Shown: positions 1 through 64,000 of the stretch, one piece after another | How positions within the stretch are numbered: the first letter of the stretch is position 1 | Layout: each line of letters opens with the position of its first letter | Source: Candidatus Altimarinota bacterium | GTDB taxonomy: Bacteria > Patescibacteriota > Gracilibacteria > UBA4473 | Reading direction: 5' to 3' | Assembly (NCBI GenBank): GCA_021734785.1 | Contig: JAIPIF010000002.1 | Location: forward strand, 62,001-126,000 | Length of the DNA stretch: 64,000 nt | Notes under the pieces: model-generated | Told to the model about the DNA's origin: nothing | What the model saw: the letters and a program-made list of their open reading frames with translations, nothing else | Database searches by the model: none | Position numbers and translations under genes: made by a program

Positions 1-2198
1 CGATTTTGTGAGAGATCCTGGGGAACCTGAAGCGTGCTCGCGTTTGTCGTATTACGGAAATTGATGCGAATTTGAGCTCCTTCGGGCACATTTTCCAGCA
101 ATTCGAGTTGTTTGGTCGTATTTTTCTCCAAAAACTCGAGGTAGTTTTTTTCAGTCTCGGTGAAGAATTCTTTTCGGATACGGTTGTGGATGCGCGTGTT
201 AAGTGATGGTGCAGGGGAGATTGGTGGCATGGTTGAGAGCGTTGGTTTCCACCCTCGTGTATTCCATGTAACTCCATCTGAATTCAACTGATCTCTTATT
301 CCTTCCAGAGTTCGTGGATCTGTGTAAATTGCTGGTACATTTAAATTATTTAAAAGAGCATCCCTCTCATCGATTTTTTGTTGGAGTCGTTGTTCCGCTT
401 GTGAGAGTTGGACTCCAGCAGCTGTAGCAGCATCATCTCGTCCTCTTCCTGCGGCGGCAATTCTTGCGTCGTATGTTACTTGGCGAGCACTTATTGTGGC
501 TGTCAAAACTGCAATTTGAGCAACTAATTCAGCTCTGCGTGTGTGAATTTTCGCTTCTTCATCAATCCATTTTCTAAAGGCCTCTCGTTCTTGTTTCCAT
601 TTTGGAAGGAGCTCTCCCACTCGATCACGAAATTGTTTTACTCGATCCCATTGTTCCTGCATCTGTCGACGGACATCGTCATCCGGAAGATTTATTTTTC
701 CCTTTTCGAATTCTTGCAAACATCGATTGTTTTCAGCCAGCCAGTTTTCAGTTCTTGAGATTATTTGAGCAAAATCATTGGAGCTCAGGAGGGGGGTTTG
801 TGGTGGTCCTGGATTAGTTGCTCCGATATCAGTAAGATCCGTCAAGGATGGAGATCCTCCGGCATCATATACCTTGGTTGCTTCCTCGATTGTTTGGTGA
901 AGTTCGCGATCGAGTGTTTCAAAGGTATTTCGTTTTTTTTGATCAAAATCACTTTTAGTTTCTTTTTCTAAATGTTTAATATATTTCAAGAGTTTTCGTC
1001 GAACTTCAATATCGAGCTCCTGAAGCTTATTTGCATTTGCGTTGAGATATCCTACAAAGTAGGAAATTTTTTCTGCGGGAACAATCTGGTTTAGATTGGC
1101 TCCGCTATACACGTCCTCTGAAAAGTTTATTCCAGGAATGCTTTGAATCGCGTGTTCAAGCTCCCCTGCCATTTTTTCTGTCGAGAGGGCTTCTTCTTCG
1201 GCCGGACTTACTGCGAGAGCTTGTAGATCTGTTCGCAATCTTTCATAGTTTGGAGAAGTAGACATAAAAATATCTCGATTTTGGAGATCGCGTATTTTTT
1301 GATCGGCGTCGAGTTCAAGTGCTTCAGACCGTCGTGCTTGTACCGCTCCATCTACATACCGGAGATTGGTGAGTGCCTCCCAAAAATCAGGAATCTGAAT
1401 CGCAGGAGGCGTAAACTGCTGCAGCGCATTCGCAGTATTGGTGTTGGGATCAGCTACTGCTTCGCGAACATAACGCCAGAGCACTTCTTTTTCTCCTTCG
1501 CCAGCACTGTCAAATGTGTGTTTGACCTGTGCTTCTGCACGACGTACATCGAGTTTTTTTCTCTGCTGGACAATATCGATTGCTGTTTTGAGTCGTTTTT
1601 TTCGGTCTTCAAGTTTTTTTTCAAACTTTTTCGTAAATTTTTGAAATCGGTTTTTTCGTCCAAAAGAGAGTTTTCGCTCGAGCCAAGTAAATTGCTGAAA
1701 TGTTTGTTCAGCAGTTTGCTTCGCCTGGCTCCAATCACTTTCAAATTGTGAGAGAGCTGTATTCATCATCTTTTCATATCCTCGTGCCACCATCAATGAT
1801 GTACCAGCTCCGCGCCCCCGTTGTGCAATTGCATCAAGCGTGTTTTGCCCTGCATTTTGCCATACGGCAAGTTCGATGCTGCTGAATTCCCCATTATTTT
1901 GCTGCAACTCTTGCACATGATCATTGGCAGACCCCGCCAGAATTTCAAAAATTCTATTTCGTATCCGTGTCCGCATGACAAAAGGCAATCGGTCCACAAC
2001 CCGATTTTCAAACTGTGAATCGAAGAGAACACTTCCTCCTACATCTGCAGCTTCCAGCCAATCATTAAATTCATGAACGCGTCCTTCGGCGGCACTTTGT
2101 TGTTCTTTTATCCGAGATTCTTCACGGGAATCTTTCGTCTGTGTTTCTGGACGAATGAGGGAGTCGGGAGCGCCTTCGAAAGGGCGAAGATCAGACAT
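1..2198 (-). CDS. Large coiled-coil protein, C-terminus outside window
   Basis: An open frame runs leftwards from an ATG at 2198 and leaves the window without a stop after about 732 codons. The protein is dominated by charged Glu/Gln/Lys/Arg-rich stretches that look like long helices or coiled coil, for example KFTKKFEKKLEDRKKRLK near residue 190. I see no signal peptide, membrane segment or catalytic motif. It is more AT-rich than dprA beside it. The gene at 53479-55605 has the same style (compact N-terminus, then long Glu/Lys helices), but I cannot align the two by eye. Function unknown; a structural role is a guess. No Shine-Dalgarno sequence precedes the ATG. Confidence 0.75.
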   Translation of the reverse strand, partial: MSDLRPFEGAPDSLIRPETQTKDSREESRIKEQQSAAEGRVHEFNDWLEAADVGGSVLFDSQFENRVVDRLPFVMRTRIRNRIFEILAGSANDHVQELQQNNGEFSSIELAVWQNAGQNTLDAIAQRGRGAGTSLMVARGYEKMMNTALSQFESDWSQAKQTAEQTFQQFTWLERKLSFGRKNRFQKFTKKFEKKLEDRKKRLKTAIDIVQQRKKLDVRRAEAQVKHTFDSAGEGEKEVLWRYVREAVADPNTNTANALQQFTPPAIQIPDFWEALTNLRYVDGAVQARRSEALELDADQKIRDLQNRDIFMSTSPNYERLRTDLQALAVSPAEEEALSTEKMAGELEHAIQSIPGINFSEDVYSGANLNQIVPAEKISYFVGYLNANANKLQELDIEVRRKLLKYIKHLEKETKSDFDQKKRNTFETLDRELHQTIEEATKVYDAGGSPSLTDLTDIGATNPGPPQTPLLSSNDFAQIISRTENWLAENNRCLQEFEKGKINLPDDDVRRQMQEQWDRVKQFRDRVGELLPKWKQEREAFRKWIDEEAKIHTRRAELVAQIAVLTATISARQVTYDARIAAAGRGRDDAATAAGVQLSQAEQRLQQKIDERDALLNNLNVPAIYTDPRTLEGIRDQLNSDGVTWNTRGWKPTLSTMPPISPAPSLNTRIHNRIRKEFFTETEKNYLEFLEKNTTKQLELLENVPEGAQIRINFRNTTNASTLQVPQDLSQN

Positions 2199-2265
2199 TT
2201 GATTTGTGTTTCACAAAGAAATCCGGTCATTGTACCAGAATTTTCTTTGGAATTCAAGGGAAACA

Positions 2266-2694
2266 TCACTCCACACTCTTGCTCGGAATGAATCCCGCGG
2301 CGATGGCATCTTCCTTCGTCTCAAAAAACCGTCGATCTGGCACCGCTACGCCCCGTGCGAAGTACGAATCCGAGGGATAAAATTTCCCCGTTTTGGCATT
2401 GCCGGTGTACGGAAACTGCGTGTACTTCAGATCATTTTCTGTCGGCACCTGCCCGAGAAAAATTTTCCCCGATTCTTCCAGCGAGTTCTCTCCCGCCCAG
2501 AGAATCCGCACGTCGCCTTCGACCTTGACGGACAAGGCATCCCCGTCAATTTTCTCGAGCGTCACCATCCCCAGTTCGGGACGGATTTCCCGCGAGACCA
2601 TCGGTACCTCGTCGCCTCCCCGGGGCAGACTCCCCGCCAGGAAGCCAAACCCAGCCGAACACACAATCGCCGCAAACAGTTTCCACTCAGACAT
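2266..2694 (-). CDS. Membrane-anchored small protein with degenerate Ada-like zinc-binding fold
   Basis: 142 residues. Residues 3-21 form one N-terminal membrane segment or signal anchor (LFAAIVCSAGFGFLAG), followed by an exported domain. The last 45 residues, with GKFYPSDSYFARGV and then FFETKEDAIAAGFIPS, follow the pattern of the Ada/thermonuclease-type metal-binding domain (YHxxxCxxA ... Fxxxe-A-xxxGYrPC), but every cysteine and histidine of that motif is replaced. The start is taken at ATG 2694, because longer forms would lie inside dprA. It overlaps the dprA stop by 8 bases, so the two are probably translated from one message. Its job is unknown; the fold similarity is my reading of the pattern. 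Confidence 0.7.
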   Translation of the reverse strand: MSEWKLFAAIVCSAGFGFLAGSLPRGGDEVPMVSREIRPELGMVTLEKIDGDALSVKVEGDVRILWAGENSLEESGKIFLGQVPTENDLKYTQFPYTGNAKTGKFYPSDSYFARGVAVPDRRFFETKEDAIAAGFIPSKSVE

Positions 2695-3781
2695 TTTTGA
2701 CGTAGGTTTGATTGCCCACATTGCGGACAACTCCCTTGATTTCCAAGATCGAGAGGGTGGAGCTGGTCACTGGCGGTGGGAAGGGAGAACCCCGCACCAG
2801 ATCATCCAGATGTTGTTTTTCTCCATTTTCAAACAGCGCCAAAATTTTTCCTTCGGTCTCCGTGGTGGGGATGTTTTTTTGCGCTACTTTTTTCTCTGCA
2901 AGGTTCCGCAGTCCCAACGAGGCCAATATCTGTACGCCCGAGAGCGCGGGACATGCCTGTCCCTTTTCCAGCAGCTGATTGCATCCAGCCGACTGCTCGG
3001 CAAAAATTTCTCCCGGCACCGCAAATACCTCGCGTCCCTGGTCCACTGCCAGCTCCGCGGTGATGAGTGACCCAGATTTTTCTGCCGCCTCCAGGATGAG
3101 CGTTGCCTTGGCGAGGCCCGCGACGATTCTGTTTCGCACGGGAAAATATTCCGGATGCATCTCCGTGTGGGGGAGGTATTCCGACAGCAGGACTCCCCGA
3201 TTTTCGTTCACAAATTTTTCAGCGAAGGATTTGTTGGTCTGGGGATACACGGTGTCGATGCCGTTTCCCAGCACTGCGATGGTTCGACCGCCGTGCTCGA
3301 GGGCAATTTTGTGCGCGAGGGTGTCGGCGCCAAATGCGAGTCCAGAAACAATTGTAATCCCGGCGTCAGCGAGCTCTCCGACAATTTTCTCCGCGACGCG
3401 TCTCCCGTACGACGAAACCTTACGCGATCCCACCACAGCAATAGCCGGAAAATCCGTTTCCTCCAGCGCTCCCCGACAAAACAGCAGTACCGGTGGCTGG
3501 GGAATATTTTCCAGCACTTGCGGGAATCCACTTTCTCCGTGGACTAGCACAGAAGCGCCGCATTTTTTGAGCAGATCGGCTTCGTGCTCGGGATTAATTT
3601 GGTCTCGGTTCCCCAAAAATTTCTCCACGCCCCGGGGATCCAGATCGGCTTCCAGGAGCTTCCGTTTGTCGGCCCCAAATGCGGCTGCCCAGTCACCGCC
3701 AAAATACGATTTCAGCTTTTGAAACCGAAGAAAAGTGAGATTCATGCCGCGGTGGAGCGCGACGAGGAATTTCGTGTCCAT
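2687..3781 (-). CDS. dprA: DNA processing protein DprA (Smf)
   Basis: 364 residues, usual family length. The Rossmann-like core shows AVVGSRKVSSYGR, SGLAFGADTLAHKIA (family SGxAxGID), YPVRNR-type FPVRNRIVAGL, GSLITA and GREVFAVPG, which make the call firm. The C-terminus (SSTLSILEIKGVVRNVGNQTY) looks like the winged-helix tail of the family. In other bacteria DprA binds incoming single-stranded DNA and loads RecA during natural transformation, so it hints at DNA uptake in this lineage. The start ATG at 3781 lies 8 bases after TACAAT on the minus strand, so the message is probably leaderless. Confidence 0.95.
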   Translation of the reverse strand: MDTKFLVALHRGMNLTFLRFQKLKSYFGGDWAAAFGADKRKLLEADLDPRGVEKFLGNRDQINPEHEADLLKKCGASVLVHGESGFPQVLENIPQPPVLLFCRGALEETDFPAIAVVGSRKVSSYGRRVAEKIVGELADAGITIVSGLAFGADTLAHKIALEHGGRTIAVLGNGIDTVYPQTNKSFAEKFVNENRGVLLSEYLPHTEMHPEYFPVRNRIVAGLAKATLILEAAEKSGSLITAELAVDQGREVFAVPGEIFAEQSAGCNQLLEKGQACPALSGVQILASLGLRNLAEKKVAQKNIPTTETEGKILALFENGEKQHLDDLVRGSPFPPPVTSSTLSILEIKGVVRNVGNQTYVKNV

Positions 3782-3789
3782 CGCTCCTC

Positions 3790-3795
3790 ATTGTA
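3790..3795 (-). promoter_or_regulatory. -10 element of dprA
   Basis: TACAAT on the minus strand ends 8 bases before the dprA ATG at 3781. No convincing -35 hexamer is visible; a pyrimidine-rich run lies upstream. Confidence 0.5.
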
Positions 3796-3825
3796 GTAAG
3801 AAAGGGAAAAGAAGGGAAAATAAAA

Positions 3826-3887
3826 ATTACAAATGACGAATTACAGATGGGAAAATCCCCCCGTCCCGCTTTGAAAAAGGGGGTGGA
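3826..3887. repeat. Dispersed 62-bp repeat, copy A
   Basis: This 62-base stretch recurs at 4224-4285 with one visible mismatch. It opens with ATTACAAATGACGAATTACA and ends in a hairpin formed by CCCGCTTTGAAAAAGGGGG. A related copy lies at 60298-60360, and its hairpin part is also found inside elp3 at 33489-33507. Confidence 0.85.
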
Positions 3888-3895
3888 AGATTGTT

Positions 3896-4353
3896 TCGCT
3901 TCGCTCGCAATGACGAGGGAATAACACCCCCCAGCCCCCTCTTAGTCTAAGAGGGGGAGATTCCGCCGGAGATGGAATGGGGGTGATATTTTCCCTGAGT
4001 TCGGATTTTAGACAGGTGTCCTTTTTTGCCGTCAAAAAAGGACGAAAAAACCGCCGTCCGGATGCTCGTCGCCACTCACAGCACACAAAAAAATTCTGTT
4101 TCGCGACAACTCGCCCCGCCTTGGCGGGGACTCAAACACGTCGCTCCACAACGCATTTTTTTGCTCTGTGAAATGGCTCCTGCGCAGGGACGGAAAAAAG
4201 GGAAGAACAATTACAGATTACAAATTACAAATGACGAATTACAGATGGGAAAATCCCCCCGTCCCCCTTTGAAAAAGGGGGTGGAGTTTTGAAGAAGAAA
4301 AAGAAAAAATTGGAGGGGCAAGATATATCTTGCCCGTACTCAAAAAGAAAAAA
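3896..4353. other. Gene-free repeat region upstream of the secY operon end
   Basis: No convincing coding frame is seen here. It holds an inverted repeat at 3935-3957 (CCCCCTCTTAG paired with CTAAGAGGGGG), a stretch rich in CGCTTCGCTCGC-type words, the second copy of the 62-base repeat (4224-4285) and a 20-base palindrome near 4316-4335 (GGGCAAGA/TCTTGCCC). Confidence 0.6.
4224..4285. repeat. Dispersed 62-bp repeat, copy B
   Basis: Nearly identical to 3826-3887. The terminal hairpin reads CCCCCTTTGAAAAAGGGGG. It is preceded by a partial internal duplication of ACAGATTACAAATTACAAAT. Confidence 0.85.
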
Positions 4354-4374
4354 GAGGGGAAATTGCTTCCCCTC
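4345..4374 (-). terminator. Terminator of the secY-M24 operon
   Basis: On the minus strand GAGGGGAA pairs with TTCCCCTC across a short loop and is followed by TTTTTTC. It lies 42 bases after the stop of the M24 peptidase gene. Confidence 0.75.
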
Positions 4375-4415
4375 CCGCCAGAGTGGAATCCTCACAAGGA
4401 GGGTTTTTTAGGCGG

Positions 4416-5129
4416 CTACTCCCATGCATCAATCACCTGGAGCGTGCGGGGAAACTGTGACAGGATTTCCGGTTTGTCCCGGCCGACCACCAGCTGATCC
4501 TCGATCCGGATGCCCCACCGGCCGGGGACGTACCAGCCAGGCTCGCAGGTCACGACCATGCCTTCGGCCAGGATGGCATCCGATTTGACTGAAATTTTCG
4601 GTTCTTCGTGCACTGCCTGTCCTACGCCGTGGCCGAGGGAATGGGGGAAAAACTTTGCCCAGTCTCCCATCTGGTCTCGCACCCACTGATCGAGTTTTTG
4701 CACGGGCGTACCGGGGACAAACTGCGGCAGGACCGCTTCATGAATCTCCAGCAGCCGGTCAAAGGTTTCCAAAAATTCGGGATCGGGATCCCCGACAAAA
4801 AAATTCCGGGTACAGTCAGCACACCAGCCATCGATTTTTACCCCGCAGTCAATGAGCACGTGTTCGCGTGGCTGGAGCGTTCGTTCTCCGGGAACGTGAT
4901 GGGGTTCGGCAGCACTTTCTCCAAAGGCAACAATGGTTGGAAAAGCGAGGGGAAATTTCCCCTCTGCGGTGAGAAATACATCGAGTTTTTGGGCCACCTC
5001 TTTTTCACTCAGGCCCACCTCCAAAAGATGCTCCGGAATCAGCACAAACACATCGTCCAGGTGCTGCTGCGCGCGGCGCATGGCGGGGAGTCCTTCCGTT
5101 GAGACAGGGAGGGAATCAGAGTTTCTCAT
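4416..5129 (-). CDS. M24 metallopeptidase (aminopeptidase P / Map-like)
   Basis: 237 residues: only the pita-bread catalytic domain, without the N-terminal domain of full aminopeptidase P. Metal ligands are visible in VLIDCGVKIDGWCADCTR (two Asp), HSLGHGVGQAVHEEP (His), VVTCEPGWY (Glu) and GIRIEDQLVV (Glu). The enzyme should remove N-terminal residues in the cytoplasm, either Met or the residue before Pro. It follows secY with a 14-base overlap, the place where map stands in the usual secY-adk-map order, so it may serve as methionine aminopeptidase; the GWYVPGRWGIRIED stretch looks more prolidase-like. Substrate not decided. Confidence 0.85.
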   Translation of the reverse strand: MRNSDSLPVSTEGLPAMRRAQQHLDDVFVLIPEHLLEVGLSEKEVAQKLDVFLTAEGKFPLAFPTIVAFGESAAEPHHVPGERTLQPREHVLIDCGVKIDGWCADCTRNFFVGDPDPEFLETFDRLLEIHEAVLPQFVPGTPVQKLDQWVRDQMGDWAKFFPHSLGHGVGQAVHEEPKISVKSDAILAEGMVVTCEPGWYVPGRWGIRIEDQLVVGRDKPEILSQFPRTLQVIDAWE

Positions 5130-6417
5130 AATCGTGCATCACCAGCTGGGCGTTGATGCGGCGGATCATGTCCAGCACCACCGACACCACGATGATCATT
5201 CCGGCACCCGAGATGAAGAGCGAAATCGTCCCCGCGCCCCCCGAGATCCACTGCTGAAAAATCGTCGGAATGATGGCTACCGCTGCCAGGAAGAGTCCTC
5301 CCCAAAAGGCGAGTCGCTCCGAGGTTTGCTTGAGAAATTTTGTTGTTTCGGGGCCTGGACGATACCCGGGGACGTAGCCGCCACGCTTTTGGATGTTGTC
5401 AGCGACCTTTTTGGGTTCAAAGGTGATCGACACGTAGAAAAACGTAAACGCAAAGATCAGCACGGCATAAAATACGTTGTAGATCAGGGTGGGAGAGCCC
5501 GGGTTAAAATGCTTCATAAAAAATTCTCCCAGACTGACCAAGAATCCCGATTCTGATCGGGAAAAAAACTGTGCTAGCACCGATGGCATCGACACGAGCG
5601 ACACCGCAAAGATGATCGGGATCATCCCGGCCTGATTGATTTTCATCGGCAAAAAGCTTTTTTGTTGGATACTGCTTCGCCGAGAGGCATACACCACCGG
5701 CACCCGGCGCTCGGCTTCTGACACATACACGATGAAGATCGTGAGGAGCAGTGTCGCAATCACGAGTCCAATTATTACGGGCATGGTTGCCGCCTGCATG
5801 GCTCCGGCCACCTGCGTGGGGACCGTAGCGACGATTCCGGCAAAGATCAAAATAGAGATTCCATTCCCCAGGCCTTTTTCGGTGATCAGCTCTCCGAGCC
5901 ACATCAGAAACACCGTTCCGGCCGTCACCGTCAGCATCATGGGGAGCATGATGCTCATGTCGCCGGTGTCGATCAGCATCTCTCCGGGCGAAAACCGGTT
6001 GAGCAGCATCATCATTCCATAACTCTGCACAAATGCGAGAGGCACGGTCAGAATGCGCGTGTACTGATTGATTTTTTTCTGGCCAACTTCTCCTTCCTTT
6101 TTGAGCTCCTCCAGCGAGGGCACGATCACCCCGAGAAGCTGCATGATAATTGAGGCATTGATGTATGGGGTCAGTCCCATCAGCACGAGCGAAAAGTTTT
6201 CCATCGCGCCGCCGGTGAGCATCGAAAACACATTCAGGAGTGATCCGGTCCCCTGCGATTGGTCCAGCAGGCCACGGATGGCTTCGACATTTGCTCCTGG
6301 GATGGTGATGTGGGCCGCCACACGGAAAATTACCAGCGCCAAAAGCGTAAAGAGAATGCGCTCTCGGAGCGTTTTGGTTTTCCAGATTTGCTCGAGCGTG
6401 GTTAGCAGTTTATTCAT
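5116..6417 (-). CDS. secY: Preprotein translocase subunit SecY
   Basis: 433 residues with ten hydrophobic segments. Family marks include the N-terminus WKTKTLRERILFTLLALVIF, GLTPYINASIIMQLL in TM2, GLGNGISILIFAGIV and the cytoplasmic loop RGGYVPGYRPGPETTKFL. It forms the membrane channel for secreted proteins. I take ATG 6417; an in-frame TTG at 6435 is possible, since TTGTCA and TACATT stand about 12 bases before it on the minus strand. The neighbouring ribosomal-protein genes and adk of the classical spc operon are absent here, and the next gene upstream is divergent. Confidence 0.95.
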   Translation of the reverse strand: MNKLLTTLEQIWKTKTLRERILFTLLALVIFRVAAHITIPGANVEAIRGLLDQSQGTGSLLNVFSMLTGGAMENFSLVLMGLTPYINASIIMQLLGVIVPSLEELKKEGEVGQKKINQYTRILTVPLAFVQSYGMMMLLNRFSPGEMLIDTGDMSIMLPMMLTVTAGTVFLMWLGELITEKGLGNGISILIFAGIVATVPTQVAGAMQAATMPVIIGLVIATLLLTIFIVYVSEAERRVPVVYASRRSSIQQKSFLPMKINQAGMIPIIFAVSLVSMPSVLAQFFSRSESGFLVSLGEFFMKHFNPGSPTLIYNVFYAVLIFAFTFFYVSITFEPKKVADNIQKRGGYVPGYRPGPETTKFLKQTSERLAFWGGLFLAAVAIIPTIFQQWISGGAGTISLFISGAGMIIVVSVVLDMIRRINAQLVMHDYEKL

Positions 6418-6499
6418 TCGGTCGAGTTCAGACAAGAAGTCTCGGCCAATGTACGTATTTTCAAATATTTGACAAGTTTTTCTGCCCCAGAAGAAAAAA

Positions 6500-6528
6500 T
6501 TTTACTCTTTGCCATCGTGTTGTACAAT
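6500..6528 (+). promoter_or_regulatory. Promoter of the DoxX-family gene
   Basis: TACAAT at 6523-6528, with a weak TTTTAC/TTTACT -35 about 16-17 bases upstream. The start codon at 6550 follows 21 bases later and has no Shine-Dalgarno sequence. Confidence 0.5.
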
Positions 6529-6549
6529 AAAAAGTACTTTTATCCCTTT

Positions 6550-6975
6550 ATGATGAAAAATGTTTCTCTGAAATCGTGTTCGGCTTGCTGCTGCTGTGTA
6601 GAAGGACTTCTGCCCATGTTAATGCGGTTGGTGGTAGGAATCCTGTTTGTCATTATGGGGCTCAACAAGCTCATGACTCCTGACATGTTTCAGGGCATGC
6701 TGGCCGACAAATTTTCTCTCGGCGGCGAGGCTCTGTCAGTTGCCTTTTGGGCGGTGGTGGCGTTTGAGCTTTTGGGCGGTGTCATTTTGGTTCTCGCTCG
6801 TCTCTTTCCCTCCTGGCTCTACAAACTCGCCATCCTGGGACAGCTGGTGATCGTGGTGGTCGCCTACTTCACCGTGGGGGATCTCTGGTATCACCTCCTG
6901 CTGGTGGCGGCGCTTGTTGGACTTTTCTTTTCTCTTCCGCGGTGTCTTTTTGGCATCACAGGATATCGGAAATAA
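6550..6975 (+). CDS. DoxX-family membrane protein
   Basis: 141 residues with four hydrophobic segments. LLPMLMRLVVGILFVIMGLNKL and the spacing of the next segments match the DoxX/DoxD family of small redox-linked inner-membrane proteins. Just before the first segment stands a cysteine cluster, SCSACCCC (residues 9-16), not typical of the family; it could bind metal or be a redox site, which is inference. Start chosen at ATG 6550; the frame is open further upstream but would run through the promoter. Divergent from secY. Confidence 0.8.
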   Translation: MMKNVSLKSCSACCCCVEGLLPMLMRLVVGILFVIMGLNKLMTPDMFQGMLADKFSLGGEALSVAFWAVVAFELLGGVILVLARLFPSWLYKLAILGQLVIVVVAYFTVGDLWYHLLLVAALVGLFFSLPRCLFGITGYRK

Positions 6976-7008
6976 TTCCCTGAAGGTGTCTTTTTCGCTC
7001 CCAAATTT

Positions 7009-7869
7009 TTAGATTCCAAAAAGCTGTTCTGCGTTTTGGACGAGTATTTTTGCGACCTCGTTTGAATCACGGCCTTTGATTTCTGCGATGGTATCGATGA
7101 CCTCTGGCAGGGCCGTGGGCTCGTTGCGTTTCTCCCGATCACGCCAGCGCTTGGGTGGCAAAAAGGGCGCATCGGTTTCGGTCAGCAGGAATTCGAGCGG
7201 CACCGCTTCCACGACCTTTCGCAGCGTTTCCGATTTCGGGTACGTCAGAATGCCCCCGATGCCGAGTCGGAAGTTGTATTTTTTCGTAAAAATGTGCGCC
7301 GTCGCGACGTCTTCTGAAAAACAGTGCACGACCCCGCGCACGGATTTTCCGGCGATGTGTGTTTCAAAAAAGTCCAGGAGTTCGTCCGTCGCCTCCCGCG
7401 TGTGAATCACCAGGGGGAGATTATATTTTTCTGCCAGCTTCACATGCCCGAGAAACGATGCTTGCTGCGCGGCAAACAGTTCCTCGCTCCCGTCGTGGTA
7501 CCGATCAAACCCGGTTTCGCCAATGCCGACGATTTGCTCCCGATTCTTTTCAATCAGCTCCGAGAAAAGCTCCAGGAGTTCATCGACTGATCTTGCTTTT
7601 GGTTGGTACGTTTCAAATCCTTTGACTCTGTGTTGGACAGGTTTTCCGACGCGGAGTACATCACACGGATGCAGCCCCACCGTGCACCAGAAATCGTCAT
7701 TTTCCTGTGCGAGTTTCAGTGCAGCGAGCGTCGAAATCTCATCACAGCCAATCTGAATTTGTTTCACCACTCCCGCCTTCCTCGCCCGCTCAATCATCGC
7801 ATCGCGGTCGCGATCAAACTGCGAAAAATAATTGTGGGTGTGGGTGTCGATGATTGAGAAGTTCGGCAT
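7009..7869 (-). CDS. tatD: TatD-family metal-dependent hydrolase (DNase)
   Basis: 286 residues, usual length. Metal ligands appear in order: IIDTHTHNY (HxH), GIGETGFDRY (Glu), LVIHTREA (His), VHCFSE (His) and LTETDAPFLPPK (Asp). TatD enzymes are 3'-5' exonucleases acting in DNA repair and RNA quality control. The start is set at ATG 7869: it lies 7 bases after GACAAT on the minus strand, and the longer frame would cross the divergent gene. Confidence 0.93.
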   Translation of the reverse strand: MPNFSIIDTHTHNYFSQFDRDRDAMIERARKAGVVKQIQIGCDEISTLAALKLAQENDDFWCTVGLHPCDVLRVGKPVQHRVKGFETYQPKARSVDELLELFSELIEKNREQIVGIGETGFDRYHDGSEELFAAQQASFLGHVKLAEKYNLPLVIHTREATDELLDFFETHIAGKSVRGVVHCFSEDVATAHIFTKKYNFRLGIGGILTYPKSETLRKVVEAVPLEFLLTETDAPFLPPKRWRDREKRNEPTALPEVIDTIAEIKGRDSNEVAKILVQNAEQLFGI

Positions 7870-7876
7870 CAAAAGA

Positions 7877-7905
7877 ATTGTCTTTCTTCGGAATTTTGGT
7901 ACACA
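7877..7905. promoter_or_regulatory. Divergent leaderless promoters of tatD and the 7914 gene
   Basis: Rightward: TTGTCT (7878-7883), 16 bases, TACACA (7900-7905), 8 bases, ATG 7914. Leftward: GACAAT (7882-7877), 7 bases, ATG 7869. The two promoters overlap, so the genes may be expressed alternately. Confidence 0.55.
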
Positions 7906-7913
7906 GATTGTGG

Positions 7914-8357
7914 ATGAAAACACTTCTTGTCGCAACCGGAATGCTGACGCTTTTGCTCTCCAGCTTCGCCCCCTCCGCCGAAGCAGTGATGCGGCGGGAC
8001 GGTTCGTGGTCGGTGCAGTCCTATTTTCAAAGCCAAAATTCATCGCAGCGTCCGCGTTGGCAGCGACGATTTTCGCCGTTGCGGTACCGCTTTTCTCATG
8101 ACTTTGTCTCGCGAGACTTTCTCCGCTGGCGAGAGCTCGAGACCCTCCCAGAAAATTCTGCCGAGGAGGAGGACGATGTGCCGGAGATGGAGTTTTGTAA
8201 TTACGAAAGCTCGATTATCGGGGAATATTTACCGGTAACCGAAGTAAAAAATCGTTGTTGCACGTGTGATGATGGATGGAAATGTGAGTACTCCAGTGTC
8301 GCTGGAGCGAGCACTCAGTACGAATGTTCCGAAGACTTTTCCTCCTCAACCGACTGA
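7914..8357 (+). CDS. Small exported cysteine-rich protein, unknown function
   Basis: 147 residues. The N-terminus MKTLLVATGMLTLLLSSFAP followed by SAEA is a clear signal peptide. The middle is Arg/Ser/Phe-rich, then an acidic stretch (ENSAEEEDDVPEME), then a C-terminal cysteine module with six Cys (EFCNYES, NRCCTCDDGWKCEYS, YECSEDF), probably disulphide-bonded outside the cell. I do not recognise the family. Its last 12 bases overlap the convergent glycosyltransferase gene. Confidence 0.75.
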   Translation: MKTLLVATGMLTLLLSSFAPSAEAVMRRDGSWSVQSYFQSQNSSQRPRWQRRFSPLRYRFSHDFVSRDFLRWRELETLPENSAEEEDDVPEMEFCNYESSIIGEYLPVTEVKNRCCTCDDGWKCEYSSVAGASTQYECSEDFSSSTD

Positions 8358-9149
8358 CGGTGGAGTTTTTCCGCGCCACTTCCAGAAATATTTCACGGCA
8401 CTCTGGAGATGAATCCAGAAGGTTTTGCGTCCGAGCGATTTGAGCAAATTCCCCCCCGAGAGTCGATTTGGGGAATGAATGGCGTGACTATTTGTGACCT
8501 GCACAATCTTTTTTCCCCGCTCCCAGACGCGTCGACAAAAATCCGTGTCTTCGAGAAACAGAAAGAACCGGGGATCAAATCCACCAATCTCTTCAAACAG
8601 TTTTTTCTCCAGCACCCAAAAGCTTCCCTGACTCCAGTCGGTCGGCACGGCCGACTTTTTTTCTCCTGATTTCGCGGGGACCCCTGCGGTGCCCCGGATG
8701 CGTCGCCAGAGGAGTCCCGCGGGGCTGGGAAATCGGCGGCAATTTTCCAATATTTTTCCATCTTGTGTCTGCAGCACGGGGACCGCGATGCCGACATTTG
8801 GGTTTTGCACAGCTTCCAGCAGCGGCGTCCAGGTTTCTGCCAGAATTTCTACATCGGGATTGAGAATTGCCAGCAGCTCCCCCCGGGCAAATCGCACGCC
8901 TTCGGCATTGCCCCCGCCGTAGCCGTGATTGTGTGCCAGTCGGATCAGGTGGACGCGCTCCTCATCCACAAAAAATTGTTCCAGCGCTTCTGCATCGCCT
9001 CCTTTTTTGGTGGGATTGTCCACGACGATGAATTCCCACTCACACGATGGGGAAAATTGTTCGAGGGATTTCCACAGGGTTTTGATTCGATCCGCGCTCC
9101 CAAAATTGACCGTCACGATCGAAAGTTTTGGCAAAGGGTCCACGTTCAT
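8346..9149 (-). CDS. Glycosyltransferase family 2
   Basis: 267 residues with a GT-A fold: LSIVTVNFGSADRIK, EFIVVDNPTKKGG and the metal-binding ILNPDVEI region, then GSFWVLEKKLFEEIGGFDPRFF and FLEDTDFCRRV, typical of rhamnosyltransferase-like GT2 enzymes. It should transfer a nucleotide sugar to a cell-surface polysaccharide on the cytoplasmic side; donor and acceptor unknown. Transcription probably starts at the ATG itself (TTGACA, 17 bases, CAAAAT, 8 bases, ATG 9149). Confidence 0.9.
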   Translation of the reverse strand: MNVDPLPKLSIVTVNFGSADRIKTLWKSLEQFSPSCEWEFIVVDNPTKKGGDAEALEQFFVDEERVHLIRLAHNHGYGGGNAEGVRFARGELLAILNPDVEILAETWTPLLEAVQNPNVGIAVPVLQTQDGKILENCRRFPSPAGLLWRRIRGTAGVPAKSGEKKSAVPTDWSQGSFWVLEKKLFEEIGGFDPRFFLFLEDTDFCRRVWERGKKIVQVTNSHAIHSPNRLSGGNLLKSLGRKTFWIHLQSAVKYFWKWRGKTPPSVG

Positions 9150-9157
9150 CTTCGGAA

Positions 9158-9189
9158 ATTTTGCGGTTTTTCCGCTTTTTTGTCAAAAT
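9158..9189. promoter_or_regulatory. Fully overlapping divergent promoters of prs and the GT2 gene
   Basis: Leftward: TTGACA (9186-9181), 17 bases, CAAAAT (9163-9158), then 8 bases to ATG 9149. Rightward: TTGCGG (9161-9166), 17 bases, CAAAAT (9184-9189), then 7 bases to ATG 9197. Each -10 overlaps the other's -35. Confidence 0.65.
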
Positions 9190-9196
9190 TCAACCG

Positions 9197-10132
9197 ATGG
9201 AAAATTTCAAAATATTTGCCGGCTCCAGTCACACAAACTTTGCCACCGCTCTGGCAGAAAAATTAGAAATGAAGCTGGGGGCCGTCACCCTCAAGGCTTT
9301 TTCGTGCGGGGAAATGTATGTCAAATTTGAGGAAACCTTTCGGGGCAAAGATGCCTTTCTCGTCCAGACGGGGCGGACGGGACTGATGCACAATGACTTG
9401 ATTGAACTTCTACTGATGATCGACGCGGCGCGCCGCAGTTTCGCCGAAAAAGTTCACGTGGTGATGCCGTACTTTCCCTATTCCCGACAGGACAAAATCC
9501 ATGCCCCGCGCGAGGGGATTTCGGCAAAACTCTTTGCCAATTTGTTGGCGCGTGCAGGAGCAGATCATCTGATTACGATGCATCTGCACAGCGACCAGAT
9601 CCAGGGATTTTTTGATTTCCCGGTGGACAACCTCAATCCGCAGCGGTTATTTCTCAAATATTTCGAATCCAAAAAGCTCAAAGATCCGGTCATTGTTTCT
9701 CCCGATGCGGGCGGGGTCAAGGAAGCAAAACACTTTGCGGACAAGCTGGGATTTCCCCTCGTCCTCCTGCACAAAAATCGCCCCGGACACAATAAAGCAG
9801 AGGTTTCACACGTGATCGGAGACATCGAAGGCAAAACGCCGATTATCATCGACGACATGGTGGACACGGCGGGATCGGTGTGCGGTGCCAAAGAAACACT
9901 TGTAGAGCGGGGGGCGCGGGACGAAGTGTATCTGGCGTGCACGCATCCGATTTTCTCGGGCCCGGCCGTGGAGCGACTGGACAAGGCCGGATTTGCCGAG
10001 ATCCTGGCTACGGACACGCTGCCGGTGGAGCAAAAACCCAAAAACTTTCACGTGCTGTCGGTGGCACCACTCTTTGCCAATGTTATTCAGAATGTCGCGG
10101 CTCGGGAGTCGGTGTCGAAGCTGTACATTTAG
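9197..10132 (+). CDS. prs: Ribose-phosphate pyrophosphokinase
   Basis: 311 residues, family length. It makes PRPP from ribose 5-phosphate and ATP for purine, pyrimidine, NAD, His and Trp synthesis; pyrF, purB and folE in this window belong to pathways that use or follow PRPP. Visible motifs: MENFKIFAGSSHTNFA, VMPYFPYSRQDK, the ATP/regulatory flexible loop and the PRPP loop IIIDDMVDTAGSVCGA (family DDxxDTGGT; the second Gly is Ser here). The frame is open upstream, but ATG 9197 follows the -10 by 7 bases and begins at the conserved N-terminus. Confidence 0.95.
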   Translation: MENFKIFAGSSHTNFATALAEKLEMKLGAVTLKAFSCGEMYVKFEETFRGKDAFLVQTGRTGLMHNDLIELLLMIDAARRSFAEKVHVVMPYFPYSRQDKIHAPREGISAKLFANLLARAGADHLITMHLHSDQIQGFFDFPVDNLNPQRLFLKYFESKKLKDPVIVSPDAGGVKEAKHFADKLGFPLVLLHKNRPGHNKAEVSHVIGDIEGKTPIIIDDMVDTAGSVCGAKETLVERGARDEVYLACTHPIFSGPAVERLDKAGFAEILATDTLPVEQKPKNFHVLSVAPLFANVIQNVAARESVSKLYI

Positions 10133-10220
10133 AGAAGAGAGAAGCCTTGAAGAAAGGAAGTATTGAAGAAAGGCAGAAAATGCTTGACTTTTTTCTCCGA
10201 AAAGTGCAGAGCAGAAGTCG

Positions 10221-12710
10221 ATGCGAAAGATTCTTCTCGCGGTGCTGGGTGTGGCCGTGTGGGGGCATTGTTTTGCCGTGCGCGAGGTGGTGATCTCCGA
10301 GGTCGCCTGGATGGGGACGGAGTTTTCGTACAATGACGAATGGATCGAGCTCCAAAATACCACCATTTCTCCCATTGATCTGACTGGCTGGACGCTTGAC
10401 TCGACGGATGGGACGCCCTCCATTTCTCTTGCCGGGACGATTGCCGCAGAGGGATTCTTTCTCCTGGAGCGAACGGATGACACGACGACGTCGGTGGATG
10501 CTGACCAGATTTATGCAGGTGGAATGGGAAACACCGGCGAAGAACTCATTTTGAAAAATAGTGCCGGTACAGAAATTGATCGCACTCCTGCCGGCGCATG
10601 GCCCGCGGGAGATAATGTGTCCAAAAAAACGATGGAGCGCGCGGACGGTTCTGCCGACGGCAGTCTGGCCACGAGCTGGCAGAGTTTCCTGTCCGACACG
10701 GGGGAGGCCACAGACGCAGGGGGCAACCAAATTTTTGGGACGCCGGGGGCAGCGAGTTCTTCGGCGTCTCCACCGGGACGGCAGTTTGTCTCCGCTCCGG
10801 CGACGGGGCAAATCACGGAAATCTGCCCGGTGGCGATCGGTACGGATGCCGAGTGGTTTGAATTCACGCTCACCGCAGAGGGAGCGGTGGATGTGACGGA
10901 TTTTCAAATCTCCAACGGCACAAGCACAAAATCATTTTCAGAAGGGGTACTTTCTCTGGGCTCTGGGGGGACACAGATCACCGGCACTGCGCTGGCGGAT
11001 GCTGATGGCATCGTGCGCCCCGATCCGTCTTCAGAGGCGGAAACAGTGGATTTGCCGGCGGGACACCTCCTTTTTCTCCCGGAGGAAGAAAACGAGCCGA
11101 TGTATTTTTTCTTCTCTCCGTCTCTGGTTTCCCTCACGGATGGCGGGGGAAGTTTAGAGCTTTTCAATGATTCGAATGAATCGCTCGATCAGATTTCATT
11201 TCCCGATACAAAATCCGGCACCAGCGGTGGAGATCCGTACACGGAGATTTGGAACCGTCACCCGTCGAAGGCGGGAATTTTTTGGCCACGGATTTCTTCG
11301 CAAACGCTCCCCACGCACACCCGGGGACTCCCGAATGCAGAGCCGCCGACGTTCCCCGACGACATCGAGCTTTTGATCTCCGAATTTTCCCCTGACCGTG
11401 GGACCCCACAGGAGGCGGTCGATTTCCTCGAACTCTTGGTTTTTTCGTCTGCGGATGATCCGGCGAATCTCAAAAATGTAGAAATCAAACACAACGGCAC
11501 GACCGTGATCACCGTTCCCAACGATTTTTTTGTCTCTTCTGGGGATCGGATCGTGATCAAGTTTTCTGGAATCGAGACAGCGATTTCCTCTTCCTCCGGG
11601 GTGCACACGATCGGTTCATCGGTGGACAATCTCTCGTCCGGGTCGGGGACGGTGGAGGTGATCCTCTTCGCCGGCACCAGCTGGGAACCCGCGCCTGCCT
11701 CCGGTGCTGATCCAATCGAGGATTTCGTCTGCTGGAAAGACACAGACCTGAGTCAAACTGAGTCAGATCGATTGGCCAAAAACAGGCCCCAAAACTGGAG
11801 CGGGGACTGTGTTGAGATTTCCAACCTGCTTCCAAACGAAGCCCGTGCCCGGAGGGAGCTCACCCCAGATACCGATTCTGCCGCTGATTTTTTCCGCCAT
11901 TTTCTCGGCTCGCCGGGGTTTCCAAATTTATCTCCCAATCCTGCCAACTCCCCCCCAGAGCCCCGGATCAAAGTTCAGGGATCGCAGCGGGTCCACGAGA
12001 CGTCGCTCAATTTCACAGGATTTGATGCTTCGGATCCGGCAGAAACAACGTCGGACCCAGACGGTGCATCAGATTTGGCATCGTTTCAGTGGACGATCGA
12101 CGGCAAAAGCTGCGGCGATTATTCCACCAATTTCTGGGAGTGGCGGCAGACCCGGATCGGTGGTCGGAGCTGCATCGAGGAGTCCGCCAACCCGAATCCC
12201 GATCGCGTGTACTTTAATTTTGACGCCCAAGAATTGTTTGACGTCACACTTGAGGTCACCGATTTCTCCGGGGCGACCGCTTCGGTCACGGTGCCGATGA
12301 CGCGGGATCCGTTTCAAGTCGGCGGCAGTGCGCCAGCGGCGTTTGACGCTTCCCTGCGCCGCTGGATCAAAAAAGAACTGCGTCCCAAAACAGCTTCGCA
12401 AAAAGTGGTTCGCTCTCGCCCACCGGACATCCCCGATTTTTCAGCCGGTGAGGATTTTTTCGACGACTTCTTGGCCATGGCAGATTTGGCCAAGCTCAGC
12501 ATTCAGTTGCGGTTTCAAAACAAACTCCCGCCGCACCAGCCACGACGTGTTTCTCCACCTTCAAAATTAGAAGCACTTCCCCCGCAGTTTCCCCATTTCC
12601 CCAAAACGGTTCCAGCGTTGAGCGATCGCCGAAAATTTTCTCTGCGGCAGCGGCAGCGGATTCGCAAAAATATCGGTTTGATTTTTACTCTGCCTGCTGC
12701 AAGGGGATGA
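10221..12710 (+). CDS. Large exported protein with lamin-tail domains
   Basis: 829 residues. Signal peptide MRKILLAVLGVAVWGHCFAV. Residues about 20-85 form a lamin-tail (LTD) domain: VVISEVAWMGTEFSYNDEWI, ELQNTT and LTGWTLDS. A second, degenerate copy begins at ITEICPVAIGTDAEWFEF (about 195) and a third at LLISEFSPD (about 385). Around 570-690 a PKD/cadherin-like stretch (FTGFDASDPAETTSDPDGAS, then a cysteine pair) follows, and the last 120 residues are Arg/Lys/Pro-rich with no membrane anchor. LTD proteins in these bacteria are thought to sit at the cell surface or bind DNA or sugar; the role here is unknown. The end overlaps the convergent gene by 26 bases. Confidence 0.8.
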   Translation: MRKILLAVLGVAVWGHCFAVREVVISEVAWMGTEFSYNDEWIELQNTTISPIDLTGWTLDSTDGTPSISLAGTIAAEGFFLLERTDDTTTSVDADQIYAGGMGNTGEELILKNSAGTEIDRTPAGAWPAGDNVSKKTMERADGSADGSLATSWQSFLSDTGEATDAGGNQIFGTPGAASSSASPPGRQFVSAPATGQITEICPVAIGTDAEWFEFTLTAEGAVDVTDFQISNGTSTKSFSEGVLSLGSGGTQITGTALADADGIVRPDPSSEAETVDLPAGHLLFLPEEENEPMYFFFSPSLVSLTDGGGSLELFNDSNESLDQISFPDTKSGTSGGDPYTEIWNRHPSKAGIFWPRISSQTLPTHTRGLPNAEPPTFPDDIELLISEFSPDRGTPQEAVDFLELLVFSSADDPANLKNVEIKHNGTTVITVPNDFFVSSGDRIVIKFSGIETAISSSSGVHTIGSSVDNLSSGSGTVEVILFAGTSWEPAPASGADPIEDFVCWKDTDLSQTESDRLAKNRPQNWSGDCVEISNLLPNEARARRELTPDTDSAADFFRHFLGSPGFPNLSPNPANSPPEPRIKVQGSQRVHETSLNFTGFDASDPAETTSDPDGASDLASFQWTIDGKSCGDYSTNFWEWRQTRIGGRSCIEESANPNPDRVYFNFDAQELFDVTLEVTDFSGATASVTVPMTRDPFQVGGSAPAAFDASLRRWIKKELRPKTASQKVVRSRPPDIPDFSAGEDFFDDFLAMADLAKLSIQLRFQNKLPPHQPRRVSPPSKLEALPPQFPHFPKTVPALSDRRKFSLRQRQRIRKNIGLIFTLPAARG

Positions 12711-13758
12711 CCCGGCCAAAAGGGTCATTGGGGAAATCCACCACGCGGATGTCCTGCACGAGAGCCTCACGATTTGTATCAATATTTTCGTAGACATTTT
12801 CGAGTACCAGTCGGTACTGCGTGATTTTCTCGCCCAAAATCTGTCGTGCTTCGGCCTGAATCGAATACCGGAGTTCCTTTTCTTCGGCCTCGATTTTTTT
12901 CTTCAAAAAGGTTTCGAGATTTTCAGGATCCGATCGATCCAGTGCCCGGAGAAAAGCAGCTTCGTTTGTCTGTGCGATTTGGGACTCTCTCGTCGCTCGG
13001 GCCGTGAGCTCTTGCATCTGGTTTGCCAGCGAGGAAAGGATGGGACCCGAAGACTGTACCAATCGATAGAGTTCGCCCATCAGCTTTTCAATTCTCAGCG
13101 ACCGTGCGGCGGGCGAGGGGGCTCTGATTTGTTGGGCAAATGGAATTTCAAAAAGTGCTTCGGTGCGCCGGGTCCAGAGGACGGCATCCGACAGCGTTCC
13201 GGCCTGAGCGTGAAGCCGATTTCGTTCTAGCCAGTAGTGCCAGCTGGTGACCTGGCTCACTGGATTTCCCTGCAGCGAGACACGGAGCGTGGGGACATCT
13301 GTTTTTTGGGAAGGGACTTTGGACTTTGTGGCAGGGGGTTTTGGCTGAGACGTTGGTTTTTTTGGAGTTTCCACGACCGGCTTTTTGTCCGGGGTGTCGT
13401 CCCCCCCACCAAAAAAGCCATCTGGAGTTCCGCCCCAAATGAGCCAGACAACGCCGCCCAGAATGCCCACGACAATTACGACCTTGAGCACATTCCAAAA
13501 AATCTTCTGCACAAGCCAAAAGACATCGCCGTCCGTTTCAATTTCGAGTTCATCCTCTTCGGGCGGTTCTTCGAGAGGATTATTTGTGGCAGAAGAGGGA
13601 GGGGGCGTTTTGTCCTGGGGTGGGAGTGCGGGGTCTTGTGCGCTTTCTTCCGGTTTTTTCTCGGGCGCACTCGACTGCTCCGGCGTTTTGGCGGGAGCGG
13701 ATTCTTCTGCTTTTTGATCGGCAGTTTGCTCGGGAGGATTGGTTTGGTCCTCAGTCAT
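12685..13758 (-). CDS. Single-pass membrane protein with acidic Pro-rich N-terminus
   Basis: 357 residues. Residues 1-75 are Pro/Glu/Ala-rich and disordered. One membrane segment (VFWLVQKIFWNVLKVVIVVG, about 79-105) is followed by a Gly/Lys/Pro linker and, from about 165, a helical domain rich in Arg/Glu (KKKIEAEEKELRYSIQAEAR). By charge, the N-terminal part is probably inside and the helical domain outside. I recognise no family. The start at 13758 lies 6 bases after TAAACT, with TTGAAG 17 bases further upstream. Confidence 0.75.
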   Translation of the reverse strand: MTEDQTNPPEQTADQKAEESAPAKTPEQSSAPEKKPEESAQDPALPPQDKTPPPSSATNNPLEEPPEEDELEIETDGDVFWLVQKIFWNVLKVVIVVGILGGVVWLIWGGTPDGFFGGGDDTPDKKPVVETPKKPTSQPKPPATKSKVPSQKTDVPTLRVSLQGNPVSQVTSWHYWLERNRLHAQAGTLSDAVLWTRRTEALFEIPFAQQIRAPSPAARSLRIEKLMGELYRLVQSSGPILSSLANQMQELTARATRESQIAQTNEAAFLRALDRSDPENLETFLKKKIEAEEKELRYSIQAEARQILGEKITQYRLVLENVYENIDTNREALVQDIRVVDFPNDPFGRVIPLQQAE

Positions 13759-13764
13759 CGGTGG

Positions 13765-13793
13765 AGTTTACCACAACGACTTCAAAACTTCAA
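13765..13793 (-). promoter_or_regulatory. Leaderless promoter of the 13758 gene
   Basis: TTGAAG, 17 bases, TAAACT (13770-13765), 6 bases, ATG. It lies within the 3' end of ruvC, which ends at 13782, so the gene can be transcribed both alone and by read-through. Confidence 0.45.
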
Positions 13794-14258
13794 GTTTCGG
13801 CACGCAAAAAATGCAGCGGCAATGGCATCAGTGGCATCATCGAGTTTTGGCTGCTGCTCCATCCCAAACAGCATCTGGGCCATTTTTTGCATTTCTGCCT
13901 TGGACGCGGATCCATTGCCGGTGAAGCACTGCTTGATTTCGACGGGTTTGGGTTCTACAAGTTTCAATCCAGCTCGCTGTACCAGCAGCAGGAGAATTCC
14001 CCGCGCCTCTGCGACCTGGATGCCGGTGGTGATATTTTGCACGAAAAAAAGATCTTCTACTGACACGACATCTGGTTTGACCGCCTTCAAAATCTGCTCG
14101 AAATCCTCTGCCAATTCCATCAATCGGTCGGACAGCTCCTTTTTCGCATCGGTCGAGATGACCCCAAAATTTTGCAGCACGGGATCATTTTTCTGTCCGC
14201 ATTCGAGCACCGCAAATCCGCACCGTCCGTACCCGGGATCCACACCAAGGATTTTCAT
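13782..14258 (-). CDS. ruvC: Holliday junction resolvase RuvC
   Basis: 158 residues. The four acidic catalytic residues are in place: D7 in MKILGVDPG, E68 in VVSVEDLFF, and D141 and D144 in DDATDAIAAA. The dimer cleaves Holliday junctions made by homologous recombination; partners ruvA and ruvB are not in the window. On the minus strand, TACGCT ends 7 bases before the ATG, with GTGACG 17 bases further up, so the message is likely leaderless. Confidence 0.96.
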   Translation of the reverse strand: MKILGVDPGYGRCGFAVLECGQKNDPVLQNFGVISTDAKKELSDRLMELAEDFEQILKAVKPDVVSVEDLFFVQNITTGIQVAEARGILLLLVQRAGLKLVEPKPVEIKQCFTGNGSASKAEMQKMAQMLFGMEQQPKLDDATDAIAAAFFACRNLKF

Positions 14259-14265
14259 CAGCGGG

Positions 14266-14294
14266 AGCGTACCAAAAATTCATCCCTCCGTCAC
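14266..14294 (-). promoter_or_regulatory. Leaderless promoter of ruvC
   Basis: GTGACG, 17 bases, TACGCT (14271-14266), 7 bases, ATG at 14258. The -35 overlaps the end of the upstream gene. Confidence 0.5.
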
Positions 14295-14644
14295 GCACCG
14301 ACAGAGATAAGCTCAGGAGAAACCTCTTCAATTTTTGTGCGAGTCAAATCTTGAGGAAGAGTAAAAACTTTTTCTTTTTTTTCTGCTGTAGAAGTAGGGG
14401 GCTTCGCCTTTTTTTCCACAACATCTGCGACGTCATTATAGCCTTTTTCTCGCAGGAGCGTGCAGTATTCTTCGACAGATGGTTCTTCCCAGAGACTCAC
14501 CGAGATCCCTAACTGTTGGCACAAGCAGTACAGTGCTCCAGGATCCTTATCCAAAAAAATGCTTGAGATTTGTGCGTGAGTGGATTCGAATGTGTGCGTT
14601 TCCATGAAGGATGATATAAATATTGCTTCCATTTTCTCCGGCAT
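14291..14644 (-). CDS. Hypothetical protein
   Basis: 117 residues if ATG 14644 is used; the frame is open to 14722 and the true start is uncertain. Soluble, with no signal peptide. The middle (QLGISVSLWEEPSVEEYCTL and LREKGYNDVADVVE) looks like a small alpha/beta fold and the C-terminus is Lys/Glu/Thr-rich. AT-rich compared with ruvC. I do not recognise a family. Confidence 0.55.
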   Translation of the reverse strand: MPEKMEAIFISSFMETHTFESTHAQISSIFLDKDPGALYCLCQQLGISVSLWEEPSVEEYCTLLREKGYNDVADVVEKKAKPPTSTAEKKEKVFTLPQDLTRTKIEEVSPELISVGA

Positions 14645-14773
14645 TTTGACGCGTGCAAGTGCCAAAATTTCCTGTCGAAAAAAATAACACCGCCCGTTCC
14701 CACAAAAAAAACAGATCACCAAAAATTGTTTTTATTTTTTTCGGGTTGCGGAGGGGCCAGCTTATTTCAAAAA

Positions 14774-14947
14774 CTAAATTGTAATACGATCAGTCTCAAA
14801 AGAAGGGTCATCATGATTGAAGACAGCCCGGTTTTTTTCGACCATTTCTTTGGCTTTCCTTCGAGCTTCTTCCAAAACCTCCGGTGGAAGTTTGTAATCA
14901 TCAGGATTATAGTTCTTTCCTGGGGCGGGTATTTTTTCAGGAACCAT
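14774..14947 (-). CDS. Small hypothetical protein (57 aa)
   Basis: An ATG at 14947 opens a 57-codon frame ending in TAG at 14774. The product starts MVPEKIPAPGKNYNPDDY and continues with a charged helix (EEARRKAKEMVEKNRA). Composition is protein-like and the gene sits 28 bases after the glmS stop on the same strand, so it is probably the tail of that operon. No Shine-Dalgarno sequence and no recognised family. Confidence 0.55.
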   Translation of the reverse strand: MVPEKIPAPGKNYNPDDYKLPPEVLEEARRKAKEMVEKNRAVFNHDDPSFETDRITI

Positions 14948-14975
14948 TTGAAAAGGTGAAAAAGCCAGTGAAATA

Positions 14976-16733
14976 TTACTTTACGGTCACCGATTTGGCA
15001 AGGTTCCGCGGCATGTCGGGATCCAGGCCCTTCAAAATCGCCAGATGGTACGCGAGGATCTGCACTGGAATGATCGAAGCGATGGCTTGAGAGCCGTTGC
15101 AATCGGGGACGCGGAGCCATTCATCAAACACTTCTGCCGGGGTGGGGGCAATCCCGATGATCCGGGCACCGCGGGCTTTGAGTTCCATCGCGTTGCTCAC
15201 TGTCTCTGGATCATCCCCCAGCACCAGGCAGGGGACACGGTTTTCGATCAGCGCAATCGGGCCGTGTTTGAGCTCGCCGGCGGCAAATCCCTGGGCGTGA
15301 ATGTACGAGACTTCCTGAATCTTGATCGCGGCCTCCAACGCCATCGGGTATAGGGCGCCGCGGCCAATGATGAAGAGGTTTGGGCGATCAACAATTTTTT
15401 CAGCGACATCCCGGACGTGTTCTTCGTACCGGGGATTGAGGAGATCATTGATCGAGCTGGCCGTCGTGCGCAGAATTTCTCGTCCGCGGTTGATGCTGCC
15501 TCGCTCCCTCATTTCTGCATCTGCGTGGGCAAGAAGGAAGCAAAGAGCCATCTGCGCGGTGGCAGCTTTGGTGCTCGCGACGGCCTTCTCCGGCCCGGCA
15601 AAAATCGGCAAATGTGCATCGGCGATCCGTGCGACAGAGGAGGTTTCGACATTGGTGATGGAGAGAATTTTTGCTCCTTTTTTCTTCCCTCGCTCGAGCA
15701 CCTCCAGCACATCGGCGGTCTCCCCCGACTGGCTGATGGCGATCAGGGCAGTGCCTTCATGTACAAATCGCTCAAAGTACGGCATCTCTCCCGCCGGGAC
15801 GACGTTGATCTTTCTCCCGGAAATATCTGCAAAAAAATACTCCGCGGCGGCGGCAACTTTGTGCGCAGTGCCGCAGGCGATGAAGTACACACCGTTTGCC
15901 TGCTTCAAAAGCGCTGCAGCCTGCCTGAGCTTTTCATCCTCGTGATTGATTGCGCGGATGATGGTTTGCTTTTGTTCAAAAATTTCTTTGATCATAAAAT
16001 GCGCAAACTCCCCCTTTTCTGCTTCCTCGGTGGTCCAGTCGACAGTGATGTTCCGTTTGTCCACAGGGGTTCCGGTTTTGAGATTGGAAAAATTGGCCTG
16101 GGCTCCGTGAATGTGCACCATCTCCCCATCGTCGAGATAGTTGACCGTGGTGGTGTACTCCAGAAACGCCGGGATATCTGAGGCAATGAACGTTTCTGTT
16201 TCCCCCCGTCCCAGGATGAGCGGGCTCCCGCGACGGGCCGCCCAGATGCCGGGCTCTCCCTCGACCATCACCAGAATGGCAAACCGGCCCTCAATTTTTT
16301 CGGCCACCGCTCGAATCGCTTCGGCGGTATTTTTTCCTCCCTGGATCTCTCGATCCAGCAGGGCAGCGATGACTTCGGTGTCTGTTTCCGAGTGAAACTT
16401 CCAGTCGTCGAGTGACTTTTTTGCTTCGAGGTAATTTTCAAAAATACCGTTGTGCACGAGCGTGACTTTTCCCACCTGATGGGGATGGGCATTTTCCTTG
16501 GTTACGCCTCCGTGGGTGGCCCAGCGGGTGTGCCCCATAGCTTCGGTGGCGGGGGGAAATTTTTGTTTGACTCCTGAAATTTTTCCCACTTGTTTTTCCA
16601 CGTCGATTTTTTCCCCCTCTCGTACCGCGATACCCCAGGAATCGTAGCCGCGGTACTCGAGTTTTTTGAGTCCCTTGAGCACCATGCTTCCCGCATCATT
16701 TCGTTCCCCGGAAACCGCAAAAATTCCACACAT
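14976..16733 (-). CDS. glmS: Glutamine-fructose-6-phosphate aminotransferase (isomerising)
   Basis: 585 residues, slightly shorter than the usual 600-610. The N-terminal glutaminase begins MCGIFAV with nucleophile Cys2 and GLKKLEYRGYDSWG; two SIS domains follow (ACGTAHKVAAAAEYF, AISQSGETADVLE, then FIIGRGALYPMALEAAIK) with the conserved end NLAKSVTVK. It makes glucosamine 6-phosphate, the first step to UDP-GlcNAc for cell wall and surface glycans, which fits the WecA-type transferase at 41256. No glmS ribozyme is seen upstream. Confidence 0.96.
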   Translation of the reverse strand: MCGIFAVSGERNDAGSMVLKGLKKLEYRGYDSWGIAVREGEKIDVEKQVGKISGVKQKFPPATEAMGHTRWATHGGVTKENAHPHQVGKVTLVHNGIFENYLEAKKSLDDWKFHSETDTEVIAALLDREIQGGKNTAEAIRAVAEKIEGRFAILVMVEGEPGIWAARRGSPLILGRGETETFIASDIPAFLEYTTTVNYLDDGEMVHIHGAQANFSNLKTGTPVDKRNITVDWTTEEAEKGEFAHFMIKEIFEQKQTIIRAINHEDEKLRQAAALLKQANGVYFIACGTAHKVAAAAEYFFADISGRKINVVPAGEMPYFERFVHEGTALIAISQSGETADVLEVLERGKKKGAKILSITNVETSSVARIADAHLPIFAGPEKAVASTKAATAQMALCFLLAHADAEMRERGSINRGREILRTTASSINDLLNPRYEEHVRDVAEKIVDRPNLFIIGRGALYPMALEAAIKIQEVSYIHAQGFAAGELKHGPIALIENRVPCLVLGDDPETVSNAMELKARGARIIGIAPTPAEVFDEWLRVPDCNGSQAIASIIPVQILAYHLAILKGLDPDMPRNLAKSVTVK

Positions 16734-16744
16734 TTTCGCGGGGG

Positions 16745-16773
16745 ATTGTGCAGAAATCGAGGGGGAAAGTCAA
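16745..16773 (-). promoter_or_regulatory. Promoter of glmS
   Basis: TTGACT (16773-16768), 17 bases, CACAAT (16750-16745), then 11 bases to ATG 16733. The leader would be only about 4 bases. Confidence 0.65.
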
Positions 16774-16822
16774 TGTTTGGAAAGAAAGCGTATCGTGGAA
16801 AACAATTTTCCCTCGAAAATCA

Positions 16823-16852
16823 GTTGACACTGAAAAATGACTCCCGGTATCA
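16823..16852 (+). promoter_or_regulatory. Promoter of the FTR1-family gene
   Basis: TTGACA at about 16823, then about 18 bases, then TATCAT at about 16848. This placement makes the ATGs at 16837 and 16852 too early and supports a start at 16876. Confidence 0.55.
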
Positions 16853-16875
16853 TGCGCATCCTCATCCTTTTTCGC

Positions 16876-17541
16876 ATGGCCGCATTTTTGGTGACGTTTC
16901 GGGAGACCTTTGAGATTGTGCTCCTCCTCAGCTTGCTTCTGGGGGGGTGCCAAAACCTCCTCCGTCAAAAAACCTTCTGGATGATTGTACTCGGGAGTGT
17001 TTTGGGCATCGGGGTGAGTCTGGCCGGAGCGTGGGGACTGCAGCAGCTGGCGCATTTTGACCTGGCGCTCTGGGAAGGGATGCTCCTGCTGGCAACGACA
17101 GGTCTGCTGACCCATGCGATTTTTTACAGCAATGGTTCTGCTTCTGGGTGTCGCAGCGCGAGACTCATTTTCTTGCTGACATTCCTCTGCGTTGCGCGTG
17201 AGGGAATGGAAGTAGTGCTCTTTCTTTCTGCACTGTCGACACAGGTGGCCATCTCCTGGTGGTTGGCGGGGCTCGGAGCGGGGGCAGCGGTTTTACTTGG
17301 CGCAGGGTTGATCCGCGTGGGACGTTTGTTTCCGGTACGAAAAATATTCGCACTCACCGCGGGGGCATTGGTTCTTTTGGCTACGTTTTTTCTTTTTTCC
17401 GGCATTTCGGAGCTTCAGGAGGCGGACGTGGTTCCAATGGTTCTTTCTCAGGTACACGAAATTTCTCTCCTGCCGATTCTCTTGGCCGGAGGATATTTTT
17501 TCTGGGCGGCGCGTCGGTGGTGGCGGCAGATTTCTCGTTAA
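16876..17541 (+). CDS. FTR1-family iron permease
   Basis: 221 residues with six to seven hydrophobic segments. The N-terminus has the ferric-ligand motif REXXE (RETFE, residues 9-13), and a second REXXE stands in VAREGMEVVLFLSAL at about residue 110, the two hallmarks of Ftr1/EfeU permeases. It should move iron across the membrane; no EfeO or EfeB partner is nearby, so the electron or ligand partner is unknown. The start is chosen from the promoter position and the conserved N-terminus. Confidence 0.85.
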   Translation: MAAFLVTFRETFEIVLLLSLLLGGCQNLLRQKTFWMIVLGSVLGIGVSLAGAWGLQQLAHFDLALWEGMLLLATTGLLTHAIFYSNGSASGCRSARLIFLLTFLCVAREGMEVVLFLSALSTQVAISWWLAGLGAGAAVLLGAGLIRVGRLFPVRKIFALTAGALVLLATFFLFSGISELQEADVVPMVLSQVHEISLLPILLAGGYFFWAARRWWRQISR

Positions 17542-17614
17542 ATTTTTTCCCGGAGACAGAATTTTAAAACGAAAGGTTTGTTCTTTCGTTTTTTGTCCGA
17601 TAAAATCCTGCCAA

Positions 17615-17690
17615 GGGCGAGTAGCTCAGCGGTTAGAGCAGGACGCTCATAACGTCTTGGTCGCCGGTTCAAGTCCGGCCTCGCCCACCA
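17615..17690 (+). tRNA. tRNA with anticodon CAU, probably tRNA-Ile2
   Basis: 76 bases with encoded CCA. Acceptor GGGCGAG/CTCGCCC, D arm GCTC/GAGC, anticodon stem GGACG/CGTCT with loop CTCATAA, T arm GCCGG/CCGGC. Details such as GAGCAGG before and CTTGGTCGC after the anticodon arm match bacterial tRNA-Ile2, whose C34 is changed to lysidine by TilS, better than elongator tRNA-Met. The identity is inferred. Confidence 0.9.
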
Positions 17691-17706
17691 GCCCTTTTGC
17701 GGGTGG

Positions 17707-18258
17707 TTAGAATTTTCCCTGAAAGAAATACCAGAGCACGCCCGCGACTTCCCGCCAGAAGAAATAGGTTTCCCGATCATACCGTCCGGTGATGTATGGT
17801 GCGGCTTGGAGTTCAAAATCGAGCTCGCTCCATCCCGCGAGCATCCGGATGCGCCCGAGATGAAAATCGTTGGACACCAGAATGTACGATTTCCCCGGAT
17901 CCAAATTTTCCACCGTGGCGAGGGTGCTGTCTCCTGATTCATCCAGAAAAATGTCTTCTTCTTCCACGCCCTGTCGGAGTGCGACGGCTTCCATCACGGC
18001 GGGTTCTTTTTCCGCGCCGGAAAAAATCAGACAGTCGACTTGTCCCGCTCGCCACCGCTCCACGCCGGCCATTGTCCGATCCCGCAGGGCATGACTGGGG
18101 CGATCTCCCGGCCAGACAGCGGCCCCAAATACGACGGCACAGTCAGCTTTTCCCGTGGCAGTGTGATCGTAGTTTTCCCACACCCACCAGGCACTGATTC
18201 CCACACTTCCGACGGCCAAAATTAAAATACCGCAGAGGGTTCGCTTGAGCCATTTCAT
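17707..18258 (-). CDS. YdcF/SanA-type DUF218 membrane protein
   Basis: 183 residues with one N-terminal membrane segment (LCGILILAVGSVGISAWWVW), then a DUF218 domain: DCAVVFGAAVWPGDRPS, HALRDRTMAGVERWRAGQ, CLIFSGAEKE, FLDESGDSTLATVENL and YILVSNDFHLGR. ElyC and SanA in this family affect envelope and lipid-carrier metabolism. ATG 18258 overlaps the topA stop by four bases (ATGA), so it is the second gene of the topA operon. Confidence 0.88.
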   Translation of the reverse strand: MKWLKRTLCGILILAVGSVGISAWWVWENYDHTATGKADCAVVFGAAVWPGDRPSHALRDRTMAGVERWRAGQVDCLIFSGAEKEPAVMEAVALRQGVEEEDIFLDESGDSTLATVENLDPGKSYILVSNDFHLGRIRMLAGWSELDFELQAAPYITGRYDRETYFFWREVAGVLWYFFQGKF

Positions 18259-20567
18259 TTTTTGCGAGGGAAACGGCGCTTGCGGGCAGGGGATTCGGCG
18301 AGCAATTTTTCGCACTCTTTGAGGGTCAGTTTTTCGGGGGTCTTGTCCTTGGGGATTTTTGCATTTTTCTTTCCATCGGTGACGTAGGGTCCGTAGCGGC
18401 CTTTGAGTACTTGAATCTTGGATCCCTTAAATGTCTGAATGTACTTTTCTGCTTCCTGTTTTTTCTTGGCCTCCCAGAGTTCGCGAGCTTTGTCTTCCGA
18501 GATGGTGAGTGGATCTTCCGGCTTGATGGAGACAAAGGTTTTTGCGACCCGAATGTAGGGTCCAAATCGGCCGATGTTGGCCGTGATCTCTTCTCCGTCT
18601 TTGGTGGTTCCGACCGTGCGAGGGAGCTGAAACATCTTCAGCGCTTCCTCGAGCGAAACGGTTTTGAGACTTTTCCCTTCTGGCAGAGAGGCAAATTTTG
18701 GTTTCTCCTCACTCTCCGTGCTCCCCAGCTGCAGCATGGGACCATACCGTCCCATTTTGGCGATAATGGGTTTGCCAGATTTGGGATCTTTGCCCAGTTC
18801 TCGCACGGCAGTGGTATCGCTTTTGGAAATGTCGGCGGTTTTTTCCACCGTTTTGTGAAACGGATCATAAAACTGCGCGATCATTTTGTGCCAGTCTTTT
18901 TTTCCCTGTGCGACCTGATCAAATTCTTCTTCCACCTTTCGTGTGAATCCGTAGTCCACAACTTTTGGGAAAAATTTTATCAAAAAATCCGTGACGATTT
19001 CTCCCAGATCCGTCGGAAAGAGCTTTCCCCGCTCCAGGCCGTACCGCTCGATTTTTTTGCCCTCGGTGATTTTTGCCTTTTCTAGCGTGAGGGTATGTAG
19101 CTCGCGGTCGGCTCCAGAGTCATCGCGTTTTTCCACATAATTTCTCGTCAGGATCGTGCTGATCGTAGGGGCGTAGGTCGAGGGGCGGCCAATGCCTTCT
19201 TCTTCCAGCTTTTTGACCAGACTCGCTTCGGTGTACCGTGGTTTTGGGCGATTGTACGTTTCGAGTGCCATCATTTTGTCCAGCAAGAGCTGCTCCCCCA
19301 CTTCCAGCGGCGGCAAAATTTTTGCGCCGAGCTTGGTGCCATTTTCTTCGTCACTTCCCTCGAGGTATACCTCCAAAAATCCAGGAAACTGGATGACTTC
19401 TCCTTCGGCGATCAGGGTTTCTTCTGTCGAAGAAATGCGGATGGTGGCTGTGGTTTTCTCAAGTTTTGCATCGGCCATTTGGCTCGCAACAGTGCGTTTC
19501 CAGATCAAATCGTAGAGGCGTTTCTCGTTTGATTCCCCGGTGACAGTTCGTTGTGAAAAATGTGTCGGGCGAATCGCTTCGTGCGCCTCCTGAGCACCAG
19601 AGTTTTTGGTGCGATACTTTCGGACCTTGACGTATTTCTTTCCAAAATCTTTTTCAACTTCTTTGGCCGCGGCCGCGAGGGCACTGTTGGACAGATTAAC
19701 CGAGTCGGTACGCATGTAGGTGATTTTCCCCGCTTCGTACAGCCGTTGGGCCAGCATCATCGTTTGCTTCACGCTAAACCCCAGCTTCCGGCTGGCTTCC
19801 TGTTGGAGCGTTGACGTGGTAAACGGTGCGGCGGGCGATCGTTTGGCGGGCTTGGTCTGTAGATCATCGACAAAAAATTTCGCCTGTGCGCATTTTTCCA
19901 AAAATTCACGAGCAGTCTTTTGATCCGGAAAGTTTTTGGGCAATTTTGCGACGAGTGTTTTTCCTTTTCCCAGGTCAAACTCGGCCGTGAGCTTGTACGT
20001 GGAGGCGGCGGCAAAGGCCTCGATCTCTCGTTCTCGTTCGACGACGATTCGTACGGCGACGGATTGGACACGACCGGCAGAGAGACCGGTTTTGACCTTT
20101 TTCCAGAGCACCGGGGAGAGCTCGTACCCGACCAGGCGATCCAGAATGCGTCGAGCCTGCTGGGCATCGACGAGGTTTTGATTGACGGTGCGGGGACTTT
20201 TGACGGCTTCATCTAGCGCGGATTTGGTAATCTCATGAAAGACGATGCGTTTGGTTTTTTGCGGATCCAATTTCAATGCGGCGCACAGATGCCAGGCAAT
20301 GGCTTCTCCCTCGCGGTCTTCATCCGCCGCGAGCCAGACAGTGTGGTCTTTGGCGTATTTTCGAAGTTCTGCGACGGTCTTTTTTTTCTCCGTGCTGATT
20401 TCATATGTCGGCTCAAATGTGCCGCCCTCAATATCCACGCCCATGTCTTTTTGGGGGAGGTCGCGGATGTGCCCAAAACTCGATTTGACGGTGAAGTCTT
20501 TTCCGAGGAATTTTTCGATGGTTTTGGCCTTGGCGGGGGACTCGACGATCACGAGATTTTTGCTCAT
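18255..20567 (-). CDS. topA: DNA topoisomerase I
   Basis: 770 residues. TOPRIM domain at the start (MSKNLVIVESPAKAKTIEKF and ADEDREGEA), catalytic tyrosine in ITYMRTDSVNLS, and repeated C-terminal DNA-binding modules (GRYGPMLQLG, GRFGPYIRV and GRYGPYVTDG) in place of Cys4 zinc fingers; the tail is Lys/Arg-rich. Relaxes negative supercoils. Start at ATG 20567 by homology; the promoter is TTGCCA, 17 bases, TACCCT (20598-20593), giving a leader of about 18 bases. It shares its control region with tsaD. Confidence 0.96.
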   Translation of the reverse strand: MSKNLVIVESPAKAKTIEKFLGKDFTVKSSFGHIRDLPQKDMGVDIEGGTFEPTYEISTEKKKTVAELRKYAKDHTVWLAADEDREGEAIAWHLCAALKLDPQKTKRIVFHEITKSALDEAVKSPRTVNQNLVDAQQARRILDRLVGYELSPVLWKKVKTGLSAGRVQSVAVRIVVEREREIEAFAAASTYKLTAEFDLGKGKTLVAKLPKNFPDQKTAREFLEKCAQAKFFVDDLQTKPAKRSPAAPFTTSTLQQEASRKLGFSVKQTMMLAQRLYEAGKITYMRTDSVNLSNSALAAAAKEVEKDFGKKYVKVRKYRTKNSGAQEAHEAIRPTHFSQRTVTGESNEKRLYDLIWKRTVASQMADAKLEKTTATIRISSTEETLIAEGEVIQFPGFLEVYLEGSDEENGTKLGAKILPPLEVGEQLLLDKMMALETYNRPKPRYTEASLVKKLEEEGIGRPSTYAPTISTILTRNYVEKRDDSGADRELHTLTLEKAKITEGKKIERYGLERGKLFPTDLGEIVTDFLIKFFPKVVDYGFTRKVEEEFDQVAQGKKDWHKMIAQFYDPFHKTVEKTADISKSDTTAVRELGKDPKSGKPIIAKMGRYGPMLQLGSTESEEKPKFASLPEGKSLKTVSLEEALKMFQLPRTVGTTKDGEEITANIGRFGPYIRVAKTFVSIKPEDPLTISEDKARELWEAKKKQEAEKYIQTFKGSKIQVLKGRYGPYVTDGKKNAKIPKDKTPEKLTLKECEKLLAESPARKRRFPRKK

Positions 20568-20592
20568 GTGTTTTTCGATGGAATTCCCGCAC

Positions 20593-20642
20593 AGGGTAGC
20601 GCCAAAAAAATTTTTTGGCAAAAATTTCAAAACTTGTACGCT
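20593..20642. promoter_or_regulatory. Overlapping divergent promoters of topA and tsaD
   Basis: Leftward: TTGCCA (20621-20616), 17 bases, TACCCT (20598-20593). Rightward: TTGGCA (20615-20620), 16 bases, TACGCT (20637-20642), 7 bases, GTG 20650. The two -35 hexamers overlap almost base for base. Confidence 0.65.
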
Positions 20643-20649
20643 GAAAGCC

Positions 20650-21687
20650 GTGAAAATCCTTGCCTTCGAAACCAGTTGTGACGACACGGCGGTGGCCATC
20701 GTTGAAAATGGCACAAACGTCCTCGCCTCGGCGCGCACGGGTCAGCCGGAGCATCATGAGTACGGGGGCGTGGTCCCCGAGATTGCCGCACGGCTGCACG
20801 CCGAGCACTGGGTCCCGACGCTCGAGTCGTGTTTGGGCGAGGCAGATTTGTCCCTCTCTGACATCGACGCCCTCGCGGTGACACAGGGACCGGGATTGCA
20901 AACTTCATTGCTCACGGGCACGACGGGTGCGAGTTTTCTCTCGCTTTTTTTCCAGAAACCACTCCTCCCCGTCCAGCACATCCGCGGACATGTAAATTCA
21001 ATTTTTCTCGACCGAAAAGAAGAAGCAACAAAATTCCCCGTTTTAGTGTTGACGGTTTCCGGAGGACACACAGAGTTTTTCCTCCAGCAATCTCCCACCG
21101 ACATTTCCCGCCTGGGAGGGACCATCGATGATGCAGCGGGCGAGGCATTCGACAAATGCGCCAAACTTCTCGGCCTGGGGTATCCGGGCGGGCCCATTGT
21201 TTCTCGCCTGGCAGAAAAAGGAAATCGAACAGCGTTTGATTTTCCGCGGCCTCTGCTTGCACCGGACTCTTTGGATTTCTCGTTTTCCGGGCTCAAGGCA
21301 GCGGTATTTCGGGTGGTGGAGGAGAAGGGAGAGATCCTGAAACAAGTTCAGGATGACAATAAAAAAGAATTTGTGGCAGATGTGTGTGCGAGTTTTGAGG
21401 CCGCCGTGGCGGATATTTTTGTCCGAAAAGTTTCCCGTGCTCTCCTCCAGTTTCCCGATGTCCGAGCACTCCACTTCACCGGGGGTGTCTCGGCCAACAC
21501 ACACCTGCGAGAACAGTTGCAAGAGCTTTGCAAAAAAGAGGGAATCACGTTTCGTGTCCCCAAAAAATTTGAGTACTGCACGGATAATGCCGCAATGATC
21601 GCGGGGGAGGCTTTTTGGCAGGCACAAGAAGACCCAGAATTGCTTCGAGTCCAGTACGTAGATGCCCAGCCACGGATGAAAGTTTAG
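20650..21687 (+). CDS. tsaD: tRNA N6-threonylcarbamoyladenosine transferase TsaD
   Basis: 345 residues. Begins with GTG as VKILAFETSCDDTAVAIV, the conserved ASKHA N-terminus, followed by YGGVVPEIAARLHAEH, the metal-binding HIRGH, TVSGGHTEF and TGGVSANTHLREQL. With TsaB, TsaC and TsaE it makes t6A37 on tRNAs reading ANN codons; those partners are not in the window. The GTG lies 7 bases after TACGCT, so translation is probably leaderless. At 21333-21353 the frame contains a palindrome that adds EILKQVQDD, an in-frame repeat insertion in a variable loop. The last 4 bases overlap the convergent folE. Confidence 0.95.
   Translation: MKILAFETSCDDTAVAIVENGTNVLASARTGQPEHHEYGGVVPEIAARLHAEHWVPTLESCLGEADLSLSDIDALAVTQGPGLQTSLLTGTTGASFLSLFFQKPLLPVQHIRGHVNSIFLDRKEEATKFPVLVLTVSGGHTEFFLQQSPTDISRLGGTIDDAAGEAFDKCAKLLGLGYPGGPIVSRLAEKGNRTAFDFPRPLLAPDSLDFSFSGLKAAVFRVVEEKGEILKQVQDDNKKEFVADVCASFEAAVADIFVRKVSRALLQFPDVRALHFTGGVSANTHLREQLQELCKKEGITFRVPKKFEYCTDNAAMIAGEAFWQAQEDPELLRVQYVDAQPRMKV
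21333..21353. repeat. Palindromic repeat inside tsaD
   Basis: ATCCTGAA, loop ACAAG, TTCAGGAT. Read in the tsaD frame it gives ILKQVQD; on the other strand it gives ILNLFQD. Both translations are familiar from dispersed palindromes in many bacterial genomes. Confidence 0.8.
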
Positions 21688-22229
21688 TCTTTGATCTTCA
21701 TCAAAAACTCGCGGCGCAGATCAGAGCTTTTTTCAAATTCGCCGAGCCAGCAGTGCGTGACGGCTTCCGAAGTCGTATTTCGCACCCCCCGTGCATGCAT
21801 GCACAGATGCGTGCCGGTGATCATCACGGCGACCCCCTTGGGTTTCAGCTCTTCAAAGAGCGTCTGTCCCACCTGCTGTGTGATGCGCTCCTGATTTTGC
21901 AATCGCTTTGCAAAAATATCGACAATGCGCGGGAGCTTTGACAGTCCGGTAATTTTCTTCTCCGGCAGGTAGGCAATGTGCGCTTTTCCAAAAAAGGGAA
22001 TCATGTGGTGTTCGCACATGGAGTAGTACTGAATGTCCCGCACCAAAATCATGTCACGCGTGCCTTCTGCGTCAAAGGTTTTGAGGACTTTGTGTGGATT
22101 GATGTTGTATCCCGAAAAGAGTTCCTGATGCATCTCCTGGATGCGCTCGGGTGTTTCGGTCAATCCCTCGCGGTCTGGGTCTTCCCCGATATTTTTGAGG
22201 ATTTCACGAATGGCGTTTTCGGTGGTCAT
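21684..22229 (-). CDS. folE: GTP cyclohydrolase I
   Basis: 181 residues. Zinc site CEHHMIPFFGKAHIAYLP plus HLCMHARGV, with the conserved RIQEMHQELFSG and ERITQQVGQTL. Converts GTP to dihydroneopterin triphosphate, the first step of folate synthesis. Start set at MTTENAIREI (ATG 22229), which overlaps the end of folK by 26 bases; the longer frame is inside folK. Last gene of the leftward operon. Confidence 0.95.
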   Translation of the reverse strand: MTTENAIREILKNIGEDPDREGLTETPERIQEMHQELFSGYNINPHKVLKTFDAEGTRDMILVRDIQYYSMCEHHMIPFFGKAHIAYLPEKKITGLSKLPRIVDIFAKRLQNQERITQQVGQTLFEELKPKGVAVMITGTHLCMHARGVRNTTSEAVTHCWLGEFEKSSDLRREFLMKIKD

Positions 22230-22674
22230 GCAAAAAAGAGTTGAGTGGCCCGATCGTAGGGATTTTGAAACTTTCGTCAACGAGTTCGCTCAGGGGCTTC
22301 ATCACAAAATCTCGTTTGGTTATCTCCGGATGCGGGATTTTTAATCCGGGCAAATCCAGGATTTCTTCGCCCCAGAGGAGGATATCCAGATCCAGCTCTC
22401 GGTCGCTCCAGCGAGGAGCGGCGAGGTCTCGCCCGGCGTTTTTTTCTGCCTGTTTCAAAATTTCCAAAAGTCGTGCTGGCTCCATTCCCTCCGGAACCTC
22501 GATCTGCCAGACGGCATTGGCAAACTCATTTTTGGCCACGCCTCCCAGCGGAGGATTTTTAAGTGTCGACGATTTCTTCATCACCTGCACCCCGCGTCCT
22601 GCCAAAAAGACTGCTGCTTCTCTAAAAATTTTTTCCGCATCCCCGATCGAGCTGCCGACCCCGATGAAAATCAT
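22204..22674 (-). CDS. folK: Hydroxymethyldihydropterin pyrophosphokinase
   Basis: 156 residues. MIFIGVGSSIGDAEKIF is the conserved N-terminus (family GxNxGD; Asn is Ser here), then the substrate loops and the signature RWSDRELDLDILLWGEE and LKIPHPEITKRDFVMKPL. Pyrophosphorylates 6-hydroxymethyl-dihydropterin on the folate path. It starts within the stop of the upstream transposase-like gene (ATGA overlap). folB and folP are not nearby. Confidence 0.94.
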   Translation of the reverse strand: MIFIGVGSSIGDAEKIFREAAVFLAGRGVQVMKKSSTLKNPPLGGVAKNEFANAVWQIEVPEGMEPARLLEILKQAEKNAGRDLAAPRWSDRELDLDILLWGEEILDLPGLKIPHPEITKRDFVMKPLSELVDESFKIPTIGPLNSFLHDHRKRHS

Positions 22675-23174
22675 ATTTTTGAAAAAAAAGAATCTTGCCA
22701 TGCCGGATCAGCGGCATGTTTTTCCACATTGAAATGGATATAATTCCGAATCCGTTCCAAAGATTTTTCCCCTCGAATAATGTGATCAAAAAACGAACGA
22801 TGCCAGGCAAAATCAGGCTGAATCTGTCGAATGCGTCGAGTGCTTGCAGACTTGAAGCTGCGAATCAAATGAGAAAGATTTGTTTTGGGCGCATTGCAAT
22901 GCGCCCGTACACCCTCCTTGTTGTTCCCAAGAACAATAATTGCATGAATGTGATTGGGGAGAATGATCATCTCATCGAGTTCGACATCAGAGCGGAGGTT
23001 TCCAGAGCGCAACCATTCTTCTTGTGCAATTTTTCCGGCTTGGCTCAGTTTTGTCTTTCCGGCCTGAAGGATGCCAAAAAACGGTTTTCCCTGTTTTGTG
23101 CGAAGGGTGATAAAATACCAAGCCGGAGCAGCGTAGTTCCAGTCTTTCAGTCGAAGAGAGTTTTTTCTTCTCAT
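22671..23174 (-). CDS. REP-associated tyrosine transposase (RAYT, TnpA_REP type)
   Basis: 167 residues. HUH motif NHIHA (H75, H77) and catalytic tyrosine Y145 in ERIRNYIHFN, with the RAYT-typical WHRSFFDHIIRGEKSLERIR. Y1-type enzymes nick and join single-stranded DNA; RAYTs are linked to the spread of short REP palindromes. No left and right IS ends are seen, and both ends overlap neighbours by four bases (ATGA), so it is built into the operon rather than sitting in it as an element. The frame contains a 20-base perfect palindrome (22887-22906). Confidence 0.9.
   Translation of the reverse strand: MRRKNSLRLKDWNYAAPAWYFITLRTKQGKPFFGILQAGKTKLSQAGKIAQEEWLRSGNLRSDVELDEMIILPNHIHAIIVLGNNKEGVRAHCNAPKTNLSHLIRSFKSASTRRIRQIQPDFAWHRSFFDHIIRGEKSLERIRNYIHFNVEKHAADPAWQDSFFSKI
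22887..22906. repeat. Perfect 20-bp palindrome inside the RAYT gene
   Basis: GGGCGCATTG followed by its exact reverse complement. In the RAYT frame it encodes part of RAHCNAP. No second copy was noticed in the window. Confidence 0.85.
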
Positions 23175-23722
23175 TTTGAAGCTTTTTTTTGCACTTTTTG
23201 CAAAAGCTTTGCACGACTGTTTTCGTCTCGCAGACGCATTTTTTCAAACACCGTGAAGTTTTTTGTTTTCACCCCACAAAACCCCATCCGGAGAAATCGC
23301 CAGGTCGCGTGGAGCGGGCAAAAAATGTACCGGTACGGCCAGCCAGGTCCATCGCAGGTACAAAAAAATCGAGCCGTTTTTCCTTTCAACAGTCCCTGTG
23401 GCCCCTTCTCTGTGTACTGGAATGCAAATCGCGCCGCAAACACCACATCGTAAAAATTTTTGAGAATCGCGGGTTCGGTTCCGTTCCAGATCGGGAAAAT
23501 GAAAATGAGTTCATCCGCGGCAGCTATTTTTTTTTGCAACGCCTGTTTCACCGGCGGGTCGGGCATTTCTTTGGGGCTCTCGAATTTCAAAAAATTCATC
23601 GCCCATTGCTCGTCGTACAGATTCACCACTTCGGCCTCCGGATTTTTTTCCACGATCGCGTTTGCCATTTTGTGAGTAAAGCCATGCGGGCTCGGGTGGG
23701 CGGTAATGAGGAGTTGTTTCAT
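23171..23722 (-). CDS. NAD(P)H-dependent flavodoxin-fold oxidoreductase
   Basis: 183 residues. KQLLITAHPSPHGFTHKMAN and IFIFPIWNGTEPAILKNFYD are the FMN-phosphate and flavin-binding segments of the NQO/MdaB/KefF family; CDGPGWPYRY follows. A two-electron quinone or disulphide reductase in the cytoplasm is likely; substrate unknown. Starts at ATG 23722, two bases before the stop of the transporter gene, and overlaps the RAYT gene by four bases. Confidence 0.85.
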   Translation of the reverse strand: MKQLLITAHPSPHGFTHKMANAIVEKNPEAEVVNLYDEQWAMNFLKFESPKEMPDPPVKQALQKKIAAADELIFIFPIWNGTEPAILKNFYDVVFAARFAFQYTEKGPQGLLKGKTARFFCTCDGPGWPYRYIFCPLHATWRFLRMGFCGVKTKNFTVFEKMRLRDENSRAKLLQKVQKKASK

Positions 23723-23723
23723 G

Positions 23724-24134
23724 TTATCGTTCAAAAGCGACTACCAATGCCACCCCCACGGTCGCCATGATGATGCCCAAAATTTGCCACGGATTCAAGT
23801 GTTCTCGAAACCAGAAAAGCGAAATGCCAGCCGCAAAAAGCACGGATAGCTCTACAATGACCGACACGGGTCCGATTTTTCCTCCGGCATTCAGGGCCAA
23901 GACAAGTCCGATGGTCGTGATCCAGGTAAAGGTAAATAAAAGTCCCAGCGGAATTCCCCGCGCATCAAACCACATCCCGTGGGCAAGCTTGGAGCCGATG
24001 AGACCAATCAACACCCCCATCAATCCAGAGATGAGGACTGGAGTGAAGGGATTGATGGTGGGAAAAATCTTGGGACCGATGTACCAGAGAGCACTGCCCA
24101 GCATTGCCGCCATCGCCCAAAAAATCCAGGTCAT
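23724..24134 (-). CDS. EamA/DMT-type half transporter
   Basis: 136 residues with four to five hydrophobic segments. The size and the ending SVLFAAGISLFWFREHLNPW plus ILGIIMATVGVALV match single-domain EamA/DMT proteins that work as dimers. Substrate not predictable. ATGA overlap with the purB stop, so it is coupled to purB. Confidence 0.8.
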   Translation of the reverse strand: MTWIFWAMAAMLGSALWYIGPKIFPTINPFTPVLISGLMGVLIGLIGSKLAHGMWFDARGIPLGLLFTFTWITTIGLVLALNAGGKIGPVSVIVELSVLFAAGISLFWFREHLNPWQILGIIMATVGVALVVAFER

Positions 24135-25468
24135 TTCAAAAAGAGATCCACCAGCTCTGCGGCTTTGCCGATGTACGTTTCCGGGGTGAGGGATTTGAGT
24201 GCTTTTTTCTCTGCCGGAGGGAGCGTTGTTTTGTCCACAAATTCTTGCAGTTCTTTGAGTGAGAGCGCTCGGCCGCGGCTAAATTTTTTCAGCTGATCAT
24301 ACGCATCAGCGTGTCCGTGTTTCCGCAGCACCGTCTGCACAGCTTCGGTCAGGACTTCGGGTGCATTTTTGAGATCTTTTTTCACTACTGATTTTTGGAG
24401 CTCCAGTTTTCCCAGTCCTTTCGCCAAACTTTTGAGCCCCAAGAGAAAGTGGCCAAACACCACGCCAAAATTTCGCTGCAGGGTGGAATCGGTCAGGTCT
24501 CGCTGCCACCTTGAGATCGGGAGTTCATCAGCCAGGGTTCGTGCCATGCCGCGGGAGACTTTGAAATTGCCTTCGGCGTTTTCGAAATCAATGGGATTCA
24601 CTTTGTGGGGCATTGTCGAGCTTCCCACTTCTCCTGCGACTTTTTTCTGCCCAAAATACCCCAGCGAAATGTAGCCCCACAGATCGCGGCAGCAGTCGAT
24701 CATCACACCACAAAAGCGAGACATCTCGTTCAAGAGCGCTGCCTGTCCATCGTGAGACTCGATCTGGGTGGTCATGCCATTCCAGTCGAGCCCGAGATAT
24801 TGCTCCACAAATTCTTCCGACAGCTTTGCCCAGTTTTTTCGCGGGAAGGCTACAGAGTGTGCCGCAAAGTTTCCGGTGGCGCCCGAAAATTTTCCATAAA
24901 ATTTCAGCGTCCGCACCGCCTCAATAATTCTCTCAGCCCGTACCCAAAACACGGCAAACTCATGCCCCACCGTCGTCGGGGTGGCCGTCTGTCCGTGGGT
25001 TCGTGAGAGCATCGGGATGGTTTTCCACTGCAGGGCATTTGCTCGTAAATCTCCCATCACCTCTTCCACGGGGTCAGCAAGCGCATCGGTGCCTTCTTTC
25101 ATCACAATCCCGTACGCGCACGAGTTGATATCTTCACTGGTGGCACCGAAGTGAATCCATGCCCAGTGCTTTTTGGGCACAATCTTTCGGAGAAAAAGTT
25201 CAACGGCTTTGACATCGTGGTTTGTTTCGGCCTCAATTTTTTTGATCGCGGCGTACGATTTTTCATCAAAACTTTCCCAGAGAGATTCCAGTTTTTTGCG
25301 CGTAGATTTGGATAGTTCCGGTGAGATTTTTTTGTCCGCGAGAAACAGCAGCCATTGGATTTCCACGGCTGTGCGGGCGCGCATCAGTCCAAATTCAGAA
25401 AAAATCGGCAGCAGGGAGGCGACTTTGCCGATGTACCGACCGTCGAGGGGAGAGAGGGAAAGTGCCAT
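24131..25468 (-). CDS. purB: Adenylosuccinate lyase
   Basis: 445 residues. Signature GSSTMPHKVNPIDFEN, catalytic region RTHGQTATPTTVGHE and HFGATSEDINSCAYG. The long form with LSPLDGRYIGKV at the N-terminus resembles the Escherichia coli branch. Cleaves SAICAR and adenylosuccinate in purine synthesis. It stands 17 bases after ricT in the operon. Confidence 0.96.
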   Translation of the reverse strand: MALSLSPLDGRYIGKVASLLPIFSEFGLMRARTAVEIQWLLFLADKKISPELSKSTRKKLESLWESFDEKSYAAIKKIEAETNHDVKAVELFLRKIVPKKHWAWIHFGATSEDINSCAYGIVMKEGTDALADPVEEVMGDLRANALQWKTIPMLSRTHGQTATPTTVGHEFAVFWVRAERIIEAVRTLKFYGKFSGATGNFAAHSVAFPRKNWAKLSEEFVEQYLGLDWNGMTTQIESHDGQAALLNEMSRFCGVMIDCCRDLWGYISLGYFGQKKVAGEVGSSTMPHKVNPIDFENAEGNFKVSRGMARTLADELPISRWQRDLTDSTLQRNFGVVFGHFLLGLKSLAKGLGKLELQKSVVKKDLKNAPEVLTEAVQTVLRKHGHADAYDQLKKFSRGRALSLKELQEFVDKTTLPPAEKKALKSLTPETYIGKAAELVDLFLK

Positions 25469-25485
25469 TTTTTTAAAAATGAAAA

Positions 25486-26343
25486 TTACGAATCATCGTC
25501 TGCATCGGCAGATCGGCGAGGGGGCTTTTTTTCACTCCGCGCGGGCTCGCGGGAGACCTCTGCGGCATCAAAAATTTCCGCAATTTCGGTGTCCTCGATC
25601 AGGATTTTTATTTTCCGATTCAAAATGTCGAGCCCTGTCACGCGGCCCTCGCGCCCACCGACGTACACCCGCTGGCGGATGTGCGGAAGATCCCGGCGCA
25701 TTTCGCGGTACAGAGGAAGCTCATACATCAGACAGCACTTGAGTTTTCCACAAAGCCCAAACAGCTTTTCGTTATTTTTGAGCATCAGGTTTTGATCTCG
25801 TGCTGCGTCGAGGGGGACCGAATCGAGTTCGACTTTGAAACTTGAGCAGCAGGTCTCTTGTCCACAGCTTCCAAATCCCCCGACAATTTTGGCGCGGTCT
25901 CGGGCACCGACTCGTTGCAAATGAATCCGTTTTTTGAATTCCCCGGCCATGACTTTGAGCAGGTCTCGGAAATCCACTTTTTCATCTGCCGTAAAAAAGA
26001 AGGACAAAATGTCCCCCTTCAAATCTGTACGACTGGCAAAAAATCGCATGGGGAGTTTGAGTTTTTTGGCGCATTTTTTGGCTTTGATTACGCGCGGTTT
26101 TTCTTTTTCTGCCAGTCCAAAAAACTTCTGGAGTTCTTTTGGGGTCAGCTTTTTTTCCAGCGTGTAGGTTTCATCCACTCGGGCGCTGGGGAGTTCACGC
26201 ACTTTGGAAATCACTTTTCCCACGATCTGATCACCGTCCTGCGTGAGGAGCACATGATCTTTGACCTGGAGCTCGAGATCGTCGGGAGCCTTCAAAATAA
26301 CGAGCTGATGTCGCAATAGATCCACCACTTGTACAATTTTCAT
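25486..26343 (-). CDS. ricT: PSP1-domain protein RicT (YaaT)
   Basis: 285 residues. The cysteine clusters GSCGQETCCSSF and GLCGKLKCCLMYE define the PSP1 C-terminal family; in Bacillus RicT binds Fe-S with RicA and RicF and assists RNase Y. Start at MKIVQVVDLL (ATG 26343). Standing directly after holB repeats the holB-yaaT order of Firmicutes. RNase Y is not seen, but RNase J is in this window. Confidence 0.92.
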   Translation of the reverse strand: MKIVQVVDLLRHQLVILKAPDDLELQVKDHVLLTQDGDQIVGKVISKVRELPSARVDETYTLEKKLTPKELQKFFGLAEKEKPRVIKAKKCAKKLKLPMRFFASRTDLKGDILSFFFTADEKVDFRDLLKVMAGEFKKRIHLQRVGARDRAKIVGGFGSCGQETCCSSFKVELDSVPLDAARDQNLMLKNNEKLFGLCGKLKCCLMYELPLYREMRRDLPHIRQRVYVGGREGRVTGLDILNRKIKILIEDTEIAEIFDAAEVSREPARSEKKPPRRSADADDDS

Positions 26344-26375
26344 CGCTGGCAGTCTGCCGTCTGGCAGCGGTTTTG

Positions 26376-27158
26376 TCAACTTGCGGATCCCCGATTTTCG
26401 GCGGCAAATTTGAGCACCAGTCGCTCCAGACAAAATTTGGGGTTGAGGTTCATCCCCAGCGCTGTGTGGGTTTCCAGCAGCGGCTCAAGCATTCTCTGAA
26501 ATTCTGTTTGTGCTCGGGCATACCGGAGGGACTCCTCCACAAAATTCTGCAGCATCGCCCGGTCGATTTTTTTCTCAGCATTGTCGCGGGCAGTTTTGTC
26601 CAATTCCTCCACCAGCTGAAACCGTTTGAGCACGGATGTTTCTGCAAAAAAACGCTGCACTGGCTCCGACACGGCGGGTTGGGTTTCCGCTGCAGCGAGT
26701 CGTACCAGCGTCACACGGGAAATAATGGTGTCGAGCAATTTGTGATGATTTCTCGTCGTCAACAAAAACCGCGTCCGTGCAGGGGGTTCTTCGATCAATT
26801 TCAACATGGCATGCGGAGCCACGGCGGTGATGCGTTCGAGATTTTCGAGCACGATGAGTCGGTGGGCGGCTTCGGGTTTTTGGTGCGCCCAGCGGATCAG
26901 CCCACGGACATTTTCGTACGGACTCTGGCCGTCACGTTTGGCCGCATCCGAGAAATCAATTTTGAAACTTTTGCCCACGTCTCGAAACACCAGCGTGTCG
27001 GCGTGAGCACCGGATGCGATTTTTTCCACGGGCAACCCTTGCAGCTTCGCGGCGATTTCCAATGCCGTTTCGATGGCACCCGTGTGTCCCGACAGCAGGA
27101 GTCGCTGGGGGACGGCATCAGCCGTGATCCATTTTTCAATTTTTTGTGGGAGGGGCAT
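26376..27158 (-). CDS. holB: DNA polymerase III delta-prime-like subunit
   Basis: 260 residues. AAA-like clamp-loader fold: RLLLSGHTGAIETALEIA where a P-loop would be (no GxxxxGK[ST], as usual for delta-prime), APHAMLKLIEEPPARTRFLL and ISRVTLVRL (the family SRC is SRV here). Start at MPLPQKIEK (ATG 27158). First gene of the eight-gene leftward operon; the call is helped by ricT next to it. Confidence 0.88.
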   Translation of the reverse strand: MPLPQKIEKWITADAVPQRLLLSGHTGAIETALEIAAKLQGLPVEKIASGAHADTLVFRDVGKSFKIDFSDAAKRDGQSPYENVRGLIRWAHQKPEAAHRLIVLENLERITAVAPHAMLKLIEEPPARTRFLLTTRNHHKLLDTIISRVTLVRLAAAETQPAVSEPVQRFFAETSVLKRFQLVEELDKTARDNAEKKIDRAMLQNFVEESLRYARAQTEFQRMLEPLLETHTALGMNLNPKFCLERLVLKFAAENRGSAS

Positions 27159-27246
27159 CGGAGGCGAGAATAAATGAAAAATGAAAAATGAAAAATGAAT
27201 CCGAGAAAAGTTTTTTGAAAAAAAGTTCAGTTGATCACAAACAAAA

Positions 27247-27275
27247 ACTCCCGGGGGCTGCCCCGGGAGTTTTTT
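27247..27275. terminator. Bidirectional terminator between DUF4349 gene and holB operon
   Basis: CTCCCGGGG pairs with CCCCGGGAG across a four-base loop; T6 follows on the plus strand and T5 on the minus strand. It mainly ends the DUF4349 message coming from the right. Confidence 0.85.
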
Positions 27276-27298
27276 CTCTCTCAAATTTTCTCCGAAAC

Positions 27299-28243
27299 TT
27301 ATTTCTGACGGTTTCGGAGCGCGCGTCGTCGCCAGCGCTGGAGGCCCCAGAGGATTGCGAGGACGGGGATCCAGATGGGTGCGAAGACGAAGACCTTGAT
27401 CGCACCGGTGAAGATGTCTTGGAGCGAGACGATCAGATCGTTGACCGACTGACGCCAGGTGCGTTTGACCGTCCAGTCAGGCGAAGAAAAGTCGCCGATC
27501 TGAGGTTCGGGCTGAATCGAGAGCGTGAGGGTCGAAAAATCCACGTCCGTGTCGTGGCGTTTGAGCTGCCGCTCAATGTTTTCAATCTCTTGCTGCACGC
27601 TGGTGAGCTCGCGATCGATCTGTAGCACATCGCTGAGATTGTCCGTCTCGCGGTCCATCATTTCCCGCAGGCGCTCGCGGCGGGTTTCCAGATTTTCCAA
27701 TCGGCTTTCGAGATCCACATACTGCGCGGTGATATCCTGAATCGAAAAGTTTTCATGCTTTTTCATGCCCAAATTAATCACGGCATTCATCAGGGGTTCG
27801 AGCTTGTCGGCGGGGACGCGGATGGTGAGATTGTATGCCAGGATGCCCGGGCGGACTTCGTGCGAGTTGAGATTGGTCACAAACGCATCGAAGGCCTCGA
27901 CGAGCGATTCCACTTCCGTTCGCGCTTCCTCCGTATCCTCGACCTGGAGTCCGAGGGACGCATTTTTGACAATTTTTCGTTCCTCGGCCTGCGGCTCAAA
28001 GTCCGCGTACGCGGGAGGAATGATGGAGGTCGGCATCATTTTGCCACTGCGACCTTTGACCGTATTTGATTCTGCAAAGTCGGCCCCCGCACCCATGGCG
28101 TACTGCATTTTTTCTTGCTGCACCGCTCGGTAGGTGACCGGCGAGGAGTCGGGCCAGAGCCAGATGACCAGGGCGAGGGTGGCGACCAGAGCGATCGGGT
28201 TTCTTTGGGCCCAGGTCCAAAAACGAGACAGAAAGGTTTTCAT
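27299..28243 (-). CDS. DUF4349 membrane protein
   Basis: 314 residues. N-terminal membrane segment (PIALVATLALVIWLW), then a DUF4349 domain: KIVKNASLGLQVEDTEEA, RVPADKLEPLMNAVINLG, then a coiled coil of about 60 residues (VDLESRLENLETRRERLREM to IENIERQLKRHD) and a C-terminal membrane segment (AIKVFVFAPIWIPVLAILWG). The domain should lie outside the membrane between two anchors. Biological role of the family unknown. Start ATG 28243. Confidence 0.88.
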   Translation of the reverse strand: MKTFLSRFWTWAQRNPIALVATLALVIWLWPDSSPVTYRAVQQEKMQYAMGAGADFAESNTVKGRSGKMMPTSIIPPAYADFEPQAEERKIVKNASLGLQVEDTEEARTEVESLVEAFDAFVTNLNSHEVRPGILAYNLTIRVPADKLEPLMNAVINLGMKKHENFSIQDITAQYVDLESRLENLETRRERLREMMDRETDNLSDVLQIDRELTSVQQEIENIERQLKRHDTDVDFSTLTLSIQPEPQIGDFSSPDWTVKRTWRQSVNDLIVSLQDIFTGAIKVFVFAPIWIPVLAILWGLQRWRRRALRNRQK

Positions 28244-28434
28244 GATTTTTAAATGAAAAAATAACGACATCAGTGTGTACGAAAAGAGGGCATCTCTGCA
28301 ACAAAAAAAGGTTGACGGTGGTTCTCGGGGAATGAATTCCCCGTTAAAAAGAGAAAGATGTCTGGCACTGGATCAAAAATTTTCTGTTTTCAACAATAAA
28401 AAACGGTTGCAGCGTTTTCTTGATCAGCGCTCAA

Positions 28435-29595
28435 TCAATCTCGAAGATTGATCCAGTGGGGTGTTTCCGTGGAGAGTTTTTCAAAATTATTTGCCAGCGC
28501 CACAAAGTCATCGGCGTGGGTTTCTCGTGACCCGAGCCCATAAATTCCATTTCGAATTTCTGCCTCAAGTCCCAGACTTCGCACCTCTGTCCCCAGCGGA
28601 GCCCAATCGGCTCCTGCAGGAGAGCATCGGTCCAGGACGATGATTTTTTTCACGCCCGAAAGCTTGTCCCGGAGCTCCTCAGCGGGGAAGGGGCGAAAAA
28701 TTCTTGGGCGAATGACGGCAGCATTTCCCAGCTTTTTTACCGCGCGTTCCAGGGTGCCACAGACCGAACCCAGGGCGACAAATGCCAGATCGGGATTTTC
28801 GGCTCCAATTTTTTCTACCACACTCTCAGAGCCCCGCCCGAATGTTTTTGCAAATGACTTGAAAATCGTTTTTGTTTCTTCGAGCAGTTTTTTTTGCCCT
28901 TCCAACTGCGCGCGTTTGTGCTCCATATAAAAATCGGGCTTGTCGAAGTTGCCGTACGAAACGGGATTTTCGATATCCAGCAGTGGATTTTTTTGCACCG
29001 TTTCTCCGACAAATTTTTGTGCGGCTTCATCGGGCTGGAGGAAAATTTTCTGCGTGGTGTGGGTCGTGTGAAAGCAGTCCATCGCCACCATCACAGGCGT
29101 TCGTACCGTTTCCGCTTCCGCGATTCGAAATGCACACAGGGTAAAATCATAGGCTTCCTGCGCATTTTTGGCCACGAGCTGCCCCCATCCGGCATCTCGC
29201 ACCGCGTACAGATCGTCGTGCCCGCAGTGAATCGAGAGCGGTGCCGAAAGCGCGCGATTTCCATTGATCAGCACCATCGGCAGGCGCATGCCGCTCGCAT
29301 TCCAGAGCACTTCCGCCATCAAGATTAATCCCTGACTCGCCGTGGCGGTTACTGCGCGTCCGCCCGCTGCCGCGGCTCCCACACAAATGGAGCAAGCCGC
29401 GTGCTCAGACTCGGCACAGACGTACTCGGTGTTGACTTTGCCATCGGCCACAAGCTTGGAAAATCCCTCGCCGATGTAGCTGGTGGGTGTGATCGGATAA
29501 AACCCAAACACATCTGGATTGATCTGCCGGAGGGCTTCCACGACCGCAGCATTGCCGTCGAGCGTTTTGGTGATAGCGTTTTTTGTCGCATTCAT
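28435..29595 (-). CDS. porA: Pyruvate:ferredoxin oxidoreductase, alpha subunit
   Basis: 386 residues. GFYPITPTSYIGEGFSKL, EYVCAESEHAACSICVGAAA and SQGLILMAEVLWNASGMRLP are the pyrimidine-domain marks of 2-oxoacid:acceptor oxidoreductase alpha subunits; GHDDLYAVRDAGWGQL is of the pyruvate type. Four-subunit enzymes need gamma, delta, alpha and beta; here porG-porD-porA stand in that order but the TPP-binding beta subunit does not follow. Would oxidise pyruvate to acetyl-CoA with ferredoxin. Confidence 0.92.
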   Translation of the reverse strand: MNATKNAITKTLDGNAAVVEALRQINPDVFGFYPITPTSYIGEGFSKLVADGKVNTEYVCAESEHAACSICVGAAAAGGRAVTATASQGLILMAEVLWNASGMRLPMVLINGNRALSAPLSIHCGHDDLYAVRDAGWGQLVAKNAQEAYDFTLCAFRIAEAETVRTPVMVAMDCFHTTHTTQKIFLQPDEAAQKFVGETVQKNPLLDIENPVSYGNFDKPDFYMEHKRAQLEGQKKLLEETKTIFKSFAKTFGRGSESVVEKIGAENPDLAFVALGSVCGTLERAVKKLGNAAVIRPRIFRPFPAEELRDKLSGVKKIIVLDRCSPAGADWAPLGTEVRSLGLEAEIRNGIYGLGSRETHADDFVALANNFEKLSTETPHWINLRD

Positions 29596-29598
29596 GGG

Positions 29599-29952
29599 CT
29601 AAAAATCAGAAGACTCTTCCTCCCGAAACCGCAGGGCGTGTTTGGACGGATCGGGATTTTTGTTCGGCGGGCAGATCTCCACACAGAGGCCGCAGTCTTT
29701 GCAGTGATCGAGATCGACGCCGATCATGTTTCCTTTTTCATCCAGCAGGATCGAGTCATCCGGGCAGACCGCCCAACACAGACCGCAATTGATGCAGTTT
29801 TCCTCTACAAATTCAAGCGTCTTGGGAACCCAGTTTCCGGTGCGGTAGGCTTCGGAATTCCCCGTCATTTTCAAGAGCCCCCCGCCCGTCTCCAGCTCCT
29901 GCCAAGAGGCAGAACTCGAAACAACTTTGAACCCGGTCGATTGCTTTTTCAT
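29599..29952 (-). CDS. porD: 2-Oxoacid:ferredoxin oxidoreductase, delta subunit (2[4Fe-4S])
   Basis: 117 residues. Two ferredoxin motifs: CINCGLCWAVCPDD and CKDCGLCVEICPPN, each with CxxCxxCxxxCP. Passes electrons from the active site to ferredoxin. Starts in an ATGA overlap with porG and lies 3 bases before porA. Confidence 0.94.
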   Translation of the reverse strand: MKKQSTGFKVVSSSASWQELETGGGLLKMTGNSEAYRTGNWVPKTLEFVEENCINCGLCWAVCPDDSILLDEKGNMIGVDLDHCKDCGLCVEICPPNKNPDPSKHALRFREEESSDF

Positions 29953-30542
29953 GGGGTAAAAGTGGTCAGTTCGTTTTGCCCGCGGTGAAAGCCGACGAGG
30001 TTTTTTTCGACCAGTTCTCCCTTAAAAAATTTCTCCAGATGATCCCCCAAGAGATTTGCCATTTTGTCTGCCGGGAGATCGAGAATTTTGGTCAGGGCTC
30101 CGGCCATGGGGACGTTTGGGACATTTCTTCCGACCGTTTCCTGCGCGATTTTGGTCGCGGGGACGTGCACGATGGTTCCCGAAAAAAGTTTGTTGAACCC
30201 AGAAGCATCTGTTTTTTCGGTGTTGATTAGGAGAATGCCGTCTTTTTTGAGTCCTTTCAAAACGGCCTCATGATCAATCTCCACCCCCACGAGTGAGGGG
30301 TCCATGAGTACCACCAGATCGATTTTTCGTGGATGGGCAGGATCGAGGAATTCTTCGGCCGAGGACTCTGAGAACCGATTGTACACCACGACGTGTGCTC
30401 CTCGTTTTTCGGCACCATAGTCGGGGAAACTGATGGTTTTGTATTGGAGATCCGCCAGCGCTTCGCCCATAAAATTTGCCGCGGTCACCGCCCCCTGTCC
30501 CGCACGGGAGTGCCACCGGAGCGTGAAATTTTCAAACTTCAT
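29949..30542 (-). CDS. porG: 2-Oxoacid:ferredoxin oxidoreductase, gamma subunit
   Basis: 197 residues. RWHSRAGQGAVTAANFMGEA, SFPDYGAEKRGAHVVVYNR and IDLVVLMDPSLVG are gamma-subunit marks, ending in the NVPMAGALTKIL region. The start is set at MKFENFTLRW (30542), because CACAAT ends 7 bases before it with TTGCGA 16 bases further up; the frame is open 37 codons further upstream. Confidence 0.92.
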   Translation of the reverse strand: MKFENFTLRWHSRAGQGAVTAANFMGEALADLQYKTISFPDYGAEKRGAHVVVYNRFSESSAEEFLDPAHPRKIDLVVLMDPSLVGVEIDHEAVLKGLKKDGILLINTEKTDASGFNKLFSGTIVHVPATKIAQETVGRNVPNVPMAGALTKILDLPADKMANLLGDHLEKFFKGELVEKNLVGFHRGQNELTTFTP

Positions 30543-30549
30543 CAGGCCG

Positions 30550-30577
30550 ATTGTGGCGTTTTTTTCAAAAATCGCAA
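30550..30577 (-). promoter_or_regulatory. Leaderless promoter of the por operon
   Basis: TTGCGA (30577-30572), 16 bases, CACAAT (30555-30550), 7 bases, ATG 30542. Confidence 0.55.
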
Positions 30578-30621
30578 GAGGAGATATTCCTTCTTTGATC
30601 ATAATTTGTGTTCGGAAAAAA

Positions 30622-30650
30622 TTGACAAATTTTTCCAAAAAGAACAAAAT
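30622..30650 (+). promoter_or_regulatory. Near-leaderless promoter of the 30659 gene
   Basis: TTGACA (30622-30627), 17 bases, CAAAAT (30645-30650), 8 bases, ATG 30659. Confidence 0.7.
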
Positions 30651-30658
30651 CACCGGCG

Positions 30659-31702
30659 ATGCGGTATGCGAAATTGATCGCTGACGCCTGGGAATTAACT
30701 ATTTCCAACAAAAAACTTACCTGGTTTGTTTTTGTGCCCGCGATTGCGGGCGTTCTCTTTTTTGTCACGGAAGTCGCGTGGCAATACTCCCTCTGGGCTG
30801 AGGAGTTTGGCTGGGTGGAGCACGGCTTTACGTATGGTACCATCGGAGAGGTTTTTAGCCGCCTCTCGCAGTGGGGCATTCTTGGATGGGCGATTGTCGT
30901 TATCGTTTTGGTGATTCTCATTCACATGGTGTTGCCGGCTTGGATCCAGTCGACGCTCATTCTTTCCGTTCGTCAAAAAGCCACCGAACCGGAGAAGCGC
31001 CTGTCTCTGCGTCAAAAAATCATTGAAGGATTTGAGTATTTCTTCCGTCTTTTTGAGTATCATGCGGTGTTGGCGCCATTTCAGTTTATGACAATTCTTT
31101 TTTATGCCGTGACATTTTATCGTTATTTTCATGGCGATCTGTACGACAATGTTTTTGGTCCGTCGTTGGTGGTGTATGGAATCATCTCGATTTTTATGGG
31201 CTTGTTTTTTGTGTACACGCCATTTTTTATGGTCTGTGAAGATGAGGGGTTTCGGCCGGCAGTGCGCAAAAGTATTGGACTGGGATTTCTCTTTTTTGGC
31301 CGGACGGCGGTGTTATTTTTGCTCATGTTTCTCGTCAATATTCGGGTAATTATCAATGTTCTTGTTGTGTTGGGGGTTCCGATCGGGATGCTCGCACTGG
31401 GATCCTATTTCGCCAGTTCTCAGTGGCAGCTGCTGGCGATTATTGGCGGCGCACTGGTGGGGCTTATTCTCTTTGCCCTCGCCGCGTACCTGACGTCCAT
31501 TCTCGAAGTTTTTTCGATGGCGTTTTGGGAACGAGGATTTAGCCGTCTGCGGGCAGAACAGATACAGCTCAAATCCTCTCGGCAGCAATTAGAAGAAACT
31601 CTTTCTCCCGAAGAAGCAGCAGATCTCGCCGCTGGAGAGCGCGTGATCAAACCCCCTGTACTGCCAATGGATCATGAAGTAGAATCTGACCGGGGTGAAT
31701 AA
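30659..31702 (+). CDS. Polytopic membrane protein, unknown function
   Basis: 347 residues with about six hydrophobic segments (WFVFVPAIAGVLFFVTEVAW, AIVVIVLVILIHMVL, LVVYGIISIFMGLFFVY and others). Only residues from about 290 (LRAEQIQLKSSRQQLEETLS) are clearly soluble. A similar layout occurs in uncharacterised Patescibacteria membrane proteins, but I cannot name the family. Divergent from porG, with its own strong promoter. The next gene follows 10 bases downstream. Confidence 0.8.
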   Translation: MRYAKLIADAWELTISNKKLTWFVFVPAIAGVLFFVTEVAWQYSLWAEEFGWVEHGFTYGTIGEVFSRLSQWGILGWAIVVIVLVILIHMVLPAWIQSTLILSVRQKATEPEKRLSLRQKIIEGFEYFFRLFEYHAVLAPFQFMTILFYAVTFYRYFHGDLYDNVFGPSLVVYGIISIFMGLFFVYTPFFMVCEDEGFRPAVRKSIGLGFLFFGRTAVLFLLMFLVNIRVIINVLVVLGVPIGMLALGSYFASSQWQLLAIIGGALVGLILFALAAYLTSILEVFSMAFWERGFSRLRAEQIQLKSSRQQLEETLSPEEAADLAAGERVIKPPVLPMDHEVESDRGE

Positions 31703-31712
31703 TTTTTCTCCC

Positions 31713-32351
31713 ATGAAACACAAAAAAATACGACTTCTTTTGGGGATTTTGGTACTGCTGATCGTGGCATTTTTTGCCCGCGAGGTATGGCTGGGGCGTG
31801 AGCAGCCGGCGAGAATTTTTGGTGTGTCAGAGGCAATGCTCGTTCGGACGCCGGAGGGAGAGCTCTTTCGCTACGGGCAAGCAGACAGTCCAGAAATTTC
31901 GCAGATTTTGTACGGGATTCACCCCTTTCTCCTCGGCAAAAAAATAACCCCCCTTTTTGACCAGGAGGTGGGGACCGAAATCGCGGGTCCAACTTTTACG
32001 GTGCAGGTTTTGTCGCCGCATCTGGCGCGAGGACTGTTTGCCAATGAGCTGGGGGGGCGCCGCAGCAGTCTGTTCTTTTTTCGAGAGGGATTTGATGAAG
32101 GGGAATTGGAACTGATCAAAATTCATCGCACACGCCTGCATTCGGACTGGTGGGTGATGACACGAAACATGCGCCCAGAATTTCTCCCGCTCCCACGAAA
32201 AGGTATTCTCTTTCTCGGCGACCGAACTCCCTCCAAAAAAACACAGGAATTTGCGGCCGAAAATAAGTTGGCCCTAATTTCGGTAGCAGAGACAGAGGGC
32301 TTTGAGCTTCAATTCACCGGCGAAGAGTGGCAGCTGCAGACACGGGAGTGA
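31713..32351 (+). CDS. Membrane-anchored protein, unknown function
   Basis: 212 residues. One N-terminal segment (IRLLLGILVLLIVAFFA) followed by an exported beta-rich domain with QVLSPHLARGLFANELGG and ALISVAETEGFELQF. No motif recognised. Start chosen at MKHKKIRLLL (31713); it follows the 30659 gene directly and is probably co-transcribed. Confidence 0.7.
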   Translation: MKHKKIRLLLGILVLLIVAFFAREVWLGREQPARIFGVSEAMLVRTPEGELFRYGQADSPEISQILYGIHPFLLGKKITPLFDQEVGTEIAGPTFTVQVLSPHLARGLFANELGGRRSSLFFFREGFDEGELELIKIHRTRLHSDWWVMTRNMRPEFLPLPRKGILFLGDRTPSKKTQEFAAENKLALISVAETEGFELQFTGEEWQLQTRE

Positions 32352-32358
32352 TGAGGAA

Positions 32359-32826
32359 CTAATCTTCCCTTCCGTTGTTTGAGATAAATTCACTCGTTTT
32401 TTCGAAAATCTCCTCTTGTGTTGCTTGGAGATGATCAAATTTTTCGAGTCCTACAAAGAGGTTCACCCATATTTTATCTCGAAAACTTATTTTTCCGCTG
32501 AGGGCGCCTTTCTTTTCTTTCTGAGCCATTTTTTTCAGTTTTCTCATCGAGGAGAGATCTGCTGTTTTTTGGAAATATTTTAATTTTTCTTCTCGTCCCT
32601 CCTTGGGAATACTTTTTAGCGTTTCGAGTAGGCGGCTTTCAAAAGCTATTCGTAGAGCCGAGGTTTTTAGAGAGGTGTCAGATTCTCCAGAAAAAAGAAG
32701 TCGGTGGTTTTGATTTTCAGAAAACCAATCGACTAAATTCTCAAAAGAAGGATTTTGATCAAGAAACTCCATGAGGACTTCTTGCCTCTCTCGACGATTT
32801 TTTCTCTCAGAAGGATTCTCTCGCAT
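32359..32826 (-). CDS. Hypothetical helical protein
   Basis: 155 residues, soluble, Lys/Glu-rich and mostly helical, for example LDQNPSFENLVDWFSENQNH and LETLKSIPKEGREEKLKYF. It is AT-rich against its neighbours and lies on the opposite strand between two rightward transcription units, which suggests a later insertion. No family recognised. Confidence 0.6.
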   Translation of the reverse strand: MRENPSERKNRRERQEVLMEFLDQNPSFENLVDWFSENQNHRLLFSGESDTSLKTSALRIAFESRLLETLKSIPKEGREEKLKYFQKTADLSSMRKLKKMAQKEKKGALSGKISFRDKIWVNLFVGLEKFDHLQATQEEIFEKTSEFISNNGRED

Positions 32827-32883
32827 TTTTGATAAATTATTTCGCGGGTACTTTTGCAGAAAAGCAAAAAAAAGTCAACCCTT

Positions 32884-32909
32884 TGCAAAACTTTTTTTTT
32901 TCGTACGCT
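32884..32909 (+). promoter_or_regulatory. Leaderless promoter of elp3
   Basis: TACGCT (32904-32909) ends 6 bases before GTG 32916; a TTTGCA/TTGCAA hexamer lies 15-16 bases further upstream. Confidence 0.5.
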
Positions 32910-32915
32910 CTCCCC

Positions 32916-35060
32916 GTGAAAAAGCGCACGAAGTTTTGCATTCATCAGCAGGTCAAGGTTCCTGAACAAGTCGAGCAGTTCTTGCAGGAACTGATTTCTG
33001 TGCCTCCGACAGACACCGCCGCGCTCGAAAAACATAAACGAGCGTTTTCTGCCCGAGAGAAATGCGATCCGATTCTCAATCGGGATTTGATCTCCGTGGC
33101 TCGGGCGCAGCAGATTTCCCTTCCTCCCAAACTCGCTGCCCTCCTCCAAAAACGGGCCGTCCGGACGATATCCGGGGTGACGCCGATTGGGATTTTGACC
33201 AAACCGTTTCCCTGTCCGGGACGCTGTGTGTACTGCCCGACTGAGGTGCGTATGCCCAAGTCGTATCTTTCCTCGCAGCCGGCAGCGGCGCGGGCCTTGC
33301 GCAATAAATTTCACCCCTTTCGCCAGGTTGCCAATCGCATTACTGCGGTGGAAGAGTCAGGGCATCCGGTCTCCAAGCTGGAAGTCATCGTGATGGGGGG
33401 CACCTGGAGTGCACACACGCCGCGGTATCAGAGCTGGTACGTCAAGAATATTTTTGATGCGGCGAATTCAAGTGAAAAATCCCCCAAACCCCCTTTGAAA
33501 AAGGGGGCTTTTAGTTCTTTTTATGGAGAGAGGCCGCTGCCATACAATCCGAAGCTGAAAGAGCGAGCACGAGAGGGGAGAAACAATCCCACTCCTGCGG
33601 AAAAGGAGCTTTGGTTTGGAGTTTTTCAAAAAAAACAGTTTCAAAAACTTCGTTTTTTACGGCAAAAGCCGATTGATAATTTTATTATTGATTTTTATTG
33701 TCCAGAATTAATGCTTGCCATCGAAGTCGATGGAGATTCTCATGGTTTTCAGGAGGCGTATGATCAAAAACGAACGGAAATCTTGGAAGGATATGGCATC
33801 TTGCTTCTTCGATATACAAATAATGAAGTTCTTTCAAATTTGGAGGGGGTGTACGCGGACCTAGAAAAAAAAATACAACAGAGAAAAAAAGAACTCCCCT
33901 TCTCAAGGGGAGATGTCCTGCAGAGCAGGACAGAGGGGTTTTTTGTGCGCTCCAAAACACTCGCCGAATCCCAAAAACAAAACGAAACCGCCGACCGTCG
34001 AGTGATCGGATTGACGCTGGAGACCCGTCCGGACTGGATCACCGAGGAGGAGCTGATTCGCATGCGCCGGTACGGATGCACACGGATCGAAATCGGCGTG
34101 CAGACCCTGGATGATGATATTCAGAAATTGACAAAACGAGGGCACAAGCGCGTACACGTAGCACGGGCAATGAAATTGATGCGGGATTTTGGATTCAAAA
34201 TCTGCTGGCACCTGATGCCGGGACTCCCCGGATCGACGCTTGAAAAAGATTTGGAAATGATGCAGGAAGTGTGGACCAACCCAGACTTTCGTCCCGACTT
34301 CATCAAAATCTATCCCTGTCAGGTTTTGCCAAACTCTGAACTCGCTCACTGGTGGAAAGACGGAAAATTTATCCCCCTTTCGGACGAGGCACTGATGGAA
34401 TTGCTTTTGAAATGGAAAAAGACAGTCCCCGAGTACGCTCGAATCATGCGATTGATGCGGGATATCCCGGTGGGAGATGTTTTGGCGGGAGTGCGATTTT
34501 CCAATCTGCGGCAAATTTTAAAGACGCAACCCCACAAGATTCAGCAGCTGCTGGGACCCCAAAAGTTTCAGGAACTTTTTCCCCGTGGCCACGTGTGGCC
34601 GTGCCGGTGTGTGCGCTGTCGGGAAGTGGGATTCCAAGATTTGGCTCTCTCCTCCCGGGCAGAAAAACCCGTTCTTGTGCGTCGTGAATACGATGCCAGC
34701 GGTGGGACGGAGGTATTTCTCTCCTGTGAATCTCCGGACAAAAAAGTACTGTACGCCCTGTTGCGCCTGCGGAAGCCTTCATCAGACTTTCATCCAAAAG
34801 AGTTTTCGTCTGTTTTAAAGGACGCGGCACTCGTCCGAGAGGTTCATTCGTACGGGGCAGAGATTTCCGTGGGTGATGCGGCAGGCGTGGGGCAGCATCG
34901 GGGGCTTGGGCGACAGCTCTTGGCAGAAGCCGAACGGATTGCTCGCGAGGAATGGGGGCTTGGGCGAATGACGATCATTGCCGGGGTCGGCACACGGGAC
35001 TACTACCGAAAGTTTGGCTATCAGTTGCGATCGACGTACATGACGAAAAAATTGAAATGA
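32916..35060 (+). CDS. elp3: Elp3-type radical SAM / acetyltransferase with an inserted DUF559 domain
   Basis: 714 residues, about 155 more than usual. Radical SAM centre PCPGRCVYCPTE (C100, C104, C107), then VIVMGGTWSAHTPRYQ. After IFDAANSS (about residue 186) comes a foreign block to about residue 344, and the Elp3 sequence resumes at KTLAESQKQNETADRRVIGL and LETRPDWITEEE. The GNAT domain is intact at the end (GQHRGLGRQLLAEAE, YYRKFGYQLRS). Elp3 modifies U34 of tRNAs. The insert is described separately. Start set at GTG 32916 by the promoter and the MKKRTKFC-like N-terminus. It overlaps the next gene by ATGA. Confidence 0.9.
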   Translation: MKKRTKFCIHQQVKVPEQVEQFLQELISVPPTDTAALEKHKRAFSAREKCDPILNRDLISVARAQQISLPPKLAALLQKRAVRTISGVTPIGILTKPFPCPGRCVYCPTEVRMPKSYLSSQPAAARALRNKFHPFRQVANRITAVEESGHPVSKLEVIVMGGTWSAHTPRYQSWYVKNIFDAANSSEKSPKPPLKKGAFSSFYGERPLPYNPKLKERAREGRNNPTPAEKELWFGVFQKKQFQKLRFLRQKPIDNFIIDFYCPELMLAIEVDGDSHGFQEAYDQKRTEILEGYGILLLRYTNNEVLSNLEGVYADLEKKIQQRKKELPFSRGDVLQSRTEGFFVRSKTLAESQKQNETADRRVIGLTLETRPDWITEEELIRMRRYGCTRIEIGVQTLDDDIQKLTKRGHKRVHVARAMKLMRDFGFKICWHLMPGLPGSTLEKDLEMMQEVWTNPDFRPDFIKIYPCQVLPNSELAHWWKDGKFIPLSDEALMELLLKWKKTVPEYARIMRLMRDIPVGDVLAGVRFSNLRQILKTQPHKIQQLLGPQKFQELFPRGHVWPCRCVRCREVGFQDLALSSRAEKPVLVRREYDASGGTEVFLSCESPDKKVLYALLRLRKPSSDFHPKEFSSVLKDAALVREVHSYGAEISVGDAAGVGQHRGLGRQLLAEAERIAREEWGLGRMTIIAGVGTRDYYRKFGYQLRSTYMTKKLK
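33470..33950 (+). mobile_element. In-frame DUF559 (Vsr-like nuclease) insertion in elp3
   Basis: The block encodes LPYNPKLKERAREGRNNP, TPAEKELWFGVFQKKQFQKL, RQKPIDNFIIDFYCPELM, LAIEVDGDSHG and LLLRYTNNEVLSNLEGV, a whole DUF559 domain with the Asp of DFYC and the E-x-D of EVDG, the likely PD-(D/E)XK catalytic residues. The left edge carries the hairpin CCCCCTTTGAAAAAGGGGG (33489-33507); the right edge carries two hairpins (33894-33912, CTCCCCTT/AAGGGGAG; 33915-33931, GTCCTG/CAGGAC). No intein splicing residues are seen. The block keeps the elp3 frame. Confidence 0.85.
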
Positions 35061-36196
35061 AAAAAAACAGAAGACATCTTTTGACACTGCAATTTTTTGC
35101 ATCGCTCGGGAGTGCTTTTGTCGGAGTTTTTCTTCCCTTCCTCGTCCTGCGTGCCTTTGAATTGACCCTTCCACAGGTTCTTTTGTGGACCGCTGCAGCC
35201 ATGGTATCGTGTGGGCTCTTTGTTTTTCCCCTCAATTATTTTCTCGGAAACCGATGGGGGCCAAAGCGAATGGTGCAGGTGGGGCTCGGATTTCATGCTC
35301 TGTTTTTGGCCCTCTTGGGAGGCGGATGGACCGATCCGGGCTGGTTGATTTTGGGAATGATTCTGTGGGTGCTGTACTTGACTCTTTTTTGGCCGAGCTA
35401 TCATTTGCTGATTTTACAATCGACGCAGCTCTCTCAACGGGGGACTTTTTTTGGGAACTTTCAATTTCTTCTCGTGGGGGCCAGTCTCTTGGCTCCGATT
35501 CTTTCGGGATTTTTATTGGAGGCAGGGCTTCGAGAATGGATTTCACTGGTGTCTGCGGTCTGTTTTGTCGCAGCTATAATTTTTACCCAGCAGATCGAGG
35601 TTTCTTCGCAAAAACTGATATCCTTTTCTGCCTCCTGGCGCTTTTTTCGCCGTCATTTTTTGAGTCTACAACGGAGAGGCGGATTTCTGGCAGATGCAGT
35701 TCAGACAGGAACCCTGCTCTATGTGTGGCCGATTTTCTTTCACTTCGTGGTAGGGAGTTTTACGCTGATGGGCATTTTTGTTTCAGCTGCAGCAGTAGCA
35801 GAGATGATTTCTACCCAATTTTTTGGTCGATTTGTTGACCGGAAATCTCCTCAAAGATCCCTCCGCTGGGCAGCAGTGGCACGAGCGTTTGACATCGGTA
35901 TTCGCGGTGGACTTCTCTGGGTTCCCCATGTGGCAATGGTGGCCGTGGTACAGGGCGTGAGTGGGATTTTGGGGCCCCTCTTTAATATTGCTTTTTATAC
36001 TCGTGTGAGTGAGATGGCCGAAAAAGATTCTTCAAAATCGCTGACATTTTATGTCACGCGTGAGTGGTCACTGGCAGTGGGGCGGACGCTTGTTCTTTTG
36101 TTTTCGGCTTTTTTGGTGTGGATGGGGGGAGCAGAGATGCTGGTGGTGAGTTTGTTTTTGGCGGCAGTTTTTAGTGCATGGTTTCGTCGATTCTAA
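35057..36196 (+). CDS. Major facilitator superfamily transporter
   Basis: 379 residues with about eleven to twelve hydrophobic segments. GNRWGPKRMVQVGLGFHALF is the loop 2-3 region (family GxxxDRxGRR-like) and FFGRFVDRKSPQRSL the corresponding loop of the second half. Substrate not predictable. ATG 35057 overlaps the elp3 stop (ATGA). Downstream, a strong promoter at 36226 starts a new unit. Confidence 0.82.
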   Translation: MKKNRRHLLTLQFFASLGSAFVGVFLPFLVLRAFELTLPQVLLWTAAAMVSCGLFVFPLNYFLGNRWGPKRMVQVGLGFHALFLALLGGGWTDPGWLILGMILWVLYLTLFWPSYHLLILQSTQLSQRGTFFGNFQFLLVGASLLAPILSGFLLEAGLREWISLVSAVCFVAAIIFTQQIEVSSQKLISFSASWRFFRRHFLSLQRRGGFLADAVQTGTLLYVWPIFFHFVVGSFTLMGIFVSAAAVAEMISTQFFGRFVDRKSPQRSLRWAAVARAFDIGIRGGLLWVPHVAMVAVVQGVSGILGPLFNIAFYTRVSEMAEKDSSKSLTFYVTREWSLAVGRTLVLLFSAFLVWMGGAEMLVVSLFLAAVFSAWFRRF

Positions 36197-36225
36197 AACG
36201 AAAGAAAGCCTTTTTCTAAAAAAAT

Positions 36226-36254
36226 TTGACAGCGCTTTTTTCCTTCGGTACATT
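36226..36254 (+). promoter_or_regulatory. Consensus promoter of a leader-peptide region
   Basis: TTGACA (36226-36231), 17 bases, TACATT (36249-36254), then 8 bases to ATG 36263. One of the best -35 matches in the window. Confidence 0.75.
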
Positions 36255-36262
36255 TCACTGCG

Positions 36263-36325
36263 ATGAAACGCGCCCTGTGGTTTATGGTCATTATTAAATA
36301 CTTTCCCGACCGGGCGAGGGCGTGA
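36263..36325 (+). CDS. Putative 20-residue leader peptide
   Basis: MKRALWFMVIIKYFPDRARA, ending in TGA at 36323-36325. It lies directly after a consensus promoter and before an intrinsic terminator (36351-36376). Bases 36312-36318 in its last codons can pair with 36353-36359 and so break the terminator stem, the layout of a transcription attenuator. The peptide holds Trp, Phe, Ile-Ile, Tyr and Phe but no run of one amino acid, so the sensed signal is not obvious. Confidence 0.45.
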   Translation: MKRALWFMVIIKYFPDRARA

Positions 36326-36350
36326 TTGTTGGTTCATCTTGACTCACACA

Positions 36351-36376
36351 CTCTCGCCTCCGGGGCGGGAGTTTTT
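36351..36376 (+). terminator. Terminator / possible attenuator before the zinc-ribbon gene
   Basis: CTCTCGCC pairs with GGCGGGAG (8 bp, one G-T) across TCCGG, then TTTTT. An alternative pairing with 36312-36318 inside the leader peptide would disrupt it. Confidence 0.65.
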
Positions 36377-36604
36377 GCTCTTTGACATCGTCGTATCGAA
36401 ACCCAGATTTTTCTCTTCTGCTCGTGAGTGAAGCCGCTCAGACGAGATGGCTTTCTCCGCGGAGGGAAAAACAATGGGTTTTGATGATCGTGCCGGTTTC
36501 CCGGCAGTGGGGAGGGTTTTGCAATCAAAACTTCCAAAATTCTCCCGGCCTGTCCGGGAAACTGAAAATCAAAAACAAATTTATTAATTTTAAAACTATT
36601 TTTT
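36377..36604 (+). other. Gene-free structured leader before the 36605 gene
   Basis: No coding frame of note. Short hairpins are visible: TGCCGG/CCGGCA near 36490, TCCCGG/CCGGGA near 36542-36559 and TTTCTCCGCGGAG-type pairing near 36452. It ends in an AT-rich stretch just before the start codon. Confidence 0.4.
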
Positions 36605-36847
36605 ATGATGACAGAGGTTAAAACAGAGATGGCTATCATTGAGATAGATCATTATTCTATGGAAAAAGAAGCAATCGCAGCCGCTTTGAAAAAAGCGATG
36701 AGAGAAGGGAAAAAAGTAAAACTCGCAAACAACAAAATTTTGCGGGTCAAGCAGTGTGGGGACTGTGGAAAAATCAATCCGCCTGCCTTTTCTTTAGAAT
36801 TTAATTATGAAAAGAACGGTTGTTGCTGTTGCGGCAATCCAATTTAA
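36605..36847 (+). CDS. Small zinc-ribbon protein
   Basis: 80 residues. N-terminal helix (MEKEAIAAALKKAMREGKKV), then two cysteine knuckles: QCGDCGK and NGCCCCGNP, fit for one zinc. Small zinc ribbons of this sort often contact nucleic acid or other proteins; no specific family recognised. Starts at 36605, 36608 or 36629 are possible; an AGAGG lies 11 bases before the last. Preceded by a possible attenuator and followed by a strong terminator. Confidence 0.65.
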   Translation: MMTEVKTEMAIIEIDHYSMEKEAIAAALKKAMREGKKVKLANNKILRVKQCGDCGKINPPAFSLEFNYEKNGCCCCGNPI

Positions 36848-36869
36848 AAACAGATCATCAAACCCACCA

Positions 36870-36903
36870 GGCCCCCTCACTGCAGTGCAGGGGGTCATTT
36901 TTT
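36870..36903. terminator. Terminator between zinc-ribbon gene and TraG-like gene
   Basis: CCCCCT pairs with AGGGGG around a CACTGCAGTG palindrome (36872-36894), followed by T6. It may serve both converging genes. Confidence 0.8.
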
Positions 36904-39403
36904 ATTTCTTCTTTTTGTCACTCGATGTGGGAGGTGTTTTTTTCTCTGATTTGCTCTCTCCGTTTTTTTCTTCTCCTTTTTTCTTGCGCTTGTTTTCCTC
37001 TGGGCGGGTCCAACGCATGATTTTTTCTTCGACAGAACTGCGGGGCTTGGCATACCGCTGGCGCGAAAAATTCCGAATCTTTTTCATCCGTTCCTCGGGA
37101 TCTTCGGGCTCGGTGATCTCCGGTGGGGGGAGCGTGTTGGCTGAAAATACCGGCGAGGTGATGCCTTCGACCATGACGCGGTTGTACACCTGGTATTTTG
37201 GGATACTGGCGATGTTGATCGGGGTGACTCGTTCCTCATCAAACTGTTCGGACAGAATTTTTGCATCGTCGATCCCCACCTGAAAACTTACCAGCGTCCC
37301 GACATTGCCAAACACGGCGGCGGCGACTTCTTCGCTCATCTGGGCGATGTACTGATTGGCCATGGTGAGATTGAGGCGATATTTCCGTGCCTCAGACAAA
37401 ATGGAGGCAAAGGAGTCTGTGGCAAAATTTTGAAACTCATCGACGTACAGATAAAAATCTCGTCGATCCTTTTGCGGAATATCCGCACGGCTCATGGCGT
37501 CCAGCTGAAATTTTGTAATCAGGAGGGACCCGAGCATAGCAGAGTTGTCCTCGCCGAGTTTTCCCTTCGATAGATTCACAATCACAATCTTGCCCGTGTC
37601 CATCGCAAACCGCAGGTCGAGGGTTGATTTTGGTTGCCCGACAATATTTCGAATCACGGGTGTGGCGAGAAATTGCCCGACTTTATTTTGAATCGGCCCG
37701 ACAGCTTCGGCGAGCTTCTGCGGCGCGAGGGCGGAGAATTCTGTCTGCCAAAAACTCTTGACCATGGGATCTTCCACGTAGTGCAGGATTTTGTAGCGGT
37801 AGTCTTTGTCCACGAGCATCCGCGTGATTCCGAGCATCGTCGTGTCGGGCGCTTCCACGAGTGCCAAGATGGTATTTCTCAAAAAATGCTCCAGCCGCGG
37901 TCCCCAGGAATCAATGTTGAGTTTTTTGATCACGCCGATTAGTCCAGACGCCACCAGGCCGCGCTGTTCGGCATTTTTTCCTTCCAGCAGATTAAACGCC
38001 ACCGGAAACTCGCGATCAGCGGGATCGAAGAGGATGACATCGTTGGTTCTCTTTTTCGGCACAAACCGCAGCACCGCCTCAGCGAGATCTCCGTGTGGAT
38101 CGACCACGGCGACGCCTTTGCCTTCCTGAATGTCGCTAAAGATCATGTTTTCCAAGAGCGTCGATTTTCCCATGCCGGTTTTTCCAATGATGTACACGTG
38201 GCGCCGACGATCATCGACCCGGAGGCCATATTTTTGATGGGCATTGCGAAAATTGGTTTCCCCCAGAATCGTGATGTCTTTTTCTTCGTCATCCGGGAGA
38301 TCCGTGGGGGGCTCGAGTTTGGGCGAATCCACCCAAGTGATTTTGGGAGTGGTGACGGATTTTGTCGGCAAGTGAAACATGGTCGCGAGCTCTTCCTGTG
38401 ACAAAATAAAGGGATCATCGGCTCTTCGCTCGATAATGTTTCGAAAGAGTTTTGATTTCTGACTTCGAGCGAAATCACCCACATCAAATTTATTCAGTTG
38501 CGGGAGATCAAATTGGTGGAAGGTGCCAGCAATCTCGCGAAGTTTTGCTTCGGCATGCAGGACTTCATCATCGGAATGCACGTACAGCATGCGAATATTG
38601 GTCGCAAATGCCAAGCGTGAAATTTTATCAAATGCTGCCGAATACACTGTCTCCCGATCGTGTCGACTCGAAGAGGTGCGTTCGTCCATCTCACCACCTT
38701 CATCTTCGCCTCGATCCTGTCTTCCGCCGGAAAACATTTTTCCGCTCCAGCCCAAAAACAGGTGAATCAATCGCCAGATCGGGGCTCGCGCCAGTCGTAC
38801 CCATCGCTTTGGATTCAATCGTGCCCACTGGTAAAAGCTTTCAATCGAGTTCCATCGCCAGAGTCCTCCACGGATGTAGTGCTGGAGTGCATTTTCAGCG
38901 GCCTCCTCCCAGCGGGAGCCGACCGGCTTGATGACAAACTGTACCACCGCAGCATCCGATTTATGATTGAGATGCGAGATGGCAGAGGTGATGGCTCCGA
39001 GCGGGTCTTCAAATTCTCGACTAGTGGAATCGTCAAACTGTGGATGTCGTTTGAACGGAAATACCCACGGATTGTACGGTTCCAGGGACGTGGCGAGCAC
39101 CTTTTTGCCGTTGATGAGCTTTTTCACAAAATAATTGGGCACGGTTTCAATTTCCACGGATGGATACTGTGCAAAAAATTGGGAAGAAATCAGCGTCCGC
39201 AGGTGGCCGGGACAGACGATATAAAAGTGAATCTTTCCGTTTACCTGTGCAATCTCAAAACTCACCGACTCGTCTCCCGATCGTTTCATTTCCCTCGATA
39301 GCAGCCCATGCAGGGAGGCGAGAATCTGCTCAAACGCCATCGGACCACGCTCGTTCATCCGCGGGACGGCAAGTCGGAGGACTGTTTTTTTGGTTTTCTT
39401 CAT
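36902..39403 (-). CDS. TraG/TraD-type (T4SS coupling-protein-like) ATPase
   Basis: 833 residues. Walker A IIGKTGMGKSTLLENM (about residue 425), GVAVVDPHGDLAEAVL, Walker B DFYLYVDEFQNFATDSFASI, then MANQYIAQMSEEV: the DUF87/TraM-recognition ATPase layout of coupling proteins. Residues 1-400 carry no clear membrane segment apart from a short hydrophobic part (IWRLIHLFLGW), and the C-terminus is Lys/Glu-rich. No relaxase or other T4SS genes lie nearby. Similar lone ATPases are common in Patescibacteria; a DNA-transport role is inferred. Start ATG 39403, 18 bases after TACAAC. Confidence 0.88.
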   Translation of the reverse strand: MKKTKKTVLRLAVPRMNERGPMAFEQILASLHGLLSREMKRSGDESVSFEIAQVNGKIHFYIVCPGHLRTLISSQFFAQYPSVEIETVPNYFVKKLINGKKVLATSLEPYNPWVFPFKRHPQFDDSTSREFEDPLGAITSAISHLNHKSDAAVVQFVIKPVGSRWEEAAENALQHYIRGGLWRWNSIESFYQWARLNPKRWVRLARAPIWRLIHLFLGWSGKMFSGGRQDRGEDEGGEMDERTSSSRHDRETVYSAAFDKISRLAFATNIRMLYVHSDDEVLHAEAKLREIAGTFHQFDLPQLNKFDVGDFARSQKSKLFRNIIERRADDPFILSQEELATMFHLPTKSVTTPKITWVDSPKLEPPTDLPDDEEKDITILGETNFRNAHQKYGLRVDDRRRHVYIIGKTGMGKSTLLENMIFSDIQEGKGVAVVDPHGDLAEAVLRFVPKKRTNDVILFDPADREFPVAFNLLEGKNAEQRGLVASGLIGVIKKLNIDSWGPRLEHFLRNTILALVEAPDTTMLGITRMLVDKDYRYKILHYVEDPMVKSFWQTEFSALAPQKLAEAVGPIQNKVGQFLATPVIRNIVGQPKSTLDLRFAMDTGKIVIVNLSKGKLGEDNSAMLGSLLITKFQLDAMSRADIPQKDRRDFYLYVDEFQNFATDSFASILSEARKYRLNLTMANQYIAQMSEEVAAAVFGNVGTLVSFQVGIDDAKILSEQFDEERVTPINIASIPKYQVYNRVMVEGITSPVFSANTLPPPEITEPEDPEERMKKIRNFSRQRYAKPRSSVEEKIMRWTRPEENKRKKKGEEKNGESKSEKKTPPTSSDKKKK

Positions 39404-39421
39404 CCGCGAAAAATCGCACTG

Positions 39422-39451
39422 GTTGTAGCACAATTTCTGTCGATTTGCCAA
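39422..39451 (-). promoter_or_regulatory. Promoter of the TraG-like gene
   Basis: TTGGCA (39451-39446), 18 bases, TACAAC (39427-39422) with an extended -10 TG, then 18 bases to ATG 39403. Confidence 0.5.
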
Positions 39452-39516
39452 TTTTTTCCTGCCAGGGAATCTTGCAATTCGCGGTGGGTTTTTTAGAATG
39501 CGGCTCGGTTTTTGCC

Positions 39517-39590
39517 GGTCCCATAGTTTAATGGAAAAACGTCGGTTTCCGGAACCGAAGCTCCAGGTTCAATCCCTGGTGGGACCACCA
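39517..39590 (+). tRNA. tRNA-Arg (CCG)
   Basis: 74 bases with encoded CCA. Acceptor GGTCCCA/TGGGACC, D stem GTTT/AAAC, anticodon stem TCGGT/ACCGA with loop TTCCGGA, T stem CCAGG/CCTGG. Confidence 0.93.
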
Positions 39591-40135
39591 CGTCGCTGGG
39601 TGATTTCACGCGTGGCTCTCCCTTGACAGGCTCGGGATCGCACTGCGTTTCATCACCGCTCCTTCTTCCTCGTCCCGCCAAGGCGGGACTTCGCTTGGAA
39701 TTTTTTTCGCTTGCTCCATCTCACCGACTCTCCCTATCCCGACACGTCGGGACGGGGACTCCAAATTTTATCACCAGTCTTTTTTCTCTGTCCCGTGAGG
39801 ACGGGGCTTCGCTCGAGGTTTTTGATTGTGCGGCGAGAAAAATCCGTTCCACCAGAGCGGGACTCGAAATTTTTTTGGAAAAGTTCGGAATGACAAGTTT
39901 TTTTAAAACGAAAACAACGTGTTTTCCCTCGGGGGTCCCTCGACGGGTTCGGGATCGCATTGGATTTCATCACCGCTTCTCATTTCGCACAAAACCTGCG
40001 GTTTTGTTTGGGTTTTTATTCTCCTAAAAACCTCCGAGCCCCGCCAAAGCGGAGCGAGGAAAGAGGAGGAGCCGGCAAACTGGTGGAGTTTTTTTGTGAA
40101 ACAAAAAACGGAACTCGTGCAGCCGAGCTCCGACG
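39591..40135. repeat. Repeat-rich spacer between two tRNA-Arg genes
   Basis: No coding frame is convincing. Two related blocks occur, each with a GGGATCGCA...TTTCATCACCGCT core (about 39620-39660 and 39950-39985). It also carries TCCCGACACGTCGGGA at 39737-39752, a hairpin of CCCGCC/GGCGGG near 39674-39690 and GGGCTTCGCTCGAGGTTTTT-type words. Similar blocks lie at 43900-44230, 55700-55730 and 60750-60860. Confidence 0.7.
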
Positions 40136-40210
40136 TGGTACCCCCGCCAGGAATCGAACCTAGATTGTGGCCTTAGAAGGGCCCTGTTCTCTCCATTGAA
40201 CTACGGGGGC
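40136..40210 (-). tRNA. tRNA-Arg (TCT)
   Basis: 75 bases with encoded CCA on the minus strand. Acceptor GCCCCCG/CGGGGGT, anticodon loop CTTCTAA, T loop GGTTCGATTCC region intact. Confidence 0.93.
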
Positions 40211-40249
40211 ACAGCGCAAATTGTACCACGATTTCTCCAAAAAATCGAG

Positions 40250-41200
40250 TCAGATTCCCAGCAAAAAGGCCGTCAGAAAGACCCCAAACGTCCCCAGCGA
40301 GAGCCCCGCCTCCAGGCGAGAGATTTTCCAGTCATTCATCACAAAAAACCCGACCACGAGAATGGAGAGCACCAGCATCACGAGGCTGGAGTTGATCGTT
40401 CCGATTTCCACAGGGGTTTTTCCGACAATCACCAGTGGCACCCCCAGACAGAGCGCGATGTCAAAAGTATTCGATCCAAAAATACTGGCGACCGCGCCCG
40501 AGCCATTCCCTTTCCTCGTGGCAGAGGCAGCGATGAAGGTGTCAGCAATCGAGGTCCCAAACGCAAACAGGAGAGCCGAAACCGCCGCAATCGAAATTCC
40601 CAGACCTGCGGCGAGCGTGAGCCCCGCCTGGATCATCAGCCAGGAGAGGATACCGATGCCCGCGAGGCCTCCGACAATCGCCAGCACAATGTGCCAGTCG
40701 GGGAGATGGAAGTGTTCAATTTTTTCGTCGGTGGGGCGATGTTTCCTCCGCAAAAAGAGTACGAGCAAGTACAGCGCATAAAATCCACAGAAGATCCAGC
40801 CTTCTCCCCGCGTCAGCATGCCGTCCCAGACACTCGTGATCAGCATGATTGCCGCGAGAAAATAAAACAGAATGTCACGACGGATTCCTGCTTTTGCCAG
40901 GGGAATCGGTTTTTGGCTCATCAGTCCCACCAGACCCGTGATCACACACAAATTAAAAATAGCGCTCCAGATGATGGTCACCAGCCCGATTTCAAAAATT
41001 TTGAAAAACACGGCGGCATTGAGCGCGGTAAAAAACTCACTCGCACTCCCCCCGATCGCCAGCAGGGTTGCTCCGGCGATGGTCGCGGGGATTTTCATTT
41101 TTACTGTCAGCGACGAAAACGCGTCCTCGACGCGGTTGCTGACCCAGTTGAGCGCTCCAAAAATTAAGATCAATCCGACGCCTGCGAGCACAATTTTCAT
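40250..41200 (-). CDS. CaCA-family sodium/calcium (cation/proton) exchanger
   Basis: 316 residues with about ten hydrophobic segments in two halves. The alpha-1 repeat is LLAIGGSASEFFTALNAAVF and alpha-2 is AFGTSIADTFIAASATRKGN with GSNTFDIALCLGVP; the acidic ion ligands (Glu, Asp) are kept although alpha-1 departs from the usual TSxPE. Exchanges Ca2+ or another cation for Na+ or H+. Start ATG 41200, 7 bases after GACAAT. Confidence 0.88.
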   Translation of the reverse strand: MKIVLAGVGLILIFGALNWVSNRVEDAFSSLTVKMKIPATIAGATLLAIGGSASEFFTALNAAVFFKIFEIGLVTIIWSAIFNLCVITGLVGLMSQKPIPLAKAGIRRDILFYFLAAIMLITSVWDGMLTRGEGWIFCGFYALYLLVLFLRRKHRPTDEKIEHFHLPDWHIVLAIVGGLAGIGILSWLMIQAGLTLAAGLGISIAAVSALLFAFGTSIADTFIAASATRKGNGSGAVASIFGSNTFDIALCLGVPLVIVGKTPVEIGTINSSLVMLVLSILVVGFFVMNDWKISRLEAGLSLGTFGVFLTAFLLGI

Positions 41201-41207
41201 TGCCCGC

Positions 41208-41248
41208 ATTGTCTCAAAACTTCTCAAAAACTCAACTCCTGCTACACT
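41208..41248. promoter_or_regulatory. Divergent leaderless promoters of the exchanger and WecA-type genes
   Basis: Leftward: GACAAT (41213-41208), 7 bases, ATG 41200. Rightward: extended -10 TGCTACACT (TACACT 41243-41248), 7 bases, ATG 41256. No good -35 on either side. Confidence 0.5.
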
Positions 41249-41255
41249 GAAATCG

Positions 41256-42248
41256 ATGGATCCACTGGCTGTTTTGGTCCTCGGCGCTTTTACGGCGGCC
41301 GTCGTCGTCCGCCGCTCTGTGCAGGTGTTTCCCTGGTGGGGACTCCTTGATTTTCCGCAGCGGTATGGTTTGCACCGAAAAAAAATCCCGTACCCGGGCG
41401 GACTGACACTGGTACTCCTCGTCCTTGCTTTTTTTCTGACCGATCAGAGTTTTTGGCCTCTCGCCATCGCGGTGGCGGCGCTGGGGGCGGTGAGTTTTTG
41501 GGATGATCGGGAGCCGCTGCCGATCTGGTCGCGGGGAATCGTACATGTGGCGGCGGCGGGGTTTGTTCTTTTTTCCGGCGTTCAAATCTCTCAGCTGGGA
41601 AATCCGCTCGGCGGGGACGTGATTTTTCTCTCAGCGGGCCTGTCTGCGGCGTTGACCCTGATCTGGATCGTGGTGATCCAGAATGCGCTCAACTGGTTCG
41701 ATGGGTTGAAAGGACTCTCGGTGGGCGTCTCGGGGATTGGATTTCTGGCCCTGGGGATTTTTGGCCTGGTGCGCCCGGAGGTCGCGTGGGAGCCGGCGCT
41801 GCCGGCATTTCTGCGAACGGTCTTTTTCCTGACCGGTATCTGCGCCGGGAGCTTTCTCTGGTTTTTTCGTGGCAAGATTCTCCTCGGGGACACGGGGTCA
41901 CAGGTGCTGGGGTTTCTCCTGGCGGTGTTTTCCATTCTCGCGGGAACCAAGATTGGGACGACACTGCTGGTACTGGGCTTGCCGATTCTCGATCTGATCT
42001 TTGTCTCGGCGCGTCGGATGTTTCTCGAAAAACGCTCCCCCTTCTCCGGTGACCGACGGCACCTGCATCACAATTTGGCTCGAAAGTTGAGCGAACCAAA
42101 GGCGGTACTTCTTTTGATCGCAATCTCCGCTGCGCTGGGGGCGATCGGGATTTTCTTGACCGGCTGGCACAAGCTCACTGCTTTTCTCGTGGTGGCGGTG
42201 GGGATTTTCTTCCTCAGCGTGTGGGCGGGCAGGGCGAAGAGCAAATAA
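41256..42248 (+). CDS. WecA/TagO-type polyprenyl-phosphate GlcNAc-1-phosphate transferase
   Basis: 330 residues with about ten hydrophobic segments. FWDDREPLPIW (the DD pair), QNALNWFDGLKGL (family NxxNxxDGxDGL), KILLGDTGSQVLGF and DRRHLHHNLARKL (HIHH-like) are the catalytic loops of the MraY/WecA family; the last points to WecA/TagO rather than MraY. Starts a surface glycan on undecaprenyl phosphate from UDP-GlcNAc, whose precursor glmS supplies. The ATG begins 7 bases after TACACT; the frame continues upstream but would run through the promoter. Confidence 0.9.
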   Translation: MDPLAVLVLGAFTAAVVVRRSVQVFPWWGLLDFPQRYGLHRKKIPYPGGLTLVLLVLAFFLTDQSFWPLAIAVAALGAVSFWDDREPLPIWSRGIVHVAAAGFVLFSGVQISQLGNPLGGDVIFLSAGLSAALTLIWIVVIQNALNWFDGLKGLSVGVSGIGFLALGIFGLVRPEVAWEPALPAFLRTVFFLTGICAGSFLWFFRGKILLGDTGSQVLGFLLAVFSILAGTKIGTTLLVLGLPILDLIFVSARRMFLEKRSPFSGDRRHLHHNLARKLSEPKAVLLLIAISAALGAIGIFLTGWHKLTAFLVVAVGIFFLSVWAGRAKSK

Positions 42249-42320
42249 CAAAGAACGATTACAGATTCCAAATGGGGGGGGAACCCGGGTTCTAGAACCC
42301 GGGTTCGGATTTCCGAAAAA
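42249..42320. repeat. Palindromic spacer between convergent genes
   Basis: 42281-42306 is GAACCCGGGTTC, TA, GAACCCGGGTTC, both a direct and an inverted repeat. To its left stands a partial copy of the dispersed repeat (GATTACAGATTCCAAATGGG). It may act as a terminator in both directions although no T-run follows. Confidence 0.6.
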
Positions 42321-42824
42321 TCAGAATGTCTCCCGATGGATTTTTTGCGGGTCAAATTTTTCTTTTGGTTCTTTGGCTCCACTCGGCACGCCCACGGGGA
42401 TGAACGCAATCGGCTGAATGTGGTCGGGCAGGGCGCACCACTGGCGGAAGAGATTGGCTTTGTCCGCGTCCACGCCTGTCCAGACCGCGCCGAGGCTTTG
42501 GTCATGCGCCGAAAGGAGCAGGTTTTCCGTGGCCGCGGCACAGTCCTGGGGTCCATAAATTTTATAACTTCGGTCCGTGTCCTCGCAGACAAGAATCCCC
42601 GTTCCGGCATTTGCCGCCATCGAAGCGTGGAGCTGGGGATGATCCGCAATTTCTTTGAGTGTTTTTTTGTCCTGCACCACGACAAAGGCCCAGGGCTGGG
42701 TGTTCATCGCGGACGGCGCGGCCATCGCTGCACGGAGAAGTTTTTCAATTTCTTCATCAGAAATTTTCTCCCCCGTGAAATCCCGGATGCTGGCGCGGGT
42801 GGAAATGGTTTTTTGTGTCTCCAT
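42321..42824 (-). CDS. Nitroreductase-family flavoprotein
   Basis: 167 residues. STRASIRDFTGEKISDEE, AAPSAMNTQPWAFVVVQD and the C-terminal LPDHIQPIAFIPVGVPSGAK match the NfsB/FRP nitroreductase fold that binds FMN as a dimer. Substrate unknown. Its ATG overlaps the fba stop by one base (TGATG), so it is co-translated with fba. Confidence 0.88.
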   Translation of the reverse strand: METQKTISTRASIRDFTGEKISDEEIEKLLRAAMAAPSAMNTQPWAFVVVQDKKTLKEIADHPQLHASMAANAGTGILVCEDTDRSYKIYGPQDCAAATENLLLSAHDQSLGAVWTGVDADKANLFRQWCALPDHIQPIAFIPVGVPSGAKEPKEKFDPQKIHRETF

Positions 42825-43759
42825 CAGTTCCGAATTTTATTTGCCGATCCCAGGACGTCGATCTTGTGCTCGACCATTTTTTGGATTTCTTCTCTCGCGG
42901 GCCCGAGGTACTTCCGTGGGTCGAACTGTTTGGGATCTTCGGTCAGGATTTTTCGGATGATCGCGGTCATCACCAGACGCAGATCGGTGTCGATGTTGAC
43001 TTTGGACACGCCGTACTGGACGGCCTCGGAGATGGTTTCTTCTTTGACGCCGCGGGCGCCGGCCAGATCGCCGCCGTATTTATTGATGATCTCCACATAC
43101 TCCTGGGGCACGGAGCTGGATCCGTGCATGACCAGCGGGGTGTCGGGCAGCCGTTTTGTGATTTCTTTGACGCGCTCGACATCGACTTTTCCATCACTCG
43201 AAAATTTGTACGCGCCGTGACTGGTCCCAATCGCGCAGGCGAGGGTGTCGGCGTGGGTCTGTTCAATAAATTGCACGGCCTCTTCGGGGTCGGTGAGGCG
43301 GGCATCTTTTTCATCGACCGAGACATGTTCTTCGATTCCCCCCAGTGTCCCCAATTCTGCTTCGACGATCACGCCGCGCACGTGCGCGAAGTCCACGACT
43401 TCTTTTGTGATGCGTACATTTTCCTCAAAGGGTTCTCCCGAGGCATCGATCATCACGGAATTAAACCCCGCCTCGATTGCGCTCTGGCAGGTTTGTAGGC
43501 TGTCCCCGTGATCCTGGTGGATGATGATGGGGAGGTCCGGATACTGTCGCTCCATCGAGCGGATGATGTCGACGAGCATTTCTGTACGAGCGTACTTTCG
43601 TGCTCCGTTGGAAAGTTGTAAAATCAGCGGAGCCTGTTTCGCTGCGTGCGCAGCCACAATGGCCTGGGTGATTTCCATGTTATTGACATTGAAAGCGCCG
43701 ATGGCATAGCCACCACGCATGGCATCTTGCATGAGTTCGAGCGGATTTTTGACGATCAT
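42824..43759 (-). CDS. fba: Fructose-bisphosphate aldolase, class II
   Basis: 311 residues. Zinc site IIIHQDHGDSLQTCQSAI, phosphate-binding AIGTSHGAYKF and MHGSSSVPQEYVE, and EAELGTLGG. Splits fructose 1,6-bisphosphate in glycolysis; gap is also in this window. Promoter TTGACG, 16 bases, TACAAT (43794-43789), leader of about 25 bases. Confidence 0.95.
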   Translation of the reverse strand: MIVKNPLELMQDAMRGGYAIGAFNVNNMEITQAIVAAHAAKQAPLILQLSNGARKYARTEMLVDIIRSMERQYPDLPIIIHQDHGDSLQTCQSAIEAGFNSVMIDASGEPFEENVRITKEVVDFAHVRGVIVEAELGTLGGIEEHVSVDEKDARLTDPEEAVQFIEQTHADTLACAIGTSHGAYKFSSDGKVDVERVKEITKRLPDTPLVMHGSSSVPQEYVEIINKYGGDLAGARGVKEETISEAVQYGVSKVNIDTDLRLVMTAIIRKILTEDPKQFDPRKYLGPAREEIQKMVEHKIDVLGSANKIRN

Positions 43760-43788
43760 TTTTGGGAGATTTAAAAAATATCAGTCCC

Positions 43789-43816
43789 ATTGTAAAAGTC
43801 TCTCCCGGGGCGTCAA
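43789..43816 (-). promoter_or_regulatory. Promoter of fba
   Basis: TTGACG (43816-43811), 16 bases, TACAAT (43794-43789). Confidence 0.65.
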
Positions 43817-43819
43817 AAG

Positions 43820-44240
43820 TTAAAAAATTTGCTCAGTGCAAAAAGCAGAATCAAAAAAACACCAAAAAAGTTTGACAGCCAATTTAACTTTGTTAAAAAC
43901 CTCCCGCTCTGGAAATGCAGGAGGGGCCGTGGGCCCCTCCCGCCAGAGGCACTTCGTCGGTGAGGACTGCGCTGGCTTCATTTTTGCTGCGCAAAAATTT
44001 CACTTGCTCCGTCTCACCTCCTCCCCCCACGAAATCTGCGATTTCGCAGGGACCCCAATTTTCTTTTTATCCGTGGTTCGTTCCGCTTTCAGCAAAACTC
44101 ACACTGGATTTCATCACCGCTCCTCCTCCCCCCATCCCGACACGTCGGGACGGGGACCCCAACTTCTTTTCATCCGTGGCTCGTCCCGATTCGTTGGGGA
44201 GACTTCGCTCGGAGTTTTTCCCTTGTATTTTTTGAATTTT
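43820..44240. repeat. Repeat-rich region without genes
   Basis: No convincing frame. It carries CTTGCTCCGTCTCACCTCCTCC (about 44005), TTTCATCACCGCTCCTCCTCC (44109-44130) and TCCCGACACGTCGGGA (44135-44150), the same words as in the tRNA-Arg spacer at 39591-40135. Confidence 0.65.
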
Positions 44241-44241
44241 C

Positions 44242-44270
44242 TTGACAGAAATATTTTTCAGTCGTAAAAA
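44242..44270 (+). promoter_or_regulatory. Promoter of the 44374 gene
   Basis: TTGACA (44242-44247), 17 bases, TAAAAA (44265-44270). The leader of about 97 bases holds a hairpin GAGCTTT/AAAGCTC (44314-44333). Confidence 0.55.
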
Positions 44271-44360
44271 AACAGAAGCTTTTTAATAATTCGGAAAGTT
44301 CGGTGACTCACACGAGCTTTCCTGGAAAAGCTCTGTGGTCATCGTTCTTTCACAAAAACA

Positions 44361-44367
44361 AAGGAGG
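44361..44367 (+). promoter_or_regulatory. Strong Shine-Dalgarno sequence, unusual here
   Basis: AAGGAGG six bases before ATG 44374. Nearly every other start in the window lacks such a site. Confidence 0.85.
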
Positions 44368-44373
44368 TTTATC

Positions 44374-44634
44374 ATGAAGATTAAACTAATTTTCCAATGG
44401 ATTTTGGTAGGAATTCTTACTCTGGCGGCGGCAATTTCTACAGTGATTTATCTTTCTCCTGATTTGGGAGAATCATTGTCATTTGTGACAGTAGAGACTT
44501 CGCCAGCGTTTGCATTTGGAGGAGGTGCAATTGATGTGTTTGTGTCTATGATCATCCTGTGGGGACTGGCTCTCTGCGGAGGAGTACTTATGTGGCAGAA
44601 ACATCAACTCACCTCTGGGAGTCCTGCTATTTAA
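44374..44634 (+). CDS. Small two-segment membrane protein
   Basis: 86 residues. Segment 1 is residues 5-27 (LIFQWILVGILTLAAAISTV), then a short loop with SPAFAFGGGA (a possible signal peptidase site), then segment 2 (FVSMIILWGLALCGGVLMW) and a polar tail. No family recognised. It has its own promoter, a long leader, a strong Shine-Dalgarno site and a terminator, so it looks well expressed. The layout resembles a pilin-like or holin-like small membrane protein, but that is only shape. Confidence 0.72.
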   Translation: MKIKLIFQWILVGILTLAAAISTVIYLSPDLGESLSFVTVETSPAFAFGGGAIDVFVSMIILWGLALCGGVLMWQKHQLTSGSPAI

Positions 44635-44650
44635 AACGGTGACCCATTCG

Positions 44651-44682
44651 AAGGACCTGCGCGAAAGCACGGGTCCTTTTTT
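44651..44682 (+). terminator. Terminator of the 44374 gene
   Basis: AAGGACC pairs with GGTCCTT, with inner TGC/GCA pairing around GCGAAA, followed by T6. Confidence 0.85.
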
Positions 44683-44720
44683 CTGTGTGTCAAAATTTTT
44701 TGCTTTTGCCGCTCCCGTGG

Positions 44721-44726
44721 TACAAT
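44721..44726 (+). promoter_or_regulatory. -10 of the 44741 gene
   Basis: TACAAT, 14 bases before ATG 44741, so the leader is about 8 bases. The -35 is weak (TTTGCT). Confidence 0.45.
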
Positions 44727-44740
44727 TCCAAAAAGAAACC

Positions 44741-46834
44741 ATGAAAAAACTTTTTTTGGGTGCGATCATATTTTTCCTCGGTCTGGGAGTGACACAAGCA
44801 CAAGCCGCGTGGCTGTCGGTGTCCAACACCACCGCCGGGAAGGTTTCCGATGTCCAGATGTCGGAGCTGCAAGCACACGAAACGGTGTCTTTTCTCCTCA
44901 CCCGCCCGGATCAGAGCAAGCTTTCTTTTTCTGCGGCTGCCGATGAGTGGGGCCGACTGCAGACAGAAATTTTTGGACTGCACCTGGAGCAAGCCGGTGT
45001 GTATGACCTGACCGCTGCGCGCGCAAACTTTCCCGCCACCACGGAGACGTTTTCGGTCCTGCCGGGACCGGTGTCGCGGTATCGTTCGTCTGTAGATGCT
45101 TCGCTCTCCTCTGTCGCCGCCGACGGTGAGGCCGAAGCGCGGGTTCAAATTTCTCTCCGTGACACGTACGGCAATCCGCTCCCGGGGCAATCGGTGAAAG
45201 TGTTTTCCTCTCGAAACGAGGATCGGATCGTGGCGTCGCCGGTTTCTGATTTCGACGGCACACTCACGGCAAAAGTTTCTTCAGCCGAGCCGGGCGTTTC
45301 CATTCTCTCGGTACTGGCAGAGGAGACCCTGCTTTTTGACAAAGTCGAGCTCGTCTTTTTCCTTGCCGATAAATCTCTGCCCCAAAACGTCGGTTCGTGG
45401 GGAAAGGCTTTGCAGGCACAATTATTTGAAGATCCGGAAGAAGGAAGCACTGCTGCGTACTTGACGCTCGAAGAGCTTCCCTCGGAAATTCAGGCTGAGC
45501 AGGATCTGACGGTTCGCGTCGTGGCCAAGGACGAAGACGGCAATCCTGTGCCCAACTACCTCGGTACGGTGCGCTTTTCCTCCAGCGATGATGAGGCGCA
45601 GCTGCCCAATGACTACACGTTTGCGCCAAGTGATCAGGGAGCCCATACCTTTTTTCTCGCGGTGCGATTTGGCACACCAGGACAGCAAATCCTCGCAGTG
45701 CATGACCTGGCAGACTTCCGCATCTCCGGGGAAATGGAAACGAATGTCATTCTGAGCGGTGACCCGGTCCCAGTTGACTTGGACGAGCCGGGAGTGACCA
45801 TCACGATGCCGCCAGAGGGAAGCACGTTCAACACCGCGCGCATCACGCTTTCTGGCAAAGTCGTCGGCTGTGAAGCGGTGCAGATCACGGACGGCACGTA
45901 TGAGCTCGTCAATGATTTGGAGATCGACACGACGGGGAAATTTGTGTACCAAACGCCACGACTGGCCGATGGCATGCATCAGTTTCAGGCTACCTGCACC
46001 GCCGATCCCTCGCTTCAGTCCCGCAAAGTCACCGTCACCATCGATCGCACACCGCCGCAGGTGATGGGGGTCGAGCAGATTCCGTCTGGCCCCATTGAGC
46101 CCGGACAGAATTTCCAAATAAAAGTTTCATCCAGCGACGAGCTCTCTCAAGTTCGTGGAGTCTTCAACGAATTTCTGACAGAATTTTCTCCCGATACCTC
46201 TGGGGGGGCAGGAAGTGGAGCAGGGTCGGGGTCAGGGACAGGGGATGCCGGGAGTCCAAAAGTATTTTCTGCCACGTTTACCGCGCCAGCAGAACCCGGT
46301 GAATATCCGCTGTCGGTGACGCTCGTGGATTTGCTCGGTAACCCAATGGAAGAACCAAATGCAGCGGTGATTTCGGTGGGCGTACCAGAGCCCGAACCCG
46401 AGCCGGAGCCAGATCCCGACGAATTCATTGCTCCTACGGCTGTTTCGAGCCTGACCGCTACCAGTGGAGAAGAAGAAAAAGTGACACTTTTTTGGTCGCC
46501 GGCCGAGGACGACACGGGAATTTCTCATTACCGAGTGGATTTCAGTACCTGTGAAGCCAACGATTTCTCCCAAACAAACGAAACCCCGGACGATCGCACG
46601 CAGTGGTATGTGGCCCCCCTGGAGGCCTGCGTGAAGTACTGCTTCCGCGTGACTGCCATTGACACGGATGGTAATGAAGGCGTTGCTTCCAATGTCGCGG
46701 AGGGGACACCGCTTTGCCCAGATCCCGTGCACGAAGCCCCACCAAAAACCGGTGCAAATACGCCCTGGTGGGCGATTATTGTGGCGGGATTGATCGGCGT
46801 GAGTGCGGTGTTTGTCATTCGTCAACGATCATAA
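44741..46834 (+). CDS. Surface protein with Ig-like and FnIII domains and a sorting-signal-like tail
   Basis: 697 residues. Signal peptide MKKLFLGAIIFFLGLGVTQA. Two invasin-like Ig domains: RYRSSVDASLSSVAADGEAE with RDTYGNPLPGQSVKVFS (about 115-200) and EDGNPVPNYLGTVRFSSSDD (about 260-345); then Ig-like repeats with TVTIDRTPPQVM, a Gly/Ser linker, an acidic EPEPEPEPDPDE hinge and a fibronectin III domain (AVSSLTATSGEEEKVTLFWS). The end EAPPKTGANTPWW plus a hydrophobic segment and RQRS is shaped like an LPXTG sorting signal. No sortase is in the window. Likely an adhesin or surface-layer component. Confidence 0.85.
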   Translation: MKKLFLGAIIFFLGLGVTQAQAAWLSVSNTTAGKVSDVQMSELQAHETVSFLLTRPDQSKLSFSAAADEWGRLQTEIFGLHLEQAGVYDLTAARANFPATTETFSVLPGPVSRYRSSVDASLSSVAADGEAEARVQISLRDTYGNPLPGQSVKVFSSRNEDRIVASPVSDFDGTLTAKVSSAEPGVSILSVLAEETLLFDKVELVFFLADKSLPQNVGSWGKALQAQLFEDPEEGSTAAYLTLEELPSEIQAEQDLTVRVVAKDEDGNPVPNYLGTVRFSSSDDEAQLPNDYTFAPSDQGAHTFFLAVRFGTPGQQILAVHDLADFRISGEMETNVILSGDPVPVDLDEPGVTITMPPEGSTFNTARITLSGKVVGCEAVQITDGTYELVNDLEIDTTGKFVYQTPRLADGMHQFQATCTADPSLQSRKVTVTIDRTPPQVMGVEQIPSGPIEPGQNFQIKVSSSDELSQVRGVFNEFLTEFSPDTSGGAGSGAGSGSGTGDAGSPKVFSATFTAPAEPGEYPLSVTLVDLLGNPMEEPNAAVISVGVPEPEPEPEPDPDEFIAPTAVSSLTATSGEEEKVTLFWSPAEDDTGISHYRVDFSTCEANDFSQTNETPDDRTQWYVAPLEACVKYCFRVTAIDTDGNEGVASNVAEGTPLCPDPVHEAPPKTGANTPWWAIIVAGLIGVSAVFVIRQRS

Positions 46835-47158
46835 GGAAATTATAGATGGGGAAAGCATGGAAGAAAGAAAGTTTTGAAGTTTAATCGTAGGAAAAACAAC
46901 GATTGATCGATATTGACAATCTGTTTTGCTGGAAATTTTCTCTTTTTTCTGCTACAATTTCCTGACCCTGAAAAAAGGGTCACTCTTTGCTCTTTTTCAT
47001 GGTCGCTTGTACTCGAGAGTACGAGGCGCCAGAAAAAGCATCACCGTTTTCATGAAATATTTCTCAAAAAATCCAACATTTCCCGCCGAGTTTTTGTATC
47101 AAAATAATTGGATTTTTGGCGCCCCGAGAGGACCCGTGAAAAAACACGGAAAAAAACA
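46835..47158. other. Upstream region of the 23S rRNA gene, no gene seen
   Basis: Contains TTGACA at 46911-46916, an extended -10 TGCTACAAT at 46948-46956 (not spaced as one promoter), a hairpin TGACCCT/AGGGTCA at 46961-46980 and a GTACTCGAGAGTAC palindrome near 47009. Short frames here have no protein-like features. Confidence 0.5.
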
Positions 47159-47186
47159 TTGACAAAAGCCTTTTCCTCAATACAAT
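47159..47186 (+). promoter_or_regulatory. Promoter of the 23S-5S operon
   Basis: TTGACA (47159-47164), 16 bases, TACAAT (47181-47186). About 120 bases before the mature 23S end. Confidence 0.75.
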
Positions 47187-47266
47187 CGGCCAGCCTCTTT
47201 GACTAAAGAGTCTGATCTTTTACGTGACGAATCTCAAAAATAGCGTTTTAGAAACGCGTATATTTT

Positions 47267-47280
47267 TTGCAATTTGTTCG
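47267..47280 (+). promoter_or_regulatory. 5' arm of the 23S processing stem
   Basis: TTGCAATTTGTTCG is complementary to CGAACAAATTGCA at 50302-50314, giving a 13-bp stem enclosing 23S, the kind of stem RNase III cuts. Confidence 0.75.
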
Positions 47281-47305
47281 TCTTGAGAAGAACAAGTGGC
47301 GAAAA

Positions 47306-50276
<2,971 letters not shown>

Positions 50277-50367
50277 TTTGTTCCCTTGGTCTTTCTCTTG
50301 GCGAACAAATTGCAGAAAATATTTTGAGATTTTTCACACATATTTTTTTCAAAAAAAGAAGGCTGTG

Positions 50368-50482
50368 TGTTGGTGCTTGTAGCGGAGAGGGTCCACCCGA
50401 TCCCATTCCGAACTCGGAAGTTAAGCTCTTCAGCGCCGATGATACTTGGGGTTAGCCCCGGGAAAGTAGGTCGGCACCAACG
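50368..50482 (+). rRNA. 5S ribosomal RNA
   Basis: Terminal helix GTTGGTGC/GCACCAAC, with CCCGATCCCATTCCGAACTC and GGGGTTAGCCCC. Starts about 90 bases after 23S. Confidence 0.95.
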
Positions 50483-50523
50483 CTCAGTCTTTTTTCTTTC
50501 TCAATTTTATTCCTCTTTGTTCC

Positions 50524-50554
50524 AGAGGGCTTTTTCAAAAAAAGCTCTTTTTTT
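50524..50554. terminator. Terminator of the rRNA operon
   Basis: AGAGGGCTTTTT pairs with AAAAAGCTCT, followed by T7. On the minus strand it can also serve the gene ending at 50566. Confidence 0.75.
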
Positions 50555-50565
50555 GTATCCGAAAT

Positions 50566-50817
50566 TTATGCGGGTTGTTTTGATTTCATCACAAATCGAT
50601 CCACCGCCGCGTACGTTCCGGTGGTCGCCACACCCACGAGGATGCCGCGCAGGATGGCGTGATACCAATTGGCTTCGCCGTGGTACCAGGTATCGCCGCA
50701 GGAGAGGATCAGGCCAAGTACCACGGCAAAAACCGGACACCACCGCGAGGGCAGTCCAAATTTTTTGACGATCTCCGTGATCCCGACCACCAGTGCCGAT
50801 AGTTCGACTTCGGTCAT
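50566..50817 (-). CDS. Small holin-like membrane protein
   Basis: 83 residues from ATG 50817 (95 if 50853 is used). Two hydrophobic segments: ELSALVVGITEIVKKFGLP and CPVFAVVLGLILSCGD, then ILRGILVGVATTGTY. Size and layout resemble phage holins of the LLH/phi-type, but no lysis or phage genes lie nearby, so the role is open. Confidence 0.6.
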   Translation of the reverse strand: MTEVELSALVVGITEIVKKFGLPSRWCPVFAVVLGLILSCGDTWYHGEANWYHAILRGILVGVATTGTYAAVDRFVMKSKQPA

Positions 50818-50928
50818 GGGTTGGGGGAAAAGAATTTCCTTGAGTGTACGCAAAAGTTTCTTTCGAGAAAACTTGACAAGTTTTTAAATCAGGATTAAAA
50901 ATAATCCGAGTTTTTAACTTTTACACCC

Positions 50929-51150
50929 ATGGGAACCGGATTCAAATTGGATGAAGGGAGAACAACGCGTAAAGAAAGTTGCGAGTGCTTGGACGGAAAA
51001 GATCCACAAAATATGGGGATGGATGCGCTTCGGTCGGCGAAGACAGACTGTGAGCGGAGACAGAGAGAGGGATTGTGTGATGCCACAAAATGTGAAGTCA
51101 GTGAAATACTTCAGGAAGCTTTTGTGACTGAGGCACAGATGCAGTCTTAA
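50929..51150 (+). CDS. Small hypothetical cysteine-containing protein
   Basis: 73 residues, soluble, with four Cys (ESCECLDG, DCERRQREGLCDATKCEV has three) and Arg/Glu-rich. A TTGACA with 17-base spacing to TAAAAA lies upstream (50873-50901). The ORF is bounded by the direct repeat TTAACTTTTACA, near 50917 and 51147. No family recognised and the gene status is uncertain. Confidence 0.45.
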   Translation: MGTGFKLDEGRTTRKESCECLDGKDPQNMGMDALRSAKTDCERRQREGLCDATKCEVSEILQEAFVTEAQMQS

Positions 51151-51160
51151 CTTTTACAGT

Positions 51161-53203
51161 CTAAGGGCTGACGACCACCTCCACCAGTGAGTCTTTTTTA
51201 AACTTCTGCCAGAGTAGTTTCTGAATGGATTTGGCGATGGTTGTTTCCAGTGCGCGTTCGGGGCGGCTGGGATCGTAGTGCTGGTCAAACATTCGGCGGA
51301 CGTCTTTTTCGATCATTTTGAAAATTTCATGTTTTTGGCCCATGTACCGGAACCCGCGGGAGCGGACATCCAGATTTTTGAGCTTTCCTTTTTCCAGTCC
51401 CAGGGTGACAAAAATGACACCGCCATCAGCCATCAACGTTCGATCAGCCAGGACATGCTCTCCCATCTTTTCTCCCAGCTCAATCAGTACCGGTGCTGCA
51501 GAAATTGCTTCCCGGTCTGTCATCATCCGTGCGCCGCGGTGCCCGAGGACCACGCCCTGCCCGTTTTTCATGATGAAGCTATTTTCTTTCGGAAATTTCA
51601 GCGATTTTACAATCATATCGCGGTGGCCGTACCGCATGTACAGTTCGCCGTGAATCGGTGCGATAAATCGCGGCTTGAGGAGACTCGTCATCAATTTCAC
51701 TTCCTCAGCCTGTCCGTGTCCAGAGACATGGCTGTCGAGCTGGTTGTTATCAATCCTCCGGACACCTCGTTCGGAAAGATTATTGAGTACAGACACGATC
51801 GCCAGCTCATTGCCGGGGATGGTTGACGAGGAAAAAACCACCGTATCCGCCGGGTTCAGTCGGATCATTTTGTGGGTACCGGCAGCCATGCGGGTGAGGG
51901 CAGCGAGTTCTTCTCCTTGTGTGCCCGTCGAAAGAATCAATACTTTTCCTGGATCCATTTTTTCCGCCGCCGGAGACATGCGTTTGAGTGTCTTTTCTTT
52001 GCACCTGAGGTATTTCAGCTTTCGTGCAATCGCAACATTGCGTTCCATCGATCGTCCGGAGAGAAAGACGGTGCGTCCGAGTTTTTCCGCCGCTTCAATG
52101 ATTTTGGCAATGCGCCCGATGTTGCTGGCGAATGTCGCCAGTATGACGCGTCCCTGAATGCTTTTGAGGAGTTTCCCCAGCTCGGCTTCGATGACCGATT
52201 CTGAGATCGTATGTCCCGGGACCAGTGCATTCGTCGAATCCACCATCGCGAGCGCCACGCCGTCATTTCCTACTTTGGCAATGCGCGAGAGATCAGCGGG
52301 TTTTTCATCCGAAGGGGTGGGATCAATCTTGAAATCTCCCGTGTGGACAATCGATCCGTAGGGCGTCTTGACTACCACGCCCATGCTGTCGGGAATGGAA
52401 TGATTCACATGAAAAAATTCCACTGCAAATCTCCCGAGTTTCAACTTTGTCCGTCGATCGATCTGGGTGATTCGAAATTTTTTGGCAATGCGTTCGTCAT
52501 CTGGACTGGCCAGCAGCAGTTCTTTGGTCAATTTTGTTGCAAACATCGGGGGATGTCCCAGATCTGCCATCAAGTACTGTGCACCGCCGATATGGTCCAA
52601 GTGTCCGTGTGTGTAGATCACCCCACGAATTTTTTTCTTTCGTTCAACCAGATACGAAATATCTGGGACGATCATATCGACGCCCAGGTGTTCGGGAGAA
52701 GGAAATTCTACGCCCGTATCGATGAGAAGAATGTCATCTTTCCACTCAAGAAAAAGCATGTTTTGGCCCACCTGCTCCAGGCCTCCCAGCGGCACGACTT
52801 TGATTTCCCCCTGATCATTAAATCGCTGGGGGAGCCGATTCCTGCCCGGTGTGAGTGTCTGGTACTGCGGTGTGTTTTTCGAACGTTGCTCCGTTTTTTG
52901 AGGGGGACGGGGGCCTGATTTTTTGCCACGATTGAATCGATGTTTTTGGGGGGACGGAGAGGATTTTTGTCCCGATTTTTGGGGAGAAAAATTCCGTCTT
53001 TTTTGCTGCTCTGCAGATTTTTGCGGAGAGGAGGACGGCGGTTGATGCCTCTTTTTTTTGCGGCGAGGAGCCGGTTGTTCTCGTTTTGGCTGGGGCTGGT
53101 GGGCGCCAGAGGTAGGAGCAGATTTGGATTTGGGTTTTGCGGGATCGTGGAGAAGGCCAGATTTTTGCAAAAAATTGGTGAGTTGGTCGTCGTTGGGAGT
53201 CAT
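51161..53203 (-). CDS. rnj: Ribonuclease J
   Basis: 680 residues, about 125 more than usual. Residues 1-125 are a disordered Lys/Arg/Gln/Pro/Ser-rich extension, probably RNA-binding. The metallo-beta-lactamase core follows: VVPLGGLEQVGQNMLFLEW, THGHLDHIGGAQYL (HxHxDH), VNHSIPDSMG, HTGDFKIDPTP, then the beta-CASP motifs and SGHGQAEEVKLM. Combined endo- and 5'-3' exonuclease for mRNA decay and rRNA maturation. Start at MTPNDDQL (53203); a longer frame to 53254 would cover a hairpin. Confidence 0.95.
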   Translation of the reverse strand: MTPNDDQLTNFLQKSGLLHDPAKPKSKSAPTSGAHQPQPKREQPAPRRKKKRHQPPSSSPQKSAEQQKRRNFSPQKSGQKSSPSPQKHRFNRGKKSGPRPPQKTEQRSKNTPQYQTLTPGRNRLPQRFNDQGEIKVVPLGGLEQVGQNMLFLEWKDDILLIDTGVEFPSPEHLGVDMIVPDISYLVERKKKIRGVIYTHGHLDHIGGAQYLMADLGHPPMFATKLTKELLLASPDDERIAKKFRITQIDRRTKLKLGRFAVEFFHVNHSIPDSMGVVVKTPYGSIVHTGDFKIDPTPSDEKPADLSRIAKVGNDGVALAMVDSTNALVPGHTISESVIEAELGKLLKSIQGRVILATFASNIGRIAKIIEAAEKLGRTVFLSGRSMERNVAIARKLKYLRCKEKTLKRMSPAAEKMDPGKVLILSTGTQGEELAALTRMAAGTHKMIRLNPADTVVFSSSTIPGNELAIVSVLNNLSERGVRRIDNNQLDSHVSGHGQAEEVKLMTSLLKPRFIAPIHGELYMRYGHRDMIVKSLKFPKENSFIMKNGQGVVLGHRGARMMTDREAISAAPVLIELGEKMGEHVLADRTLMADGGVIFVTLGLEKGKLKNLDVRSRGFRYMGQKHEIFKMIEKDVRRMFDQHYDPSRPERALETTIAKSIQKLLWQKFKKDSLVEVVVSP

Positions 53204-53228
53204 AGAAAAAGAAAAAGTACAAGTGGGT

Positions 53229-53248
53229 ACTCCCCCGTACGGAGGAGT
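53229..53248. promoter_or_regulatory. Hairpin in the RNase J leader
   Basis: ACTCCTCC pairs with GGGGGAGT (one G-T) around GTAC on the minus strand, ending 25 bases before ATG 53203. RNases often control their own messages through leader structures; here that is only a possibility. Confidence 0.4.
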
Positions 53249-53478
53249 CTTCATTTACAGAAGGAGCGAAAGAGCGTTTCTCGTTTGACGGTGGGACGAG
53301 GGGAGAGCGCAGGGCTTTCCGGGGTGTTTGTGTCACGGAGGACACCCGTCAGTTCGCGGAGAGTATACACAGAAACGAAAAAAAAGCAATGACTTCTTGT
53401 GCGCTGAGAAAAAACGAGAGCAGATTTGAAAAAAAAGAATTTTTGTGGTACAATCCCCTGATTTCAAAATAAAAAATC

Positions 53479-55605
53479 ATGAAACAGCTTCGGCACACCG
53501 CTTTCAGTAGCACCTGGGGACGATTTCTGTGGAATGCTCCCGATGCAGAACACTTTGACTGGCACAAAGAAGTCGGCAGTCCGGGCAAGGACAAACAAGA
53601 AGCCCGCAATACTTTTTATGAAAAACTCGGGCAGGAAAAACAGGATCTCCGTGCGGAGGTTTTGGAAAAGAAAGAACTTTTTTTCTCTGATGAATTACTC
53701 TCGATTCAATTGGCTCGTTTTTTCGGTGAATTACAGGAGGGCAATGTAGAGGGAAAAAACTGGGGCAAAGACACGCACAAAAAAACATTCGATGTCCTCA
53801 AGCGACTCACGGATATGGGACTCAATGTGGACAACCCCAAAAACTTCGTTGGAAAGAAACTGATTTTTGATGCCGATGGAGAGATCACCCTTGAAAAAAT
53901 TGGCAAAGGGTTGAAATGGGAAAAGGACGAGAAAAAGCAAGAACAGAAACAAGAAAAACCAGTCGAAAATTCAAAACAGCAAAAACGAATCCAAGAACTC
54001 GAGGCAGAAATCGCCAATCTCAAGAAACAGATCGAAGAAACACCGGTCGCAACAAAAGAGAAGAAAAACGGTCCGAACACTGACCAAGATGCAGCAAAAA
54101 AACAGGAATTGCTGGCGGAAATAGCACGACTTGAAGCGTTGCGGCAGCAGCAGCAAGAGCAAAAAAGGGAACAGGTGCAAGAAGAAAAAGACCTCCCCGC
54201 AGAAATTATTCAAGAAGAGGAAGAAAAACTCCGCACAGAAAAAGATATTCTCAAACAAAAGGAGTCTTGGCCCAAAACGGCGGAAGAAATTGAAGCGGAA
54301 CACAAAGAGCTTCGCAAAAAAGCTGAGGAAAAAATCCCAGAACTCCAGCAAGAAATCGATGAGCGTCAGGCAGAGGTAAAAGAAGTCGCAGAAGCGGCAA
54401 AAACCTCTTTGGAACAGGCAAAAAAAAGCGAGATTTCACCGGAAAAGATTTTGGAACTTCAGAAAAACAGTCGTGAAAAACTTGAAAAAGCGCAGGATAA
54501 AATTGCTCAAAAAGAGCGAGTGCTCAAAGCAACAAGAAAGATCAATGCTTCCGAATTTGTGGGCAAAAACTCACGTGTTTTGACCATCGAAGATCTTTGG
54601 GAGGCAGAAGGACAGGAAACAGATTTGATGAAACAGTACCAGCAAACAAAGGAGACGGTGCAACAGGTGCGCAAAGATGGCAATTGGCATCAGGTAGAAA
54701 ATCGAGCGGTTTTTGAAGACTTTGAAACAGAAGTTCAAAAACTCGATCGTCTCAAAAAAGCGAAGAAAGTTCTCGAGCCAATGAACATTGATCAGCCATC
54801 GGTCGATCAGTTTTCCTCTCTCCAAGAAACGCGGAAATGGCTTGAAGAAGCGAAAGAACGAGGTCCTATCGAAGAAAAACTTGGCACAGACGAAAATCCT
54901 CCTGAGGAAGAAAAAGCAGGAAGTAATCTCGATAAATTTTTACTTCTGGAAATTCGCGTGGATCATTTGCACAAAGTGCAGGACGTACAGGACTTGCTGC
55001 AAGGGAGTGAAGAAAAAGGATTTGATCCACTCCCCGCGCCTGAAAATTTTCAAGAAAAAGATGTCGATCAGTACTTGCCCCACATCACACAGGCAAATGC
55101 TGACATCATCAACTACGATCTCAAAGCACCAGAACTGGAAGAGAATCAGAAGTACGAAGATGTGGATCCAGAATATTTTGAAGGGAAATATCTCGAAGAT
55201 TCTCTGGCACAAAAGGCAGAAAAACTGGGAAAACTCGTGGAAAAATTTGCGCTTTTTGGCAAATTGGATGTTGCTTTGGAAGATATTCCCAATCGCTTGA
55301 AACGGGACAAACTTCGCAAACGAGAGTTGAAAAAAATTGATGATCCAGAAGATTTGAGTAAATACAAATCAGGAGTGGATGTGATCAAAAATGTGCTCCG
55401 AGAGCTTTGGAAAAATCACTACGCCACTCCAGATGCACCATTTGAAGAATTCCAGAAAATTCAATTGAGGGCGCTTCCTGCGCAGATGAAACAAGAATTG
55501 GAGAATCGAAATAAAAATGCTTACGAAGAATTTCAAAATATTCTTCAAAACTACGAGACATTAGAAACGAACGTTGAATTTAATGAAGCTATTGAAAGCC
55601 TTTAA
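53479..55605 (+). CDS. Large coiled-coil protein, unknown function
   Basis: 708 residues. Residues 1-150 look compact (TWGRFLWNAPDAEHFDWHKE, KRLTDMGLNVDNPKNFVGKK). From about 160 to 375 it is a Glu/Lys/Gln coiled coil (KRIQELEAEIANLKKQIEE, QEEEEKLRTEKDILKQKE). The rest is helical and acidic. No signal peptide or membrane segment. Strongly biased to AAA/GAA codons and more AT-rich than gap and thrS. TACAAT at about 53450 lies about 24 bases upstream. Similar in style to the gene at 1-2198. Confidence 0.8.
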   Translation: MKQLRHTAFSSTWGRFLWNAPDAEHFDWHKEVGSPGKDKQEARNTFYEKLGQEKQDLRAEVLEKKELFFSDELLSIQLARFFGELQEGNVEGKNWGKDTHKKTFDVLKRLTDMGLNVDNPKNFVGKKLIFDADGEITLEKIGKGLKWEKDEKKQEQKQEKPVENSKQQKRIQELEAEIANLKKQIEETPVATKEKKNGPNTDQDAAKKQELLAEIARLEALRQQQQEQKREQVQEEKDLPAEIIQEEEEKLRTEKDILKQKESWPKTAEEIEAEHKELRKKAEEKIPELQQEIDERQAEVKEVAEAAKTSLEQAKKSEISPEKILELQKNSREKLEKAQDKIAQKERVLKATRKINASEFVGKNSRVLTIEDLWEAEGQETDLMKQYQQTKETVQQVRKDGNWHQVENRAVFEDFETEVQKLDRLKKAKKVLEPMNIDQPSVDQFSSLQETRKWLEEAKERGPIEEKLGTDENPPEEEKAGSNLDKFLLLEIRVDHLHKVQDVQDLLQGSEEKGFDPLPAPENFQEKDVDQYLPHITQANADIINYDLKAPELEENQKYEDVDPEYFEGKYLEDSLAQKAEKLGKLVEKFALFGKLDVALEDIPNRLKRDKLRKRELKKIDDPEDLSKYKSGVDVIKNVLRELWKNHYATPDAPFEEFQKIQLRALPAQMKQELENRNKNAYEEFQNILQNYETLETNVEFNEAIESL

Positions 55606-55630
55606 AAAAGCCCTTTCGTTCAAAACCAAA

Positions 55631-55660
55631 AACTCCCCGATCTCCGGGGAGTTTTTTTAA
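55631..55660 (+). terminator. Terminator of the coiled-coil gene
   Basis: ACTCCCC pairs with GGGGAGT around GATCTCC, followed by T7. Confidence 0.9.
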
Positions 55661-55709
55661 AAATTCTTTTGAGATCCCGCATGCGCGGGATACATTCCAT
55701 CAGCCGCTC

Positions 55710-55725
55710 TCCCGACACGTCGGGA
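55710..55725. repeat. TCCCGACACGTCGGGA repeat
   Basis: Identical 16-base hairpin words stand at 39737-39752, 44135-44150 and 60830-60845. Here it lies just past the gap stop codon. Confidence 0.8.
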
Positions 55726-55739
55726 TTACGGGGTGTCAT

Positions 55740-56744
55740 TTACATCTTCGTGGCCATCTCGACAAATCGGCAGGAGTAGCCCCACTCATTATCGTACCAG
55801 GCGAGGACTTTGACCAGGTCGTCGATGACCATCGTCTCACTGGCGTCCACGATCGAGCTGCGGGAATCTCCCTGAAAATCTTTTGACACGAGTGGTCGTG
55901 TCTCAAATCCCAAAATGTGGGGCATGGAGTCACTGGCTTTTTTGAGCACAGCATTTACCTCTTCAGCGGAAGTTTGTTTTTTGACCTTCACCACCAGATC
56001 CACCAGCGACACGGTGGGCGTGGGGACGCGGACAGCGAGGCCGGTGAGTTTTCCATTCAGCTCCGGGCAGACGAGCCCCACCGCCTTGGCAGCTCCGGTG
56101 GAAGTCGGGATCATGTTTTGCCCGGCCGATCGTGCCCGGCGGAGATCCTTGTGCCCGACATCCAGGACGCGTTGATCGTTGGTGTATGCGTGAATGGTAG
56201 TCATGAGCCCAGATTCAATTCCAAAATTGTCCTGTAGCGCTTTTGCTACGGGAGCCAGACAGTTGGTCGTGCAGCTGGCGTTGGACACGAGTTTGACCTC
56301 CGGGGTGATCGCTTCATCATTGACCCCCAGCACGACGGTGGTAAATCCTTCTGATTTCGCCGGAGAGGAGAGCAGCACTTTTTTTGCGCCCTGATCCAGA
56401 TGCGGCTGGACTTTTTCTACCGTGCGAAACACGCCCGTACACTCCATCACAATGTCGATTTCGAGCTCTCCCCAGGGCAAATCCGAGATTTCCCGCGTCG
56501 AAAAGCTGCGAATTTTGTGTCCTCCAACTTCCAAAAATTCTTGTGCGCCTTCTTGGCTGAGTTTTACCTCCTGCTCAAAGGTGCCATAGTTGGAATCAAA
56601 CTGAAACAGATGCGCCGTCATCTCCGTGGGAGAAGGGTCATTGATCGCGACGAGCTCCAGTTCGTCGGCATATTTTGTCAAAATTAAACGAGCCGCAGCG
56701 CGTCCAATGCGGCCAAATCCGTTGATGGCAATGCGTTTTTTCAT
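55740..56744 (-). CDS. gap: Glyceraldehyde-3-phosphate dehydrogenase
   Basis: 334 residues. NAD fold KKRIAINGFGRIGRAAARLI, catalytic SNASCTTNCLAPVAKAL (Cys in SCTTN), the phosphate-binding TSTGAAKAVG and the end WYDNEWGYSCRFVEMA. Start ATG 56744 by homology; the frame is open far upstream without meaning. Glycolysis with fba. A weak TTCACA, 16 bases, TTAGAC lies about 50 bases upstream. Confidence 0.96.
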   Translation of the reverse strand: MKKRIAINGFGRIGRAAARLILTKYADELELVAINDPSPTEMTAHLFQFDSNYGTFEQEVKLSQEGAQEFLEVGGHKIRSFSTREISDLPWGELEIDIVMECTGVFRTVEKVQPHLDQGAKKVLLSSPAKSEGFTTVVLGVNDEAITPEVKLVSNASCTTNCLAPVAKALQDNFGIESGLMTTIHAYTNDQRVLDVGHKDLRRARSAGQNMIPTSTGAAKAVGLVCPELNGKLTGLAVRVPTPTVSLVDLVVKVKKQTSAEEVNAVLKKASDSMPHILGFETRPLVSKDFQGDSRSSIVDASETMVIDDLVKVLAWYDNEWGYSCRFVEMATKM

Positions 56745-56835
56745 GGAGAGAGGGGAAATTTTTAAAAAAAAAGACGTCCGCAGTCTAAAATGTTTTTGAA
56801 CTCTTGTGAAGAAAATTGAGCAAATTCGAAAAAAG

Positions 56836-56864
56836 TTGCCTTTTCCTGCTCGGCGTTTTACACT
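56836..56864 (+). promoter_or_regulatory. Promoter of the thrS leader
   Basis: TTGCCT (56836-56841), 17 bases, TACACT (56859-56864), then 9 bases to the leader-peptide ATG. Confidence 0.65.
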
Positions 56865-56873
56865 CCGTGCGAC

Positions 56874-56918
56874 ATGTTTGTTTCTTGCACTTGCACCACG
56901 ACCCGTACCACCGGATAA
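56874..56918 (+). CDS. Threonine-rich leader peptide of thrS
   Basis: MFVSCTCTTTRTTG, 14 residues with six Thr, ending in TAA at 56916-56918. Thr codons stand at 56889, 56895, 56898, 56901, 56907 and 56910. It starts just after the promoter and just before alternative hairpins and an intrinsic terminator upstream of thrS, the classical arrangement of amino-acid attenuation. Too short for a function as a protein. Confidence 0.8.
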   Translation: MFVSCTCTTTRTTG

Positions 56919-56972
56919 TTTTCGGAGGTCCCCTGGTGGAGTAAGTGGACCTCCGAGAGTCGGAGGTTTTTT
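56907..56972 (+). promoter_or_regulatory. thrS transcription attenuator
   Basis: Three alternative pairings are visible. Region 1 (56908-56914, CCACCGG, the last Thr codons) pairs with 56933-56939. The antiterminator pairs CGGAGGTCC (56923-56931) with GGACCTCCG (56947-56955). The terminator pairs ACCTCCGA (56949-56956) with TCGGAGGT (56960-56967) across GAG and runs into T6 (56967-56972). The antiterminator uses the 5' arm of the terminator, so they exclude each other. No T-box consensus is seen. Confidence 0.8.
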
Positions 56973-56997
56973 GTTCATAATTTTTTGCCCCTTGCCC

Positions 56998-58755
56998 ATG
57001 TGTTCGCACGATGACGATCTCGAACTCCGCCGAAAACACACGGCCTCACACGTGATGACCGCGGCGGTCAAAATGCTGTACCCAGACATCCGTTTAGGCG
57101 TTGGGCCGTGGACGGATGAGGGTTTTTACCAAGACTTTCTTTTTCCCGGCGAGCCGCCGTCTGACAAGGAATTCAAAAAAATTGAGAAAAAAATGCGGTG
57201 GATCGTCAACAAAGACTTCCGCATTGAAAAAAAAGAATTCTCCGAAGCAGAAGCCCGAGAAATTTGGAAAAATGATCCCTTCAAACTCGAGCTCATCGAC
57301 GAAATTGTTTCCCGGGGAGAACAGATTACGGCATACGACTTCGTCGATGAATCTGGAAAAGTGTTTTATCGCGACATTTGTGGGGGTCCGCATTTATCCT
57401 CCACGGGGGAGCTTGGGGTCTTTCGTCTGACTCGGACGGCCGGAGCATACTGGCGGGGAGACGAAAAACGAGAACAGTTGACCCGGATTTACGGGGTTGC
57501 CTTTGCCACCTCTGAGGAGCTTGAAAAATATGAAAAAATGCTCGAAGAAGCCGCGAAGCGGGATCACCGAAAGCTGGGAAAAGAGCTGGATCTGTTTGCT
57601 TTTGATGAAGAAATCGGTCCAGGGCTGCCGCTGTGGCTTCCCAACGGAAATGTCATCAAGGATGTGCTGGAAGATTGGGCAAAGGAAACAGAACGCAAAT
57701 GGGGTTATCAGCGGGTGACGACCCCCGTGCTGACCAAGGAACACCTTTTCTATACCTCCGGACATCTGCCGCTGTACAAAGAAAGTATGTATGCGCCGAT
57801 TGAAATTGAGGGGGAAAACTACTACCTCAAGCCGATGAACTGTCCCTTTCACCACAAAGTGTTTTCCGCCCGCCCTCGGAGTTATCGCGAACTCCCGCTT
57901 CGCTTGGCCGAGTACGGGATCTGCCATCGGTACGAGGATTCGGGAAGTCTCTTTGGCCTGATGCGCGTGCGGGGGATGTGCATGAATGACGCGCACATCT
58001 ACTGTTCGATGGAGGATGCCATTGAAGAATTTATTCAAGTAATCCGTCTGCACGAGTACTACTACAAAAATTTGGACATCAACGAATACAAGATGGAACT
58101 CTGTCTGCGTGATCCCAAGAAAAAAGACAAATATCACGGGGAAGAAAAAGATTGGCAATTGGCCGAAAAAATGTCCATCGAAGCCATGGAAAAATCCGGC
58201 GTTCCCTTCAAAGTCATTCATGAGGGGGCTGCGTTTTATGGTCCCAAAATGGATTTCCAAATCACGTCCTCAATCGGTCGAGAGTTTACCGCTTCGACCA
58301 ATCAGCTGGACCTATACATGGGCAAAAAATTCAATCTCGAATTTATCAACAAAAAGGGAGAAAAAGAAACGCCGGTGGTCATCCACCGGGCGCCACTGGG
58401 AACCCACGAGCGCTTTATCGGCTTTCTCATTGAGCATTTTGCGGGGGCATTCCCGGCGTGGCTCGCTCCGGTGCAGGTGGCGGTACTTCCGGTGGCAGAA
58501 ACGCATGCCGGATTTGCCCAATCGGTTGTTTCTGCTCTTCGCGAGGCGGGATATCGTGCTGAATTTTTGGATCCGACCGATTCGCTCGGCAAACGCATCC
58601 GCGAGTCGCAGACGCGCAAAATACCGTTTACCGTGGTGGTGGGAGACAGTGAAGTTTCTTCAAAGAAGCTGACGGTACGAAAATACGGCGAGCAAAAAGA
58701 CAGCCAAATGTCACTTGCCGAGCTTCAGAAACTTTTGCAACGGAAAGACGATTGA
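56998..58755 (+). CDS. thrS: Threonyl-tRNA synthetase without TGS domain
   Basis: 585 residues. It opens directly with the editing domain (RRKHTASHVMTAAVKML, YRDICGGPHLSSTGELGVF), so the N-terminal TGS domain is missing. The catalytic core shows PMNCPFHHKVF (zinc Cys), motif 2 CHRYEDSGSLFGLMRVRG, MNDAHIYCS and motif 3 HRAPLGTHERFIGFLIEH; the anticodon-binding domain ends with YGEQKDSQMSLAEL. Start ATG 56998 lies 25 bases after the attenuator T-run. Longer frames upstream overlap the attenuator. Confidence 0.95.
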   Translation: MCSHDDDLELRRKHTASHVMTAAVKMLYPDIRLGVGPWTDEGFYQDFLFPGEPPSDKEFKKIEKKMRWIVNKDFRIEKKEFSEAEAREIWKNDPFKLELIDEIVSRGEQITAYDFVDESGKVFYRDICGGPHLSSTGELGVFRLTRTAGAYWRGDEKREQLTRIYGVAFATSEELEKYEKMLEEAAKRDHRKLGKELDLFAFDEEIGPGLPLWLPNGNVIKDVLEDWAKETERKWGYQRVTTPVLTKEHLFYTSGHLPLYKESMYAPIEIEGENYYLKPMNCPFHHKVFSARPRSYRELPLRLAEYGICHRYEDSGSLFGLMRVRGMCMNDAHIYCSMEDAIEEFIQVIRLHEYYYKNLDINEYKMELCLRDPKKKDKYHGEEKDWQLAEKMSIEAMEKSGVPFKVIHEGAAFYGPKMDFQITSSIGREFTASTNQLDLYMGKKFNLEFINKKGEKETPVVIHRAPLGTHERFIGFLIEHFAGAFPAWLAPVQVAVLPVAETHAGFAQSVVSALREAGYRAEFLDPTDSLGKRIRESQTRKIPFTVVVGDSEVSSKKLTVRKYGEQKDSQMSLAELQKLLQRKDD

Positions 58756-58779
58756 CCCGACTCCCCGCTCCAGTACAAT
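58752..58779 (+). promoter_or_regulatory. Promoter of the 58790 gene
   Basis: TTGACC (58752-58757), 16 bases, TACAAT (58774-58779), 10 bases, ATG 58790. It overlaps the thrS stop codon. Confidence 0.65.
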
Positions 58780-58789
58780 TTAGGTCCGC

Positions 58790-59161
58790 ATGACTCGTAT
58801 TTTTTCGCTCGTGACCGGCCTGGCAAAACTGAGTTTTCTTTTCTGCTTTTCGTTCGGGATTTCGTGTGGGCATGTTTCAGCAGAAGCTGCTCCCTGTGAT
58901 CATTTTGCGCATTTTGAAACACAAAAAGCATTCCAAAAAACAGCCTGTGATCAGTGTTTGAAATCAGAGAAAGCCTGGGACGATCCGGTCGTTTTTTCTT
59001 CTTCTCATGTTCCCATTCCGCCTCCTCCAGTGGTCGATTTGGCCAGGTGGCAGCTTTTTTCCGTCCCAAAGAGCCCCTTGCCCGTGTTTTCTTTGACCCC
59101 AGAATTTCAGTGGAAACATCAACTAAAACAGCAGATTCGGTCGATTGTGTTGGTGATCTAA
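58790..59161 (+). CDS. Small exported protein, unknown function
   Basis: 123 residues. Signal peptide with LSFLFCFSFGISCGHVSAEA. The mature part starts with APCDHFAHFETQKAFQKTAC and DQCLKSEKA, three Cys with His between, then a Pro-rich stretch (HVPIPPPPVVDLARW). The layout recalls DUF2946-like exported proteins with a C/H motif, but I cannot confirm it. Confidence 0.65.
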   Translation: MTRIFSLVTGLAKLSFLFCFSFGISCGHVSAEAAPCDHFAHFETQKAFQKTACDQCLKSEKAWDDPVVFSSSHVPIPPPPVVDLARWQLFSVPKSPLPVFSLTPEFQWKHQLKQQIRSIVLVI

Positions 59162-59213
59162 AATTTTTTGTTCCTCAAAAAAACATTCTTTTCCTCTTAA
59201 CTTTCTTTTTTTC

Positions 59214-59453
59214 ATGCTCAAACATACGTTCGGTTTCGGATTGCTCGCGCTCGTGATGAGTGGGGGGCTCTTTCTCTATTCGCAGAGTGCAGCCCAGACA
59301 ATTGCGCCTGCAGAGACCACTCCCGTCGCACAGACAGGCTGTGGGTGTGGCAAAACTTCTTGCCAGTCTTCCGCCCCGGCAGAATGTAGCGGAAGCTGCG
59401 GTGGCAGTACCTGTGGTCGTGCCAAGGCCCCGTCTGCGTGCGGAGCGTTCTAG
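59214..59453 (+). CDS. Small exported cysteine-rich protein
   Basis: 79 residues. Signal peptide FGLLALVMSGGLFLYSQSAA, then about 45 residues with ten Cys (TGCGCGKTSCQSS, AECSGSCGGSTCGRA, SACGAF). The CxC/CxxxC spacing is like metal-binding or heavily disulphide-bonded peptides. Unknown function. Its own terminator follows at 59487. Confidence 0.65.
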   Translation: MLKHTFGFGLLALVMSGGLFLYSQSAAQTIAPAETTPVAQTGCGCGKTSCQSSAPAECSGSCGGSTCGRAKAPSACGAF

Positions 59454-59486
59454 TCGGAGAAACACAATTTCTCCTCTCCTGCGTCA

Positions 59487-59523
59487 ATCCTCGTCGGTCT
59501 CCGGGCCGGCGGGGATTTTTTTT
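59487..59523 (+). terminator. Terminator of the cysteine-rich peptide gene
   Basis: ATCCTCGTCGG pairs with CCGGCGGGGAT (11 bp with two G-T), followed by T8. Confidence 0.85.
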
Positions 59524-59591
59524 GACTCGAGAGAAGGATTTTGAAACAATACATTTGAGCGCCAGCCGCTCCTCTCTTTGCTTTCTCAATT

Positions 59592-60296
59592 ATGGCCAAA
59601 AAAAAGAACCGATTTCCGTTTCTGGCCGAAACTATCATTGGCATTCTTTTGCTGGTGGGGATGGTTTTTGTTCTCGCCAAAATTCGATTGGTTCAGCCGA
59701 GAGATGTTTCTCCAGTGGCTGCAGAAGAAGTTGTTTTGGAGGAATCGTTGCCCGTTTTGGAGATTGAATTTGATGCTGACTCAGACGTGGGAGCTTCGGA
59801 CGTTTCTCTGGAGAGCGAGACCCCGCCTCCAGCAGAGGAGAGCGTTCCCACAAAAACTTCAACAGAATCACCTTCCGCGCCATTGACCGCGATGGAATTA
59901 GTCGAGCGGTATTTTGAGGCATACAACACTCGAGAATTTCAGCGAGCATGTGCCATGCTGTCTGGTCGAAAATGCGATCCCCAGTCTCGGGCCGGCGTGG
60001 AGCGCTTTGCCGAAGAGTACGACAAGCTCGTCGATGGATACGATGAAGTGTACGTTTGGCTTCCTTCCATTCCCGATGATTTTCACAGTGAGGTGGTATG
60101 CGTCCAGTACGAATACCAGTACAAAAACGATCCCAACACGAAAACGGTTCAAGAGGTGATGAGCTACTACGTCCGTCCGCGTGAGGATGGCTATCGTGAG
60201 ATCACGGCTCGGGTCTGTGAGCAGAAATTTCTCAACGAAGTTCAAGAGGTGGATTGCCCCCTGATTGCAAACCGACGGTTTTGCGTGGAGGAATAG
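59592..60296 (+). CDS. Membrane-anchored protein with NTF2-like domain
   Basis: 234 residues. Segment LAETIIGILLLVGMVFVLAK, then an acidic Glu/Ser/Pro/Thr linker (about 45-95), then MELVERYFEAYNTREFQRA and CAMLSGRKCDPQSR leading into a beta-rich part (SEVVCVQYEYQYKN, VMSYYVRPREDGYREI): an NTF2-like fold outside the membrane. Four to five Cys could pair. Function unknown. Confidence 0.72.
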   Translation: MAKKKNRFPFLAETIIGILLLVGMVFVLAKIRLVQPRDVSPVAAEEVVLEESLPVLEIEFDADSDVGASDVSLESETPPPAEESVPTKTSTESPSAPLTAMELVERYFEAYNTREFQRACAMLSGRKCDPQSRAGVERFAEEYDKLVDGYDEVYVWLPSIPDDFHSEVVCVQYEYQYKNDPNTKTVQEVMSYYVRPREDGYREITARVCEQKFLNEVQEVDCPLIANRRFCVEE

Positions 60297-60657
60297 GCAA
60301 TTACAGATTCCAAATAATAAATGGGAAAATCCCCCCGTCCCCCTTTGAAAAAGGGGGGGAAGTTTTGAAGCAGAGAAGCAGGGACGTTTTGAAGAAAAAA
60401 AGCACAAAACAAATGTTCAAAAATTGAGATTTGAGATCTTCAAAGAAATTTGCCCGCCTTCGTCAAGACTTCGGCGAGGCACTCATACTTGCAGCCACTC
60501 ACGCGTTCGTGGGCAAGCATGGTGGTGCACGAGAGAGGACCTTCCCCCGCCTGGGGCGGGGTCAGGACTTCGTATGAACCTACGAGGTTCAAGCCCCTGT
60601 GACTGCGCAACAGAAAACATCGTCTGATCCACAAGGGATCACACGATATTTTTTCTC
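60297..60657. repeat. Repeat-rich region with a tRNA-Leu 3'-end duplicate
   Basis: 60298-60360 is a copy of the dispersed repeat of 3826-3887, ending CCCCCTTTGAAAAAGGGGG. At 60522-60540 stands GTGGTGCACGAGAGAGGAC, the same 19 bases as at the 3' end of the tRNA-Leu gene (60658-60676). No coding frame is convincing. Confidence 0.65.
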
Positions 60658-60658
60658 G

Positions 60659-60749
60659 TGGTGCACGAGAGAGGACTTGAACCTCCACGGGAGAATAATT
60701 TCCCACTAGCCCCTCAAGCTAGCGCGTCTACCAATTCCGCCACTCGTGC
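60659..60749 (-). tRNA. tRNA-Leu (GAG)
   Basis: 91 bases with encoded CCA and a long variable arm, as expected for Leu. Acceptor GCACGAG/CTCGTGC, anticodon loop CTTGAGG, T arm GGAGGTTCAAGTCCTC. Confidence 0.93.
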
Positions 60750-60960
60750 TCGTCGTTGCTCGCCTGCGCGCGTTTCGTTCTCCGCTTGCGCGGAGTACTT
60801 CACTGGCTTGGCGGCTCCTCCTCTCTCCATCCCGACACGTCGGGACGGGGGCCCCAAGAGAAACGTTCTGTTTGCTCGGAGGGTCTTCGAGAAGAAATCC
60901 GAAAAGAGCGCGGCGATTGTATTTTTCTCGGGAAATTTGTCAACGTCCTTCGCATTCAAA
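60750..60960. other. Gene-free region beside tRNA-Leu
   Basis: Contains CTCCGCTTGCGCGGAG hairpin (60780-60795) and TCCCGACACGTCGGGA (60830-60845), then plain AT-rich sequence. No gene seen. Confidence 0.5.
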
Positions 60961-60962
60961 CA

Positions 60963-61200
60963 TTGACAGCGGAAAAAAAAGAAGATACAGAGAAGCCGTT
61001 GGTCGATTTCCTGAGTTTTCAGAGAAGTCTGCCAGAAGGAATTTGGCAGGGAGAACGTACACAGTCATAGATAATAAATTTGGTTTTCACTCCTTAAAGT
61101 ACCCTCCCTGCCAAACAATATTCCCAAGGTGTCTGCTCTCAATAATTTTTTCTCCGGTTGATTCTGCGAGAGAGACGAGAGCAGCACCTTTTCCTTTTGC
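60963..61200 (+). ncRNA. Possible structured RNA
   Basis: TTGACA (60963-60968), 17 bases, TACAGA (60986-60991) reads as a promoter. Downstream TTTGGCAGGGA (61042-61052) pairs with TCCCTGCCAAA (61105-61115), GTAC 61057-61060 with GTAC 61099-61102, and TGCTCTC (61134-61140) with GAGAGCA (61177-61183). No coding frame on the plus strand. It matches no RNA family I know (not tmRNA, RNase P or SRP RNA). Confidence 0.35.
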
Positions 61201-61229
61201 TGTAAAATTTTTGTCAAAACCGCTACACT
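61201..61229 (+). promoter_or_regulatory. Leaderless promoter of pyrF
   Basis: TGTAAA (61201-61206), 17 bases, TACACT (61224-61229), 7 bases, ATG 61237. Confidence 0.6.
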
Positions 61230-61236
61230 GGGCGCG

Positions 61237-62064
61237 ATGAATTTTTCGGAAAAACTGGAAGCGGCGGTGAAGAAAAAACATTCTTGTCTGATGCTGGGCC
61301 TGGATCCCAATCCGGACAAAATGCCAGACTTTTTGCCCAAAACAGCAGCAGGGGCGGAGGATTTTTGCACGCAAATTTTGGAGGCGACCCATGATCTGAT
61401 CTGCGGGATCAAAATCCAGATGGCGTATTTCGAACGGTTTGGTTCGGCAGGGATTGCCGCGGTGGAGCACTTGCTCGCCAAAGCGAAAGAATTCGATCTG
61501 ATCACGATGGTCGATGGCAAACGCAACGACATCGGCTCCACAGCCGAAGCGTACGCCGAAGCGTATTTGTCTGATGGTCCACTGGGGGCCGACTGCTGCA
61601 CGGTCAATCCATTTCTCGGGACGGATGGGGTAGCACCGTTTGTCCAAAAATGCGAAGCAAACGGACGCGGGATTTTTGTCCTGGTGCGCACGTCCAATCC
61701 TTCTGCTCTCGAATTTCAGGGGGGCAAGGCCGAGGTGTCCCTCCGAGTCGCCGAAAAAATTGAAGAGTGGAATGTGACGACCCAGTCGGCACAAAACATG
61801 CTGTCTTCCGTGGGGGCGGTAATCGGCGCAACAATCGATCCCCAGCTGCTCAAATTTTTCCGTGAGGAAATGCCGCATGCGTGGTTTCTCTGCCCAGGAG
61901 TTGGAGCACAGGGCGGCTCGCTGGAGGCGGTCAATGACGTCAAGGTCAACGGACTCGGGGTTCTCATCCCAGTGTCTCGTTCCGTGCTGTACGCGAGTCA
62001 GGAAAAAGACTTCGTCGCCGCCGCGCGGGAGGAGATGCAGAAATTGTGGGAGCTGCAGCAGTGA
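61237..62064 (+). CDS. pyrF: Orotidine 5'-phosphate decarboxylase, PyrF type 2
   Basis: 275 residues. CLMLGLDPNPDKMPDFL, GIKIQMAYFERFG and the catalytic VDGKRNDIGSTAEAYAEAY (Lys-Asp tetrad), then TVNPFLGTDGVAPFV and the phosphate-binding CPGVGAQGGS and IPVSRSVLYA. Last step of UMP synthesis; it uses OMP made from PRPP (prs at 9197). A lone gene here with its own leaderless promoter. Confidence 0.95.
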   Translation: MNFSEKLEAAVKKKHSCLMLGLDPNPDKMPDFLPKTAAGAEDFCTQILEATHDLICGIKIQMAYFERFGSAGIAAVEHLLAKAKEFDLITMVDGKRNDIGSTAEAYAEAYLSDGPLGADCCTVNPFLGTDGVAPFVQKCEANGRGIFVLVRTSNPSALEFQGGKAEVSLRVAEKIEEWNVTTQSAQNMLSSVGAVIGATIDPQLLKFFREEMPHAWFLCPGVGAQGGSLEAVNDVKVNGLGVLIPVSRSVLYASQEKDFVAAAREEMQKLWELQQ

Positions 62065-62112
62065 GTTTGTTTTAGCATTCCAACGGACGTGAAAACCTCA
62101 AACTTTTTTGTC

Positions 62113-62132
62113 ATTCCAGCGAATATTGGAAT
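62113..62132. repeat. Palindrome left of the GIY-YIG gene
   Basis: ATTCCA, 8-base loop, TTGGAAT within GTCATTCCAGCGAATATTGG; related to 62518-62537. Confidence 0.7.
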
Positions 62133-62143
62133 TCAGAATCTTC

Positions 62144-62449
62144 CTAAAGCCCTGGATTTTTAATGAGACCAAAATACAGATCCTTCCAGGTAGGATTTTC
62201 TTTTTCAATCAGTTCTAATTTCCACTTTCGTTTCCAGGGCTTGAGTTGTTTTTCTCGCTCAATGGTTTCTCTCGCGCTGTCGTACATTTCGTAGTGCACG
62301 AGTGTTTTGATGCCATATTTCTTGGTAAATCCGGCAATTTCTCCGTTTTTATGCTGACAAATTCGAGTGACCAAGTCTCCGGTCACGCCAATGTAGAGTG
62401 TTCCATTTCGCTTGTTTGCCAGGATGTACACGCAAAACTGCCGATCCAT
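62144..62449 (-). CDS. GIY-YIG domain protein (UPF0213-like)
   Basis: 101 residues. FCVYILANKRNGTLYIGVT holds the GIY (VYI) and YIG parts, with R30, GFTKKYGIKTLVHYEMYDSA and E65 in ETIEREKQLK as further family residues. Small UPF0213 proteins are presumed structure-specific nucleases of unknown target. Start at MDRQFCVYIL (62449). The gene is boxed in by palindromes (62113-62132; 62476-62496 and 62518-62537), and alaS ends just behind. Confidence 0.85.
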   Translation of the reverse strand: MDRQFCVYILANKRNGTLYIGVTGDLVTRICQHKNGEIAGFTKKYGIKTLVHYEMYDSARETIEREKQLKPWKRKWKLELIEKENPTWKDLYFGLIKNPGL

Positions 62450-62475
62450 TTTTCTGGATTGTAGAATTTCTCTGG

Positions 62476-62537
62476 ATCCCAAATCAAGTTTGGGATGACC
62501 AGGATTCTTTTTCTGTCATTCCAACGAACGTTGGAAT
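62476..62537. repeat. Two palindromes between the GIY-YIG gene and alaS
   Basis: ATCCCAA/TTTGGGAT around ATCAAG (62476-62496) and ATTCCAACG/CGTTGGAAT (62518-62537). The second ends 9 bases before the alaS stop codon. Confidence 0.75.
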
Positions 62538-62546
62538 CCAGTTTTT

Positions 62547-64000
62547 TTATTCCAGCACCGCCTTAATCCTCCGCACGCCGCGAGAGGAGGATTCTTCTTT
62601 CTTGATTTGAAACGTCCCCAGGTCGCCCGTGCGCTTCCAGTGCGGGCCGCCACAGAGCTCGCGGGACCAGGCTTTTCCCGTTTTGTCCCGAAAGGTAAAA
62701 ATTTTCACGGTGTCGGGGTATTTTTCCCAGAAGGCCCCGACGATGGTGGGGTCTTTTTCCGCGTCGGCTTTTGGCACTTCCTCCAGCGTCTGCTCGGCAT
62801 CGGCAGCGATGGCGTCATTCACATATTTTTCCACCGCGGCTTTTTGCTCCTCCGTCATTTTTTCCTCGTGACTGAAATCAAATCGCAGCCGCTCAGGAGT
62901 GATGTTTGAGCCACGCTGCTCGACGTGCTCGCCCAGGACCTTTCGCAGTCCCGCCACCATCAGATGGGCAGCGGTGTGCAGTTTCACGGTCGCCTCAGTG
63001 GTGTCCCCGAGGCCCCCCTTAAATTTTTTCTCCGAATTAGCACGAGATAGCTCCTGATGTTTTTGGAATTCTTTGTTGAATTCTTTTTCATGAACAAAAA
63101 GATTGTATTCTTCGAGTTCTTCGTTAATCATTTCCAAAGGGAATCCGTAAGTTTGATAAAGATCAAAGGCGTCTTTCGCACTGATACAATTAATAATTTT
63201 TTCAGATGGGAGTCGAGATTCATCACTTTTAGGATTTAAACCTTCAATAGATAATCCACGAGCCCTCAATCCATATTTTTTGATAAGCTTTCGGAATTCT
63301 TTTAACCCTTTTTTTAACGTTTTTCGAAATAATTCTTCCTCTCGCCCCAGCTCATCCAGAATAAATTCCTGATTTTTGACCAGCTCCGGATAATTCTTTC
63401 CGAGTTTCTCGATCACGACTTCCGCCAGCGGGAGGGTGAGATTTTCTTCCACGCCGAGCTTCATTCCGTGTCGGATCGCCCGGCGGATGAGTCGTCGAAG
63501 GATGTATCCCTGATCGGTGTTTGACGGCTGGATCCGATCGCCCAGAAGGATCGTGGAGGTGCGGATGTGATCGGCCAGGATGCGGGCAGAGCGATTGATC
63601 TCCGTTTCCGCGGTGGGATTTTGCGCAATATCGAGATGTCCCGACAGCTCTGCAATTTTCTCCAAAATTTCTGCAAATGCGTCGGTCTCGTACACGGAGG
63701 ATTTTCCGTTGAGCACGGCCACAGTGCGCTCCAGTCCCATACCCGTGTCGACATTTTTTTGCGGGAGTTTTTCGAGGATCCCGTCTGCTTTTCGGTTGAA
63801 GGTCATAAATACATCATTCCAGATCTCGACCCAGCGAGGATCATCGTGCGTTTTTTCAAAATTTTCCGGTGCGGAATTTTTTCCTGTCCAAAAAAACATC
63901 TCGGTGTCTGGGCCACAGGGGCCGGATTCACCTTTGGACCACCAGTTGTCCGATTTTCCCAGAAAGGCAATTCGTTCTTCGGGAATTCCCGCCTGTTTCC
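62547..64000 (-). CDS. alaS: Alanyl-tRNA synthetase, N-terminus outside window, C-terminal domain missing
   Basis: The reading frame enters at the right edge (ESGPCGPDTEMFFWTG) and runs 484 codons to TAA at 62547. DTGMGLERTVAVLNGKSS and ILRRLIRRAIRHGMKLG belong to the catalytic and tRNA-binding parts; LHTAAHLMVAGLRKVLGEHV and LCGGPHWKRTGDLGTF form the editing domain with its zinc ligands. The protein ends at SSRGVRRIKAVLE, right after editing, so the C-terminal DHHA1/C-Ala domain is absent. A stretch of about 25 extra residues (YGLRARGLSIEGLNPKSDES region) lies before DAFDLYQTYGFP and is AT-rich. Confidence 0.93.
   Translation of the reverse strand, partial: KQAGIPEERIAFLGKSDNWWSKGESGPCGPDTEMFFWTGKNSAPENFEKTHDDPRWVEIWNDVFMTFNRKADGILEKLPQKNVDTGMGLERTVAVLNGKSSVYETDAFAEILEKIAELSGHLDIAQNPTAETEINRSARILADHIRTSTILLGDRIQPSNTDQGYILRRLIRRAIRHGMKLGVEENLTLPLAEVVIEKLGKNYPELVKNQEFILDELGREEELFRKTLKKGLKEFRKLIKKYGLRARGLSIEGLNPKSDESRLPSEKIINCISAKDAFDLYQTYGFPLEMINEELEEYNLFVHEKEFNKEFQKHQELSRANSEKKFKGGLGDTTEATVKLHTAAHLMVAGLRKVLGEHVEQRGSNITPERLRFDFSHEEKMTEEQKAAVEKYVNDAIAADAEQTLEEVPKADAEKDPTIVGAFWEKYPDTVKIFTFRDKTGKAWSRELCGGPHWKRTGDLGTFQIKKEESSSRGVRRIKAVLE

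Follow-up and report, generated by a model that had tools for sequence, protein, structure and literature searches.

The coding sequence of an intact DUF559 nuclease, bordered by palindromic sequences, interrupts elp3 without a break of the reading frame in the window (the whole stretch of 64,000 nucleotides that was analysed), and it is probably one copy of a mobile element that is built of palindromic ends around this single gene and lives in frame within host genes. The original prediction of a nuclease-bearing palindromic element spreading by in-frame insertion is thus supported, and extended, by relatives with empty loops, by further host genes and by paired copies; that the nuclease itself drives the spread is inferred, no DNA transaction having been observed.

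The elp3 frame with its nested block is open from 32829 to 35060 on the plus strand (743 aa in the list of open reading frames), with a GTG at 32916 as the probable true start and residues 1-37 disordered in the structural model. Pfam finds in this frame DUF559, Radical_SAM, Radical_SAM_C and a GNAT stretch, and the CPGRCVYC cysteines are kept, as had been claimed for the frame, the radical SAM cysteines and the GNAT domain. Comparison with the 16 empty loops of family genomes places the whole nested element, an in-frame insert with approximate outer limits, at 33474-33945 (plus strand); the insert covers residues 216-373, flanked by DAANSS and RSKTLAE, and its 158 residues agree with the earlier estimate of about 157. 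The nuclease domain, of the EDxHD/Vsr-like type, occupies residues 242-349 (33552-33875, plus strand; PF04480, E 1.1e-26, profile positions 2-108 of 109), with about 75 nt on each side between it and the edge of the block. Its DFYC and EVDG motifs are intact and the invariant residues of DUF559 are retained, so that the presence of a complete DUF559 domain within an open elp3 frame was borne out. Third-position GC content of the nuclease block is 0.33 against 0.60 for Elp3, and that of a second nuclease of the same genome, nested in UvrC, is 0.45 against 0.65 for its host; these low values relative to the host genes indicate a foreign origin for both nucleases.

An AlphaFold model of the full Elp3 protein (pLDDT 86.9) keeps the Elp3 part confident. 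Residues 240-355 fold in it with confidence into a domain of their own, most of which exceeds pLDDT 90 in place, and the palindrome-encoded residues 218-235 and 357-371 are disordered linkers with pLDDT below 50. The block would therefore be a separate domain on flexible linkers, as the structural check that had been proposed for it was meant to decide. Modelled alone, the block reaches pLDDT 90, and a Foldseek search of the PDB with this model retrieved 3HRL (E 4.4e-6), the homing endonuclease I-Bth0305I (3R3P, E 4.6e-4) and, more weakly, 1vsr. Sequence profiles pointed to the same relatives (3HRL, E 5e-31; I-Bth0305I, E 1.2e-4). Matches to toxin B subunits in the PDB, at E 0.07 or worse, were set aside as chance.

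A close-up view of the edges shows that the block opens in a dispersed hairpin, AAAATCCCCCAAACCCCCTTTGAAAAAGGGGG, and closes with hairpins and GGGGTTTTTT. The left end (33476-33507, plus strand) comprises an outer arm, AAAATCCCCC, and the hairpin CCCCCTTT-GAA-AAAGGGGG, and belongs to a family with 33 copies in the 1.06-Mb genome, where the reversed pattern has none; three further copies without a nuclease lie within the window, at 3852-3883, 4250-4281 and 60326-60357, all on the plus strand. At the right end we find an inner hairpin, CCCCTT-CTC-AAGGGG (33896-33910), an extra stem read from the sequence, TGTCCTGC-AGA-GCAGGACA (33914-33932), and the outer arm GGGGTTTTTT (33935-33944), all on the plus strand, the last of which complements the left outer arm in a weak inverted repeat. 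The right-hand hairpin differs in sequence from the left one. As regards its own inverted repeats, the elp3 copy has only the weak outer match AAAAATCCCC/AAAAAACCCC and, when tested without gaps, scores no differently from swapped controls, which means that this particular copy may be immobile. Most dispersed palindromes in genome G000 carry no nuclease. The window also has four copies of another dispersed palindrome, around ATCCCGACACGTCGGGA (39717-39767, 44115-44165, 55707-55725 and 60810-60860).

Comparison with relatives revealed that the Elp3 loop is empty (0-50 aa) in 16 of the family genomes from which elp3 could be recovered, and that within the family the block is otherwise present in one congener only (G001, contig JABGQW010000008.1, isolate co234_bin65). 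An old Elp3 domain fixed in all relatives, which would have refuted the mobile-element reading, is thereby ruled out. The nuclease domains in elp3 of the two congeners are 58% identical; since both carry the block, they may at this locus have inherited it vertically from a single old insertion. In the elp3 of another genome (G059), the same loop houses a domain of some 268 aa that its motifs mark as a HAD-like hydrolase, and the loop accordingly accepts whole domains. The only other DUF559 domain in the genome of the window lies in frame inside UvrC, again flanked by hairpins, and the UvrC of the congener is empty of it. At the second UvrC loop, which holds DUF559 in G002, GNAT-like domains were observed in three genomes (G008, G010 and G019) and a nucleotidyltransferase-like one in G001 (L136, L140, L142 and L143, assigned from motifs without a profile search). 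Palindrome-only insertions, also in frame, were observed at UvrC site A of G002 (GSPLTKGAGGI, L137) and in the N-terminal barrel of RibE in G242 (L111), as expected for nuclease-less copies.

A scan of 353 genomes of the class, 170 of which contain DUF559, located the unit of nuclease plus palindromes in frame inside at least a dozen core genes besides elp3, with hosts confirmed by Pfam or by conserved motifs. These include RibE (18 cases), RsmG (5), CofE, MurD, a glycosyltransferase and UvrC (2 each, those in UvrC at two sites), together with single cases in RibD, Sua5, TsaB, MiaB, IleRS, ValRS, LeuRS and a Nudix protein. The search suggested for other genes with such a block was therefore positive in many genomes and many core genes, and the recurrence of nesting in other genes of the same genome and of other genomes makes its occurrence in elp3 more than chance. 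The IleRS of G009 (L096) carries, besides DUF559, a His_Phos_1 domain at residues 653-793. In the family of 74 genomes where riboflavin synthase RibE is affected, one loop is occupied in 18 and empty in about 46, often in mixture within a genus. DUF559 had been described as normally free-standing, and this stands in so far as there are many free copies with the same inverted-repeat ends, but the nested state is recurrent; the shared ends make nesting one of two lifestyles of the same unit. Elsewhere in the phylum, among the copies listed, DUF559 is nearly always free-standing. Reading frames from other phyla gave single nested cases in RecG of a Rickettsiales metagenome-assembled genome (MAG) and in an N6-methylase of a MAG labelled Brevinema, as well as a fusion to the N-terminus of a QueG-like protein in Cytophagales. 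DUF559 is the sole gene inside the units examined. TGA is a sense codon in several families of the class, and two other genomes of the family correspond to named Candidatus Gracilibacteria MAGs (L039 = L201, L053 = L203), from which a Gracilibacteria/Peregrinibacteria-type Patescibacterium is inferred as the source of the window.

The limits of the element are best seen where two copies occur in a single genome. Two free copies in G241 (L166 and L167), with 93% identity, share the stretch from GACCTCACCCCC to GGGGGGTGAGGTC; their left flanks are unrelated, while their right flanks keep matching in another shared repeat, so that on the right it is chiefly the inverted repeat that defines the limit. 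In G192, the match between the copies in RibE and RsmG (L101 and L155), 78% identical, is confined to the element. The inverted-repeat ends delimit both pairs, and flank-to-flank inverted repeats with a score of at least 14 were found at 56% of 174 loci compared with 0.7% of distant controls (Fisher 1e-33), so that terminal inverted repeats delimiting the copies, a trait of transposable elements, are present for the family. These distant-flank controls, together with the reversed-pattern control mentioned above, rule out chance hairpins. Moreover, the end pairs proper to each element outscored all six swapped pairs at 106 of the 174 loci. A free DUF559 copy on contig C31 of G213 (L071), whose inverted repeats are some 99 bp long and almost perfect, is likely a recent insertion. 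Target-site duplications were sought in UvrC and RibE and none could be resolved, the host loops being too variable.

With regard to descent, 33 nested elements of the RibE family group together in one clade (SH-aLRT 98), separate from the free copies of that family. On the element tree of this clade the RibE label requires 10 changes compared with 11.1 when shuffled, and the sister RibE hosts G195/G035 and G229/G233 carry elements that are not sisters. In the congeners G212 and G213 (L100 and L114), the element has a dS of 1.4 and the host flanks one of 0.34-0.39. A single RibE insertion inherited vertically is ruled out by the discordance between the element tree and the hosts. The RibE data fit a repeated re-invasion of a preferred loop, and the comparison of sequences shows that copies of the element have moved between genes.

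The nuclease is under purifying selection, with dN/dS values of 0.06-0.22 in the pairs that were not saturated. The 30 codons that precede the domain include an ATG in 117 of 130 free copies but in only 12 of 43 nested ones (p 1.5e-14); the block of the window has no ATG there, and one TTG lies in its hairpin. Since nested copies mostly lack a start codon of their own, the nested nuclease is probably translated solely within the host protein. On a genomic scale, genomes with more DUF559 genes contain more CCCCT-N4..14-AGGGG palindromes (rho 0.63 over 353 genomes), also within families (0.81, 0.78 and 0.73 in f1, f10 and f14), and genomes without DUF559 have palindromes at control level (medians of 4 and 3). 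The pooled families nearly devoid of DUF559 showed no correlation between palindromes and DUF559. Families were taken as units in these correlations, and kinship was not fully corrected for.

Altogether, the element is proposed to consist of C-rich/G-rich hairpin ends, with outer inverted repeats and inner hairpins, around a single gene for a DUF559 nuclease of the EDxHD/Vsr-like type, and it would insert both between and inside genes. In-frame copies in variable surface loops may survive because the hairpin ends would be read as short, stop-free and flexible linkers and because the nuclease is predicted to fold on its own. By inference, the host enzyme would keep working without RNA or protein splicing, the nuclease would be produced solely within the host fusion, and the activity of both partners in the fusion is likewise inferred. 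The nuclease is further thought to cut or nick target or hairpin DNA and so to drive its own spread, the copying being done by repair, and it might mobilise nuclease-less palindromes in trans. A broader proposal, whose chances seem to us evenly balanced, is that EDxHD/DUF559 nucleases mobilise their own palindromic ends in many bacterial phyla, the nuclease-less palindromes being their MITEs, and that in Gracilibacteria-type genomes one lineage has become adapted to an unspliced, in-frame life within essential proteins, entering the same loops time and again (those of RibE and RsmG, and perhaps that of Elp3), which would constitute a new class of mobile element. Such a selfish nuclease element would persist in essential genes without splicing, with palindromes as ready-made protein linkers. 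It points to a possible function for a nuclease family whose annotation is still unknown, to a candidate driver of the G/C-run palindromes scattered through many bacterial genomes, and to a natural way in which core enzymes could acquire inserted domains. In the RibE family, the mixture of occupied and empty loops within genera makes homing-like re-invasion directly testable.

The main rival to this proposal is that the palindromic ends are moved by another agent, either a transposase or repair and template switching at hairpins, with DUF559 as a passenger such as a mismatch-repair, defence or addiction nuclease. We consider this possible but unlikely. No cleavage data exist for DUF559, the nuclease-less palindromes predominate in G000, and a Caulobacter DUF559 protein has been discussed as a VSP-type repair endonuclease (PMC12907096), all of which a passenger would accommodate; it would not account so readily for a palindrome excess that is largely restricted to genomes with DUF559 and grows with its number, also within families, for ends that match better within an element than when swapped between elements, for the absence of any other gene from the units examined, or for a fold that resembles a homing endonuclease. 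It is less probable still that Elp3 gained the domain once and kept it for a task connected with Elp3, such as the binding of nucleic acids, with vertical descent in the genus. The occupation of the same loop in both congeners, purifying selection on the fused frame and the HAD-like domain that the same loop accepts in G059 would all agree with it, but the same block, with ends of the same kind, also interrupts many genes of unrelated function, its GC3 is foreign, and the RibE element and host trees disagree.

A spliced intervening sequence, whether an intein or a group I or II intron with an EDxHD homing endonuclease, is suggested by the resemblance to I-Bth0305I and by the known occurrence of EDxHD endonucleases in group I introns, yet it appears extremely improbable. 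No Rfam intron family was detected in 33100-34300 at E≤1, only the short stretches of about 75 nt lie outside the nuclease domain, and the frame runs unbroken through the hairpins. The Cys/Ser...His-Asn splice motifs are absent, the junctions ANSS/EKSPK and FFV/RSKTL lack splice residues, Pfam recognises only DUF559 in the block, and the model shows disordered linkers at the junctions with no intein fold. Both kinds of spliced element were discarded for lack of an Rfam intron, of splice residues at the junctions and of anything other than disordered linkers there; the initial report of missing intein motifs was confirmed at the level of junction residues, Pfam and model. Finally, an assembly or binning artefact could have joined an unrelated contig at hairpin repeats, given that each join has hairpins beside it and that further copies of the left hairpin exist in the genome. 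Such a misjoin is scarcely conceivable in view of the same arrangement at the same locus in the independent congener assembly (JABGQW010000008.1), the analogous in-frame insertions in dozens of genomes and the frame kept across both joins.

As for known systems, a text search, thin on subscription journals and bioRxiv preprints, found no literature that ties DUF559 to inverted repeats, palindromic elements or in-frame insertion. In-frame palindromic insertion, EDxHD homing endonucleases and DUF559 as a Vsr-like protein are each already known; their combination was not found in the literature searched, with the same thin coverage of subscription journals. The mobile element proposed here resembles REP/RAYT systems (as far as general knowledge of RAYTs goes) and MITEs in having dispersed hairpins, one enzyme gene with flanking hairpins of the same kind, and nuclease-less copies that outnumber the nuclease-bearing ones. 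The REP/RAYT enzyme, however, is an HUH (Y1) transposase, whereas the enzyme here is an EDxHD/Vsr-like nuclease and many copies are coding and in frame; Pfam found no HUH (Y1) transposase in the elp3 block, DUF559 being the sole encoded domain. EDxHD homing endonucleases are known in introns. With one of them, I-Bth0305I (PDB 3R3P), the nuclease shares kinship in fold and sequence, as well as a pattern in which different alleles come to occupy one site again and again, but there is no intron or intein, the ends are palindromic inverted repeats, and the element moves between different genes and not solely at an allelic site. Stand-alone nucleases such as 3HRL and Caulobacter VsrA, a Vsr-like DUF559 protein discussed as a mismatch-repair endonuclease (PMC12907096), belong to the same Pfam family; unlike the mobile nested unit, they are described as free-standing and as immobile or repair proteins. 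The palindromic elements of Rickettsia, which encode no enzyme, interrupt unrelated metabolic genes without shifting the frame and apparently without loss of host function (PMC10969869), and have in common with the present element a palindromic unit in frame in unrelated host genes. They measure about 150 bp and lack an enzyme gene, in contrast to a unit of about 470 bp with a conserved nuclease that also occurs free-standing (the Rickettsia consensus sequences were not compared). In this regard, the RecG of the Rickettsiales MAG (L234) contains, besides its nested DUF559, many palindrome-like peptides of the TPPVKGGKGG type, a possible link to the Rickettsia palindromic elements.
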